NCBI GenBank assembly: GCA_016872215.1
Contig: VHAX01000011.1
Location: 1 to 53,749 of the forward strand
Origin: Sphingomonadales bacterium
GTDB taxonomy: Bacteria; Bacteroidota; Bacteroidia; UBA7662
DNA: 53,749 bases
Direction of reading: 5' to 3'
The notes under the pieces are model-generated. The model searched no databases. It was given only the letters and a program-made list of their open reading frames with translations, and had not been told where the DNA came from. A program made the translations under genes and the position numbers. Positions 1 to 53,749 of the stretch are shown here, piece by piece. The stretch's first letter is position 1, and each line of letters begins with the position of its first letter.

Positions 1-3000
1 AGCCGTAGGTGACAAATCTGGGGCAGGTGTCAATTGAATCTGTATGGGGGTTACCTTCCGATTGTTCGAGCGATGCGGGTCGCCCGACAAATTCTGCTCA
101 GGATCGACAATGCTGATCAGATAATAAGGGCCAGAAACCCCATTCGGCAGGTTAAACGACAAATTTTTCGTGTATTGAGCCCCCGGGGCCAGGCTTCCCG
201 AACTGGTCGACTGCGACAAAAGGGTTGCGTTAGCTAATGACTGGCTGTCGGCTGATAAATAGATCCGCTCATGCCACCACGAATTACTGGGTAGTGAATC
301 GGGCCCAGCGTTATAAACCTGCAGGCTGGCCGAATAAGATTGACCAGATGATAAAGGTGCAGGAACCGTAAACTGTGTCACCTGCACATCGTAGGCAGGT
401 CCAGCCAAGGGTCCGGATACAAAAACGGGGCGCGGTGCGAACATCCGTGAAGAACCTGAAAAGCCGTTATTACCTTCAAAAATGTATTCATATACCGATT
501 GATTCATGTCGGTAACCGCATGAAAATGGAAGCGACCATTCAAGTTTGGCGCAACAAAAAGTCCACGGCGTACCACAGAATCACCCGCCGCAATCAGCCC
601 ATTAAATGGGGAGGCATTAACATTAATGAGAATAGAATGCGCCGAACCTCCTGGAGCGGTCGACACATACAACCGATCAGCGAACGATGCGGCAGATGGC
701 CCTGTGCCACGGTTCACCACCGTCCACTCTACCTCATAAACAGAATCAGCCCTTAGGGTGTCGACCAGCGGTAATTGCAAACGACTAATCTGCAAATCGG
801 GGTATGGGGAGAGGGTAATTTGGACAACATTTCCAAATCTTCTGTTGTTATTGTTGTATACATACTCAAATGCATCGCCTCGGGCGTTGGTGTGCACCAT
901 CAGGTAATAGGTCCCAAAAATTCCTTGAGGCAGAGTAACTGGCTGGTTTTGCGTGTAGGACTGACCTGGAATCAGCGGTAGAGCCCCTTGATAAACCGCC
1001 CTACCGCCCAATGAAATGGCCGTTGATCGGTTGAAGATGGTATCCGGACAAAGCCAAAGTGAATCGATCCATACCGGAGCGGAAGGTGGATTGGCACCAC
1101 GGTTTCGTACCCGATACAAAAGAGAAACAGGTAGGCCCGACATACCCGTGGCGGCTACCACCACAGAATCCACCACCAAATCGGGTGGGGGCAACAAGGT
1201 GATTTCTGTGGCCATGCCCGCACCGCCCCGATTATTCTGCTCATCACGTTCTAGAATTACATCATCGCAGTCGGCCACTGCATGAAACCAATAAGTTCCC
1301 ACCAGCTGGGAAGGTAGAACAAAACTTAAATTGACTGTTCGACTGCTGTCGCGGCGCAGGGGAGCCGACATATTGGCTCCTCCATTTTGAGTAGGATTGA
1401 GTGCGATGGCATTACTGGGAAAAAACACACTGTCTGGCGATATAAAATAACAATTTCGCCACTGGCTGCCGGGGGGGATGTCCACCTGACCTGTGTTTTT
1501 GTATATAACCGTAAGCGCCACCGTGTTTCCACTGAAGGTTGCTACAGGGGCTCCGACCGATTCAACTTTGAGGTCCGGAAGAGGTGATGGAACAATATTC
1601 AGAATTCCAAAAGCCGCGTTGTTGTCTTCACGCAGCTCAGGCATGCGCGCATCGGTGGTAAATCGGACGAGACCAGATGGGCAATAATTGCCAGGCTGAC
1701 TGCATAAGATTGCATCCATATTATCCGCCACCACGAACAAATACATATTGCTCAAAATACGGGCTGGCAGTTCTACCCGAACCGTACGTAGATAAGATTG
1801 ACCAGTATCAAGATAAGTTAAATTTTGAAAAGTACCCAGGAGGAAATCATCGAACTGGTTGAGGTTATTGTCGGTCGATATATATACGCGGTCATACCAT
1901 ACTGTGGCACCCGTTGTGTACTCACCCATGTTGCGAACACGATAAGTGATGTCGACCTGGCTGCCCGACAAGGCTGAGGTGGGCAGCAACAACGAATCTA
2001 CGATAAGGTCAGGCAACGAACGATAGCCAAAAGTGAGGCTATCAGAAAAAGTATCGTAGCAACTGTTGCGCGCTGCCACTTGCCAGCGGTAATCTTCGCC
2101 CAGCAATAAGGCCTGAGTCCACAATACATTGATTCCGGCATTGGCTCTTGTGGGCTGAGCAGGCCGAGCCTCACCGACGCGCCATAGATAGAAATCATAT
2201 TGAACAGCACCTGCCGAAACATCCCAACTGAAGTTTATCGGTGCTGTTAGGTTAAGCGAATTGTTGAGTGGAATCAGGTTTGTTGGAATGGCGGGTGGTA
2301 TGGGTTGACGCACCTGAATGGCCACTGTATCATGAACCACGCAGCCGCTAGAAGCGGTGTATTGAACGGTGTAGGTGGTGGTAGACTGAGGTGCCACGCG
2401 GATCGAAGCGGTATTTTCACCCGTCGACCACAGTCCCTGAACAAAGCCTGTTGCGATCAACTCAGTTGAATCGCCCTGACAAAGGACAGAAAAGCCGTTG
2501 ACCTGAATGCTGTCTGCATACCATTGAATGTTGCGTGAAGCCAAAATTCGTCCGTCGCAAACATCAGTATTCCCGACTGACGGGTTATAGTGGATAAGGT
2601 TGTATTGTCCACCCCGCTTAACATAAATCGAATCGCCCAGTTCACCAGTCGACCAAATATAAGAACCTGGAACCGAAGCGTAGAGCAAAAGGGAGTCACC
2701 TTGGCACAAACTACCTCCTCCCGAACCAGTTAGAATTGACACAGGACCGGGTGGCGTAGTTACCTGAACAGTAACACTTGCCGTTGAAAAACAACCACTT
2801 AATGCGGTGACCGTTACGCTGTAGGTGGTGGTGACTTGTGGATTAACCATCAAAACGCTGCCTGTAGCGCCATTGTTCCATGAATAAAATGCACCGCCCT
2901 GTGCCCTCAAGGTGACCTGTGTACCGGCACAGACGAAAGCCTGACTAGCCGAAGCGGCTGCCGCTACAGGAATTGAATCGAATTGAACACTTATAGAGGC

Positions 3001-4794
3001 CGAAGTATCTCTGCATCCCGCTGGAGTTGATACCACCACTCGGTATCGACCCCCCGCCCCCGCCATAAACAACGAATCCTGGGCACCTGCCAAGGTTACA
3101 CCGTTCAGCTGCCATTGGTAGGAGTTGCCCGCTACATGACTGGCCTGAAGCAAGACCACATCGCCCGCACATCGTGAGGTGGGCGTAAGCGGCTGAATCT
3201 GGGCCACAGCGGCGGGGTGCACAACCACCTGTATGCTGTTAGAAAGCACACCGCAGGGCGACTGCCCGTCATACAATACCACGCTGTATTCGCCCGATTG
3301 CGTGGCTGCATATTCAAAGGCTGTAGCTCCAGGAATGTCAATGCCTTGGTTGCGCCATTGGTAAGCAGCAGCCGAACTTGCCACCGACCGCAATACTACC
3401 GCTGTGCCGCCGCAAACCACTGTATCGCCCAGGGCTGAGATGACTGCTTGATAGGCGGGCGTTGGATTCACTGTGAGGTGTAGGGTCACCATGCTATCGC
3501 AGCCCGCGGCGTTGACCAATGTCTGGGTATAGGTTCCCGTACTCGTTAAATTCAAACCAAAAAAGGAATAGGACGATGGCGCGCAAATATCAACAAACTG
3601 TTCGCTGCCACTCGAATGTAAACCTTCTATCGAGCCATCGGTGTAGGAGAGCGAATCAAAAATCTGGGCTGCGCTGTTGGCCAAGATCCCGATTGCCCGA
3701 TCCCATACCAACCCGCTCGATCCAGTTCCTATTTGAATAAACCTCAATTCCTGAATCGTTCCATTTAAATTTGCTGAAGCAGTATCATACCAAGCCAAAA
3801 CAACCGATCCTCCCGAGGAATGCAGGTTCGTACTTATGGACGCTATTTGCGGATCCGTATGAATAGCGTCCACAAATTGCAATAACTGGTTGTTGAAGTG
3901 AAGGTGCATGGTTATATCGCCGATATTTACGGCATTCGTGATGCTCACGGCCACCACTACAGTATCACCCAAGCAGGCCGATGTCGAACCCACCCCAATA
4001 TTGGGGATCAACACGTTCAAAGCGGCTGACGACGACACTGACAAGCATTGACCAGCAACAGAAGCTTGAAGTCGGTACAGGTAACCACTCATAGCCGCTG
4101 TGATCCCTGTAATTTGGAGCTGTGGCGTAAATACCCCCAAATAGTGGCCAGCATCCTGTAGATCCATCCATGCATTCCCTCCGTCGGTACTCATCTGCCA
4201 ACGATAAGCGCTCGCTCCTGTAACCGAAGCGCCCAAAGAGGTAGATCCGTAGATTGGTACGGTAAGCGTGCCCGTTAATCCACCGGCAAAAATGGGGAAT
4301 GGGGCAACAGCGACGGAACCATTTAAAAAGATGGTCGAATCAAGAACTGCGAAATTGTAGTCGACGATTTCCGACTGAGCCACATTAAAAGAGAGGGCGG
4401 TGGATGCATGAGCCTGAAAGGAAAGATTGACCAACACATCATTCAATAGTGTCGCTGGGGTTTGGGTCGCGGCCCAAGCTATGCGTATTTCCGATGGTGA
4501 ATAGGCAGAAACAATGAGCGAATCGGTAGTGAGGGCGGAGCCATTGGAACCCAAAAAAGTGAGCGCTGCGGGATCATATTGAATAGCCAGAGAGAGGGCA
4601 CCAATCGAAGGGAAATTCCGCATGTTGATGGGCACTTGTATGGAAGCGCCGGCACAGGTACTGACACTATCCATACTAACAACTGGGTTTTGAGCCCACA
4701 ATTGCGTATTGTGCAGACTGGCTAAAAAGAGGAGGCAACAAATACTCAGTTTAACTTTCTTCAAAAAGCTATTGTGCGAAATTGAGTTTACCAT
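1..4794 (-). CDS. Giant secreted cohesin/CARDB-module surface protein, 3' end beyond window
   Basis: Reading the minus strand from the ATG at 4794 gives 1598 codons with no stop up to the window edge, so the C-terminus is missing. Residues 1-34 form a signal peptide (basic KKVK, hydrophobic ICCLLFLASL, end WAQ). Two cohesin-like modules lie at about 33-160 and 258-385; the first has the signature IGALSLAIQYDP. One 51-residue GCDS module (about 392-452) resembles those of the downstream neighbour. Ig/PKD-like modules with YQW or YSW cores follow to about 835, then an Fn3-like segment (838-925). CARDB-like modules of about 130 residues start at PDL/YDV near 927, 1072, 1203, 1330 and 1467, with another beginning at the edge. 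This is probably an exported, cell-surface or secreted adhesin; a T9SS tail is expected but not visible. The module names rest on pattern recognition. The reading frame is certain, the function is not. Confidence 0.85.
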   Translation of the reverse strand, partial: MVNSISHNSFLKKVKLSICCLLFLASLHNTQLWAQNPVVSMDSVSTCAGASIQVPINMRNFPSIGALSLAIQYDPAALTFLGSNGSALTTDSLIVSAYSPSEIRIAWAATQTPATLLNDVLVNLSFQAHASTALSFNVAQSEIVDYNFAVLDSTIFLNGSVAVAPFPIFAGGLTGTLTVPIYGSTSLGASVTGASAYRWQMSTDGGNAWMDLQDAGHYLGVFTPQLQITGITAAMSGYLYRLQASVAGQCLSVSSSAALNVLIPNIGVGSTSACLGDTVVVAVSITNAVNIGDITMHLHFNNQLLQFVDAIHTDPQIASISTNLHSSGGSVVLAWYDTASANLNGTIQELRFIQIGTGSSGLVWDRAIGILANSAAQIFDSLSYTDGSIEGLHSSGSEQFVDICAPSSYSFFGLNLTSTGTYTQTLVNAAGCDSMVTLHLTVNPTPAYQAVISALGDTVVCGGTAVVLRSVASSAAAYQWRNQGIDIPGATAFEYAATQSGEYSVVLYDGQSPCGVLSNSIQVVVHPAAVAQIQPLTPTSRCAGDVVLLQASHVAGNSYQWQLNGVTLAGAQDSLFMAGAGGRYRVVVSTPAGCRDTSASISVQFDSIPVAAAASASQAFVCAGTQVTLRAQGGAFYSWNNGATGSVLMVNPQVTTTYSVTVTALSGCFSTASVTVQVTTPPGPVSILTGSGGGSLCQGDSLLLYASVPGSYIWSTGELGDSIYVKRGGQYNLIHYNPSVGNTDVCDGRILASRNIQWYADSIQVNGFSVLCQGDSTELIATGFVQGLWSTGENTASIRVAPQSTTTYTVQYTASSGCVVHDTVAIQVRQPIPPAIPTNLIPLNNSLNLTAPINFSWDVSAGAVQYDFYLWRVGEARPAQPTRANAGINVLWTQALLLGEDYRWQVAARNSCYDTFSDSLTFGYRSLPDLIVDSLLLPTSALSGSQVDITYRVRNMGEYTTGATVWYDRVYISTDNNLNQFDDFLLGTFQNLTYLDTGQSYLRTVRVELPARILSNMYLFVVADNMDAILCSQPGNYCPSGLVRFTTDARMPELREDNNAAFGILNIVPSPLPDLKVESVGAPVATFSGNTVALTVIYKNTGQVDIPPGSQWRNCYFISPDSVFFPSNAIALNPTQNGGANMSAPLRRDSSRTVNLSFVLPSQLVGTYWFHAVADCDDVILERDEQNNRGGAGMATEITLLPPPDLVVDSVVVAATGMSGLPVSLLYRVRNRGANPPSAPVWIDSLWLCPDTIFNRSTAISLGGRAVYQGALPLIPGQSYTQNQPVTLPQGIFGTYYLMVHTNARGDAFEYVYNNNNRRFGNVVQITLSPYPDLQISRLQLPLVDTLRADSVYEVEWTVVNRGTGPSAASFADRLYVSTAPGGSAHSILINVNASPFNGLIAAGDSVVRRGLFVAPNLNGRFHFHAVTDMNQSVYEYIFEGNNGFSGSSRMFAPRPVFVSGPLAGPAYDVQVTQFTVPAPLSSGQSYSASLQVYNAGPDSLPSNSWWHERIYLSADSQSLANATLLSQSTSSGSLAPGAQYTKNLSFNLPNGVSGPYYLISIVDPEQNLSGDPHRSNNRKVTPIQIQLTPAPDLSPTA

Positions 4795-4868
4795 GGCGAA
4801 AAAATTTAAAAGCAAGGAGAAAAGATGACAGTTCGTAAGTGAAGCCGACCACGCCGAATGCCAGTACA

Positions 4869-7800
4869 TTAATAAGCAGCCTTCACCAAACGCAACTGGC
4901 GGCGCTCGGGTATTCCTCCCGAATCGTAGACGAAACTACATTGGTATACGCCGGCCGAAAGCAGAGATACGGGAAGGTAAATCGTATGGGCACCCGCTGA
5001 AAGCAGTTCCTGAGGGCTGCTGTAGACCCTTCTTCCCGACGCATCGCTGATCTGATAGTAGATACTACCAGGGCGAGACAACTGAATCGACAAGCGCGAT
5101 TCATCACCAAAAGGATTGGGGTAGCACATGAGCGACCAGCCCGTGCGGTCGGATGAAGACAAAACAGGCACCAATAGCTTTGGCATGGTATGCGGAATGC
5201 CCATTCCATTGGCCAACTCACAATCAGCCAAGGCCAACCATTGCGCGGACAAGGCCGTGTTCAGGTGCGGATTCTCTGTTTCGAGTAACAATAGGTCATC
5301 ACCCGCGCGCAAGTTCAAGGGGCGGCTTCCAAACCAGGCCAACCGCAACACCCGGTCATGTTGCTCGAAAACAACAGGCGAGGAGCCTTCGGCTGCTGAC
5401 GGAACACGAATATTGCGCACGCGCAGACCATCGGGGAGCAATAAATCGAGCGAGATGGCCGCTACCTCCAGGTCTTCCCCCACCCTAATGGGCCACGCTC
5501 CATCCGATTCATCGAAGCTTCCCGATTGTTGCAATAGAATCCCAGCCGCATGCCGTAGACCTGGCAACGGCACATAACTACCGTTGGCGTCGCCCGCTGT
5601 TAGCGCCCGCAGGTGCACCGCCACCGTGTCGTTTTGCAAAGTCACTGAGGAGTCTGAAAACACCCAATCGCTCAAGGCAAAGGTGTAGCCCTGCACCGCA
5701 TAGCGACTTAAAATCTGAAGGGCATCCGTGGCGTTCACAACCGACGATAGATTCACGTCCGCCGCCCTGTGGAACAACCCCATAAGGGGTGCACGACCTG
5801 AAAAATGCTGGTTAACGAAAAATGCGTCGGTGGCATTCACCCCACCCCAAGGCTTTTGGGTCGACACACCAAAGTGATAGGGTTGGCCAGATGATAATCC
5901 AGTGAATAAAAACAAACCCTGTGCATCCGTTGAAGTCGTTCCCAACACGGTATTTCCACTCAACAATTGCACCTGCGACTGATTCATCGGCGTTGCGAAC
6001 CGATTCAGGTAGCTGATGCGACCCGTTATGCGGTTGCAGGGAAGAACCGTGAGGTTAAGGGTCACCAAGCTGTCACAGCCCGCCTGATTGGTGAGCAGGG
6101 CAGTATACAATCCACTGTTGGCGTACTGAAATCCGTTAAAGGAATAGGACGCCGGGGCACAGATGGTGGCGCTAAGGCTGTGGGTGCCGGGCTGGTTGAC
6201 CGTCAGGTTCAGCGCGATTACACTGTCGCAACCCACTGCGTTTGTAAGTGTGGAGGTGTAGGTGCCCGTTGTGGTGAGTGACTGGCCGTTGAAGTTGTAG
6301 GTCGCCGGGGCACAGATGGTGGCGCTAAGGCTGTGGGTGCCGGGCTGGTTGACCGTCAGATTGAGATTGACCACACTATCGCATCCGGATGAACCAGACA
6401 AATGAACCATATAGATACCCGATTGCCCAAAAGTTTGGCCACCCACCTGAGCAACCGAGGGAGCGCATATTGTTTGGGTTAAATGAACTGCAACCGGCTG
6501 GTTTACCATGAGATTCAGCTGCACAAGGCTGTCACAACCCTGGGCATTGATCAGAAGGGCCGTATATAGCCCACTCGAATGGTAACTCTGTCCATTGAAT
6601 ACAAAACTACCAGGTGAACAAATCGATTGATTCAATACGGTGACAGGCTGTTGTGGGTGGACAGTTAGATTCAGGGTAATAAAACTATCGCAACCCAGCG
6701 TTGTCGACATCAATTGCGTGTATCTTCCCGAGGATGTTAGCACTTGAGAACCGAACACATAATTTCCTGGTGCGCATATGGCTGCTGCCATCTGAACCGA
6801 GGTATCACGCCCAACCGTCAAATTCAACGTCACCACACTGTCGCATCCCGAAGCAGATGTGAGGGTTGATGTGTAGGTGCCTGATGAGAAATAGAGCGCC
6901 CCACCAAATAAAAATCCTGTTCCGGAACAAGCCTGTGCACTAATATGGTTCTGAACCGGTTGAGCTGCCGACAGTAAAAAACCGGTCGATGTGTCTGTAC
7001 ACGTACCTGCAGAATTGCTCACCAACATACGATAAGTTCCGGGAGAAATCGCTAGTAGAGTTGAACTGTTTTGACCTGGCAAAACTTGCCCATCCAGCAA
7101 CCACTTGTACATTACATTAGGAAGTTGGGTGCCGCTGAGTAATACTGATTGGGACGGACATATATGGGATGGGCCACTAATTAGAATCTGCCCTCCAGTA
7201 CCCAAAAGATTATTTACTTGAACAGATTGCGAAGTATCCGAACAACCCGCCGGATTGCGTACAACCAATCGATATAATCCGGCAGTATTCACCATAACCA
7301 CTCTACTCACAAGACCAGGAACAACCACGCCATCGCGAAGCCACTGATATGATCCGCCGTTAACAGGCGAACCCGTCAACATAACAGACTGTCCACCACA
7401 AAGGTTGGTAACGCCAGTAACCGAGACCAAGGATTGCGGGTAAGGTTCAATGTTGACTTGAATACCGTTGCTCAGAGGCGATGGACAATTGAGCGCGTTC
7501 AATATTTGCACCTGATAAAAACCGCTAAGAGTCGGCGAATAAATAGGTTGATCAGCACCTGGAATGGCTGATCCATTACGAATCCACCGAATTCGCAATC
7601 CTACCGGTGGTTGACTCGATTCCAAGGTCACCAATGAACCCGCACAAATGCTGGTCGGTGTAAGTGCGGAAACGGTTGCGGCTGGAACCGCAGCGTCACG
7701 CCTAAAAGAAAATGGGATGGATGTCACTGAGCCGCAAGAATTGCTCGCCGTTACACTGATCTGACCCACCCCCAACGTCCAGCCACTCAAATCAAGTGTG

Positions 7801-10800
7801 ATGTTTTCGGTATTTCCACCCGATAACAAAACCGCACCTGAGGGAATCGACCATGCATAGTTAGATGCGGTGTTGACTGATGCAATTGAAAAAGAAACAA
7901 TATTTTCAGTCCAGCAGACCACCGGACTACCATGGATTGATCCAGTCATTACGGGCATGGTTTCTACCCTTACCCAAACTGTATCTGGGGCGCTGAAACA
8001 GCCAGATGTGCTCTCCATCCTAACCAGGTACATTCCAGACATCGCTGTATTGGCTGATGGAATTTCCAGTTGTTCCAGTTGGGAATAAAATCCGTTAGGA
8101 CCGGTCCAGTGTATATTGCCCAAGGGCCTAAATTGAAGTCCAAATCGAACAGTATCGCCTTCGCAGGCCACTACATCTGCTGATGCAACTGGGACAGCGG
8201 GCGGCACACAGTTGGTGAAAGGTGCAGTGCCCACTGTGCTCCATTGACCGTTGGAGTCGCGAACCCTAACGGCTAATGTGTGACCCCCGAGCGATAAAGT
8301 TCCCGTTGGCAGGCTAAAGCCTCCTTGAATTGCCGTTTGTCCGAGCGGGATAGCAAACGACTGGTCCAAGCCAATGCCTGGGTCTGTATCAATAAAGTAA
8401 GCAGCGGAGTCTAATGTGGCTCTTGGTGTTGTTGGGATTTGAGCTGAGTCGATTACCCGAATCAATCCAAAAACAGCATGGCTCCAATCGCCACGCACAT
8501 TTTTTGTCCGAACACCCATAAAATGAAGCCCGATCGAAAGTCCTGCAGAAGGAATATTGGAAAAAGTACCAACTTGGACGCCACGGCCAATAGAAAGCGA
8601 ATAACCCAATCCCGGACCTGGATCCGTGTCGAAGAAGTACTCAGCTGCTACAACATCTGTTGAATTTGCAGCAGAAACATCAAATATTTGAAAATACTCC
8701 GTGCGAGAACAAACGCCGTCGCTCACCTGGACATAATATACACCTTGTGTTAGACCATCTACAAATGGTCCAGTGGCACCATTGCTCCATAAATATGCAT
8801 ATTGCCATGCACTACCCCCTGAGGCAGTTACTCGGGCACTACCATTTGATCCGCCATTGCTCTCGTGATTCACGCTGACCGCAACCCTAATCTCAGGTGG
8901 AGCATGAAGGATCAAGGGGGTGCTAAAACGCACATTGCCATATTGGTCATTGTAGCGGACAGAATACATTCCCGAAGCAGTTGTATATATGATTCGACTC
9001 GTCTCGCCGGTATTCCACAACCAATTACTTCCAGCAGGCGCAGTAAGCATACGGCGAGTTGGTGCACAGAAAGTTAATGGACCGTCCGCAACAATTTGAC
9101 CAGGCGGAGCTATTCCAACATTCACCTGCCTGATGATTTGTGTCGCGCAACTATCTCCTGCGTCCAAAACCAGCATCACATCATAAACACCCGCCTGAGC
9201 AAAAACGGCTTGCGCCACCGGTCCTGTGAAATCGAAAGGCCGACCCAAACGAACCGAAAAATTATCGATCGACCAAGACTCGTTGCACAACCACTCCCCA
9301 TTCGACTGATCTATGCTAAATGATAATGAACTGGACGTATCCGGTATGGTAAAACGTACACGGTATACAGAGCTTGGGGTGCCCCAACATCGACCACCTA
9401 CCTGCCCCTGATACACCACCTGAGGATAAGTGAGGGGCGTATGACCACAACACCAAACAGCGTAGGGGTTAAAATAAAAAGTCCCTAAGCTTTGTCCGTT
9501 TACGGAGAAAGTGAATGGCTCATCGCCGTCCCAAGAGTCGTGGGCATACAAATCAAATGAAATGGTCTTCGACACATGAGGGCTCAAACCAGACTGATTG
9601 TATGAGATGCTTTGGTTGATAAACGGACCCAATACGTTGGAACCCTGGAACGAAAACACATCCGTAACATTCCAACCCTGTGTGTTTTGCTCAAAATCAT
9701 TGCTTGAGGCTGAACCCCGAACATCACCAACGTACCAACCATAGGTCGTGTTCGAATCTACATTCTGTGATGTACTGCTGAGCAACACCGAACTACCCGG
9801 CTGGGCATTGCTGCCCACAGAGAAGTCGGGAATGGCAGGGCTACAACCCACCGAAATCACCTCAAATGGCATACTTTTGGCGTGCGACCAATGACCAAAT
9901 AAATCAAGTCCGCGAACGCTTAATTGATGGAACCCGGTCGAAAGTGAAGAAACAGCCACTGAACTCAGTGAAACGATTGTATCTCCAGGCTGTACAGCAA
10001 TAGGTACGCCATTTCCACAACCCGGATCGGCATCAAAAAAGTACTCCGCCGCAATGAGCGGGGCACTGATTCCAAAACCTGGTGGTGGTGGAGGGCTAAC
10101 GAAAAACAAAGTAGACGAAGCAAAGCTCCAGTTGCCCTCTGCATCCCGAACCCGAACTGAGAAGCGGTGCAATCCTGGGCTAGCTTGGGCTACACTGGCC
10201 TGAAATGTTTGTGTAAGCATAGTATCGAATGATCCAGATAATTGAATAGGGTTTGCTCGTCCCGGACCAGGATCAATGTCCACAAAATACTCGGCCTCAA
10301 TCAAATTTGGCATAAGGGGCAAAACCTGCTGCTGCTCGATTCGAATCAAACTATGGCGTGCAATACCCCAGCCCGACAGAGCATCTTTCACGCGAACACC
10401 AATAAAATACAGGCCAGGGGGAATAGAGCCCAAAGAAACATCAGCAACAGCCGAGATTTGGCTTAAGCCCGGCACTGGAATCGGGATTCCCAAGCCTGGA
10501 CCTGGATCGACACCAATAAATACCTCGGCTGCCACTATACCCACAGAAGACGCGACGGAGCTATCGATTAGATGAAAAGTAAAATTTTGTGGACAGACTC
10601 CATCTGTCACCACAAGCGTGTATGTTCCGGCCTGCAAACCCGCTATCGAGGCGGTGGTGGCACCGGTATTCCATAAATAAGTGTGTAGAAGAGTGCTGCC
10701 GCCACGCACTTGGACATTGATGCTGCCATTGGAAAGGCCATTGGTTGGTCTGTTAATCTGGGTTACAACCAATGGAACATCCAGAACATCGACGTAAACA

Positions 10801-12281
10801 GAAGGAGTAGTTCTTCGAATCGAAGCACCGGGCGAATTGTATAAACAGAAATAAGTGCCCCGACGGTCCACACGTATGCTTCTTGTCACTTCACCAGTAT
10901 TCCACAGCCAATTTGCGCCCAAAGGTGCGGTTAAATCAACAAAACCGCCCAAACAAAATGTAGTTGGACCCGAAACCTGCACTTGATTGACTGCACCAAG
11001 TCCCACCTCAACCTGCCTGATGATTTGTGTCGCGCAACTATCTCCTGCGTCCAAAACCAGCATCACATCATAAACACCCGCCTGAGCAAAAACGGCTTGC
11101 GCCACCGGTCCTGTGAAATCGAAAGGCCGACCCAAACGAACCGAAAAATTATCGATCGACCAAGACTCGTTGCACAACCACTCCCCATTCGACTGATCTA
11201 TGCTAAATGATAATGAACTGGACGTATCCGGTATGGTAAAACGTACACGGTATACAGAGCTTGGGGTGCCCCAACATCGACCACCTACCTGCCCCTGATA
11301 CACCACCTGAGGATAAGTGAGGGGCGTATGACCACAACACCAAACAGCGTAGGGGTTAAAATAAAAAGTCCCTAAGCTTTGTCCGTTTACGGAGAAAGTG
11401 AATGGCTCATCGCCGTCCCAAGAGTCGTGGGCATACAAATCAAATGAAATGGTCTTCGACACATGAGGGCTCAAACCAGACTGATTGTATGAGATGCTTT
11501 GGTTGATAAACGGACCCAATACGTTGGAACCCTGGAACGAAAACACATCCGTAACATTCCAACCCTGTGTGTTTTGCTCAAAATCATTGCTTGAGGCTGA
11601 ACCCCGAACATCACCAACGTACCAACCATAGGTCGTGTTCGAATCTACATTCTGTGATGTACTGCTGAGCAACACCGAACTACCCGGCTGGGCATTGCTG
11701 CCCACAGAGAAGTCGGGAATGGCAGGACTACAAGACGGGCTGATGACATCAATTTGGCCGGATCGGGTGAAAGACCAGCGGCCGAGCAAATCGCGGGTGC
11801 GCAGATTTAATCGATGAATGCCAACGGGCAAACCACCTAAGGAAATCGAAAATACACCCATGGTGGTATCGCCAGGAAGAATCAAAAGAGGCAATCCATT
11901 TCCACAACCGGGATCGCTGCCAAAAAAGTACTCGGCCCAAACGACTGGTGCAGGTTGGAGTGATACGGGTCCTGCAAAAGAATCCGTTACGAAAATAGAA
12001 CCTGAGGCTCCTATACCCCAGCCATATTGAGCGTGCAATACACGAACCACCAAATAATGCATGCCGGGCACAGCATTTGAAAAAGACACCTGAAGTGCAG
12101 ACACATCGAGCGTATCCAATCCGGGGGTTATGGGGATGCTGGTTGCAGCCCCCACCCCAGGGTCCACATCAAAAAAATATTCAGCAGCAATAATCCCTGT
12201 CTGGGCCTGGGTATAGCCAACACTGCAAAGCAGCATCAACCACAAACAAAGGCCGCTTGGGCGCATCCAAAGACGTTCCAT
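4869..12281 (-). CDS. Giant T9SS-secreted adhesin with SprB-like, GCDS and dockerin-like modules (2470 aa)
   Basis: Residues 1-26 are a signal peptide ending in TQA. Seven modules begin with EYFFDxDPGxG-like motifs. Two copies of a 239-residue jelly-roll/PKD-like segment (about 186-424 and 815-1053) are each followed by an Ig-like WLWNTGE module and an SprB-like repeat (YLWNTGATT, YLWSNGATG). Ig-like modules follow to about 1770, then six modules of about 51 residues ending GCDS(V/L/F)xxLNL (about 1774-2079). A dockerin-like region (about 2080-2240) has two NATDA motifs and GDANGSY. The C-terminal 80 residues, with YPNPF and SAGVY, match a T9SS type A sorting domain. The protein should be exported by Sec, cross the outer membrane through T9SS and be attached to or released from the surface. 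It lies 26 bp downstream of the beta-helix gene and so is probably cotranscribed with it. Ligand unknown. Confidence 0.9.
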   Translation of the reverse strand: MERLWMRPSGLCLWLMLLCSVGYTQAQTGIIAAEYFFDVDPGVGAATSIPITPGLDTLDVSALQVSFSNAVPGMHYLVVRVLHAQYGWGIGASGSIFVTDSFAGPVSLQPAPVVWAEYFFGSDPGCGNGLPLLILPGDTTMGVFSISLGGLPVGIHRLNLRTRDLLGRWSFTRSGQIDVISPSCSPAIPDFSVGSNAQPGSSVLLSSTSQNVDSNTTYGWYVGDVRGSASSNDFEQNTQGWNVTDVFSFQGSNVLGPFINQSISYNQSGLSPHVSKTISFDLYAHDSWDGDEPFTFSVNGQSLGTFYFNPYAVWCCGHTPLTYPQVVYQGQVGGRCWGTPSSVYRVRFTIPDTSSSLSFSIDQSNGEWLCNESWSIDNFSVRLGRPFDFTGPVAQAVFAQAGVYDVMLVLDAGDSCATQIIRQVEVGLGAVNQVQVSGPTTFCLGGFVDLTAPLGANWLWNTGEVTRSIRVDRRGTYFCLYNSPGASIRRTTPSVYVDVLDVPLVVTQINRPTNGLSNGSINVQVRGGSTLLHTYLWNTGATTASIAGLQAGTYTLVVTDGVCPQNFTFHLIDSSVASSVGIVAAEVFIGVDPGPGLGIPIPVPGLSQISAVADVSLGSIPPGLYFIGVRVKDALSGWGIARHSLIRIEQQQVLPLMPNLIEAEYFVDIDPGPGRANPIQLSGSFDTMLTQTFQASVAQASPGLHRFSVRVRDAEGNWSFASSTLFFVSPPPPPGFGISAPLIAAEYFFDADPGCGNGVPIAVQPGDTIVSLSSVAVSSLSTGFHQLSVRGLDLFGHWSHAKSMPFEVISVGCSPAIPDFSVGSNAQPGSSVLLSSTSQNVDSNTTYGWYVGDVRGSASSNDFEQNTQGWNVTDVFSFQGSNVLGPFINQSISYNQSGLSPHVSKTISFDLYAHDSWDGDEPFTFSVNGQSLGTFYFNPYAVWCCGHTPLTYPQVVYQGQVGGRCWGTPSSVYRVRFTIPDTSSSLSFSIDQSNGEWLCNESWSIDNFSVRLGRPFDFTGPVAQAVFAQAGVYDVMLVLDAGDSCATQIIRQVNVGIAPPGQIVADGPLTFCAPTRRMLTAPAGSNWLWNTGETSRIIYTTASGMYSVRYNDQYGNVRFSTPLILHAPPEIRVAVSVNHESNGGSNGSARVTASGGSAWQYAYLWSNGATGPFVDGLTQGVYYVQVSDGVCSRTEYFQIFDVSAANSTDVVAAEYFFDTDPGPGLGYSLSIGRGVQVGTFSNIPSAGLSIGLHFMGVRTKNVRGDWSHAVFGLIRVIDSAQIPTTPRATLDSAAYFIDTDPGIGLDQSFAIPLGQTAIQGGFSLPTGTLSLGGHTLAVRVRDSNGQWSTVGTAPFTNCVPPAVPVASADVVACEGDTVRFGLQFRPLGNIHWTGPNGFYSQLEQLEIPSANTAMSGMYLVRMESTSGCFSAPDTVWVRVETMPVMTGSIHGSPVVCWTENIVSFSIASVNTASNYAWSIPSGAVLLSGGNTENITLDLSGWTLGVGQISVTASNSCGSVTSIPFSFRRDAAVPAATVSALTPTSICAGSLVTLESSQPPVGLRIRWIRNGSAIPGADQPIYSPTLSGFYQVQILNALNCPSPLSNGIQVNIEPYPQSLVSVTGVTNLCGGQSVMLTGSPVNGGSYQWLRDGVVVPGLVSRVVMVNTAGLYRLVVRNPAGCSDTSQSVQVNNLLGTGGQILISGPSHICPSQSVLLSGTQLPNVMYKWLLDGQVLPGQNSSTLLAISPGTYRMLVSNSAGTCTDTSTGFLLSAAQPVQNHISAQACSGTGFLFGGALYFSSGTYTSTLTSASGCDSVVTLNLTVGRDTSVQMAAAICAPGNYVFGSQVLTSSGRYTQLMSTTLGCDSFITLNLTVHPQQPVTVLNQSICSPGSFVFNGQSYHSSGLYTALLINAQGCDSLVQLNLMVNQPVAVHLTQTICAPSVAQVGGQTFGQSGIYMVHLSGSSGCDSVVNLNLTVNQPGTHSLSATICAPATYNFNGQSLTTTGTYTSTLTNAVGCDSVIALNLTVNQPGTHSLSATICAPASYSFNGFQYANSGLYTALLTNQAGCDSLVTLNLTVLPCNRITGRISYLNRFATPMNQSQVQLLSGNTVLGTTSTDAQGLFLFTGLSSGQPYHFGVSTQKPWGGVNATDAFFVNQHFSGRAPLMGLFHRAADVNLSSVVNATDALQILSRYAVQGYTFALSDWVFSDSSVTLQNDTVAVHLRALTAGDANGSYVPLPGLRHAAGILLQQSGSFDESDGAWPIRVGEDLEVAAISLDLLLPDGLRVRNIRVPSAAEGSSPVVFEQHDRVLRLAWFGSRPLNLRAGDDLLLLETENPHLNTALSAQWLALADCELANGMGIPHTMPKLLVPVLSSSDRTGWSLMCYPNPFGDESRLSIQLSRPGSIYYQISDASGRRVYSSPQELLSAGAHTIYLPVSLLSAGVYQCSFVYDSGGIPERRQLRLVKAAY
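6150..6206. repeat. 57-bp exact direct repeat, unit 1
   Basis: Identical to 6303-6359, with an offset of 153 bp, which is exactly 51 codons. It lies in the array of six GCDS modules of the giant adhesin and covers the linker NQPGTHS plus the start LSATICAPA of the next module. Confidence 0.95.
6303..6359. repeat. 57-bp exact direct repeat, unit 2
   Basis: Second copy of the 57-bp segment at 6150-6206. The remaining modules of the array keep the protein motif but differ in DNA sequence, so these two neighbours were copied or converted most recently. Confidence 0.95.
9124..9839. repeat. Copy A of a perfect 716-bp intragenic direct repeat
   Basis: Base-by-base comparison shows identity to 11011-11726 at a fixed offset of 1887 bp. 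Beyond the right end one mismatch (g/a at 9840/11727) is followed by six more identical bases. The left end stops abruptly at 9124. The repeat encodes the 239-residue jelly-roll/PKD-like segment of the giant adhesin, from PAIPDF to IIRQV. The paralogous modules on both sides are clearly diverged. Confidence 0.97.
11011..11726. repeat. Copy B of the perfect 716-bp intragenic direct repeat
   Basis: Identical to 9124-9839 in the same orientation and reading frame, with no synonymous difference. It lies in the first of two paralogous super-units of about 629 residues in the 2470-aa adhesin. Confidence 0.97.
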
Positions 12282-12307
12282 GAGCGTGCGTACAGCGGTT
12301 GGAACGA

Positions 12308-13417
12308 CTAATCGCGCGAAACAGCTCGCAAATTGATTTGGAGTGTACCTCCCACCGGAACTGTAGAAACCGGGATACTTAACTCAGTAACTGCCGGAGT
12401 TTTGGGCTCAGACGGCAACTGAGTTACGGCATACAGGCCTCCCCACAAGCCAATGTTTGTTCCGTTGGTGCCTGTTCCCAAAGCAGGAGAACCAGTCTGC
12501 AATCCGTAATTGTGCCCCCAACTAAATTCGGCGTTGGGATTTGAGAAATTGAACGGGAAATTATTGAAGAGTGGGTCAAGGTTTTCAAGATTGCCCGAAC
12601 CTGTTCCGCCATAACCTGGAGGTGGCAGCGCACTCACTTGAGCATTGGCATACGTAAGGTTGTTGTACCAGTAGCAGTCGTAACAACCAGTAGGCTCGGA
12701 CCTGTAAAAAATATTATTTTCCAATACAAGACCTTTTACAGACAGGCAAGGGTTATACCAATAATATGGTCCGCTGAAAACTGAACTTGTCCTATTCAGA
12801 AATATTGAATTACTGACAACCACCTCTGAATTAAAATTTCCATTCTCACATCTAACTTGAATAGCAGCGCCATCGAAAACACAATTCGTCAGTAAAACAT
12901 TATCTACATCATATTTTAGGTACAAACCAGTTTTTAACAAACAATGCCTGAATGTTATGTCCCGAAATGTTTCTGAACCCACACCAAGATAAACCCATTC
13001 CCTCACAACACAACGCTCAAAAATGAAATTATTCATAGATTGTTGCCCTCCCGCAGCACCCGTAAAATCACCATTAATATTTACTTGATACATGTTCAGT
13101 CCGTAAAACCGACTACTGTCCGATCCCATGGTTGGGCTATATTTGCGTAAATATAGGTAGTCCATCTCGACCACATTGTTCCGAATACCTTCACCGATTA
13201 ACACCAAAGGCTTGACCATGGTCACACTTCCATAATTGCCCCCACCCCCGGTTATCAATAAGGTGTCGCCTGGCGAGGCCGCATCCACGGCTGCCTGTAA
13301 ACTGCTGTGTTGGGCAGGACGGGAAGTAACATTACTCACTGTAATCACTGCAGCATCAACCCGAACATGAATCAGAGCCATAAAGGCGAATAAGAAAAGA
13401 GTGTAAATTGTTTTCAT
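12308..13417 (-). CDS. Secreted right-handed beta-helix-like protein (369 aa)
   Basis: Residues 1-22 form a signal peptide (MKTIYTLFLFAFMALI, ending VDA). The start ATTVSN-like stretch followed by SLQAAVDAASPGDTLLITGG is typical of Pfam-type beta-helix proteins. The middle (about 75-260) has repeated short beta-rich steps with NN, FERC, FRHC, LTNC and LENN motifs that fit stacked coils. The C-terminus, with TELSIP and INLRA, resembles the short terminal beta segment common in Bacteroidota proteins of this type; no classic T9SS tail is seen. It is the first gene of the operon with the giant adhesin, 26 bp upstream of it. The 5' flank (13418-13500) is AT-rich, but I see no clear TAnnTTTG box. 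Probably surface-exposed and carbohydrate- or matrix-related; substrate unknown. Confidence 0.8.
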   Translation of the reverse strand: MKTIYTLFLFAFMALIHVRVDAAVITVSNVTSRPAQHSSLQAAVDAASPGDTLLITGGGGNYGSVTMVKPLVLIGEGIRNNVVEMDYLYLRKYSPTMGSDSSRFYGLNMYQVNINGDFTGAAGGQQSMNNFIFERCVVREWVYLGVGSETFRDITFRHCLLKTGLYLKYDVDNVLLTNCVFDGAAIQVRCENGNFNSEVVVSNSIFLNRTSSVFSGPYYWYNPCLSVKGLVLENNIFYRSEPTGCYDCYWYNNLTYANAQVSALPPPGYGGTGSGNLENLDPLFNNFPFNFSNPNAEFSWGHNYGLQTGSPALGTGTNGTNIGLWGGLYAVTQLPSEPKTPAVTELSIPVSTVPVGGTLQINLRAVSRD

Positions 13418-13504
13418 AAAGTAGTGTGATTTATAGGGTTTAAAACGGCTGTAATCTAAAAATAATTTTTGAAATAAAAAAAAACATTGTATAAGTTTAA
13501 TTAT

Positions 13505-14296
13505 TCATCCCATGCTTACCGACCAGTGCTCCAGGGCAGCAAGTAAGCGGGGACCATACCAGGAGTAATGCTCACCGTCGACCAGGCGCAGTTCGGCTCG
13601 GGCCAGCCCAAGGTCGAACAATTCTTGTGCGTGGTGGCGTCGAAAGGGAAAGGGCTCTGAACTGAGCAAAAGCAAGTCGGCCCCACTGGCTTGGAGCTGT
13701 GTCGGTTCGGGGGTCGGATACCGACCCGTCCAGGAGGCCGCCGCATTCACGGCGCCCAGTCGCGTCAATACGGCATCGATGAAGGTATCGCTGCCAGCAA
13801 ACATCCAGGGGTCGCGCCAAATGCCATAAAGCACCCGGCGGCCTGTCAATGGTTGGCCCAAGCCCTCAAAGCCGGCCTGAATCTGTTGTGTTAAAGCCAG
13901 CGCCTGCTCGGTACGACCTGTAATACGGCCCACGGCATCCATCATGGCGCAGGCCGAATCGATGCAGCGGACATCGCTGATCCAAACCGGCAACTCCTTC
14001 ATCAATTGTTCGAGTCGGTCTTGGTCGTTCTCTTCCTTGTTGGCCAATACCCAGTCGGGCCGCAGGGCTAAAATCTGCTCCACACGAAAATCTTTGGTGC
14101 CCCCCACCCGGATTTTCGTTTGTCGCCAATGCGGGGGGTGCACACAAAAACGGGTGATGCCCACCACTTCTTGATCGAGCCCCAGTGCCGCCAAGCATTC
14201 GGTTTGGGAGGGCACGAGCGACACGATGCGCTGGGGTGGAAAACGCAACGGTTGTACCCAACGACCGAGCGGGTCCCATTCGCCCCCCGCATACAT
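13505..14296 (-). CDS. BtuF-like periplasmic-binding (helical backbone metal receptor) protein, no signal peptide
   Basis: 263 aa. The segment from PPQRIVSLVPSQTE to VVGITRFCVHPP, then VGGTKDF and ALRPDWVLANKEEN, is the typical N-terminal lobe of cobalamin/ferric-siderophore binding proteins. A long linking helix (about 110-150) joins it to the C-terminal lobe. The protein begins only about 20 residues before this domain and has no signal peptide or lipobox, so it would be cytoplasmic unless another start exists. Its start lies 2 bp after the stop of the cystathionine beta-synthase gene, so the two are cotranscribed and probably translationally coupled. Family members of this subtype without a leader are common in Bacteroidota; the ligand is unproven. 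Confidence 0.82.
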   Translation of the reverse strand: MYAGGEWDPLGRWVQPLRFPPQRIVSLVPSQTECLAALGLDQEVVGITRFCVHPPHWRQTKIRVGGTKDFRVEQILALRPDWVLANKEENDQDRLEQLMKELPVWISDVRCIDSACAMMDAVGRITGRTEQALALTQQIQAGFEGLGQPLTGRRVLYGIWRDPWMFAGSDTFIDAVLTRLGAVNAAASWTGRYPTPEPTQLQASGADLLLLSSEPFPFRRHHAQELFDLGLARAELRLVDGEHYSWYGPRLLAALEHWSVSMG

Positions 14297-14298
14297 GG

Positions 14299-15666
14299 CT
14301 AGGAAAGTTGGGCCATCAGATCGTGGCGGGTGATGATGTGCTTTTCATGGCCCCCAAGGTCTACCAATACAGCCGCCGCGGGTGCGGTTGATGAAAAATG
14401 AGCCATAAGCGCCGAAACCGGCGTACCCGATGGTACGCAGGCGAAGGGAGGCAGCATAACTTCACCGACCGGAAGGCGCCGCACAGACTCATCGCCGGCC
14501 AACAAACCCATCAACTGGTGATCGGTCACCGAACCCTTAAATGCTTCTGCATCGACCACCGGCAACTGGGAAACATTGTAATGAAGCATTTTCTGAACCG
14601 CTTCGGCGACCGTTTGGCTGACCCCCACAGTGAGCAAGGGCAGGTGTCGGTGCGCGACCACGCAATCGGCGGCGGTGCGCACAGGCGATTCCAAAAATCC
14701 ACGTTCGCGCATCCACTCGTCGTTGAACATCTTGCCCAAGTAGCGTGTACCGTGGTCGTGGAAGATCACCACCACGACATCCTCCTTTCTCAGATGCTCG
14801 CCCAGTTGAAGGAGTCCGGCCACCGCCGAGCCCGCTGAATTTCCGGCAAAAATACCCTCCTCCCGGGCAATTCGTCGGGTCATAACGGCAGCATCGCGGT
14901 CGGTGACCTTCTCGAATCGATCAATCAGATCGAAATCCACATTCTGCGGCAAGAAATCCTCCCCGATCCCTTCGGTGATGTAGGGGTAGATCTCGTTTTT
15001 ATCGAACTCACCGGTTTCTTTATATTTTTTGAAGACTGAACCATAGGTGTCGATTCCCCAAACCTGAATCGCCGGGTTCTGCTCCTTCAGGTAGCGTGCC
15101 GTTCCGGAGATGGTGCCCCCAGTGCCCACGCCCACCACAAGATGGGTGATGCGCCCCTCGGTTTGCTGCCATATTTCTGGGCCGGTCGACTCATAATGCG
15201 CCTGCCGGTTGGACAGGTTGTCGTATTGATTGGCCTTCCAGCTGTTGGGCACCTCACGCTCGAGGCGCGACGAAACGGAATAATAGGAACTGGGATCCTC
15301 TGGCTCCACATTGGTTGGGCACACCACCACCTCTGCACCCAAAGCGCGCAAGGCATCAACCTTCTCCTTCGACTGCTTGTCGGTCGTGGTGAAAATGCAC
15401 TTATAACCCTTCACGATTGCTGCGATGGCCAGTCCCATCCCCGTATTTCCGGAAGTGCCCTCGATAATTGTGCCCCCCGGCTTGAGTTTTCCGCTTTTCT
15501 CGGCCTCCTCAATCATCCGGAGGGCCATCCGGTCTTTAGTGGAATGACCAGGGTTGAAGGTCTCAACTTTGGCCAATACTGTGGCCGGTAAAGATTTGGT
15601 AACGCGATTGAGTTGCACCATCGGGGTATTTCCAATGGTGTGGAGTATGTGGGGATACCAAGGCAT
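14299..15666 (-). CDS. Cystathionine beta-synthase / cysteine synthase family with C-terminal CBS pair
   Basis: 455 aa from the ATG at 15666; a longer open frame reaches 15759, but family homology begins at YPHILHTIGNTPMVQL. PLP fold type II: the Schiff-base lysine is K44 in NPGHSTKDR, the substrate loop is EGTSGNTG, and the phosphate loop is GVGTGGTISG near residue 190. Two CBS domains occupy about 335-455, an arrangement typical of cystathionine beta-synthase rather than plain cysteine synthase. It condenses serine (or O-acetylserine) with homocysteine (or sulfide) in sulfur amino acid metabolism. A TATTTTTG box on this strand ends 3 nt before the chosen ATG, which supports this start and suggests a leaderless mRNA. 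The divergent neighbour is a glycosyltransferase. Confidence 0.9.
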   Translation of the reverse strand: MPWYPHILHTIGNTPMVQLNRVTKSLPATVLAKVETFNPGHSTKDRMALRMIEEAEKSGKLKPGGTIIEGTSGNTGMGLAIAAIVKGYKCIFTTTDKQSKEKVDALRALGAEVVVCPTNVEPEDPSSYYSVSSRLEREVPNSWKANQYDNLSNRQAHYESTGPEIWQQTEGRITHLVVGVGTGGTISGTARYLKEQNPAIQVWGIDTYGSVFKKYKETGEFDKNEIYPYITEGIGEDFLPQNVDFDLIDRFEKVTDRDAAVMTRRIAREEGIFAGNSAGSAVAGLLQLGEHLRKEDVVVVIFHDHGTRYLGKMFNDEWMRERGFLESPVRTAADCVVAHRHLPLLTVGVSQTVAEAVQKMLHYNVSQLPVVDAEAFKGSVTDHQLMGLLAGDESVRRLPVGEVMLPPFACVPSGTPVSALMAHFSSTAPAAAVLVDLGGHEKHIITRHDLMAQLS

Positions 15667-15669
15667 GCA

Positions 15670-15677
15670 CAAAAATA
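15670..15677 (-). promoter_or_regulatory. TAnnTTTG -7 box of the cystathionine beta-synthase gene
   Basis: TATTTTTG on the minus strand, with only TGC between it and the ATG. The Bacteroidota -7 element sits about 3 nt from the transcription start, so the predicted start coincides with the initiation codon. Confidence 0.65.
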
Positions 15678-15717
15678 GACAAAACCGAGGGATGGCGTGA
15701 CAATCCTCCACGCTCTG

Positions 15718-15725
15718 TATGTTTG
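15718..15725 (+). promoter_or_regulatory. TAnnTTTG -7 box of the glycosyltransferase gene
   Basis: TATGTTTG followed by 4 nt and the ATG at 15730. No TTG-type -33 element is clear upstream. The box lies inside the longer open frame that starts at 15697, arguing against that start. Confidence 0.55.
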
Positions 15726-15729
15726 CGCT

Positions 15730-16608
15730 ATGCAATCGAGTGATGCACGCCAAAGTCAAGCTTCCGATGCGGAAAACATGGGTCGGCCACGGATCAGCGG
15801 GGTGGTGATCTGTCTCAACGAAGCGCAGCGCATCGAAGATTGCCTGCTGTCGATCCGACCAGTTGTGGATGAAATAGTACTACTCGATTCGGGGAGTAGT
15901 GACGATACCACCGCTCGTGCCACTGCTCTGGGTGCCAGGGTCATTCAACGTGAGTTTGACACCTTCGCCGCCCAAAAAAACGCAGGCATCGAGGCAGCCC
16001 TCTACCCCTGGATCTTATCGATCGATGCTGATGAGCGGCTTTCCCCTGAGCTACAGTCGGCCCTCACAGCGTGGTGCGAACAAAACATCCCGGCGTCGCC
16101 CTGCGCCCTGCGCATGAACCGCCTTAACCATCTGGGTGAGCAGGCCATCAGGCACGGAAGCTGGTGGCCCGACCGGAAGATCCGCTTGTTTCACCGCGAG
16201 ATGGCCAGGTGGGGATCAGGTAATCCACACGAGGAATTAAGCCTGCAGCCTGGTACACGCATCGTTGACCTCGACGGACTACTCCTACACCTCACCGCCG
16301 ACGGCCCGGCTACTTTACGGCGTAAAAGTGAGCGCTATGCCCGCCTATGGGCCGAACAACGGAAGGCGGACAAACAAATCGCACCGGTTTGGAAACCCCT
16401 GTTGAGCGCTGCCTTCCGGTGGCTGCGCGACTATGTATTCAGAGCGGGATTTCTCGATGGCCGCGCGGGCTGGGAAATTGCACTGATAGATGCGGCCTAC
16501 ACCTATAATAAGTATGCGCTGACGCGAAAAGCATTAATAAGCGGCGGACAGCGGACGATATCGACCGATCCTCATTCGCTCAGACAAAAAACGAGCGGGA
16601 AATCCTAA
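15730..16608 (+). CDS. Glycosyltransferase family 2 (WaaE/KdtX-like)
   Basis: 292 aa from the ATG at 15730; in-frame ATGs also exist at 15697 and 15778. The 15730 start is preferred because a TATGTTTG promoter box ends 4 nt upstream of it; the conserved domain begins near the 15778 ATG, so that start is also possible. Motifs are SGVVICLNEAQRI, then LDSGSSDDT for nucleotide-sugar binding, the IDADER metal-binding DxD-like motif, and a lipopolysaccharide-core-type C-terminus with WWPDRKIRLF and NPHEEL. It probably transfers a sugar in cell-envelope glycan synthesis at the cytoplasmic side of the membrane. The next gene is a second, different glycosyltransferase 68 bp downstream. Confidence 0.85.
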   Translation: MQSSDARQSQASDAENMGRPRISGVVICLNEAQRIEDCLLSIRPVVDEIVLLDSGSSDDTTARATALGARVIQREFDTFAAQKNAGIEAALYPWILSIDADERLSPELQSALTAWCEQNIPASPCALRMNRLNHLGEQAIRHGSWWPDRKIRLFHREMARWGSGNPHEELSLQPGTRIVDLDGLLLHLTADGPATLRRKSERYARLWAEQRKADKQIAPVWKPLLSAAFRWLRDYVFRAGFLDGRAGWEIALIDAAYTYNKYALTRKALISGGQRTISTDPHSLRQKTSGKS

Positions 16609-16613
16609 ATTTG
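16606..16613 (+). promoter_or_regulatory. TAnnTTTG -7 box upstream of the second glycosyltransferase
   Basis: TAAATTTG overlaps the stop codon of the preceding gene. Transcription would start near 16617, leaving about 60 nt of leader before the GTG at 16677. The leader contains a 21-codon ATG reading frame (16621-16686) that overlaps the GTG out of frame. Confidence 0.45.
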
Positions 16614-16676
16614 CGGTTGTATGTCGACTCCCACCCGCTTGCAACCAGAACATACATCCCCTAAGTCACCCCAACC

Positions 16677-17552
16677 GTGCGTGTAGGCGGTTTCACCTTT
16701 GTACGCAATGCCCTGCGCTACGACTACCCCGTATGCGAGAGTATTGCTTCCCTACTACCTTTAGTCGACACCCTTGTGGTTCTTTTGGGCAACAGCGAAG
16801 ACGGCACCTCCGATATGCTGAGCAAACATTTTGCACATGAGCCACGCATCTGCTGGGTCGACTCGGTGTGGGACGATACCCTGCGCGAAGGTGGGCGCGT
16901 TCTGGCCATAGAAACCGATAAAGCCTACCATGCACTAGGCACAGAATTCGACTGGGTAATCTATCTGCAGGCCGATGAGGTCCTCCACCAGAGCGATTAC
17001 CACCTGCTGCGCAATGCCATGGAACACCACCTACGTAATCCCCTTGTGGAAGGCCTACTGCTTCAATATAAACATTTCTACGGCTCCTACGATTATGTGG
17101 GCACCAACCGACGTTGGTATAGGCGCGAGATCCGGATAATGCGTCCCTTGCCCGGGCTTCACGCCTGGCGCGATGCGCAGGGTTTCCGTTGCGACGGCCG
17201 TAAACTACAGGTGAAAGCGACCACGGCACGCGTGTTTCACTATGGATGGGTCAAAAATCCACTACGGCAGCAAGACAAGCAGGTCAATTTCAACCGATTG
17301 TGGCACTCCGAAGACTACGTTCAAGAGCACATTGCAGTGCGGGAGACCTACGACTATGAGGGCAACGAGCAACTCGACACCTTCACAGGCTCCCATCCGG
17401 CGGTCATGGAAGGACGAATTTCGCGGCAGGACTGGACATTCTTGTACCGACCCCGAACGGTGAAGCCAACCCGGCATGAAAAGCTTTTGGGCCTCTGGGA
17501 ACAAATCACAGGCCGGCGCTTGTTTGAATACCGCAATTACACAGAACTCTAA
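16677..17552 (+). CDS. Glycosyltransferase family 2-like protein, GTG start
   Basis: 291 aa. The N-terminus RVGGFTFVRNALRYDYP matches the usual start of this family, so the GTG at 16677 is chosen; no in-frame ATG lies upstream. Visible motifs are SIASLLPLVDTLVVLLGNSEDGT (substrate-side strand), FDWVIYLQADEVLH (DxE metal motif) and FYGSYDYVGTNRRWYRREIRI. Proteins of this kind are annotated as glycosyltransferases and occur near envelope genes. It is followed after 20 bp by the NfeD-type protease gene. The sugar donor and acceptor cannot be inferred. Confidence 0.8.
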   Translation: MRVGGFTFVRNALRYDYPVCESIASLLPLVDTLVVLLGNSEDGTSDMLSKHFAHEPRICWVDSVWDDTLREGGRVLAIETDKAYHALGTEFDWVIYLQADEVLHQSDYHLLRNAMEHHLRNPLVEGLLLQYKHFYGSYDYVGTNRRWYRREIRIMRPLPGLHAWRDAQGFRCDGRKLQVKATTARVFHYGWVKNPLRQQDKQVNFNRLWHSEDYVQEHIAVRETYDYEGNEQLDTFTGSHPAVMEGRISRQDWTFLYRPRTVKPTRHEKLLGLWEQITGRRLFEYRNYTEL

Positions 17553-17572
17553 TCGGCCTCATCTACATTCCC

Positions 17573-19081
17573 ATGACGAACGCCAACCGATTCCTTCCCA
17601 TTTCCCTTATCCTCATCAGCCTTCTGCTCGGAGTCAGTTTCGTCCCTTCTGGCGTCGACAACACCAGAACAGTCGTTGACATCACCCAGACCGAGGCTGA
17701 CATCACCCAGACCGAGGCCGTCGACACGCCAATTTCCAGTTCTGCAACTACAGTAGACTCGCAGCCGAATCAACCCGAAAGCCCATCACTCGGATCGAAA
17801 TCCACCCAATCCGACACCACGCTGGTTTACCTGCTTGAAATACGGGAAGAAATAGCCCCCGGAGCCTGGCGCACTGTGCAGAATGGACTAGAAGAAGCAG
17901 AGAAAATTAAGGCCGACTGGATACTCCTGCGCATCAATACATACGGCGGGCAGGTGGATGTGGCCGACAGCATCCGCACCCGTATCCTCAACACTCCCCT
18001 CCGAACTCTGGCCTACATCGACAACAACGCCGCGTCTGCCGGAGCCCTGATCGCAATAGCCTGCGACAGCATTTACATGCAACAAAGCGCAAGTATGGGG
18101 GCGGCCACGGTTGTGAACCAGACCGGGGAGGTGGTGCCCGACAAATACCAGTCATATATGCGAGCCATCATGCGCGCCACCGCCACTAGCAATGGTCGCG
18201 ACCCCCGCATCGCCGAAGCCATGGTGGATCCATCCGTTTCCATCCCTGGGGTCATCGATTCCGGAAAAGTTCTGACCTTCACGAGCGATGAGGCCATCGC
18301 CAACGGATATTGTGAGGGTAAGGCTGATGATTTAGAAGAAGTTCTCCGGTTGGCGGGCGTGGAGCAGCCTTACCGAATCGTGAAACAGGAAATCACAACA
18401 ACCGATCGGCTGATCTCCTGGCTCATACACCCAGCTGTGAGTAGCGTTCTCATATTGCTCATATTAGGTGGCATATACTTCGAATTGCAGTCACCCGGCA
18501 TCGGCTTCCCTCTGGCCGTGGCTGTGGCTGCGGCGCTGCTCTATTTCGCACCCCTTTACCTGGAGGGATTGGCTGCCAATTGGGAAATCCTGCTGTTCCT
18601 GGCCGGCATCATCCTGCTGGCAGTTGAAATTTTCGTGCTGCCCGGCTTTGGGGTGGCCGGAGTCGGGGGCATCGTCCTAATGGTCTTTGCCCTGATCAGC
18701 AGCCTTGTGGGTAATGAAGGATTCGATTATAAGTTGCCCGAGGCACGGGGTGGACTAGGCCTGATGCAGGCCATGATAGTGGTGATGCTCCCTGTGGTGT
18801 TGGCCTTTACCGCGCTGGTGGTGTGGGGACAAAGCTTACTCAATACCCGTGCATTTCGTCGGCTCATTCTAACAGATGCCCAGGGATCTGCGCTGGTGCC
18901 GGAGGTTCCCCTGCCCGAAGGATGCACCGGCGTAGCCCTCACGGACCTTCGTCCCGCCGGCCGCGTGCAACTCGATGGACGCAGTATCGAGGCCCGGGCA
19001 CGCTATGGCTACATCGAAAAGGGCGAAAGAGTAATCCTGGTGCAGCAGGAACGCTTTGCAGTGGTGGTCGATAAAATCTGA
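17573..19081 (+). CDS. NfeD-type membrane-bound ClpP-class serine protease
   Basis: 502 aa. A signal/anchor helix (about 8-26) is followed by a low-complexity Thr/Asp linker containing two 21-bp tandem units (DITQTEA twice, 17678-17719). The ClpP-like domain (about 80-270) has INTYGGQVDVADSI, YIDNNAASAGALIA with the catalytic Ser in ASAG, and a downstream PDKYQSYMRA with the likely Lys of a Ser-Lys dyad. Four or so hydrophobic helices (about 285-430) precede a C-terminal OB-like NfeD domain with GCTGVALTDLRPAGRV and YIEKGERVILV. NfeD1b proteins associate with stomatin-like proteins and membrane quality control; no stomatin gene is adjacent here. CTP synthase follows 66 bp downstream. Confidence 0.88.
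   Translation: MTNANRFLPISLILISLLLGVSFVPSGVDNTRTVVDITQTEADITQTEAVDTPISSSATTVDSQPNQPESPSLGSKSTQSDTTLVYLLEIREEIAPGAWRTVQNGLEEAEKIKADWILLRINTYGGQVDVADSIRTRILNTPLRTLAYIDNNAASAGALIAIACDSIYMQQSASMGAATVVNQTGEVVPDKYQSYMRAIMRATATSNGRDPRIAEAMVDPSVSIPGVIDSGKVLTFTSDEAIANGYCEGKADDLEEVLRLAGVEQPYRIVKQEITTTDRLISWLIHPAVSSVLILLILGGIYFELQSPGIGFPLAVAVAAALLYFAPLYLEGLAANWEILLFLAGIILLAVEIFVLPGFGVAGVGGIVLMVFALISSLVGNEGFDYKLPEARGGLGLMQAMIVVMLPVVLAFTALVVWGQSLLNTRAFRRLILTDAQGSALVPEVPLPEGCTGVALTDLRPAGRVQLDGRSIEARARYGYIEKGERVILVQQERFAVVVDKI
17678..17719. repeat. Two 21-bp tandem units in the NfeD linker
   Basis: Units 17678-17698 and 17699-17719 differ only in the last base and encode DITQTEA twice. The linker is low in complexity and may vary in length between strains. 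Confidence 0.9.
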
Positions 19082-19099
19082 CCGATAGAGGGCGCATGA

Positions 19100-20770
<1,671 letters not shown>

Positions 20771-20798
20771 CCGGGTATCTACCCTGCCTCTTTTTCCT

Positions 20799-20806
20799 TA
20801 TTTTTG
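20799..20806 (+). promoter_or_regulatory. TAnnTTTG -7 box of yidC
   Basis: TATTTTTG followed by 7 nt and the yidC ATG at 20814. The predicted leader is only about 4 nt long, so initiation would not use a Shine-Dalgarno sequence. Confidence 0.65.
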
Positions 20807-20813
20807 CCCCCAG

Positions 20814-22682
20814 ATGGATCGTAACTCACTGATTGGCTTATTTTTGATTGGATTGATCCTGATGGTGTACAGCTATTATGCAGCGCCACCCGTTCAGGAT
20901 TCCGAGCAAAACGGAAAGTCAGCAACTGAAGCACCCGTAGCGGGTAACGACCAGGGCTCAAGTTTTAAAGAGACAAAGGGTCGGCCGACCGATGACTCAA
21001 TAGAAGCGGGTCTCACCAACGCCGGAATGACGGAAATCCCTGATTCTTCACTTGCAGTCGACAGCACATCAGCCCTCGGATTGTTCCGCCCATTTCGTAG
21101 AGGCACCCCTAAGGATTTCATCCTCCAAAATCCCCAAATACGGGTTACCCTCAGCAGTTTGGGTGGTTCCGTAGCCGAAGTGGAACTGAAGGAATACACC
21201 ACCTACCGCAAAACCCCTTTGCTGCTCTTCAAAATAGGGGATGCGCGCTACAATTTCACCTATTCGGCGGGTGGACAAACCCTGCGCACCGAAGAGCTGT
21301 ATTTTTCTCCGGCCGAGCATACCGATAGCAGTTTGGTTTTGCGGGTAGAACCCCGCAACGGATCTTTCATCGAGCATCGCTATGTTTTACCCGCCACAGG
21401 CTATCAGTTGCAGCACGAGGTGCGCCGGGTAAATATGTCGACCCTGCTCGAATCCAACAACCGCTACACAGAATTGGAATGGCAGGTGCACACGCCCTCC
21501 CAGGAGCGTGATCTGGAGGATGAACGGAAAATCCCAGATATCTATTACCGCTACGTCAACGACGAGCCCGACTACCTCACCATCAATAAAGAAGAGAGCG
21601 AAGACTTGCCCAATCAGGTAAAGTGGATTTCGTTCAGGCAAAAGTTCTTCAGCACTAGCCTGATCGCGGAGGGGCATTTCGACAATGCCAAAATTTCCGG
21701 GCGACCCCTTGCAGATAGTCAACATGTGGCCGAGTACCACGCCAGCGTGACCATGCCGATGGAGAATCCAGACAATGAGCGCTTTGCCATGCGTTTCTAT
21801 TTCGGCCCGAATCATTTCCAGGAACTCGAGGCTCTCAAACTGGGATTGGAAAAGCAGGTACCCCTGGGCTGGGGCATATTTGGGTGGGTCAATCGCTTCA
21901 TTGTGATCCCGGTGTTCAACTGGCTCGACTCATTTTCGCTGAGTTACGGACTCATCATTCTAATCCTAACGCTGATTATCAAGGTGATTCTCTTCCCCCT
22001 CACCTACCAGTCGTATGTATCAGGAGCCAAGATGAAAGTTTTGAAGCCGGAGATTGATGAACTTAAATCACGCTTCGAGTCGGACCCCGCCCGCATGCAA
22101 TCGGAGCAGATGAAATTGTTCCAGCGTGCCGGTGTGAACCCCCTGGGGGGCTGCATCCCTCTTTTGTTGCAGTTTCCGATCCTGATAGCCCTGTTTAACT
22201 TTTTCCCGGCGTCGATTGAACTGAGGCAACAGGGTTTCTTGTGGGCCGATGACTTATCATCCTACGACTCTATCCTCGACCTGCCATTCCGCATTCCATT
22301 CTATGGTGCGCACGTGAGCCTATTTACTCTGCTGATGACCGCATCTACCTTGCTCTACACCCATTTCAACAACCAGATCAGTGGGGTGACCGGACAAATG
22401 AAAACGCTGGGTTACATCATGCCGCTGATGTTCCTGCCGGTATTGAACAGCTACTCTTCTGCGCTCAGCTACTATTACTTCCTGGCCAATATGATCACAT
22501 TCGGACAACAGTGGGCGGTTCGTCGGTTCGTGATCGATGAGGAAGCCATCCACCGTAAAATTCAGGAAAACAAGAATAAACCAGTAAAGAAAAGTCGCTT
22601 TCAGGCCAAACTGGAGGAGATGCAGCGGACAGCCCAGCAGCGGCAGGCACCCCGCACCGGTAATAAGGGAAAGGGCAATTGA
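20814..22682 (+). CDS. yidC: Membrane protein insertase YidC
   Basis: 622 aa. One N-terminal TM helix (residues 5-22) is followed by a large periplasmic beta domain (about 80-350) and a C-terminal core of five helices. Core features are SLSYGLIILILTLIIKVILFPLTYQS, the cytoplasmic segment with KMKVLKPEIDELK, NPLGGCIPLLLQFPILIALF, and a basic tail rich in K/R/Q. The core contains the conserved Arg-bearing hydrophilic groove region after YQSYVSGAKMK. It inserts and folds inner-membrane proteins with or without SecYEG. CTP synthase followed by YidC is a familiar gene order in Bacteroidota. Confidence 0.97.
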   Translation: MDRNSLIGLFLIGLILMVYSYYAAPPVQDSEQNGKSATEAPVAGNDQGSSFKETKGRPTDDSIEAGLTNAGMTEIPDSSLAVDSTSALGLFRPFRRGTPKDFILQNPQIRVTLSSLGGSVAEVELKEYTTYRKTPLLLFKIGDARYNFTYSAGGQTLRTEELYFSPAEHTDSSLVLRVEPRNGSFIEHRYVLPATGYQLQHEVRRVNMSTLLESNNRYTELEWQVHTPSQERDLEDERKIPDIYYRYVNDEPDYLTINKEESEDLPNQVKWISFRQKFFSTSLIAEGHFDNAKISGRPLADSQHVAEYHASVTMPMENPDNERFAMRFYFGPNHFQELEALKLGLEKQVPLGWGIFGWVNRFIVIPVFNWLDSFSLSYGLIILILTLIIKVILFPLTYQSYVSGAKMKVLKPEIDELKSRFESDPARMQSEQMKLFQRAGVNPLGGCIPLLLQFPILIALFNFFPASIELRQQGFLWADDLSSYDSILDLPFRIPFYGAHVSLFTLLMTASTLLYTHFNNQISGVTGQMKTLGYIMPLMFLPVLNSYSSALSYYYFLANMITFGQQWAVRRFVIDEEAIHRKIQENKNKPVKKSRFQAKLEEMQRTAQQRQAPRTGNKGKGN

Positions 22683-22747
22683 GATAATTGTAATTTTTAC
22701 GGGTGAAAGTGATCAATTATGAATACTTTCGTTTCTTATTATACTTT

Positions 22748-23197
22748 ATGACGCGACCGGCTTTCTTCATTTTGTTTTTTGTAGGGATCGTGGTAGCGTC
22801 CCTTGTAACCTCTTGCAAACACGACCCTGTTTATCCTCCGGGATGGATGCCGCGCATCGACACTACAGGCTTAGGTCGCTGTGATCCGGACAGTGTGTAT
22901 TTCGCGAATGACATTCAGCCCTTACTCGCACGAAGCTGCGCCAATTCTACTTGTTGTCACGCCGGCACACGTCCGGCCGAAGGAATTCTGCTTATCAACT
23001 ATGCCGGGGTGATACAGGGTGTTCGTCCGGGCCGACCCGATAACAGCGAAATATTTGAAGTAATTACCGATACGGACCCCGACAATATTATGCCGCCGCC
23101 ACCTTATTCTCCGCTTTCATCTTCCGAACGCAATTTGATTCGTGGGTGGATTGAACAAGGTGCCTCAAACAATGCCTGCAATCCCAATCTGCCCTGA
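22748..23197 (+). CDS. Cytochrome c-like (PSCyt1-type) lipoprotein with altered heme motif
   Basis: 149 aa from the ATG at 22748; a longer frame starts with GTG at 22703. The shorter start gives a clean lipoprotein signal (FFILFFVGIVVASLVTSC, lipobox Cys near residue 27), so it is preferred. The domain has FANDIQPLLARSCANSTCCHAG, then LLINYAGVIQGVRPGRPDNSEI and MPPPPYSPLSSSERNLIRGWI, the usual layout of these envelope cytochrome-like domains. The canonical CxxCH is absent: the sequence reads C-A-N-S-T-C-C-H, so covalent heme attachment is uncertain. It is probably anchored in the periplasm. It is followed by an OB-fold protein and a YceI protein on the same strand. Confidence 0.8.
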   Translation: MTRPAFFILFFVGIVVASLVTSCKHDPVYPPGWMPRIDTTGLGRCDPDSVYFANDIQPLLARSCANSTCCHAGTRPAEGILLINYAGVIQGVRPGRPDNSEIFEVITDTDPDNIMPPPPYSPLSSSERNLIRGWIEQGASNNACNPNLP

Positions 23198-23232
23198 GGT
23201 GTACTCTTTACATTGAACGAAATTCATCGAAT

Positions 23233-23655
23233 ATGAAAACTCTGATTCGCTTGTTTTTGATCCTTTTGGTGTTGGCCATAGACGGCTATGGAGTCTGGTA
23301 CTTTTTGTTTAGGCCAAATGACTCCATGAAGGGACAAAAAGCAGATTTTCCGGTTCTTCTGGCTAATGAGTGGGTCGAGGAATTTAAGATTAATGAGCAG
23401 GAGGCCAACCAGCGGTATCTGGGTCAAATTGTGGAGGTCAAAGGAATCGTTCGTGAGGTTTTGCGCGATTCTTTGGGCGGAATGAGTGTTATATTGGAGA
23501 CAGGCGACTCCTTTATGGGGGTCAATTGCTCGATGGAACCTGGAGAAGACGCACCTTCCCAAGGCAGCGATACACTCGTAATCCGCGGCGAATTCTCGGC
23601 GGTTACCCTCGATGTGAATATGACCCGCTGCGTTTTGGTTTCTAAATCAAAATAG
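23233..23655 (+). CDS. OB-fold tRNA_anti-like membrane-anchored protein
   Basis: 140 aa. One N-terminal TM helix (IRLFLILLVLAIDGYGVWYFLF) leaves the rest outside the cytoplasm. The domain, with ANQRYLGQIVEVKGIVREV, VILETG, MGVNCSM and LVIRGEFSAV, is the OB fold called tRNA_anti-like in Bacteroidota. Despite the name, nothing here suggests tRNA binding; small periplasmic OB domains usually bind peptides, ions or other proteins. It lies 35 bp after the cytochrome-like lipoprotein and 92 bp before the YceI gene, a recurrent neighbourhood in this phylum. Confidence 0.8.
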   Translation: MKTLIRLFLILLVLAIDGYGVWYFLFRPNDSMKGQKADFPVLLANEWVEEFKINEQEANQRYLGQIVEVKGIVREVLRDSLGGMSVILETGDSFMGVNCSMEPGEDAPSQGSDTLVIRGEFSAVTLDVNMTRCVLVSKSK

Positions 23656-23747
23656 GGTACCAATCGTATAAGTCACTCGTTTTTCATCCATAACGACCAA
23701 TTATTCTTACCACTTTCATCCCAAAAATCCACCAAATCGATCCTCTC

Positions 23748-24353
23748 ATGAAGCAAAATTGGAAGCTTTTTTCGCTTTTCACAGCATTTTCCCTAGTACT
23801 ATTGATTTACCCACCCTCCATCCACGCGCAATCGAAATATATGACCCGCAATGGGTTGATTCGCTTCGAGGCTGAAGGCCCAATCAAAGATGACATTAAG
23901 GCTATCAACAACCAGGGTGGTTGTGTTTTAGATGCCGCAACGGGTGATATACTGTTTAAGATCCCCATCAAGTCATTTGTCTTCAGAAAGGCTCTCATGC
24001 AGGAGCATTTCAATGAAAACTATATGGAATCACACAAATTTCCAACTGCTGAACTGAGGGGCAAAATTGAGGGCTTTAGTCAGGCCACCCTGCAAAATTC
24101 TGGTGTGCGGCAGGTGGTAGTGGCTGGGAAAATGACTGTGCATGGCGTGACACGCGACACCCGCGAGAAAGGCACCCTGGAGGTCAAAGACGGGAAGATC
24201 TTGCTGCGCTCCGATTTTGTCGTTGCGCTGGCCGATTACGGCATCAACATCCCCAAAATAGTGGAGGACAAACTAGCTAAGGTGGCCCAGGTGAACCTGT
24301 CGATGGACCTCGTTCCAGTCGGCCAGGAACCACAGCGAAACCGCGTAGAATAA
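23748..24353 (+). CDS. YceI-family periplasmic lipocalin-like protein with altered C-terminal tail
   Basis: 201 aa. The signal peptide ends at IHAQ (residue about 27). The YceI barrel follows with GLIRFEAEGP, FKIPIKSFVFRKALMQEHFNENYMES, FPTAELRGKI, GKMTVHGVTR and VVALADYGINIP. These proteins bind long isoprenoid or lipid chains in the periplasm. The barrel's natural last strand is VAQVNLSMDL; the remaining residues (VPVGQEPQRNRVE) lie antisense to a gldF fragment that begins at about 24320, so the tail looks acquired when that fragment was joined. The core is intact and the protein is probably functional. Confidence 0.88.
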   Translation: MKQNWKLFSLFTAFSLVLLIYPPSIHAQSKYMTRNGLIRFEAEGPIKDDIKAINNQGGCVLDAATGDILFKIPIKSFVFRKALMQEHFNENYMESHKFPTAELRGKIEGFSQATLQNSGVRQVVVAGKMTVHGVTRDTREKGTLEVKDGKILLRSDFVVALADYGINIPKIVEDKLAKVAQVNLSMDLVPVGQEPQRNRVE

Positions 24354-24458
24354 GGTGGGGAGTAGGGCAAAGGCCACCAATGCTGTGGCCGCGAGGTATT
24401 TGCCGAGAATAATTTGGTTGTCAGTGATGGGTGAGGTGTAGAGGAGTTCCAGGGTGCC
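24320..24458 (-). pseudogene. Internal fragment of a gldF-type ABC transporter permease gene
   Basis: The minus strand from 24458 reads GTLELLYTSPITDNQ followed by IILGKYLAATALVAF and ALLPTLFYAV, in one frame of about 45 codons. This is the conserved middle of gliding-motility ABC permease GldF (family pattern EEKKxGTLELL...SP...LGK, then ALLPTL.Y). There is an in-frame TGA immediately before GGC at 24458 and no continuation in any frame, and the other end runs into the 3' end of the yceI gene. It has no start, no partner gldG and cannot encode a transporter. It is either a deletion remnant or an assembly join. Confidence 0.75.
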
Positions 24459-24522
24459 TCAAACTTAATATCATCCGAACTGAAGACGATCTAAACCAAA
24501 ACTACCTGGCATACCCTGCTTA

Positions 24523-24555
24523 AAACAAAAAATCCTGTCCGAAGACAGTTTTTTT
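24523..24555. terminator. Bidirectional intrinsic terminator after the tRNA pair
   Basis: The stem CTGTC/GACAG (24535-24539 and 24544-24548) has a CGAA loop on plus, which is a TTCG loop on minus. Seven T follow on plus (24549-24555); on minus the stem is followed by GGATTTTTTG. The C(UUCG)G tetraloop forms on the minus strand, the orientation of the tRNAs. Confidence 0.8.
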
Positions 24556-24556
24556 G

Positions 24557-24640
24557 TGCCCAGGATCGGAGTCGAACCGATACGAGTGTTATCTCACAGG
24601 TGTTTGAGACCAGCGCGTCTACCAATTCCGCCACCTGGGC
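24557..24640 (-). tRNA. tRNA-Leu (CAA)
   Basis: 84 nt, class II tRNA with a long variable arm. The acceptor GCCCAGG pairs with CCTGGGC, the D arm is GCG...CGC, the anticodon loop CTCAAAC gives CAA, and the T arm ATCGG/CCGAT encloses TTCGACT. The anticodon stem has one T-T mismatch (positions 28-42: CTGGT against ACCTG). CCA is not encoded; A is the discriminator. It reads UUG codons. Confidence 0.95.
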
Positions 24641-24651
24641 ATTTCGTGATG

Positions 24652-24722
24652 AGGTCGGAAGCGGATTCGAACCGCTGTAGGAGCTTTTGCAGAGCTCTGC
24701 CTAGCCACTCGGCCATCCGACC
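24652..24722 (-). tRNA. tRNA-Cys (GCA)
   Basis: 71 nt. The acceptor GGTCGGA pairs with TCCGACC; the anticodon arm GAGCT-CTGCAAA-AGCTC gives GCA; the T arm is AGCGG-TTCGAAT-CCGCT. The discriminator base is U, the identity element of cysteine tRNA. It lies 11 bp upstream of tRNA-Leu and is probably cotranscribed with it. Confidence 0.96.
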
Positions 24723-24809
24723 AACGAGGTGCGAATATACGATGATTGTTGGGTATTAACAATTGGAAGCTACAAGTTAATGGACATCAACCGATCAACA
24801 CGAATTTGC

Positions 24810-26033
24810 TTATTCGTAGCGCAGGGCTTCAATTGGATCAAGCCTGGCCGCTTTCGCCGCCGGATAAAAGCCCGACAAGAGACCCACAGCCAAACACAGC
24901 ACGATGCCACTTACCATCCAGACCCAGGGGATGATGAAGCCCACACCCACCACCATGGCCACTGCGTTGCCCACAGCCATTCCCAGAAGTACACCCACCA
25001 CGCCTCCTATTTGTCCGATGAACAACGCTTCCAGTAAGAACTGCCACCGAATAAGTTTTTGGGTGGCCCCCAAGGCCTTGCGGGTACCGATTTCTTGGGT
25101 GCGCTCGGTGACTGATACCAACATGATGTTCATCAGACTGATGGCTGCTCCCAACAGGGTAATGATGCCGATCAGTTTGGCCGCCAAACTGATGAATCCC
25201 AGATTGTCGATCAGGCTGGACGCGAAGCTGTCTGCCTTTTGAATTTCGAAATTGTCGGGGGCCTCAGGACGTAGGCGACGGATATTACGGAACAAAATCT
25301 CCCCTTCGGCTATAGCCAGAGGCAATTTTTCGGGGCGGGCAGAGAGTACCGAAAGGGTGTGCGACCGATCGCTGTCGGGGAACATCCGCCGCGCAAAGGT
25401 CACCGGCACCACCACGCTCCGGTCGCCATTCTGCGAAAAACCTGAACCCTTCTCGTCCAGTACCCCCACCACACGCACCCGTACACCAGACACCTTCACC
25501 TGTTTTCCGACAGCCGGTCCCGCGCCGAACAGCTTTTCCGCCACTTCATGGCCCAGGAGTACGACCCCTGAGGCGTTCTCCATTTCCGATTCCGTGAAAT
25601 TTCGGCCCTGTGAAAGGGTCAGCGCTGCGGTCGATAAATAGTTGGGGTCGGAGGCAAAAAGGGTAATGTTCGGATTGGTTTTGGTGTTTCGGTGGGTAAC
25701 GGTGTTGGCCATTCCAACGAGGCAGGTAACCGAAACCCGGGCAGGGAATTGAAATTGTTGTTGAAACCGAACGGCCTCGCTGTAGGAGATGTAGCGTCGC
25801 TCGATGCGCTTGCGGCGTGCCCCAAAGCCCATTTGTCCGGATCGATTCCGTATGGTGAAGGTATTGGCTCCCATGCTGGTGAAGGTATCGGTGAGCGACT
25901 TCTCCAGAGCGTCGATGGAGGTCAGAATCCCCACCAGGGCCGAAATTCCGATGGCGATAATCAAAGCGGTGAGGCCAGCCCTAAGACGCTGCTGCAGCAC
26001 AGAGGCTAAGGCCATAACCAATAGGTCTTTCAC
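24810..26033 (-). CDS. FtsX/MacB-type ABC transporter permease
   Basis: 407 aa from the GTG at 26033; the open frame extends to 26150, but the family begins just before [35 protein letters not shown] (TM1). A TATTTTTA box (minus strand 26057-26050) 16 nt upstream supports the GTG, and longer starts would overlap the aconitase promoter region. A MacB-type periplasmic domain (about 55-285) is followed by the FtsX domain with three helices, including [28 protein letters not shown] read in short motifs [14 protein letters not shown] and LLEALFIG. The C-terminal [13 protein letters not shown] is the usual MacB ending. It would work with a LolD/MacB ATPase encoded elsewhere to move lipoproteins or substrates across the envelope. 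Confidence 0.9.
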
Positions 26034-26101
26034 ACCCGATTTCACAGGGTAAAAATACGGGGTCACACTCGATTTTTGTGTCTTTTGACCTTTTATTTGC
26101 C

Positions 26102-26109
26102 TATTTTTG
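26102..26109 (+). promoter_or_regulatory. TAnnTTTG -7 box of the aconitase gene
   Basis: TATTTTTG, 82 nt upstream of the aconitase ATG at 26192. This promoter therefore has a true 5' leader, unlike most others in the window. The leader is AT-rich and shows no strong hairpin. Confidence 0.55.
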
Positions 26110-26191
26110 GACATTATTTCTTCACACCTCCTTTGGCCCGAATCGAACATATAAAATATTAAACATAACCCGAATTCTTAAACCCAAATCC

Positions 26192-28453
26192 ATGCTTTTC
26201 GACCTGGAATTAATCGAAGAAACCTATAAGCGTTTGTCGACCCGCGTACCTGAAGCCCGCGACCTGCTTGGTCGACCCCTAACGCTCACCGAGAAAATAT
26301 TATATGCCCATTTGTGGAACAAACAAGAATCCCTGAAGCCCGAGCGGGGCGTTACCTATGTGGATTTTGCACCCGACCGCGTGGCGATGCAGGATGCCAC
26401 TGCACAGATGGCTCTTCTTCAATTTATGCAGGCAGGTCGCGCCCGAACGACTGTTCCTTCCACCGTGCATTGCGATCACCTGATTCAGGCACGGGCAGGG
26501 GCGCAGACCGACCTCAATCAGGCACTTGACAAAAATCAGGAGGTTTACGATTTTCTGGCATCCGTTTCCGAAAAATATGGCATTGGATTTTGGAAACCAG
26601 GGGCGGGCATCATCCACCAGGTGGTACTCGAACACTACGCTTTTCCCGGAGGAATGATGATTGGCACCGATTCACACACACCCAACGCGGGCGGACTTGG
26701 CATGATTGCCATTGGCGTGGGGGGTGCCGATGCGTGTGACGTGATGGCGGGGCTACCCTGGGAACTGAAATTTCCCCGAATCATCGGGGTTAGGTTGACC
26801 GGAAAACTGAATGGATGGGCCTCAGCAAAGGATGTGATCCTGAAAGTGGCGGGCATCCTGACGGTAAAGGGGGGCACCGACCACATCCTGGAGTATTTCG
26901 GCGAAGGAGCGCAGTCGCTCTCAGCCACTGGCAAAAGCACCATTTGCAATATGGGTGCCGAGATTGGAGCCACCACCTCCTTGTTTGGATTCGACGCTGC
27001 CATGGTCGAATACCTGCACGGAACCCAGCGGGAAAAAGTGGCCGGGGAAGCGGAGCGCATACAGGAGCACCTGACGGGCGATCCGGAAGTATATGCATCA
27101 CCTGAGGCGTACTTTGACCAGGTCATCGAAATCAACCTGAGTGAACTCGAACCACATGTAAATGGCCCGTTTACCCCCGATTTGGCCTGGCCCCTGAGTC
27201 AGTTTGCCGAAGCGGTGGAGAAAAACGGCTGGCCAGCCCGATTAGAGGTTGGTCTGATCGGCTCTTGCACCAATTCATCTTATGAAGACATTACCCGGGC
27301 GGCATCGGTGGCCCGGCAAGCGTCCCAAAAGAACCTGAAAGTAAAAAGCGCATTCACCATCACCCCAGGCTCTGAAATGGTGCGTTATACGGTGGAGCGC
27401 GACGGATATCTGGATGACTTTGGTACCATCGGAGGTGTTGTATTGGCCAATGCCTGTGGTCCGTGCATCGGCCAATGGGCCCGCGCCGGATCAGAGGATC
27501 AAAAGCCCAACAGCATCATCACCTCGTTTAACCGGAATTTTGCGAAGCGCAACGACGGTAACCCGAATACGCATGCGTTTGTGGCCTCCCCGGAAGTGGT
27601 GACGGCTCTTTCCATCGCCGGCGATCTTCGGTTCAACCCCCTTAAGGATAGTCTCACCAACGAAAGGGGTGAAGAGGTTAGACTCGATGAACCTAGTGGA
27701 ATTCCCCTTCCGGTTCGCGGTTTTGATGTGGAGGATTATGGTTATCAGGTCCCTTCACCTCAGGGCGAATCGGTAGTTGTGAAGATCGACCCTGCCTCGC
27801 AGCGACTTCAACTGCTCGATCCGTTCCCAGCCTGGGAAGGCATCGATCTACATGGTTTGTTGTTGCTGATTAAGGTCAAAGGCAAGTGCACAACCGATCA
27901 CATTTCCATGGCGGGCCCCTGGCTCAAGTATCGCGGTCACCTCGACAACATATCCAACAATCTGCTGATTGGTGCCATCAATTTCGCCAACGGACAAGCC
28001 AACCATGTGAAGAACCAACTCAACGGTAAATATGGTGAGGTTCCGGCCGTTCAAAGGGCCTACAAATCAGCCGGTCTGGGCAGCATAGTGGTGGGTGACG
28101 AAAACTACGGTGAGGGATCATCCCGGGAACATGCCGCCATGGAACCCCGTCACCTCGGTGTTCGCGTGATCCTGGTGAAGTCATTCGCCCGCATTCACGA
28201 GACCAATCTCAAGAAGCAGGGTATGCTGGCGCTCACCTTTGCCAATGCGGCCGACTACGAGAAAGTACAGGAAGACGATCGGATAGACGTGTTGGGCCTC
28301 ACTTCATTTCGCCCCGGACAGCCCCTTCATCTGATGCTCAACCACAGTGACGGAAGCCACGACGAAATACAGGTAAACCACACCTACAACGAAACGCAAA
28401 TCGACTGGTTCCGTGCGGGTGCGGCCCTAAATATGATTCGCCAAAGTATTTAA
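26192..28453 (+). CDS. Aconitate hydratase (mitochondrial-type)
   Basis: 753 aa from the ATG at 26192 ([13 protein letters not shown]); the open frame runs upstream to a GTG at 26078, but that would include the promoter box. It interconverts citrate and isocitrate in the TCA cycle. The [4Fe-4S] cysteines are seen in [10 protein letters not shown] and in ACGPCIGQW. Active-site motifs are [31 protein letters not shown] and [14 protein letters not shown]. Length and order (domains 1-3, linker, swivel domain) match the mitochondrial/Bacteroidota form rather than AcnB. It stands alone between a divergent permease gene and a convergent DUF3127 pair. Confidence 0.97.
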
Positions 28454-28786
28454 GGAGTTTCGCAGACAATTTCGTAACCCAATCGGGAAAGACTCAGCCC
28501 GGTTGTGTCAAATGAATAATACTGTATGCGGAAAGCGACGCAATCCGGATTCATAAGGTGAGCAAGTTCGGCATCGGAAAAAGACCCGGCCCAGTTACAT
28601 AAGATGAAACGGAACGGATACGGAATGCAATCCAATGCGAAAATTGAATTGGACCTCTTCTTTCGAAACTTGAATAAAACCGAATGCGCAAGAAGAATCA
28701 GTCCAATTTCGGTTTGGATAGCTAAAATGGGCTCTCGAAATCCCTAAACCCAATTGAGTCCTGTACGATAACCTGATCCGACAGGA
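28454..28786. other. 333-bp gap with a startless open frame on minus
   Basis: No recognised gene. On the minus strand one frame is open for 98 codons (28743-28450) with protein-like composition (LDCIPYPFRFIL, FSDAELAHLMNPDC) but no ATG; the first possible start is a TTG at 28635. It overlaps the aconitase stop by 4 bp. It may be the tail of a decayed gene. Confidence 0.4.
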
Positions 28787-29245
28787 TCAAAAGGGCAGGT
28801 CATCGGCTCCTGTAGAATCTTCACCTGCAGAGGAGGCCGATAGGGGATCGGGGGCCTCCGATTGTGCGCCGCCGCCCGACAAGGAATCGGAATTGCTTCC
28901 CGGGCTCATGGTTGAGGGGGTGTACCCACCCTGATTCATGTTTGAAAGTGTATTAAAGGACCCGCCCAGCTCTTGTCCGGCCGGAGCGATTTTCCAGGCT
29001 CGGATGTCGGAATACCAGCGTCCGTTGTACTCCCGGCTTTCGAGGTCAACGGATACCCGTACCCGCTCGCCCTCCCTGAGCGGAAACTGATCTATTTTCT
29101 CTCCCATCAGACTCATAAAGATCTTTTTGGGGTATTGAGCAGAGGTTTCCAATAAAAATTCCTGTTTGCGCCAGGTGTTGCCCGTACGGGCCGATTGACC
29201 GCTGACAAGCGGCATAATCTGAACGATTGTTCCTTCTACTTCCAT
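28787..29245 (-). CDS. DUF3127 (SSB-like OB-fold) protein
   Basis: 152 aa. The OB-fold domain (about 1-95) has EGTIVQIMPLVSGQSA, NTWRKQEFLLET, PKKIFMSLMG and VRVSVDLESREYNGRWYSDI, as in the DUF3127 family found in Bacteroidota. The tail (about 100-152) is Gly/Ser/Pro-rich and disordered and ends in an acidic DDLPF, the kind of tip that single-stranded DNA-binding proteins use to recruit partners. A nucleic-acid role is inferred from this likeness. Its ATG overlaps the last codons of the upstream gene by 10 bp, so the two are coupled. Confidence 0.88.
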   Translation of the reverse strand: MEVEGTIVQIMPLVSGQSARTGNTWRKQEFLLETSAQYPKKIFMSLMGEKIDQFPLREGERVRVSVDLESREYNGRWYSDIRAWKIAPAGQELGGSFNTLSNMNQGGYTPSTMSPGSNSDSLSGGGAQSEAPDPLSASSAGEDSTGADDLPF

Positions 29246-29910
29246 AGTCTGTGTATTAAATTTTTGGTTTGGTACATGTACGAAAAGTCACGCCCCTCGG
29301 GTGACTGCTTCAACCATCGCTCCATCAAAATATGAAGCTGATGGGGTTTATGGGTCGCGCCCTTCCACACGATCTCAATTCGGGGAGGAGCACCGCTGCG
29401 ATGAATTCCGCACAAATAAAGGAAGGATCCGGCGGGGCACCTCATAAAGAATGCGACAACTCGCTTGGACCAGCTATTAGGGTACAGCGTGTAGCGCTGG
29501 TGGCAGTCACAATCCAGCTCGTCATCCCTCGAAATCCAGCGCTCAGCCCTGACTTTGTGATAGCTCGCGAGGGCACAGATTTGCGCCACTAAACAATCCA
29601 AAACCAGTGAATGTGTCTCGGCAGGCATGAATTCGTGCAGGGTAAAGGCAAAACCGGCCGAGCCTGGCGGTGTGTTCAGGGAATAAGAGAATGGCGTTTT
29701 TGGGTTATCGGATCCAAAAAAAGCCTCTTCGTATGCTTTTTTAACCCGCTGGTAGGCATAATTCATCCCCCCCTTCTCCAACCACTCCTGCATCTCAGAT
29801 CGGTAGCGATCTGAACGCACCAGTCGGCGGAGGTATAGCTCGGTATCGGGTCCGACAGGTGCTTTTTCTTTGAAACGCGCATGAAGGGGGTGGCTCACGG
29901 GTAAAATCAA
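29236..29910 (-). CDS. Hypothetical protein coupled to the DUF3127 gene
   Basis: 224 aa; I do not recognise the family. It is a soluble, mixed-charge protein without signal peptide or TM helix. Features are an Arg/Glu-rich N-terminal half, a central LVLDCLVAQICALASYHKVRAERW, an odd cysteine/aspartate segment DDELDCDCHQRY, and a C-terminal half with FLYLCGIHRSGAPPRIEIVWKG in short strands. The ATG at 29910 is supported by a TATATTTG box 10 nt upstream with a TTG element 20 nt further. Its 3' end overlaps the DUF3127 start, so the two proteins probably act in one process, perhaps DNA-related. Confidence 0.65.
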   Translation of the reverse strand: MILPVSHPLHARFKEKAPVGPDTELYLRRLVRSDRYRSEMQEWLEKGGMNYAYQRVKKAYEEAFFGSDNPKTPFSYSLNTPPGSAGFAFTLHEFMPAETHSLVLDCLVAQICALASYHKVRAERWISRDDELDCDCHQRYTLYPNSWSKRVVAFFMRCPAGSFLYLCGIHRSGAPPRIEIVWKGATHKPHQLHILMERWLKQSPEGRDFSYMYQTKNLIHRLWK

Positions 29911-29920
29911 TTAAATCCCA

Positions 29921-29928
29921 CAAATATA
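29921..29928 (-). promoter_or_regulatory. Complete TTG-N20-TAnnTTTG promoter of the 29910 gene
   Basis: TATATTTG on minus with a TTG 20 nt upstream (29949-29951), the best complete Bacteroidota promoter in the window. It lies back to back with the plus-strand box at 29940-29947; the two -7 boxes are 11 bp apart. Confidence 0.65.
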
Positions 29929-29939
29929 GCAAAGGATGC

Positions 29940-29947
29940 TATTTTTG
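29940..29947 (+). promoter_or_regulatory. TAnnTTTG -7 box of the beta-CASP hydrolase operon
   Basis: TATTTTTG 28 nt upstream of the ATG at 29976. No TTG is found at the usual distance upstream. It would drive the overlapping operon that reaches to purN. Confidence 0.6.
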
Positions 29948-29975
29948 CCAACGCAAAACCCCCTACGAATTCAGC

Positions 29976-31403
29976 ATGATTTTGCAGTTTTTGGGCGCAA
30001 ACCGACAGGTTACCGGCAGTATGTTCCTGCTGGAACTCGACGACGGTTTCCGCATTCTAGTGGATTGCGGCCAGGATCTGGAGAAAAACCCCTTGCCGGT
30101 TGAGGACACTGGGTCTGATCCCTTCCCATTTGCTCCGTCGGAAATTGACCTGGTCTTGCTCACGCATGCGCACATCGACCACAGCGGTCGACTCCCCACA
30201 TTGTATAGGCATGGCTATACGGGCGATATCTTATCTACCCTGCCCACCTACTACCTGGCCTCCCTGCTTTTGGCCGACAGTGCACAGTTGATGCGAAAAA
30301 AAGCGGAGGCCCAGCAGGATCGAAACCGTAAACGAAAGCAACGCCGATTGGGGCACGGAGGGGAAAACGAATGGGCTGAGTATTCCTCGCACGATGTCGA
30401 CCAAAGCCTGTCGCGCTTCGTGACCGTGGACTTCGGCCAGGCGTATGTCGCGCGACCCAATCTGACCATCATCTTCAACCCCACCGGCCACCTGCTCGGT
30501 GCATCCAACATCATTGTAGAGGCTAGGAGAAGCGATGGTTCGGCTTGTCGAATCGCCTTCAGCGGGGATGTGGGGCGCTACAATTATCCCCTGCTCAACG
30601 ACCCAGTACCCCTTCCCCGGGTCGATTACCTCGTTTGTGAAAGCACCTATGGCGGGCGACTGCATGTCGACAAAAACCAACCAGGCGATATTCTGGAAGG
30701 AATTATTCGGGAAGTATGTGTGGAACAGTCCGGCAAGCTCTTAATCCCCTCGTTCAGTGTGGGCCGTACACAGTCGTTACTCTATGTGTTGCATCGCCTG
30801 CAACTTGAAAGTCGACTGCCGGAAATTCCCATTTATGTGGATAGTCCACTCGCCATTGAAAGCACCAGGGCCTATCAGCATCTGCACCGATTTTTGTCGA
30901 CCGATGCCCGCGCGGTGCTTGCACGTTTCGATGATCTGTTTTCCTTCAAACAACTTCACCTGGTTCAGAGTTTGAGTGAAAGCAAGGCGCTTTCCGATCA
31001 CTACCGCCCGTGCATCATCATTTCCGCGTCGGGTATGCTCGAAGGAGGACGGATTCAGCACCATCTGAGGCATCAGCTGCAAAACAGCAAGGCCTGCATA
31101 CTCTTCATTGGGTTTGTGGCTGAGGGCACTTTTGGCCGACGACTGCTCGATGGGGAACCCATTTGGCAAAACGAAGGCAAGAAAATCGAGGTTCGCGCCC
31201 AAATTCGGCGCACCGATGTGTTCAGTGGACATGCCGACCATAATGGACTGGTAGAATTTGTGGGTTCACAAACGCCAGAAACGCTGAAAACAGTGTTTTT
31301 GACACATGGCGACTACCCCGCGATGCTGGCTTTGGAAGAAACGCTGTCGGAAAAAGGGTATCACGTAGAAATCCCCTACAAAACTCAGACATTTACTCTA
31401 TGA
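29976..31403 (+). CDS. Beta-CASP metallo-beta-lactamase (CPSF/YSH1-like RNA-processing hydrolase)
   Basis: 475 aa. The metallo-beta-lactamase domain starts at MILQFLGANRQVTGSMFLLE, with the metal motif HAHIDHSG near residue 64, FNPTGHLLGASN and FSGDVGRYNYPLL. The beta-CASP domain follows (about 215-365), with IPSFSVGRTQ, VDSPLAIEST and IIISASGMLEGGRI. The C-terminal metal ligands lie in FSGHADHNGL and FLTHGD. This order matches the bacterial CPSF-like nucleases/exonucleases. It probably processes RNA in the cytoplasm. Its TGA overlaps the next ATG (ATGA at 31400). Confidence 0.92.
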   Translation: MILQFLGANRQVTGSMFLLELDDGFRILVDCGQDLEKNPLPVEDTGSDPFPFAPSEIDLVLLTHAHIDHSGRLPTLYRHGYTGDILSTLPTYYLASLLLADSAQLMRKKAEAQQDRNRKRKQRRLGHGGENEWAEYSSHDVDQSLSRFVTVDFGQAYVARPNLTIIFNPTGHLLGASNIIVEARRSDGSACRIAFSGDVGRYNYPLLNDPVPLPRVDYLVCESTYGGRLHVDKNQPGDILEGIIREVCVEQSGKLLIPSFSVGRTQSLLYVLHRLQLESRLPEIPIYVDSPLAIESTRAYQHLHRFLSTDARAVLARFDDLFSFKQLHLVQSLSESKALSDHYRPCIIISASGMLEGGRIQHHLRHQLQNSKACILFIGFVAEGTFGRRLLDGEPIWQNEGKKIEVRAQIRRTDVFSGHADHNGLVEFVGSQTPETLKTVFLTHGDYPAMLALEETLSEKGYHVEIPYKTQTFTL

Positions 31404-31873
31404 TGCGCATCGTTCTTCGATTCGGTTTGGTGTTGCCATCTGTGTTAGCGTCACTTGTTGTTTTTTCATCCTGCAGCGAAGTCGAAATGAACAACCGGCA
31501 ATCGCGAAGACTACGCGACAACACTTTGGTTTTGATGAAAAAGATGTATGAAACAAAATCGGTTCTGAGGATGCAACTGGCAGCCACCGACCTAAAAGCT
31601 GAAAGCCTGCATGACCACATGCGAGGAGCGGATTCACTCACAGCTGAAGAAGTGCGAATCTATGAGGAACGCAGTATAATCCTGACAGCGCTGCAACAGC
31701 AGGAAGAAGCCCTTCGGAACTGGATCGTGGAGGAAGCCGGGCAGGAAGGCAAATCCGGCTGTTGGCCCGGCGAATCGGCCATAGAGCAAAGCCGTAGCCG
31801 ACTCAACCGCATCACCGGCATCAGACGAACCATAGACTCTTTGTTGAAGAAAAGTGACGACATCCAGCCATGA
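31400..31873 (+). CDS. Coiled-coil lipoprotein
   Basis: 157 aa. The signal peptide RIVLRFGLVLPSVLASLVVFSSC ends in a lipobox with Cys near residue 25. The mature part is almost entirely helical and charged (NNRQSRRLRDNTLVLMKKMY, EERSIILTALQQQEEALRNW), consistent with a coiled coil, with a GCWPGE break near residue 120. I know no function for it. Start and stop both overlap neighbours by ATGA, placing it firmly in the operon between the beta-CASP hydrolase and SCO1. Confidence 0.75.
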   Translation: MMRIVLRFGLVLPSVLASLVVFSSCSEVEMNNRQSRRLRDNTLVLMKKMYETKSVLRMQLAATDLKAESLHDHMRGADSLTAEEVRIYEERSIILTALQQQEEALRNWIVEEAGQEGKSGCWPGESAIEQSRSRLNRITGIRRTIDSLLKKSDDIQP

Positions 31874-32619
31874 ATGGAAATAAACGTGAACGCAATACCC
31901 CGGTACCGCGACCAGTGTCGTACAATCCTATGACAACAAACGTAAAAACCTCAAAATACAAACAGAAATGGGATAAAATCAGTGCCTTCATTCTATTTCT
32001 GCTCTTTTGTCTGCTATTCCTTCCCATAGCTTGCACAACCGATTCCAAAACCGAAACCAGTTTGCCCGTCCTCGGGCCACCCACCCTCACATCAGACAAC
32101 CCGAAAACGAGCCAGAAAGAAGGCTTTCCACATTTTAGCCTCGAGGATCAGGATGGCGCCATCATGACGCCCGACAGCCTGTCCGGACAACTCATCGTAG
32201 GGGATTTCTTCTTCTCAACCTGCCGGGGAATCTGCCGGGATCAGATGTCGGGCCTCAAAAAAGTGTATGCTGCATACGGACAAGACGCCCGGATCCGGAT
32301 TCTGTCGCACAGCATCGACCCCGACAACGACACCCGCGATGTACTGCACGCCTACGCCCAAAAAGCCGGTGTGAAAAACCGAAACTGGCTCTTTCTGCGG
32401 GGTGATACCGCCGAGGTTTACCCTCTGGCGCGAGGTTCATACCTCGCCTTCGCTGAATCGGACAGCCTTGCCGACGGAGGATACACCCACAGCGGATATA
32501 TCAGCCTGCTTGACCCCCGGCGCCGCATCCGCGGTATCTATGACTCGGAACGTCCCGAAGAAATAGACCGACTCCGCACTGATATACGTATTTTGCTTGC
32601 TGAAATTCATGAAAACTAA
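31870..32619 (+). CDS. SCO1/SenC-type thioredoxin-fold lipoprotein
   Basis: 249 aa from the ATG at 31870, which overlaps the previous stop; an ATG at 31930 would give a more usual signal peptide. The lipobox is LFLPIAC (Cys near residue 55 of the long form). The SCO domain has FSLEDQDG, the copper-binding CRGIC motif after VGDFFFST, ILSHSIDPDNDT, and the conserved His in YTHSGYISLLDP. SCO proteins deliver copper to, or reduce, the CuA site of cytochrome oxidase in the periplasm; no oxidase gene is adjacent here. Next to it is a large lipoprotein gene that overlaps its end by 11 bp. Confidence 0.9.
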   Translation: MNGNKRERNTPVPRPVSYNPMTTNVKTSKYKQKWDKISAFILFLLFCLLFLPIACTTDSKTETSLPVLGPPTLTSDNPKTSQKEGFPHFSLEDQDGAIMTPDSLSGQLIVGDFFFSTCRGICRDQMSGLKKVYAAYGQDARIRILSHSIDPDNDTRDVLHAYAQKAGVKNRNWLFLRGDTAEVYPLARGSYLAFAESDSLADGGYTHSGYISLLDPRRRIRGIYDSERPEEIDRLRTDIRILLAEIHEN

Positions 32620-34180
32620 TTCATTTTCCATTAGGTGTTTTTGCAGGAACCGGTTGGTTTCCATCGGTTGTGCCGTCCTTTTATATTTGTCGGCCTGTAA
32701 CACCCGCGATGGAATCCACGGCATTCCCGCCGAAAACCGCCTGCCCGAAACCTTTATGGTGGCCGACACTATCATTCGTGCGGGGGATGACAGATTTACA
32801 AGCACTCTGCGGGTACATTGGTGGGGGACGGACCCCGACGGATGGGTGACGGGATATGAGATCCGTCTGGCAGAGATGGCAGATACCTCTTGGTCATACA
32901 CCTCTTCCAAGGACAGCATTGTATTATTAAACATCCCTGCGGGGAGCGACACCTTCGATGCGGTTTTTGAAATACGGGCCATCGACAACACAGGAGCAAA
33001 AGATCCCACACCTGCGAGGCTTCGATATCCGGTCAGAAACAGTCCACCCACCCTCTCGTTTGTTTACCCCCCCAGCGGCTCAAACCCCCTCGCTGGCGCA
33101 TTCCCTTCAAACAGTTTTCCCGTACTCCATTTTGTCTGGCAGGGAAGCGATCCCGACGGGACGGCCTCGATCGAACGTTACGAGCTTAGTTTAAACGACA
33201 CAACGCAACCCGCAAATTGGTTGAGCCTGTCACCTGCCTTCACCGAATGCATTCTTCAGGCCGAAACACCGGGCGCGGGCCCGTCGACCTGCCTCGTGTT
33301 TCCAGGCAATCATATTACACCCCTCTCCAACCGTCTGCAAGGCCTGAGCATCTCCGACTCCAATCGTCTGTATGTGCGGGTAATCGACCGATCGGGTGCC
33401 AAAAGTGTCTGGATGGAGAGCCGATCGGTTTATGTGCGTGCCGTTACCCAAAACATGCTGCTCGTGAATGCTTTCACCCCCTCAGCCATACCCAACCAAA
33501 ATGTAGACACAGTCTCTGCGCTCATGGCACTGCATTTGGCGGCCGCGGGGATCACACAGTATCAAGAATTGCGCATTTTTGAACGGTCGGGCAACACCTT
33601 CACTCAATTGTCGGCCAATAACGCCACCCAATCGCGCATTTTCGACCTGTTCGACCACATCATATGGCTGGGTGGGGGTGGGTATGACTTCGACCAAAAC
33701 GCAGCCCTGGCCCAGTACACTATGGGCCGTTTCCTCGACGGTGGTGGCAACTTGCTGATGAGCCTTACCTCATCGGCCGGTTCGCCCGTCACCGGCTCAC
33801 TCTACGAACTTTTCCCGTTTGACTCGCTGCTGGCACCCCCAAATGGATACGGATTCCTGCTCACCGACACGGCTACCTTATCGCCCCTCACACCCAACTA
33901 TCCAGTATTGGGCTACGATCGTTTTAACCCCGCGGTTCGTCCCCTGAAGCTACGCGGTGGTACCACCCCTCTTTATAAGGCGAACATCTGGCTGCGTAAT
34001 TTTAGTACACTCACCCTCATCCAACACGGCGGACCCTCTACCGTGATGGCTCTGCGCTATAACCCAATCAACCAAAGCCGATTCGCATTCACTACCCTGG
34101 AATTACATTCCCTTAACCGAACCGGCACCCTCTCCACGATGCTGTCGCAACTGCTGCACAACGAATTCGGCATCCCATGA
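32609..34180 (+). CDS. Large lipoprotein with Fn3-like modules
   Basis: 523 aa from the ATG at 32609. The signal peptide has hydrophobic VSIGCAVLLYLSAC with a lipobox Cys near residue 30. Two Fn3/Ig-like modules (about 50-145 and 150-260) each carry a DPDG motif (WWGTDPDGWVTGYEIRL, WQGSDPDGTASIERYEL). The C-terminal part (about 270-523) resembles a Rossmann-like glutamine-amidotransferase-like domain: NMLLVNAF, IFDLFDHIIWLGGGGYDF, GRFLDGGGNLLMSLTS. It is lipid-anchored in the envelope, function unknown. It overlaps purN by ATGA at 34177, an unexpected junction of surface and purine genes. Confidence 0.8.
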   Translation: MKTNSFSIRCFCRNRLVSIGCAVLLYLSACNTRDGIHGIPAENRLPETFMVADTIIRAGDDRFTSTLRVHWWGTDPDGWVTGYEIRLAEMADTSWSYTSSKDSIVLLNIPAGSDTFDAVFEIRAIDNTGAKDPTPARLRYPVRNSPPTLSFVYPPSGSNPLAGAFPSNSFPVLHFVWQGSDPDGTASIERYELSLNDTTQPANWLSLSPAFTECILQAETPGAGPSTCLVFPGNHITPLSNRLQGLSISDSNRLYVRVIDRSGAKSVWMESRSVYVRAVTQNMLLVNAFTPSAIPNQNVDTVSALMALHLAAAGITQYQELRIFERSGNTFTQLSANNATQSRIFDLFDHIIWLGGGGYDFDQNAALAQYTMGRFLDGGGNLLMSLTSSAGSPVTGSLYELFPFDSLLAPPNGYGFLLTDTATLSPLTPNYPVLGYDRFNPAVRPLKLRGGTTPLYKANIWLRNFSTLTLIQHGGPSTVMALRYNPINQSRFAFTTLELHSLNRTGTLSTMLSQLLHNEFGIP

Positions 34181-34818
34181 TCAGGGTCGCGGTTTTCGCC
34201 AGTGGTACTGGTACCAACGCCGAGCGACTCATTCAGTATTGGCAGCAAAAAACCAATCCGATTGCCCGTGTTGTGTTGCTGGTATCGGGAAAACCCGATG
34301 CCCCGGTGGTCGACAAAGCGCGTCATCTACGGGTTCCTGTGGTAATCATCAGCCAGCGTTCGTTGCAACATCCTGTGGATCTAATTAACGTTTTGAGGTC
34401 GGAAAAAGTGGACGCCCTTGTATTGTTGGGCTTTCTTTGGCTGATACCGCCCGACATAATCCGTGCGTTTGCCGGCCGTATCCTGAATCTGCACCCCTCA
34501 CTTCTCCCCGATTTTGGGGGGAAGGGTATGTATGGGATGCACATACACGAGGCCGTGGTGTCTTCAGGGACTACCCGAAGTGGAATCACCTTACATTTGG
34601 TTAATGAGGAATATGACCGCGGCCCGATTGTGGCCCAATTCGCGCTGGATGTGCGAAGCGGGGAGAGCGCCCACGAATTATCGGCCCGCATCCATGAATT
34701 GGAGCAGAAGTATGTTCCGGCAGCTGTGGAGCTTTTCTTGAGAAACACTAACCCCTATTCAGCTCCACAGTCCAGTCACCCAACAACGGAAACAGAAGTC
34801 CAAACAAGCGCGCCGTGA
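34177..34818 (+). CDS. purN: Phosphoribosylglycinamide formyltransferase
   Basis: 213 aa. It transfers the formyl group of 10-formyltetrahydrofolate to GAR in purine synthesis. The N-terminus IRVAVFASGTGTNAERLI binds the phosphate; the catalytic Asn and His are in ILNLHPSLLP, and the catalytic Asp is in EEYDRGPIVAQ. The usual family end is near ELFL; the last 20 or so residues (polar, PQSSHPTTETE) extend over the 3' end of the opposite exonuclease gene, a 71-bp convergent overlap. Confidence 0.96.
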   Translation: MIRVAVFASGTGTNAERLIQYWQQKTNPIARVVLLVSGKPDAPVVDKARHLRVPVVIISQRSLQHPVDLINVLRSEKVDALVLLGFLWLIPPDIIRAFAGRILNLHPSLLPDFGGKGMYGMHIHEAVVSSGTTRSGITLHLVNEEYDRGPIVAQFALDVRSGESAHELSARIHELEQKYVPAAVELFLRNTNPYSAPQSSHPTTETEVQTSAP

Positions 34819-35278
34819 GATAGGCGTCGCCGGCGGCGCGGTGCCGGTTTTCGGTTTCCATACCCAGCGACCGGCACAGCTTTCCGAGTGAATAAGAGGG
34901 TTCATCGGGCATGTGTTGCCGCGATAAGCTGAGCGTACACAAACGGTCCGCCTCGAAGCGCATTTCTGCTGCCTCAAATTCGGCCTGTAGGAAACGGTAA
35001 TCGAAGGAAACATCGTGTGCCACAAATACGCATCCCGATAGAAGATGATACAGTTCGCATGCAATACTCTTGAATGGGGGGGCCACATTCACCATCTCTT
35101 GACTGATGCCGGTCATGCGCGCCACAAATTCGGGGATCGGCTGGCCGGGATTCACCAATCGCTCCCAGCTACCGGTGATCTTATGCCCGTCGTGAAACAC
35201 CACGCCTACCTCAATGAGGCGGTGAGCCGGAAATTTACTCCCCGTGCATTCGATGTCCACTACGGCAAACCGGGCCAT
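34748..35278 (-). CDS. DEDDh 3'-5' exonuclease (DNA polymerase III epsilon-like)
   Basis: 176 aa. Exo I FAVVDIECTG gives the first Asp and Glu; Exo II FVAHDVSFDYRFL gives the second Asp; Exo III HRAAGDA gives the His and last Asp. The domain fills the whole protein and no polymerase- or clamp-binding tail is obvious, so this is a stand-alone proofreading- or RNase T-like exonuclease. It converges on purN with a 71-bp overlap of coding sequence. Confidence 0.92.
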   Translation of the reverse strand: MARFAVVDIECTGSKFPAHRLIEVGVVFHDGHKITGSWERLVNPGQPIPEFVARMTGISQEMVNVAPPFKSIACELYHLLSGCVFVAHDVSFDYRFLQAEFEAAEMRFEADRLCTLSLSRQHMPDEPSYSLGKLCRSLGMETENRHRAAGDAYLTARLFGLLFPLLGDWTVELNRG

Positions 35279-35468
35279 TGGGTGACGAAAATACGCAGGG
35301 CTCGGGCTGTTCGGGTTCTTTCGCTACCCAAACTTGTGAATTTCCGTTGAAATTGGCTATTTTCAACGTATTGCCTACGTTACCAACCCATTTGAATGTT
35401 TCAGGGATGAATATCCCACGAATTGCGCGGGCTATTCAGCCAGGGCGATTCAACCCCTGATCGCTGGG

Positions 35469-35660
35469 ATGATACTGGTTTTGTTGACCGGATGCCGTAA
35501 TCGCCCCGACTCCGTCCTCCGTGTTGATGGTTCCAGTACCCTATTCCCCATGGACGAAGCCATCGGTGAATCGAATAGCTGCACCTACCCTGATCGCAAG
35601 GTGGTGGTGGGTTTGTAGGGCACCAGCGGTGGCTTCCGAAAATTATCACGCGGCGAATGA
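35469..35660 (+). pseudogene. Dead N-terminal remnant of pstS (phosphate-binding lipoprotein)
   Basis: The frame from the ATG at 35469 reads MILVLLTGC (lipobox), then RVDGSSTLFPMDEAIGE, RKVVVGL, a TAG stop, and in the same frame GTSGGFRKLSRGE followed by a TGA stop. This is the start of PstS (family pattern VDGSSTVFP...VTVGxSGTGGGFKKF.xGE). About 15-20 residues between EAIGE and RKVVV are also missing. The rest of the gene (about 230 codons) is absent, and 35661-35798 holds only short uninformative frames. The 35279-35468 region upstream is non-coding. In a functional gene it would supply phosphate to PstCAB; none is nearby. Confidence 0.8.
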
Positions 35661-35798
35661 GTAATGTAACCGCCCTTTTACACATAGGCAGGTTTATTGA
35701 ACTCGCCGATACCACTACCAACTTCACCAACACTAAAAGTCCCGGCACTCAAGACTATATAGCAAGCCGCTTCTGTCAATATCGGATTTTAGCCCATT

Positions 35799-36362
35799 TT
35801 ATTTAGTTTGCTTATGCCTTGCAATCATTTTTCCTTCCAATACATCCAAAATATCTGTCACATCGGTGCTTTGATGCAGACTCTGCAAAAATTTGCGATC
35901 TGAATCGAATACATAGACCGAGGGTATATACATTTCGCCAAAATATTGATAAAAACGCGCTTGCTCGTCGCGGCACAGGTAGATCGAAGGGTGCTCTGCC
36001 AATCCGGTTTCTTCCGCATAGACCCTGGCCTCACCGGCCCGTGCCCGGGTCACAAAGACCCAATTGACAGATGTGAGTTCTGCTTGTCGCCTCGCCACCT
36101 CCCGACCCAGATTGCGGCAATGCGCACAGTCAGGACCAAAATACACGACCACAACCGGGCCATTACGGAGTAGATCGGATCTACAAACGCCATCGGTATC
36201 GAGAAGCGGAAATGCAAATTCAGGTAGTCGCAGCAGCCGTCCTTGTTCGTCGAATACCGGCCTGGATTGCTGCCAATAAGCGTAGAGCTGAAACAGCAGG
36301 GCCAGCACCGCCAAAGCCAGGGCGGTGGGAAGTGCACAGGCACGCAAAAAGGAACGAGTCAT
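35799..36362 (-). CDS. Membrane-anchored thioredoxin-like protein
   Basis: 187 aa from the ATG at 36362 (MTRSFLRACALP); a longer frame starts at 36434. One N-terminal TM helix (ALALAVLALLFQLYAYW) anchors it with the domain in the periplasm. The thioredoxin fold has FAFPLLDTDG, VVVVYFGPDCAHC with a CxxC site, a conserved cis-Pro region in EMYIPSVYVFDSD, and a C-terminal helix. It resembles AhpC/TSA-type redox proteins of Bacteroidota. No redox partner is adjacent. It is divergent from the next gene. Confidence 0.85.
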   Translation of the reverse strand: MTRSFLRACALPTALALAVLALLFQLYAYWQQSRPVFDEQGRLLRLPEFAFPLLDTDGVCRSDLLRNGPVVVVYFGPDCAHCRNLGREVARRQAELTSVNWVFVTRARAGEARVYAEETGLAEHPSIYLCRDEQARFYQYFGEMYIPSVYVFDSDRKFLQSLHQSTDVTDILDVLEGKMIARHKQTK

Positions 36363-36470
36363 ATGTGGGTGCAAGAGGTTCCGAATATGGGCACAAAATC
36401 TCAAATTTTTGTGGATATCTCTTCCGTTTGCCATACGGCTACGGGCTCCACCCCAGGCGATTTTTGTCTC

Positions 36471-37268
36471 ATGCTTGTTTGGTTCCTATTCTTCCTGTTA
36501 ATTAATCCTTGTGCGGGTCAGCCCTCGGTGGTTGGAGGTGGGGCATTGTGGGCATCTGGGGTTACCATTCCGGAGGTGGGTGGACAAGCAGCAAGGAATT
36601 TTCCGCAGGGAACGCCTGAAGTACAGGGACTAAGTTTGGGAATTGCTATAGGTTCTCCTGCACCTACTCTATCAAGTGGATTCCTAAGCGTGGGGGTTCA
36701 CAGGCGGTTTCGGGTATTTCATGCATCCGTTCTGGGCAGCGCCACCGGTGACCGTATGTATTCAGAGCAAAGCATAGGATTAAGGGGCGGTTTATCGACA
36801 CCACGCTGGGGGATGGGACTTGGGTGGGATGGGAACGTCCGGCAGATCGAGGGGAGCCGCAGGGTATGGCCGGTAATATGTGCGGGACTCAGCCTCTTCT
36901 GGAACACATCCACTACACTGCACCTTAGGTCCTCCTTCAGTGCCCGGCAAAGCATCGACGACCCAATAATCGTGGACGGCTTCTCATCGGCATGGCTCAT
37001 AGATCACCAAATCGGGCATACCCGCCTGATGGGTTTCATTCAGCAATGGGAAACCCTTGGGTGGGATGCTGGAATGGCATGCCAATTTGATTTGGGACCA
37101 AACTGGACCGCCTCCGCCTGCGGATCAGTCGTGTGGAGGCGGTTTAGTCTCTGTCTGGAGGGATCCTGCAAAAACTGGCAAATCGCCGCGGCAGCCATGA
37201 TTTCCCTCTTGCCTGGTCCCGGAACCCTAACAACAGTTCAATTCGCCCCGGGCATTCGTTCACCTTAA
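36471..37268 (+). CDS. Predicted secreted or outer-membrane protein, unknown
   Basis: 265 aa from the ATG at 36471; the open frame extends to 36243 but there overlaps the opposite gene. The signal peptide is MLVWFLFFLLINPCAGQ. The rest alternates glycine, aromatic and polar residues in short strands (GLSLGIAIGS, FLSVGVHRRFRVF, HLRSSFSARQS, ASACGSVVWRRF), as in small beta-barrels, but it has no recognised family. A GATTTTTG sequence 5 nt upstream of the ATG is close to the promoter box. It lies 8 bp before the HhH-barrel gene, so the two are probably one operon and one outer-membrane system. Confidence 0.65.
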   Translation: MLVWFLFFLLINPCAGQPSVVGGGALWASGVTIPEVGGQAARNFPQGTPEVQGLSLGIAIGSPAPTLSSGFLSVGVHRRFRVFHASVLGSATGDRMYSEQSIGLRGGLSTPRWGMGLGWDGNVRQIEGSRRVWPVICAGLSLFWNTSTTLHLRSSFSARQSIDDPIIVDGFSSAWLIDHQIGHTRLMGFIQQWETLGWDAGMACQFDLGPNWTASACGSVVWRRFSLCLEGSCKNWQIAAAAMISLLPGPGTLTTVQFAPGIRSP

Positions 37269-37276
37269 TACGTGCT

Positions 37277-39499
37277 ATGCAGAACCGCGCACGCTTTTGT
37301 CGTTTATTTTTTCTGTCTAACGTTTTCCTTTGGGTAGTGTTGACCGAAGCTTGGGCTCAATCGCCCTCGACTGGAATGAGACCGGGCCCAATAAGCCCGG
37401 ATTCTCCCTCTGTGAATCGGGGTTCTGATCCATTATCGAATGAAGAGGCTTTGGATTTACCCGAAAACCCGGAATGGTTGTCAACCGATCTGCTCGATGA
37501 ACGGATGATGCAGTTCGACGAAATTCAGCCGGTCAATGTGTCGGTCAACCTGTGCGGCTCAACCTGGGACGAGCTTGTCGGTACAGGAATTTTGACGACC
37601 CTACAAGCCAGCTCATTCATAGCCTTTCGACAATTCTACGGCTGTCCAACAGCCTGGTATGAGCTACAGGCAGTTCCCGGATTCGACACCACTTTGATTC
37701 GATTGCTGCGTAATAGTACGTCCCTCGAATCAAATAGCACCTTCCACTCACTGGGCTACAGCCTTACCCATGCGCGGGTTTCCCTGATGCTGCGCAGCAC
37801 CCGGAATATCCCGGGACTTCGAGCCTATCAAGCGGGTAGTGGTGACAATGCTGGCCTGACTGCGTATCGAGGAGGACCGCAGACGCACTTGTGGCAGCTA
37901 CGTCATACCGGATATCGGCACCAAATGGTACTTAGCCTGCCAAAGTCACAGGGCGCCTATGGAATGGGAAGATTGGGGGGTGGAATGATGTTGACTTCCG
38001 ATTCACGCCAGCGCCAAATGGCAGGGATCGGGGTGGGTGACTACCATCTTCGTCTGGGACTCGGGCTGTCGTGGAATACGTGCATGTTCGGTTCTCTTAC
38101 TTCCGGCATCATGGGATTACGTTGGATGGGACAATCGGTCAGCGTGGCCTCGGGTGCCGCGACTTCAGCCAATCTTAAAGGGTTAACAGCCTATCAGCAT
38201 CTCAAGAATGGAACCCGGATTTTGATCTGGGCCGCCTTGCAACGACCCGACGCCCGGATTGAATATGGAGTAGACAGCAACCAGGCCTTCATAATCAGTT
38301 TACCGGCTGTGGGAATGGCCCGCACCCAAACTGAATGGTTGGGCAGAAGAGGTAGTCTCTTTAAGACAATAGGGATTAGTGCAATGAATGAATATAAAGA
38401 TATAAAAATACTGATATATAGTAGTTTATATAAATACGATATGCCATTTCTACCTAAGACATTTCCATGGCCCGCCGGGACCGCGCCCCCTGAGCGTAAT
38501 GGATTGTCGGGACTATCCCACAATGCCACAGGGAAGCGCTGGGAATGGAGTGGTGAGTTGGCGCTGAATAGTGCGAACGGACTATCGGTCCTCCAACAGT
38601 TGATTTTAACCCCGCATTCACGCTGGCAAACGGCATGGATCGGGCGCCATTATGGAAGTGGACATTCTCCCCCCTTTGCCGGGGCATTGGGCCGACAATC
38701 TACCTCAGTCAACGAGCAGGGATTTTCCTGGATGATCCAATGTATGGGAAAGGGCCGAGGCCGTGTATTGGGACTGGCCGACACGTACCGACACCCCCTG
38801 CCTCGCTTTGGCTCCCCCCTGCCCTCTTACGGCTACCGAATCCACCTGCGAGGAGAATGGTGGCCCAACCGGGATCATCTATTGTATTGCCGCCTCGATC
38901 TACGCAAGGAATGGGGCGGTCAGAACAAAGGGCAGATGTTACCCGCCCCGTATTTTGCAGGTCAAAATAGTTGGGTTTTGGGCTGGAACTATCAGGCGCG
39001 ACAAAATCCACTTCGGGAGTGCAGGGTAAGATTGGATGGTCAAACAAAAATTACAGAAAGACCGATTCCTACGCTACCTTCCGTTGCCCTCTCAGCTCGG
39101 ATACGATGGGTGGTGGGTTCCTGGAGGTTCAGTATGCAGCAGGCTTGGGTACACACAACAGAAGGTACGGGATCAATTTATTTCTTTGAGCCGGCACCGA
39201 GATTTGCATCAGGCATAATGTCCGTTTCAGGACGGGCAGCGCGACAAGTTTTCTTGGCAGAATGCCGCCTCTCATCGGATTTGCGTGCCTGGATTCGGGT
39301 GGATCGTACCCGATATTTTGATCGCGAACGTGCGGGCAGTGGATGGGAAACGACTTCTGGGCCTTTCAGGGCTACTTGTACCCTTCAACTCTTATACAAC
39401 TTGGCCGGCCCACGCACATTCATTCATGAAAAAATCGATCGTTGGCATGAAAATCCGCGGCCGGAACCGAATGGTGACGTTCCAGCAAATCCGAAATGA
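37277..39499 (+). CDS. Outer-membrane beta-barrel protein with N-terminal helix-hairpin-helix motifs
   Basis: 740 aa. The signal peptide ends at AWAQ (about 28). A pair of ComEA-type helix-hairpin-helix motifs lies at about 85-155: VNVSVNLCGSTWDEL, then FIAFRQFYGCPTAWYELQAVPGFD. The remaining 580 residues are glycine- and aromatic-rich alternating strands typical of an outer-membrane barrel. Such HhH-plus-barrel proteins are widespread in Bacteroidota; DNA uptake has been guessed but is not shown. The barrel seems to end at TLQLLYNL near residue 709; the last 30 residues (TFIHEKIDRWHENPR and on) are encoded antisense to the ppx remnant, an 80-bp convergent overlap. Confidence 0.8.
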   Translation: MQNRARFCRLFFLSNVFLWVVLTEAWAQSPSTGMRPGPISPDSPSVNRGSDPLSNEEALDLPENPEWLSTDLLDERMMQFDEIQPVNVSVNLCGSTWDELVGTGILTTLQASSFIAFRQFYGCPTAWYELQAVPGFDTTLIRLLRNSTSLESNSTFHSLGYSLTHARVSLMLRSTRNIPGLRAYQAGSGDNAGLTAYRGGPQTHLWQLRHTGYRHQMVLSLPKSQGAYGMGRLGGGMMLTSDSRQRQMAGIGVGDYHLRLGLGLSWNTCMFGSLTSGIMGLRWMGQSVSVASGAATSANLKGLTAYQHLKNGTRILIWAALQRPDARIEYGVDSNQAFIISLPAVGMARTQTEWLGRRGSLFKTIGISAMNEYKDIKILIYSSLYKYDMPFLPKTFPWPAGTAPPERNGLSGLSHNATGKRWEWSGELALNSANGLSVLQQLILTPHSRWQTAWIGRHYGSGHSPPFAGALGRQSTSVNEQGFSWMIQCMGKGRGRVLGLADTYRHPLPRFGSPLPSYGYRIHLRGEWWPNRDHLLYCRLDLRKEWGGQNKGQMLPAPYFAGQNSWVLGWNYQARQNPLRECRVRLDGQTKITERPIPTLPSVALSARIRWVVGSWRFSMQQAWVHTTEGTGSIYFFEPAPRFASGIMSVSGRAARQVFLAECRLSSDLRAWIRVDRTRYFDRERAGSGWETTSGPFRATCTLQLLYNLAGPRTFIHEKIDRWHENPRPEPNGDVPANPK

Positions 39500-39941
39500 T
39501 TCCATCCTTCAGTCCGAGTCCCGACACTATGATATTGTTTACCTCAGCCGCTTTCATGATCTGTAAATGCAGTGTGCATGCAGACAAAATGATATCGGCA
39601 TGGTCTGCATTGAGACCCCAAATTTTTATTCTTTGTTTCAGAGTAAGGGAACCCAGAATGTCCTTCAAAGATTCAAGCTGTTTTCGCGTTGCATATTTAC
39701 CCTTTTTCAGTTCGAGCAAATCGAACACTTTGTTAATATTTTCCCCCGTACCGAGTACATACTTTGGGTTGTATATCCGAATTTGCGCACGAACCCATTG
39801 CTGCATAACCTGCATCAACTTTTCCGATAGCTGTTCATCCTGAAGAAGCCGAACCGCACCCACTTCAAACGACTGGCTCAGCCTAATGGCATTACCATTG
39901 AGCAAGTTGATTTCGCGGTTTAGAATCAGGTACTTCCCCCC
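39420..39941 (-). pseudogene. Headless exopolyphosphatase (ppx/gppA) remnant
   Basis: 174 open codons match only the second half of the usual ~300-aa Ppx/GppA protein: YLILNREI, SFEVGAVRLL, VLGTGENINKVFDLL, ADIILSACTLHLQIMKAA, IIVSGLGLKDGII. The N-terminal ATPase-like half is missing. The frame is blocked by a TAG (39942-39944) next to a run of seven G, exactly where the IGGG phosphate loop should be, and sixA ends only 52 bp upstream. The only possible starts are TTG or internal codons. The protein could not hydrolyse polyphosphate, so this is treated as a pseudogene. Confidence 0.8.
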
Positions 39942-39993
39942 CTATATGGAGCGTCAAAACCAAAAACGCCCTCCGGCTTGCCGATCAAGTCCA

Positions 39994-40500
39994 TCAGAGA
40001 ATCGTGGTATCGCTTTTGGGTGAATCGAACCACAAGAGTCGCCCCTTGCTGCCCATGAGTTCTCTCCATTCGGCAACGCCAAACTCCAGAACAAGGAGTC
40101 CACAGGTGGGCAAATGATCCCATTGTACGTCGGCCGACAATCGGTTGGCGACCTTCGTCAGCGCCGGGTTATGCCCACAATAGAGGCAGGAATGCAAATG
40201 GGCAGGTGCTCCGGAAATGACCCGCATCCAGGTCTCTTCATCCGCGTGATACAGCTCTCCCATCCACTCCACCTGATTATCACCCTGGTTGAACGGCTCA
40301 AGCAGTCTCTGCAGGGTCTGACGGGTGCGCAGGGCAGGACTCCCCACATAGTGCTGAGGGGTCATGCCCCTACCCAACATCCGGTAGCCCAACCTCACAG
40401 CATCTTGTTTGCCCGTTGGGGTGAGTATCCGCTCGAAATCAGACCCATCGCTGAGCCCGAATTCGGCTTTGGCATGCCTGAGCAGGTATAGGGTTTTCAC
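39994..40500 (-). CDS. SixA-type phosphohistidine phosphatase
   Basis: 168 aa from the GTG at 40500; the frame opens with a TTG at 40506. The N-terminal LYLLRHAKAEF holds the RHG/RHAK catalytic motif of the histidine phosphatase superfamily. YVGSPALRTRQT carries the second Arg, and CGHNPALT the second His. SixA proteins remove phosphate from histidine in two-component phosphotransfer domains or NPr. A TA-N3-TTTG promoter-like sequence lies just upstream of the start. It is divergent from the endonuclease-family gene. Confidence 0.92.
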   Translation of the reverse strand: MKTLYLLRHAKAEFGLSDGSDFERILTPTGKQDAVRLGYRMLGRGMTPQHYVGSPALRTRQTLQRLLEPFNQGDNQVEWMGELYHADEETWMRVISGAPAHLHSCLYCGHNPALTKVANRLSADVQWDHLPTCGLLVLEFGVAEWRELMGSKGRLLWFDSPKSDTTIL

Positions 40501-40581
40501 AAGCAAAATATACGAATCGTATGTAAAGAAACACGCAACAAAACCAAAAAACCGATTAATGCGCTAATTTCGCGCAAAAAT

Positions 40582-41661
40582 ATGCATAGCCCAAAAATTA
40601 TATCGATTCGGTCCGGGAAATTCCTGTTGCCCTTCATACTGTTGCTCGGGGTTGGAATCCACGTATGCGCCCAGGCCGACCGCTACTATATGGCGCATTA
40701 CAATGTAGAGAATCTGTTCGACACCATCGATCAAACCGAAACCGACGACAGTGATTTCACCCCCTACGGTAAACTGAAATGGAATTCCGAGCGAATGTCC
40801 CTCAAAATGCAAAAACTGGCCCAAGTGGTGGGCGATATGAATGCGGGAAAAGGCCCGGATGTATTGGGATTGTGTGAGGTGGAAAACCAGCAGATTCTGG
40901 AGCAATGGTTGACCCACATCGGCCTATCCAAACGCCGATACTGCATAGTACATGAAGAGAGTCCTGACCCAAGGGGGATCGATGTGGCATTGTTATTTGA
41001 CACAAAAAAGTTGAAGTTAGTCGCGTTCCGGGCAGTTTCTGTTTTCCGGCCCGAACAACCCGAATGGCGAACGCGCGATATTTTGTGTGTATCCCTCCGC
41101 ACCCCGAAAAAGCAACAGATCCATGTGCTGGTGAACCACTGGCCCTCGCGACGTGGTGGGCAGGAACAAACGGATCCATTGAGAGCCACCGCTGCCCGCG
41201 CAGCCCGTCGGCTTGTCGACAGCCTCCACGGTTCCGATCCGGAAGGAATCGTCGTGGTCATGGGCGATTTCAATGACCGGCCGGGCGACATAGCCCCCGC
41301 TCGCATACTTGGATCGGGCGTGGAATGTAGAGGCGGATCCGAAACCGGACTGGAACTGGCTATGGACCCGTCGCTCCTCTACAATCCCTTCGCCGCAATC
41401 GACCAAAACAAGGTGGGGTCGTACCGCTACAAAGACGAATGGCAGTTTATCGACCACATCAGCCTGTCGCACCGCGCGTGCAGCATTAAGAGTCGTCTTC
41501 GCTATGTCGATGGATCCGCCGCCCCCGTTTTGTTTCCCTATTTACTCGAGACGGAAGGAAAATATGCCGGCAATCCGCTGCGCACCTATAGTGGGGAAAA
41601 GTACCTGGGCGGATATTCGGATCATATTCCAGTAAAGATTGAACTTGAATACAATAAATAA
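40582..41661 (+). CDS. Secreted endonuclease/exonuclease/phosphatase-family protein
   Basis: 359 aa. The signal peptide (residues 1-32) ends in VCAQ. Catalytic motifs of the EEP superfamily are present in order: YNVENLFD, LCEVEN (metal-binding Glu), HVLVNHWPSR, VVMGDFNDRPGD (Asp/Asn), and GGYSDHIPVKI (catalytic His). Family members cleave nucleic acids or phosphodiesters; secreted ones in Bacteroidota are thought to act on extracellular DNA. A TAATTTCG sequence 17 nt upstream resembles a promoter. The methyltransferase gene follows after 17 bp. Confidence 0.9.
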   Translation: MHSPKIISIRSGKFLLPFILLLGVGIHVCAQADRYYMAHYNVENLFDTIDQTETDDSDFTPYGKLKWNSERMSLKMQKLAQVVGDMNAGKGPDVLGLCEVENQQILEQWLTHIGLSKRRYCIVHEESPDPRGIDVALLFDTKKLKLVAFRAVSVFRPEQPEWRTRDILCVSLRTPKKQQIHVLVNHWPSRRGGQEQTDPLRATAARAARRLVDSLHGSDPEGIVVVMGDFNDRPGDIAPARILGSGVECRGGSETGLELAMDPSLLYNPFAAIDQNKVGSYRYKDEWQFIDHISLSHRACSIKSRLRYVDGSAAPVLFPYLLETEGKYAGNPLRTYSGEKYLGGYSDHIPVKIELEYNK

Positions 41662-41678
41662 TTAATTTACAATATTTT

Positions 41679-42431
41679 ATGAACTGGTTTGAGTCGTGGT
41701 TCGACTCCCCATGGTATCCCATACTCTACGCTCAGCGGGATGAGGAGGAAGCCGCTGCGTTCATCGAAAAATTGTTAAACCGATTGCAACTCAGTGCCGG
41801 TGCAAACATCCTGGATCTGGCATGCGGACGCGGACGACACGCCCGGAGAATGGCTGCCCTCGGCATGTCTGTTACGGGTGTTGACCTCTCCGAAAAAAGT
41901 CTGGCCGATGCGAAAAGTCAACCTATGACCAACCTGCATTACCATCGGCACGACATGCGACATCCGCTACCTAACCATAAATTCGATGCGGTTCTCAACC
42001 TGTTCACCAGCTTTGGGTATTTCGACGACCCGGATGACGACCTAAGGGTGATTCGCTCAGCCCGGTCATCGCTTCGCGCGGGTGGTTATTTGGTGATCGA
42101 CTACCTAAATCCAAACAGCGTTCTCCCTGGCCTGCCCACCGATGAAAAGATTGAGCGTTCGGGAGTGCATTTCACCCTTCGTCGCCACTACAAGCACCCC
42201 TGGATCCTTAAGGATATCACCGTTGAGGACAGCGGCTCAGTCCATCATTTTCAGGAAAAAGTTCGATACTATTTACCCTCGGTTCTTTCCGGGCTGCTTA
42301 CATCCTGTGGATTTGAAATCAGGACCCATTTGGGTGACTACCAGCTAAACCGCCCGCACGAGCAATCACCCAGAGCTATTTTCATTTGCCAGAATCCCAT
42401 CCAAGACTCAAATTCAATACCCGAGGCATGA
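41679..42431 (+). CDS. Class I SAM-dependent methyltransferase
   Basis: 250 aa. Motif I is NILDLACGRGRHARRM, motif II VTGVDLSEKSL, and the catalytic-side strand is KFDAVLNLFTSFGYFDDPDDD; GGYLVIDYLNP forms motif III. This subgroup has a C-terminal half with two beta segments (RRHYKHPWILKDITVED). The substrate is unknown. It is 28 bp upstream of the PAP2 gene and probably in the same operon as the EEP protein. Confidence 0.88.
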   Translation: MNWFESWFDSPWYPILYAQRDEEEAAAFIEKLLNRLQLSAGANILDLACGRGRHARRMAALGMSVTGVDLSEKSLADAKSQPMTNLHYHRHDMRHPLPNHKFDAVLNLFTSFGYFDDPDDDLRVIRSARSSLRAGGYLVIDYLNPNSVLPGLPTDEKIERSGVHFTLRRHYKHPWILKDITVEDSGSVHHFQEKVRYYLPSVLSGLLTSCGFEIRTHLGDYQLNRPHEQSPRAIFICQNPIQDSNSIPEA

Positions 42432-42459
42432 ACGGCATTACAAACAACAGAAATAGAAC

Positions 42460-43020
42460 ATGACATCGCTCCTTGAAGCAGATCGGACGCTCTTTTTCAT
42501 CATCAACCAGTTTCTATGCGGGCCGTGGGCTGATCGTTTTTGGATTCCGCTGCGTAACCCGTGGACTTGGATTCCGCTCTATGTGATGCTGAGCTCATGG
42601 ATATACCGCTTCATGGGCAAAAGGGGACTCTTCGCCTTGCTCATTACATGCCTGGTGGTGGCAGTGGCCGACCAGCTCAGCAGTCATCTCATCAAACCCT
42701 GGATCGAGAGGCCCCGCCCCTGCCAGGAATTGGTGGGGCATGTCCGCCTGCTGATTCCCTGCGGATCGGGCTTCAGCTTCACCTCATCGCATGCCGCCAA
42801 TCACTTTGCCTATGCCCTATTCACCGGGAAACTTTTGCGGATCCATTGGCCCCTACTGAGCCGCCTGTTGTGGATCTGGGCGGCCCTGATCTGCTACGCG
42901 CAGGTTTATGTAGGCGTGCATTATCCCCTCGATGTGATCGCCGGAGCCGTTTTGGGCAGCGTGATTGCCCGTTCAGCCCACAACCTACTTGCCCGCTACC
43001 TGACCCCTGTAGAATTATGA
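42460..43020 (+). CDS. PAP2-family membrane phosphatase
   Basis: 186 aa with five or six hydrophobic helices. The phosphatase signature is complete: KPWIERPRPC (K-x6-RP), SSHAANHF (PSGH-like), and YVGVHYPLDVIAGAVLG (SR-x5-H-x3-D-like with H and D present). Such enzymes dephosphorylate undecaprenyl pyrophosphate, phosphatidylglycerol phosphate or other lipid phosphates at the membrane. Its stop overlaps the next start (ATGA at 43017). Confidence 0.92.
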   Translation: MTSLLEADRTLFFIINQFLCGPWADRFWIPLRNPWTWIPLYVMLSSWIYRFMGKRGLFALLITCLVVAVADQLSSHLIKPWIERPRPCQELVGHVRLLIPCGSGFSFTSSHAANHFAYALFTGKLLRIHWPLLSRLLWIWAALICYAQVYVGVHYPLDVIAGAVLGSVIARSAHNLLARYLTPVEL

Positions 43021-43772
43021 ATCTGCTTTCCCTTTTACTCCTCATGGTTTCCCCCCTGGCGGGCGGACTGATCGTTTACCAACTCCACGGACGCCATAAC
43101 GCTTTTTTTAAATCAATCCTTACCTTTTGTGGAGGATTCCTGTTTGCAACTGCCGTTCTGCACCTACTGCCAGAGGTGTTTTTCACTCGTCACCGCTACG
43201 AAGGGCTTCTGGTGATGGTTGGATTCTTCCTGCAGCTACTGCTCGAAAAAATGTCACAGGGGGTTGAGCACGGACACCTGCACCTCGACCAGCCGCACGG
43301 ACACGACCATGGGAGTCACCACCACCTAGCGCATCCCCACACCTCGTGGGGACTCCTATTCGGACTTTCTATCCACTCCCTTCTGGAAGGCATGCCCCTC
43401 AACGGCATGTTCAGCCTCGACGAGCCGGTGTGGACGAACCCGCTTCTTCTCGGTGTCGTTCTCCATAAATTCCCATCGGCCTTTGCCCTTGCTACGGTAC
43501 TGATCCAGTCGAACTACCCACGAAAAAAACAATGGGTGATGCTGATGGCGTTTGTGTTGATGACCCCAGCCGGCACCCTCCTCGGAAGGGCCATTTTGGA
43601 ACAAGGTGGGGACGGGATGGATGAGTTCTTCCACACCATACTGGCCCTCGCCACGGGCTCGTTCCTCCAGATCTCCACCACCATTCTCTTCGAAAGCAGC
43701 ACCCACCACAAATTCAGCCTCCTGCCCATACTTTTAGCCTTCACAGGCGCCTTACTGGCCTACCTGATGTAA
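43017..43772 (+). CDS. ZIP-family metal transporter
   Basis: 251 aa from the ATG at 43017; a much longer open frame reaches back to 42561 but only mirrors the PAP2 gene in another frame. TM helices alternate with a cytoplasmic His-rich loop (EHGHLHLDQPHGHDHGSHHH, residues about 82-103), the usual metal-sensing loop of ZIP proteins. Helix IV has HSLLEGMPLNG and helix V VVLHKFPSAFALA, carrying the His/Glu metal site. It probably imports zinc or iron. Last gene of its operon. Confidence 0.92.
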   Translation: MNLLSLLLLMVSPLAGGLIVYQLHGRHNAFFKSILTFCGGFLFATAVLHLLPEVFFTRHRYEGLLVMVGFFLQLLLEKMSQGVEHGHLHLDQPHGHDHGSHHHLAHPHTSWGLLFGLSIHSLLEGMPLNGMFSLDEPVWTNPLLLGVVLHKFPSAFALATVLIQSNYPRKKQWVMLMAFVLMTPAGTLLGRAILEQGGDGMDEFFHTILALATGSFLQISTTILFESSTHHKFSLLPILLAFTGALLAYLM

Positions 43773-43840
43773 GAAAAAATCTTTTCCAGGAGTATTTAGC
43801 TCTAAAAAAGACTGTTTTTTAAGAATGCAGAAATAAAAAT

Positions 43841-44692
43841 CTATTTCTTGGCAGTGGATGACTTCACCATATCGAAAAAAAACTTCAGCTGCTCACGCGG
43901 CATCATATTCGCGAAGAGGTTGAACTGACCCGCCATCAGACGTTCGCCCCCATCGATGGTCACGCAATGCCCATTGATATAGGCGCTCAGATCGCTCATC
44001 AAAAAAACAGCCAGGTTGGCTAGTTCATCGTGTTGACCGTAGCGACCCGCCGGAATGCGCTTAAGGTATTGTTCCTCTATTGATTTGTCGGGCAGTAACC
44101 TCGACCAGGCCCCTTCTGTGGGAAACGGTCCCGGGGCGATGGCGTTGAGACGGATACTGTAAGCCGCCCATTCAACGGCCAGCGAATTGGTGAGCGCATA
44201 AACGCCCGCCTTTGCACAGGCTGAAGGCAAAACAAAGGCGGACCCAGTCTCCGTGTAGGTAGTCACGATATTCAGTATGCTCGTACCTTTCCGTCCCGAC
44301 TCGATCTGCAGGCGACCGAACTCGCGGGTACAATGAAAGGTGCCCTTTAAAACAATATCCACAATAGAAGAAAATGCATTCGGGCTCAAATCCTCAGCCA
44401 GCGACAGGAAATTACCGGCTGCATTGTTCACCAGTCCAGTCAGTCCACCCATTTCCTCATCCAATTCCTTCATCATCGCCGAAACCGCATCAAAGTCACG
44501 AACATCGCACGCCCTATACAGGGTGCCCACGCCGATTTGCTCCGCGGCGGTTCGCAGACGATCCTCTTTGCGCCCGCAGATGGCCACGTGAGCCCCAAAG
44601 GCGTGAAACGAGCGCGCCATCGCCAATCCGAGTCCGCTCCCCCCTCCCGTCACCAATATGCACTGATTTTTTAAAGTATTTTGGGTGAACAT
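43841..44692 (-). CDS. SDR oxidoreductase, 2,4-dienoyl-CoA reductase-like
   Basis: 283 aa. The Rossmann NAD(P) motif is VTGGGSGLG, followed by GRKEDRL, CDVRDFD and NNAAGNF. The usual catalytic Tyr-x3-Lys is not present: the site reads SACAKAGV, with Ser in place of Tyr and the Lys kept, after TTYTETGSAFVLP. This and the IRLNAIAPGPFPTEGA loop fit the peroxisomal/bacterial 2,4-dienoyl-CoA reductase subgroup, which lacks Tyr and uses other residues. It probably reduces a dienoyl-CoA intermediate in fatty acid beta-oxidation. It is a single gene divergent from the small membrane protein. Confidence 0.85.
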   Translation of the reverse strand: MFTQNTLKNQCILVTGGGSGLGLAMARSFHAFGAHVAICGRKEDRLRTAAEQIGVGTLYRACDVRDFDAVSAMMKELDEEMGGLTGLVNNAAGNFLSLAEDLSPNAFSSIVDIVLKGTFHCTREFGRLQIESGRKGTSILNIVTTYTETGSAFVLPSACAKAGVYALTNSLAVEWAAYSIRLNAIAPGPFPTEGAWSRLLPDKSIEEQYLKRIPAGRYGQHDELANLAVFLMSDLSAYINGHCVTIDGGERLMAGQFNLFANMMPREQLKFFFDMVKSSTAKK

Positions 44693-44725
44693 AGTTTTTT
44701 TGTTTCCTGCAAGATACAGGAAATG

Positions 44726-44733
44726 TATTTTTG
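44726..44733 (+). promoter_or_regulatory. TAnnTTTG -7 box of the Fur-KynU-receptor operon
   Basis: TATTTTTG 18 nt upstream of the ATG at 44752. The TTG codon that opens the longer frame at 44731 lies inside this box and is not a start. Confidence 0.65.
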
Positions 44734-44751
44734 CATTACCAAGCCAAATCT

Positions 44752-44952
44752 ATGAAACTGATCCTTAGCATTGTGTCTTTTGTTGCCTGCCTCAGCTTTT
44801 TCTCCTACATCTTTTTCCTCGGTTTCACCCTCCCCGATTCTGTTCAGCCCAGCGATATGCTGATCCTGTGCGGACTCATCGCGGTGGTGAGCTACTACAT
44901 TACCCGGGGTGCATTCGAGGATGTGGACCGCGAGCGGGGGAAAATCAGATGA
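44752..44952 (+). CDS. Small two-helix membrane protein
   Basis: 66 aa from the ATG at 44752. Two hydrophobic helices (about 2-26 and 36-53) are joined by PDSVQPSD, and the tail EDVDRERGKIR is charged. I do not recognise a family. It is the first gene of the operon, overlapping the Fur-family gene by ATGA at 44949. It could help membrane localisation of an operon product or be a bystander. Confidence 0.7.
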   Translation: MKLILSIVSFVACLSFFSYIFFLGFTLPDSVQPSDMLILCGLIAVVSYYITRGAFEDVDRERGKIR

Positions 44953-45392
44953 TTTCAGTCCCGGAAACGCAGCTCCGCAAGCATGGTTTGCGGGTGACAG
45001 CCGTCAGGCTGGGGGTGCTGAACGCCCTGAGCCGACGCAGTTTCGCCATTTCCCAACCCGAACTGGAAGTTGACCTCGGGCACAACTGCGACCGGGTAAC
45101 CCTATACCGCACACTCAACACGCTATGCGAACACGGGTTGCTGCATCGGATTGTCGACGACAAAGGAACCTCGCGCTATGCGCCCTGCCGCGATGATTGC
45201 GGAGCCACCGACCGGCACTTTCACAATCATCTTCACTTCTATTGTGAAGTCTGCAAACAGACCCACTGCCTCAACGAAACCGAAATCACAATCCCCCATC
45301 TTTCCGGAGGATTCGAAATTCACAACATCCAATTCTCCGCCTCAGGGGTATGCGGGAGTTGCAGAACAAACAGAATCCTCTCCAAAAGCTAG
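44949..45392 (+). CDS. Fur-family transcriptional regulator
   Basis: 147 aa from the ATG at 44949, overlapping the previous stop. The winged helix (about 1-80) has RKHGLRVTAVRLGVL and RVTLYRTLNTLCEHGLLHRI. The His-rich metal site is HFHNHLHFYCEVC and the zinc sites are CEVCKQTHC and a late CGSC. The spacing suits Fur or Zur rather than PerR; the metal cannot be told. It is cotranscribed with a kynureninase and a TonB receptor and presumably autoregulates the operon; no Fur box was clear around 44726-44752. Confidence 0.9.
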   Translation: MISVPETQLRKHGLRVTAVRLGVLNALSRRSFAISQPELEVDLGHNCDRVTLYRTLNTLCEHGLLHRIVDDKGTSRYAPCRDDCGATDRHFHNHLHFYCEVCKQTHCLNETEITIPHLSGGFEIHNIQFSASGVCGSCRTNRILSKS

Positions 45393-45395
45393 CCT

Positions 45396-46655
45396 GTGAC
45401 AGCCTCGATTTATCCCACGCAGGCCCGATTTCGAACCGAATTTCACATTCCGCCATTCGAATCAGGTGAAATGGCCTACTTCGCCGGGAATTCGCTGGGA
45501 CTTATGCCCCGCTCTGTGCGGCATGCACTCGATGTGGAGCTCGACAGCTGGCAGGAGCACGCCGTGGAAGGTCATTTTCGCGGGCAGAACCCGTGGATGC
45601 ACTACCACCATATTTGTACCCCATCCCTGGCTCGTCTGACCGGTGCCCTCGATGAGGAGGTGGTGTGTACTAACGGCCTCACCGCCAACCTGCATCTGAT
45701 GATGGTGAGCTTTTTCCGTCCCCAAGGCGATCGCAACATGATCCTGATGGAAGCCGGCGCTTTCCCCTCAGACCAGTACGCCGTTGAGTCGCAGGTGCGC
45801 TTCCACGGACTCGACCCCGGGCGATGCGTAGTGGAACTAAAACCCGGGGCAGGGCGTCGCTGCCTGACCTCGCGACAGATCAGTGACGCCATCCAGCAAT
45901 ATGGGGCACGACTCGCGCTCGTATTGATGCCCGGAGTTCAATACCAGACGGGACAAGTATTCGACATCGGTGAGATAACCCGAATGGGACATGAAGCAGG
46001 TGCCCGGGTGGGATTCGACCTGGCGCATGCCGTGGGCAACATATCCCTTAATCTGCATGATTGGGGCCCAGACTTCGCCGTGTGGTGCTCCTACAAATAC
46101 CTGAATAGCGGTCCCGGCGGCCCGGGTGGCCTGTTTGTGCACGAACGTCATGCCCACAACCCGGAACTTCCGCGATTTGCCGGCTGGTGGGGACACGACG
46201 AATCGACCCGATTCGAGATGCAGGCCAGTTTCCATCCCATGCGGGGCGCGGCTGGTTGGCAACTGAGCAATGCCCCCGTTTTGGGTATGGCAGCCCACCA
46301 TGCATCGCTGGAGATCTTCGATCGGGCAGGAATGGACCATCTCACAGAACGCGCAGCAGAATTGAGTGGATACCTGCGCCACAGACTCGTGGACATTCAG
46401 CACAGAAGGGGGGCGGATGCACTCGAACTCATCACGCCCCATGAACCGGGTAGCTATGGTTGTCAACAGTCGTTTTCAGTAGGCAGCCACGGCGAGGAAT
46501 TGCTCCTATCCCTGCAACAGAACGGCGTACTCATCGATTTTCGTCGACCCGATATCCTGCGCATGGCACCCGTTCCCCTCTACAACCAGCCTGAGGAAAT
46601 CGATCGTTGCTGCGACTTGCTGGACCATTGGCTCAGTTTACATACCAAGTCATGA
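45396..46655 (+). CDS. kynU: Kynureninase
   Basis: 419 aa, GTG start 3 nt after the Fur stop. It cleaves kynurenine or 3-hydroxykynurenine to (3-hydroxy)anthranilate and alanine. PLP enzyme of fold type I: YFAGNSLGLMPRS at the N-terminus, TNGLTANLHLMM, DLAHAVGN and the Schiff-base lysine near residue 234 in WCSYKYLNSGPGG; VDFRRPD-like IDFRRPDILRMAPVPLYN near the end. The usual partner genes (kynB, tdo, kmo) are not adjacent. Its TGA overlaps the receptor ATG (46652). Confidence 0.95.
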   Translation: MTASIYPTQARFRTEFHIPPFESGEMAYFAGNSLGLMPRSVRHALDVELDSWQEHAVEGHFRGQNPWMHYHHICTPSLARLTGALDEEVVCTNGLTANLHLMMVSFFRPQGDRNMILMEAGAFPSDQYAVESQVRFHGLDPGRCVVELKPGAGRRCLTSRQISDAIQQYGARLALVLMPGVQYQTGQVFDIGEITRMGHEAGARVGFDLAHAVGNISLNLHDWGPDFAVWCSYKYLNSGPGGPGGLFVHERHAHNPELPRFAGWWGHDESTRFEMQASFHPMRGAAGWQLSNAPVLGMAAHHASLEIFDRAGMDHLTERAAELSGYLRHRLVDIQHRRGADALELITPHEPGSYGCQQSFSVGSHGEELLLSLQQNGVLIDFRRPDILRMAPVPLYNQPEEIDRCCDLLDHWLSLHTKS

Positions 46656-49045
46656 AGAAGTTAATACCCGTAAAAACGGGAATTTATATTCTATTATTTA
46701 TTGTAATATCGCATATTAGCTTCGCTCAATACCGTCAGCCTGTGCTCAGTGGCTACCTGCGCGAGGCTGGCAGCCGCGAATCGCTTCCCGGGGCGTCCGT
46801 TTACATTCCCTCTCTCAAGCAAGGTACTACAGCAAACGTCTTCGGATTTTACTCCATCTCCATACCCCCAGGTACCTATGCCGTGCATTTTTCCTTCGTG
46901 GGAATGACTCCCATAATCGATACCCTCGACCTAAACCGCTCACGAGTGCACGATGTGGAACTAAAACCCGGAAAACAGTTATCCGAGATTGAAATCGTGG
47001 GAAATGCCGCCGACCATACAGGCGCCGCTACCCTAATGAGCCGCATGGAACTGGCCGGACAACAAATCGGTGCGGTTCCGACCCTCCTGGGCGAGAAAGA
47101 TCTATTAAAGACCGTGCAACTGCTGCCGGGAGTACAATCCGGAAATGAAGGACAGTCAGGGCTTTACGTCCGCGGCGGAGGCCCCGACCAAAATCTGATT
47201 TTACTCGATGGGGCCACTGTCTACAACGCATCACACCTCTTCGGCTTCTTTTCGGTCTTCAACGGCGATGCGATTAAACAGGTGAGTCTCACCAAAGGCG
47301 GATTTCCGGCCCGCTATGGCGGCCGCTTGTCGAGCGTATTGGATGTGACAATGCGCGATGGCGACAAAAACCAGTTCCGTGGAGAGTTGGGTCTTGGGAT
47401 CATCAGCTCCCGCTTCCTCGTGGAGGGACCCATCCTTCGCAACAAAATCTCATTCGTGGCCGCTGGTCGTCGCACCTATGCCGATGCCCTGCTCCTCCCA
47501 GCCCGATGGATCACTGGTGAGGACCCTGGAGTGGGATATTATTTCTACGACCTGAGCGGTCGACTGCACTACGAGATCAACCGGAAAAACCGCCTGTTCC
47601 TGAGTACCTATACCGGGCGCGATGCATTTGCCAGTCGACAGGAACGCGACGACGGCACACGTAGGGCCAACATCAGCTGGGGCAATGTATCGGGCACACT
47701 CCGCTGGAACCACCTTGCCTCCGAACGATTGTTTGTGAACACGACGCTGATCTACACCGACTACGAGTTCAATACTTTCCTGCGCGAAAGCAGCGACACG
47801 CGAAACATCACCGCGGGCTACTCTTCGGGCATCCGCGATGGGGGCATCCGAAGCGACGCAGAATACCTGCCGTCGCCCCGCCGAACGGTGCGCACCGGTA
47901 TATCGGTACTGAAACATCGATTCGTTCCCTCGGCCTATGTATTGGTAGATGCACTTGTGCCCGGACTTGGCATCCGGCGGGTGGTTCGCTCCTATTCGGT
48001 CGAGTCTGGCGCCTATTGGGAGGAGGACAGACGGATTGGAACCCGGATTGAATCGAATATCGGTCTCCGGTTGAGTCACTTCACCGCCGACGGACGAAGC
48101 TATGCACGGGCCGAACCTCGTATAGCCCTGCGCTGGCTGATGGGGACCGATGCTTCCATTAAGGCCTCATGGGCGGTCATGAATCAATATCTGCACCTGC
48201 TCAGCAATACGGGGATTGGTCTGCCCACCGACCTCTGGGTACCAGCCAACGCATCGGTCGGCCCCCAGCGCTCCGAGCAGGTGGCGGCAGGTTACGAACA
48301 GAATTTACGCGAAGGTCGATGGGTGTTGTCGCTCGAGACCTTCCACAAGCGCGCGCGCGATGTCATAGGCTACCGCCCCGGCGCCAGCTTTCTGCTAATC
48401 GACCCCGATGAACTGGATTCGGGCGAACCCAGGAGCATTAATTGGGAACGGCAGATTACTCAGGGACAACAAGAATCGTATGGTGCAGAGCTCTATCTGC
48501 AAAAGAGAAAAGGCAGTATACAGGGATGGCTGGGCTATACTTTGTCGCGCACCTGGCTGCGGTTCGACGAACTGAATTTAGGTGAGCGCTTTCCGGCCCG
48601 TTACGATCGGCGCCACGACCTCAGTCTATTCGCCTACCACGAACGTCCCCGCCCAGCTTCGTCTGTTTCCAACAGACGGATCAGTGCCGCATTTGTTTTT
48701 GGAACAGGCAATGCGGTCACCATCCCCTCAGGCTTGTTTCAGGCACCCTTTCCCGTTGCACCCGGTAACCCCAACCCAGCGCCCTGGTTTCCCGTCTATG
48801 CAACCGATTTTGGCCGACTCAACCAGTATCGCCTGGCTCCCTACCACAGGCTTGACTTGTCGATACAATGGAGTAAAAAGAAAAAATGGGGCACCCGCAG
48901 TTGGGAGATCAGTCTCTACAATGTCTACAACCGGGCAAACCCCTGGTTTATAGACGCAGTTCAACGCCAGAATGGTACCGAACTGGTGCAATACAGCCTA
49001 TTTGGGATCGTGCCTGCCGTCAACTATAATTTTCGTTTCCGATGA
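46652..49045 (+). CDS. TonB-dependent outer-membrane receptor
   Basis: 797 aa from the ATG at 46652. The signal peptide ends in SFAQ. A carboxypeptidase-like regulatory domain (about 25-110, with LSGYLREAGSRESLPGASV) precedes the plug (about 120-225, with LLPGVQSGNEG and GLYVRGGGPDQNL) and a 22-strand barrel that ends with the aromatic VNYNFRFR. Such receptors import chelated metals, cofactors or small organics using TonB energy. It overlaps KynU and DUF4249 genes by ATGA on both sides. Confidence 0.95.
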   Translation: MKKLIPVKTGIYILLFIVISHISFAQYRQPVLSGYLREAGSRESLPGASVYIPSLKQGTTANVFGFYSISIPPGTYAVHFSFVGMTPIIDTLDLNRSRVHDVELKPGKQLSEIEIVGNAADHTGAATLMSRMELAGQQIGAVPTLLGEKDLLKTVQLLPGVQSGNEGQSGLYVRGGGPDQNLILLDGATVYNASHLFGFFSVFNGDAIKQVSLTKGGFPARYGGRLSSVLDVTMRDGDKNQFRGELGLGIISSRFLVEGPILRNKISFVAAGRRTYADALLLPARWITGEDPGVGYYFYDLSGRLHYEINRKNRLFLSTYTGRDAFASRQERDDGTRRANISWGNVSGTLRWNHLASERLFVNTTLIYTDYEFNTFLRESSDTRNITAGYSSGIRDGGIRSDAEYLPSPRRTVRTGISVLKHRFVPSAYVLVDALVPGLGIRRVVRSYSVESGAYWEEDRRIGTRIESNIGLRLSHFTADGRSYARAEPRIALRWLMGTDASIKASWAVMNQYLHLLSNTGIGLPTDLWVPANASVGPQRSEQVAAGYEQNLREGRWVLSLETFHKRARDVIGYRPGASFLLIDPDELDSGEPRSINWERQITQGQQESYGAELYLQKRKGSIQGWLGYTLSRTWLRFDELNLGERFPARYDRRHDLSLFAYHERPRPASSVSNRRISAAFVFGTGNAVTIPSGLFQAPFPVAPGNPNPAPWFPVYATDFGRLNQYRLAPYHRLDLSIQWSKKKKWGTRSWEISLYNVYNRANPWFIDAVQRQNGTELVQYSLFGIVPAVNYNFRFR

Positions 49046-49926
49046 AGGCGCGCTTTTTGTCACTCTTTCTCATTATAGGCGCCACTGGGCTGAGCGGATG
49101 CAGGGAAACCCTGATCGGAGTTCCCGACATCAATTTTCCGCCGCGGATCGTGGTGGGTTGCTTTATCGATCCCTCCTACGACACCCTCACTGCCACCCTC
49201 AGTTTGTCGATGCCTCTCTATGAGGCTGGCGATGAGGAGAATTTCCGGGGCATCACCGATGGTATTATCTTACTCGAGGGGGCAGGAGTCACCGACACTT
49301 TCCGCTATGACCACGTGCGGCGGCACTACCGCCTGCCCGCGACGGCTGTCCCCATCCTTCCCGATTCATCCTACACCCTCAAGGTCTACCGTGGTAGTTC
49401 CGACACCCTCCTGCTGGCACAGGCACGTTGTACTATTCCGCCGGTTCGTGACCCACAAGTCGAACTGACAGCAGAGCGCGACAGCAGCGCTCCCACCCCA
49501 TTCTACCGCGAATTTCTGAACCTGGATGTACGCTGGCCCGCACAAGCCGCGCCCGAACGCTATTTCCGCATGCTGTACGGACTCAAGCATCGATCTCCCA
49601 CAGATTCGGCGATCAGCTGGATCAATGATGCACCCGGTAAACCCCAGGTGTTTACCGGTACCGATGCCACAGATGGATGGATTCGGGTCAGCGACCGTTT
49701 CGTTTTCTGGGGATGGGGTTCTCCTACTGGCGGTATCACACGGGCCATTGTGTGTGTACAGGAGACGGATGTTCACTCCTTCCGCTATCTCAACGCACTC
49801 AACGCCCAGATCAACCAGCCCCCGGGGCCATTCAAAGAGGGAGTCCTTTTGTACAGCAACATCGAAGGTGGATTGGGCTGCTTTGGCGCTTCCAACACCT
49901 ACTTTGTCGAGAGCCCCGATTTGTGA
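49042..49926 (+). CDS. DUF4249 lipoprotein, receptor partner
   Basis: 294 aa. The signal peptide has a lipobox GLSGC with Cys near residue 20. The DUF4249 domain contains VVGCFIDPSYDTLTATLSLS, GITDGIILLEGAG, PDSSYTLKVYRG and FRYLNALNAQ. In Bacteroidota, DUF4249 genes nearly always follow a TonB receptor with a carboxypeptidase-like domain, as here, and the product probably caps the receptor on the outer surface. Last gene of the operon. Confidence 0.92.
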   Translation: MKARFLSLFLIIGATGLSGCRETLIGVPDINFPPRIVVGCFIDPSYDTLTATLSLSMPLYEAGDEENFRGITDGIILLEGAGVTDTFRYDHVRRHYRLPATAVPILPDSSYTLKVYRGSSDTLLLAQARCTIPPVRDPQVELTAERDSSAPTPFYREFLNLDVRWPAQAAPERYFRMLYGLKHRSPTDSAISWINDAPGKPQVFTGTDATDGWIRVSDRFVFWGWGSPTGGITRAIVCVQETDVHSFRYLNALNAQINQPPGPFKEGVLLYSNIEGGLGCFGASNTYFVESPDL

Positions 49927-50112
49927 GACCAGACCACATGGCTGCTGGATTCCGACACAAATCATCATAAATCATCACAAATCATACAGCCTCAAAATCG
50001 ATTGGCCTGAGATCACTCCAGCCAGTCCCGTTTCCCGTCACTCTCATTAAGCCCAACGCCATAAAGTACGTCTGGAATCCGCAATTTTTCCCCTCATTTT
50101 GTACAAAACAAC

Positions 50113-50120
50113 TATTTTTG
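50113..50120 (+). promoter_or_regulatory. TAnnTTTG -7 box of the serC operon
   Basis: TATTTTTG 18 nt before the serC ATG at 50139. The TTG at 50118, first codon of the longest open frame, is part of the box. The upstream 49927-50100 region is non-coding and holds three imperfect aaatcatc repeats (49962-49985). Confidence 0.65.
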
Positions 50121-50138
50121 CGACTCAATCATCCCGAC

Positions 50139-51215
50139 ATGAATACAGTCCTCCACAACTTTTCTGCCGGTCCCGGCATCCTGCCCCAATCGGTCGTAGA
50201 GGCTTCGGCCCGCGACCTCGTGAACTTCAGCGGAACCGGTCTCTCGGTCATTGAGGTGTCGCACCGCGGGAAGGAGTTCGTGGCGGTTATGGAGGAGGCC
50301 CGCACACGCGTGCGTGGACTTCTTCAGCTGGGCGACGACTACGAAGTTCTCTTCCTGCATGGGGGGGCCAGCCTGCAATTCTGCATGGTTCCATATAATT
50401 TATTGCCCGAACAAGGTATGGCTGCCTACCTCAATACCGGTGTATGGGCCTCCAAAGCCATACAGGACGCACGTCTCCTCGGCCGTGTGGAGGTGGTGGG
50501 CAGCTCTGAAGACCGAAATTTTTGTTATATCCCCCGCGGTTATTCTATCCCCTCCGACGCCTCCTATCTGCATATTACCTCAAACAATACCATTTTTGGT
50601 ACGGAGATGCATCAGTTCCCAGACAGTCCGGTTCCCATAGCCTGTGATATGTCGTCCGACATCTTCAGCCGCCCGATCGACGCCTCGCGTTTCGGGCTCA
50701 TCTATGCGGGCGCCCAGAAAAATATGGGTCCGGCCGGAACCACCCTGGTGGTGGTGAAGCGTGAACACATTGGGAAATCCGGGCGTCGACTACCCGCCAT
50801 GCTCGACTACGCGGTGCATAGCAAGGGCGATAGCATGCACAACACCCCACCCGTATTCGCAGTGCTGGTGTGCATGCATACCCTCCACTGGATCGAAGAG
50901 CAGGGTGGATTGACCGTGATGGAACAACGCAACCGCACCAAAGCAAGTCTTCTGTATTCTGAAATCGACCGCAACCCCTTGTTCCGGGGCACAGCCGACA
51001 CGGCAGATCGCTCCCTTATGAACGCCACGTTTGTGTTGAGCGACGAACAACATAAAGCGGCCTTCGATGCTCTGCTCAGAGAGGCCAGAATCAGCGGGCT
51101 GGAAGGACACCGGTCGGTGGGCGGCTACCGCGCCAGTATGTACAATGCCCTGCCCAGAAGCAGCGTTCAAGTATTGGTGGATGTGATGCAGGAACTGGAA
51201 CGAAACAACGGATAA
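50139..51215 (+). CDS. serC: Phosphoserine aminotransferase
   Basis: 358 aa from the ATG at 50139 (NTVLHNFSAGPGILP). It converts 3-phosphohydroxypyruvate to phosphoserine with glutamate. SerC signatures are FSAGPGILPQSV, LFLHGGASLQF, the PLP lysine near residue 194 in YAGAQKNMGPAG, and GLEGHRSVGGYRASMYNA (substrate phosphate binding). It is followed by serA after 91 bp. Confidence 0.97.
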   Translation: MNTVLHNFSAGPGILPQSVVEASARDLVNFSGTGLSVIEVSHRGKEFVAVMEEARTRVRGLLQLGDDYEVLFLHGGASLQFCMVPYNLLPEQGMAAYLNTGVWASKAIQDARLLGRVEVVGSSEDRNFCYIPRGYSIPSDASYLHITSNNTIFGTEMHQFPDSPVPIACDMSSDIFSRPIDASRFGLIYAGAQKNMGPAGTTLVVVKREHIGKSGRRLPAMLDYAVHSKGDSMHNTPPVFAVLVCMHTLHWIEEQGGLTVMEQRNRTKASLLYSEIDRNPLFRGTADTADRSLMNATFVLSDEQHKAAFDALLREARISGLEGHRSVGGYRASMYNALPRSSVQVLVDVMQELERNNG

Positions 51216-51306
51216 TGGAGGTCGAAAGTCGATCTTTGTTTTGAATCACAAAAGGACAAACAACTTATTATTTTTCACCTCCATCAATCCACAACCCCGT
51301 CCCAAC

Positions 51307-52257
51307 ATGAAAATCCTCGCCAACGACGGCATCGATTCCGCCGGCAGAGAACTCCTCAAGCAGGCCGGCTTTACTGTCGACACTACAAAAATCGCTCAGG
51401 ATGAACTCTTGGGAAAACTCAAAAACTATGACGGTATCATTGTACGGAGTGCAACAATGGTTCGGGAATCACTAATGGATGCATGCGGCGGCAACCTGAA
51501 GTTCATTGGCCGTGCCGGCGTTGGCCTTGACAACATCGATGTGGAGGCGGCAAAAACCAGGAATATTTTGGTATTCAACACCCCTGCCGCCTCATCCCTA
51601 TCCGTAGCCGAACTCGTTTTTGCCCACTTGTTTGGCCTGAGTCGCTTTATGCACCGCTCGAATAGGGAGTTGACCGATGGATCGTCCGCACAGTTCAACC
51701 GCCTCAAAAAGGAGTATGCCGCAGGATGGGAATTATCCGGAAAGACACTGGGTATTATTGGCTTCGGAAGAATCGGACAGGAAGTGGGACGAATCGGCAG
51801 AGGTATCGGAATGAAGGTTGTGGTATACGACGTGCTTTTTCAGTCTTCGGTCACTTTAGCGCAAGAAATTGAACATCGGCACAGGGTCGGGGTGGCATCG
51901 TTAGACGAGGTCCTCTGCAAGGCCGACTGCGTGAGCTTGCATACGCCTGATCCCGGTAAGCCGATCATCGATGCCGAAGCCATCGCGCGGATGAAAAGGG
52001 GTGCCGTGCTAATCAACTGCTCGCGTGGGGGTATTATCGATGAAGAAGCCCTGCTCGATGCACTCGATTCAGGCCAGCTACTTGCAGCCGGTCTGGATGT
52101 CTTCTCCCATGAGCCAACACCTAATATCCGCTTACTGAATCACCCCCGCATTTCGGTGAGTCCACACATAGGCGCGTCCACGACCGAAGCTCAGGAACGT
52201 GTCGGCATCGAGATGGCCCGCCGTATCATAGAGGCATTCCCCGCAAATAATGCCTGA
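51307..52257 (+). CDS. serA: D-3-phosphoglycerate dehydrogenase, short form
   Basis: 316 aa from the ATG at 51307; the frame opens with TTG at 51241. It oxidises 3-phosphoglycerate to 3-phosphohydroxypyruvate. The nucleotide motif is LGIIGFGRIGQEVGRIG; the catalytic Arg, Glu and His lie in NCSRGGIIDEEAL (Arg), the acidic stretch before DVFSHEPTP, and SPHIGASTTEAQ. The ACT and intervening domains of the long E. coli-type enzyme are absent, so serine feedback through ACT is not expected. It overlaps the DUF1015 gene by 8 bp. Confidence 0.95.
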   Translation: MKILANDGIDSAGRELLKQAGFTVDTTKIAQDELLGKLKNYDGIIVRSATMVRESLMDACGGNLKFIGRAGVGLDNIDVEAAKTRNILVFNTPAASSLSVAELVFAHLFGLSRFMHRSNRELTDGSSAQFNRLKKEYAAGWELSGKTLGIIGFGRIGQEVGRIGRGIGMKVVVYDVLFQSSVTLAQEIEHRHRVGVASLDEVLCKADCVSLHTPDPGKPIIDAEAIARMKRGAVLINCSRGGIIDEEALLDALDSGQLLAAGLDVFSHEPTPNIRLLNHPRISVSPHIGASTTEAQERVGIEMARRIIEAFPANNA

Positions 52258-53473
52258 ATTCCGGAAATTTCGTCCGTTTCTCCCCACCCAGGAGGCCCTG
52301 CCAGCCCTGTATCGAACGAGGGGAAATCAAAAAAATGACACCGGTCAACCAGATAATGGGATTAACGGCCTGCTTCAGGCGCTGATGCCCGGACTCACCA
52401 CAACCGATCAAAAAGCAGCATCGGTCGATGCTCTTCATTTATGGGAATCGTGGGAGGAATGCGGCCTCTACACCCGGCATCCGCAACCCGCGTTTGTATT
52501 GTATAAAGTGCGCTACCGGGCTCGCTGGCAGCACGGATGGATCGGACTCTCGGATGCACGGGATTTGTTGCGCAATCAAATCCGAAAACACGAACACGTA
52601 CGGGCCGATCGGATATCGCAATTAATGGAATTTACAACGGCAACTGGACTGCACACGACACCCGTTTTTTTGAGTCACCCCCAACACCCGGGACTCAGCC
52701 GACTCATGTTTGAGGTACAGTCGGGTGCCCCGCAGCGAAGCGGTAAACTGCCCGATGGCCGGGAGTTTCACCTGTGGATTGTAGACGATCTGCAGAAAAC
52801 AGATCAAATCCGTCGCGGAATCGAGGAGCTGTCATGTCTGTACATTGCCGATGGACACCACCGTGCGGCCGTTGCGGAAACACAGGCGGTCGACAATCGA
52901 GAGCGTGATTTTATCCCCATGCTCAGCGTGTTGGTGCCCGCCAATGAGTTACATGTCTACCCTTTCTACCGGCGAATTCTCAACGACGAGGGGCCGCACT
53001 CGCTTTGGGAATTGATCGACAAGCTCAGGGTGCATTACCATCTGCGCCCTTGCCTCATCGAGCAGATGTACTACCAATTTCTGCCAAACGGTCAGTATTT
53101 ACTATGCACCCACGATGCATGCTGGCAGCTTATCAAAAAAGAGCAGAAAACAAAATCTCCCAACCATGCGCTGGTCCGGCCTGAAGATTTGCTGGATGTG
53201 GGACTGCTGCACAGCGAAATTATTGGCCCATTCCTGGGTATCACCGATCCCGGCAGTGACCCTCGCATAGACTATGGCCCGCTTAGTATGCATTTCAGCG
53301 ACTTTAGGAATATATTGCACGATTCCCGAACGGCGTTCGTTCTCATAGCCCGGGCCCCCACAGCCGACGATATTTTTCGGGTTGCAGATTCTGGCGGTGT
53401 CATGCCCCCAAAATCCACCAGTGTGGAGCCCAAAATCATAGACGGACTTGTGGTATGGCGCAATGAAGATTAG
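52250..53473 (+). CDS. DUF1015 family protein
   Basis: 407 aa. Signatures of the family are FRKFRPFLPT at the start, CLYIADGHHRAAVAE near residue 200, and the late SGGVMPPKSTSVEPKIIDGL. The His-rich GHHR motif suggests a metal or phosphate site; the biochemical role is not established. DUF1015 behind serC and serA is a recurrent Bacteroidota operon and points to serine biosynthesis. The ATG at 52250 lies inside the end of serA, so the genes are coupled. Nothing recognisable lies between its stop and the terminator at 53621. Confidence 0.92.
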   Translation: MPEFRKFRPFLPTQEALPALYRTRGNQKNDTGQPDNGINGLLQALMPGLTTTDQKAASVDALHLWESWEECGLYTRHPQPAFVLYKVRYRARWQHGWIGLSDARDLLRNQIRKHEHVRADRISQLMEFTTATGLHTTPVFLSHPQHPGLSRLMFEVQSGAPQRSGKLPDGREFHLWIVDDLQKTDQIRRGIEELSCLYIADGHHRAAVAETQAVDNRERDFIPMLSVLVPANELHVYPFYRRILNDEGPHSLWELIDKLRVHYHLRPCLIEQMYYQFLPNGQYLLCTHDACWQLIKKEQKTKSPNHALVRPEDLLDVGLLHSEIIGPFLGITDPGSDPRIDYGPLSMHFSDFRNILHDSRTAFVLIARAPTADDIFRVADSGGVMPPKSTSVEPKIIDGLVVWRNED

Positions 53474-53619
53474 GCGGATTGTGCGAATCAAAACTTTCTC
53501 CAGTCAAAATCAAGCGCCGGACTGGTCCTACGGCAATTTATACGAGTCAAAGTTCGATTCGAAAAAACAAGGGTAGAACGCTCCCACTTTCATCTAAACG
53601 GATTCAAGTTCGCCCTACA

Positions 53620-53655
53620 ACAAAAAACCCCGCCACACGGGTGTGTAGCGGGGTT
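53620..53655 (-). terminator. Intrinsic terminator of the rRNA operon
   Basis: On minus, the stem AACCCCGC/GCGGGGTT (53655-53648 and 53633-53626), with a CACAC/GTGTG inner pair, is followed by a T run (53627-53622). It lies just after the 5S rRNA 3' end. Confidence 0.9.
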
Positions 53656-53662
53656 CATAAAC

Positions 53663-53749
<87 letters not shown>

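Follow-up and report, generated by a model that had tools for sequence, protein, structure and literature searches.

The giant adhesin gene and its modules

The window (the whole 53,749-bp stretch of DNA analysed) carries on its minus strand an open reading frame (4869-12281) for a giant adhesin-like protein of 2,470 amino acids. Its modules comprise seven DPG modules, two interrupted PKD domains, Ig-like modules, SprB repeats, GCDS repeats, a dockerin-like module and a T9SS type A sorting domain. The last of these, matched by TIGR04183 at residues 2387-2453 (30.6 bits against a cut-off of 23), stands at the C terminus, as in T9SS type A secreted proteins. The earlier note had described two super-units in this protein, and the outline held. 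Of the seven DPG modules, two precede the first block, three separate the blocks and two follow the second unit. The features discussed below are as follows.

4869-12281, minus strand: giant T9SS-secreted adhesin-like protein (open reading frame, Pfam, TIGR04183)
11739-11936, minus strand: DPG module before copy 1, homologous to 9852-10049 (alignment)
11011-11726, minus strand: identical block, copy 1 in the protein, residues 186-423 (716/716 identity)
11112-11609, minus strand: guest domain, copy 1 (HDSWDG...NESWSIDNF), within the PKD fold (homologues, alignment)
10557-11012, minus strand: Ig-like and SprB-like modules after copy 1 (alignment, SprB Pfam)
9840-11010, minus strand: unique spacer X, with an Ig-like, a SprB-like and three DPG modules; X plus one block makes 1,887 bp
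9852-10049, minus strand: DPG module before copy 2 (alignment)
9124-9839, minus strand: identical block, copy 2 in the protein, residues 815-1052 (716/716 identity)
9723-9839, minus strand: N-terminal half of the host PKD, copy 2 (PAIPDF...WYVGD; joined-halves PF00801 match)
9225-9722, minus strand: guest domain, copy 2, within the PKD fold, approximate borders (homologues, alignment)
9124-9236, minus strand: C-terminal half of the host PKD, copy 2 (GRPFDFTGPV...IIRQV; joined-halves PF00801 match)
8664-9125, minus strand: Ig-like and SprB-like modules after copy 2 (alignment, SprB Pfam)

Ahead of the T9SS tail, residues 2085-2395 (window 5097-6029) include the dockerin-like module (PF00404, 23.2 bits against a cut-off of 22.9), and this region has 19 matches in the genome (G000), itself counted. 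The same genome has 10 cohesin-domain matches, 9 of them above the cut-off, with 2 in the adjacent downstream gene (1-4869). Together, the dockerin-like and cohesin matches look like a T9SS-exported surface assembly of the cohesin-dockerin type in a small-genome Bacteroidota-type bacterium. The contig starts (window position 1) within a CARDB-repeat gene, leaving the second giant protein incomplete, and ends (53749) within a 5S rRNA gene.

A 716-bp block is identical in both halves of the gene

At an offset of 1,887 bp, the maximal exact match runs over 9124-9839 and 11011-11726. The identity including synonymous sites that had been reported for this pair was borne out, with all 716 base pairs and all 238 codons the same in both copies. 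If codons were drawn at random from the gene's own usage, codon identity of this extent would have a log10 P of about -111. The offset is 3 x 629 bp, that is, exactly 629 codons, and the spacer between the blocks is unique sequence of 1,171 bp. Only these two copies of the block exist in the 2.09-Mb genome. Highly similar internal repeats also occur elsewhere in it, as in contig C23, with 138-bp units more than 90% alike.

Several causes of such identity were considered and rejected. An overlapping gene or an RNA constraint freezing the synonymous sites was ruled out: beyond the gene itself, the block contains no overlapping open reading frame of at least 80 aa and no Rfam match, and its predicted RNA folding is not unusual (z = -1.46). 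GC at third codon positions in the block (0.508) is close to that of the gene (0.480) and thus gives no compositional sign of foreign origin. Nor does the block resemble a mobile element, given the lack of inverted repeats in the block region, of a third copy in the genome and of a recombinase-length open reading frame within it.

The block is a domain within a domain

Judged by its sequence, the block is a single domain: a PKD fold into which a guest domain of some 160 aa has been inserted. The first 39 and last ~39 residues of the block, when joined, match PF00801 at 29.8 bits (cut-off 23.5) and so have the sequence of a PKD domain; the intact block gives no PKD match, and either half by itself stays below the PF00801 cut-off. 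The block edges coincide with the borders of this one domain (PAIPDF and IIRQV), in agreement with what had been proposed for them.

The guest, with its motifs HDSWDG and NESWSIDNF, matched no Pfam family. The whole block matched no NCBIfam family and no solved structure with a clear sequence relationship. Single-sequence structure prediction of the block gave a mean pLDDT of 33, too poor for use; with such a prediction and no solved sequence relative, the jelly-roll segment assigned here in the earlier note was not confirmed.

The guest domain recurs in other genomes of the class

Of the 395 genomes of the class that were sampled, 23 have the guest domain; it stands both in short open reading frames (about 220-240 codons) and within giant proteins. 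We regard it as a candidate new domain family (HDSWDG...NESWSIDNF; loci L026-L054). The three other genomes of the same genus gave no match to it, and no relative was found in viral contigs; a genome-contig scan returned one match, to the PKD part only. Comparison of the neighbouring gene with the genus gave a match over only 102 residues in G003, too little for synteny.

Two family members, G007 and G012, carry one guest domain each at ~51% amino acid identity, placed between modules and outside a PKD fold. In several other genomes the guest seems to split an Ig-like module in two (VTLRG...[guest]...LLWSTGDTT), and joining the two Ig-like parts from one example brought no Pfam match. In relatives of family f13 (loci L033, L035, L037, L038 and L050), the guest and a C-type-lectin-like stretch seem to break Ig-like modules at a similar loop. 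This distribution suggests that the hosting of guest domains may be a recurrent design. Five guest copies in two proteins of G253 share 68-75% DNA identity; they have diverged without homogenisation, so multiple guest copies are not kept identical as a rule.

The modules around the block are saturated with change

Gapped alignment revealed the same order in both halves: DPG module, block, Ig-like module and SprB-like repeat. The homology is collinear up to the block edge on both sides (VIS..CSP before it, V.VG after it). Identity nevertheless falls abruptly there, from 716/716 bp to 48% and 50% (ungapped) in the adjoining 150 nt of each flank, and the longest exact runs that the flanks share are 14 and 11 bp. 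The strong divergence of these modules noted earlier was thus upheld, at a gap-aware amino acid identity of 43% upstream and 40% downstream. Where flank residues are identical, the codons agree in 18 of 41 cases upstream (14.6 expected under random choice) and 27 of 61 downstream (23.2 expected). Because this is close to random expectation, synonymous sites in the flanks are, by this measure, saturated.

At face value, divergence between the block copies is at most 0.42% per site (95% upper limit), or a dS of 0.019 over 160 synonymous sites. In being far more alike than its flanks, the tract fits the pattern of gene conversion. The common module order points to the whole unit, beyond the block alone, as an old duplicate, and saturated flanks around an unchanged block place the block identity much later. 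On this evidence, the unit duplication is old and the block was homogenised long afterwards.

Apart from the block, the only exact direct repeat of at least 35 bp in the window is a 57-bp pair at 6150/6303. It forms the exact run within two GCDS-type modules (6133-6386, 153 bp apart) that share 86% identity over 101 nt. This pair is a second sign of local homogenisation within the giant-adhesin gene.

Contig ends reveal a short-read de Bruijn assembly

We collected all 106 contig ends of the genome, with the ends of contig C53 masked, and found overlaps of exactly 127 bases at 35 of them, as 14 end-to-end pairs and 4 forks. We take such overlaps to be the mark of a SPAdes-like de Bruijn assembly; the genome is a short-read assembly of this kind with k = 127. 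At this k, a 716-bp repeat is not spanned by a k-mer and becomes a shared graph edge (R). The unique spacer X has R on both sides, while the outer sequences A and B each have R on one side, so the simplest linear path is A-R-X-R-B, as in the contig. Two real copies of the block are thus likely, whereas the figure of "100.0%" identity and the number of 629-codon units, coming from a k = 127 assembly, are putative. The limit that such an assembly sets on claims about perfect repeats is a general caution for draft genomes.

Contigs of this genome do break at repeats. Contig C23 begins inside its adhesin array of 138-bp period, a repeat shorter than 716 bp. At the ends C34R and C35R (L161 and L162), contigs break in long (DDGDV)n and (GIRTH)n tandem repeats of a protein with MPNHVHGI, presumably the motif of REP-associated transposases. 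The ends C18L, C36L and C40R (L090, L111 and L167) hold near-identical copies of a protein ending in variable (EGRAEGR) repeats, which we take to resemble Rpn/PDDEXK-type transposase proteins.

Origin of the identical blocks

The reading we favour, with fair but far from complete confidence, is a recent non-reciprocal copying of the domain between the two halves of the gene, by gene conversion or by ectopic module replacement. In this account, an ancestral unit (DPG, PKD with guest, Ig-like and SprB-like) underwent an ancient duplication inside the gene, and its copies drifted apart until their synonymous sites were saturated. At a much later date, non-reciprocal recombination would have overwritten one PKD-plus-guest domain with the other, giving a pair of near-identical, sharply bounded blocks of 716 bp. 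Such copying accounts for the abrupt edges and for a block that is unchanged between saturated flanks; that it was non-reciprocal and took place within the cell, which way it ran and how recent it was (dS < 0.019 at face value) are what we infer. Against conversion stands the state of the flanks, since the domains before the event would be expected to have been about as diverged. Strand exchange in bacteria is said to require an identical segment of up to ~30 bp (PMC8918686), and with shared runs of 14 bp at most, ordinary homology-driven conversion starting from the flanks would be hard. Either the domain was kept similar by repeated earlier conversion, or the event was illegitimate, that is, a module replacement.

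Three other accounts bear on the same observations. One half may have lacked the PKD-plus-guest domain, or carried another domain in its place, until illegitimate recombination at the domain borders recently brought in the copy of the other half. This would explain why the edges are abrupt at both borders of a single domain amid flanks without the homology for normal conversion, and across the class the guest moves as a module in varied contexts, alone or within other modules. However, the flank homology is collinear right up to the block, as if a homologous domain had stood there before, and we consider such an insertion or swap unlikely. An effect of the assembly itself seems somewhat less probable still: two real copies that differ at a few positions would have been collapsed into one sequence, or the count of 629-codon units would be off. 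Assemblers normally merge near-identical branches, and the 127-base overlaps, the repeat being a shared edge and the contig breaks at shorter repeats all fit this account. Merging, however, requires long shared stretches and leaves room for no more than a handful of differences, ~5 if these are evenly spaced. As sharing an edge demands near-identical copies, a recent event would stand against the saturated flanks even if a few differences had been merged.

A simple mis-join had also been raised; it would mean that the block is single, or lies in two separate genes, and that the contig is chimeric. The worry is sound in kind, as this is a short-read assembly and exact repeats are the usual sites of mis-joins. 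Here, however, the unique 1,171-bp spacer carries the block on both sides along the simplest path, the joined gene reads as a single open frame of 2,470 codons that ends in a T9SS tail, and the surroundings of the two junctions are homologous in each of their modules; we hold a mis-join to be highly improbable. Recent non-reciprocal copying thus remains the best-supported reading, in keeping with the earlier proposal of conversion or module exchange confined to one domain, reconstructed here from the saturated flanks, unchanged block and domain-border edges of one genome. The further claim of "active reshuffling" goes beyond the data: one event is seen, the three genomes of the same genus are without the domain, and the G253 copies have diverged.

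If the copying took place as proposed, only the two blocks would now offer the gene identical sequence of sufficient length for RecA-mediated exchange to work efficiently at a distance. Exchange between them is predicted to delete or duplicate exactly 629 codons in frame, the deletion taking the protein from 2,470 to 1,841 aa. A bolder and distinctly doubtful idea is that the PKD-plus-guest domain is the ligand-binding part, held identical by recurrent copying while the other modules drift, which would give a bivalent site and in-frame switching between 2,470 and 1,841 residues.

Comparison with known systems

The case belongs to a known kind of event, with the mechanism and the class of protein both already known; that the homogenised tract is one domain within a domain is a neat feature rather than a new one. 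Its value is as a clean example, a single homogenised domain in a giant T9SS adhesin whose duplicated halves are saturated elsewhere, and in its testable prediction, the in-frame loss or gain of 629 codons.

Gene conversion between bacterial paralogues has been documented with long reads, for example in the PE/PPE genes of Mycobacterium tuberculosis (PMC12046097). There, as here, a tract is identical between two homologous places amid diverged sequence. In the PE/PPE case the ancestral state is known from sister strains, while for the block it is deduced from one genome, and here both partners lie in a single gene, one in each half, between far more diverged flanks.

In CshA/B_NR2, a family that illustrates domain shuffling among adhesin modules (PMC10952558), a domain likewise occurs in varied multidomain contexts across many species. 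The guest domain has no Pfam match and is kept apart from that family.

For Periscope Proteins, in-frame change of length has been attributed to high DNA identity within the genes of these surface proteins (PMC8201768). The giant protein resembles these in being a large surface protein with internal DNA identity sufficient for in-frame, length-changing recombination. Periscope Proteins have tandem arrays of near-identical folded stalk domains, adjacent to one another, and observed length variation; in contrast, the two blocks described here, known from one genome, are non-adjacent, lying 1,171 bp apart with diverged modules between them.
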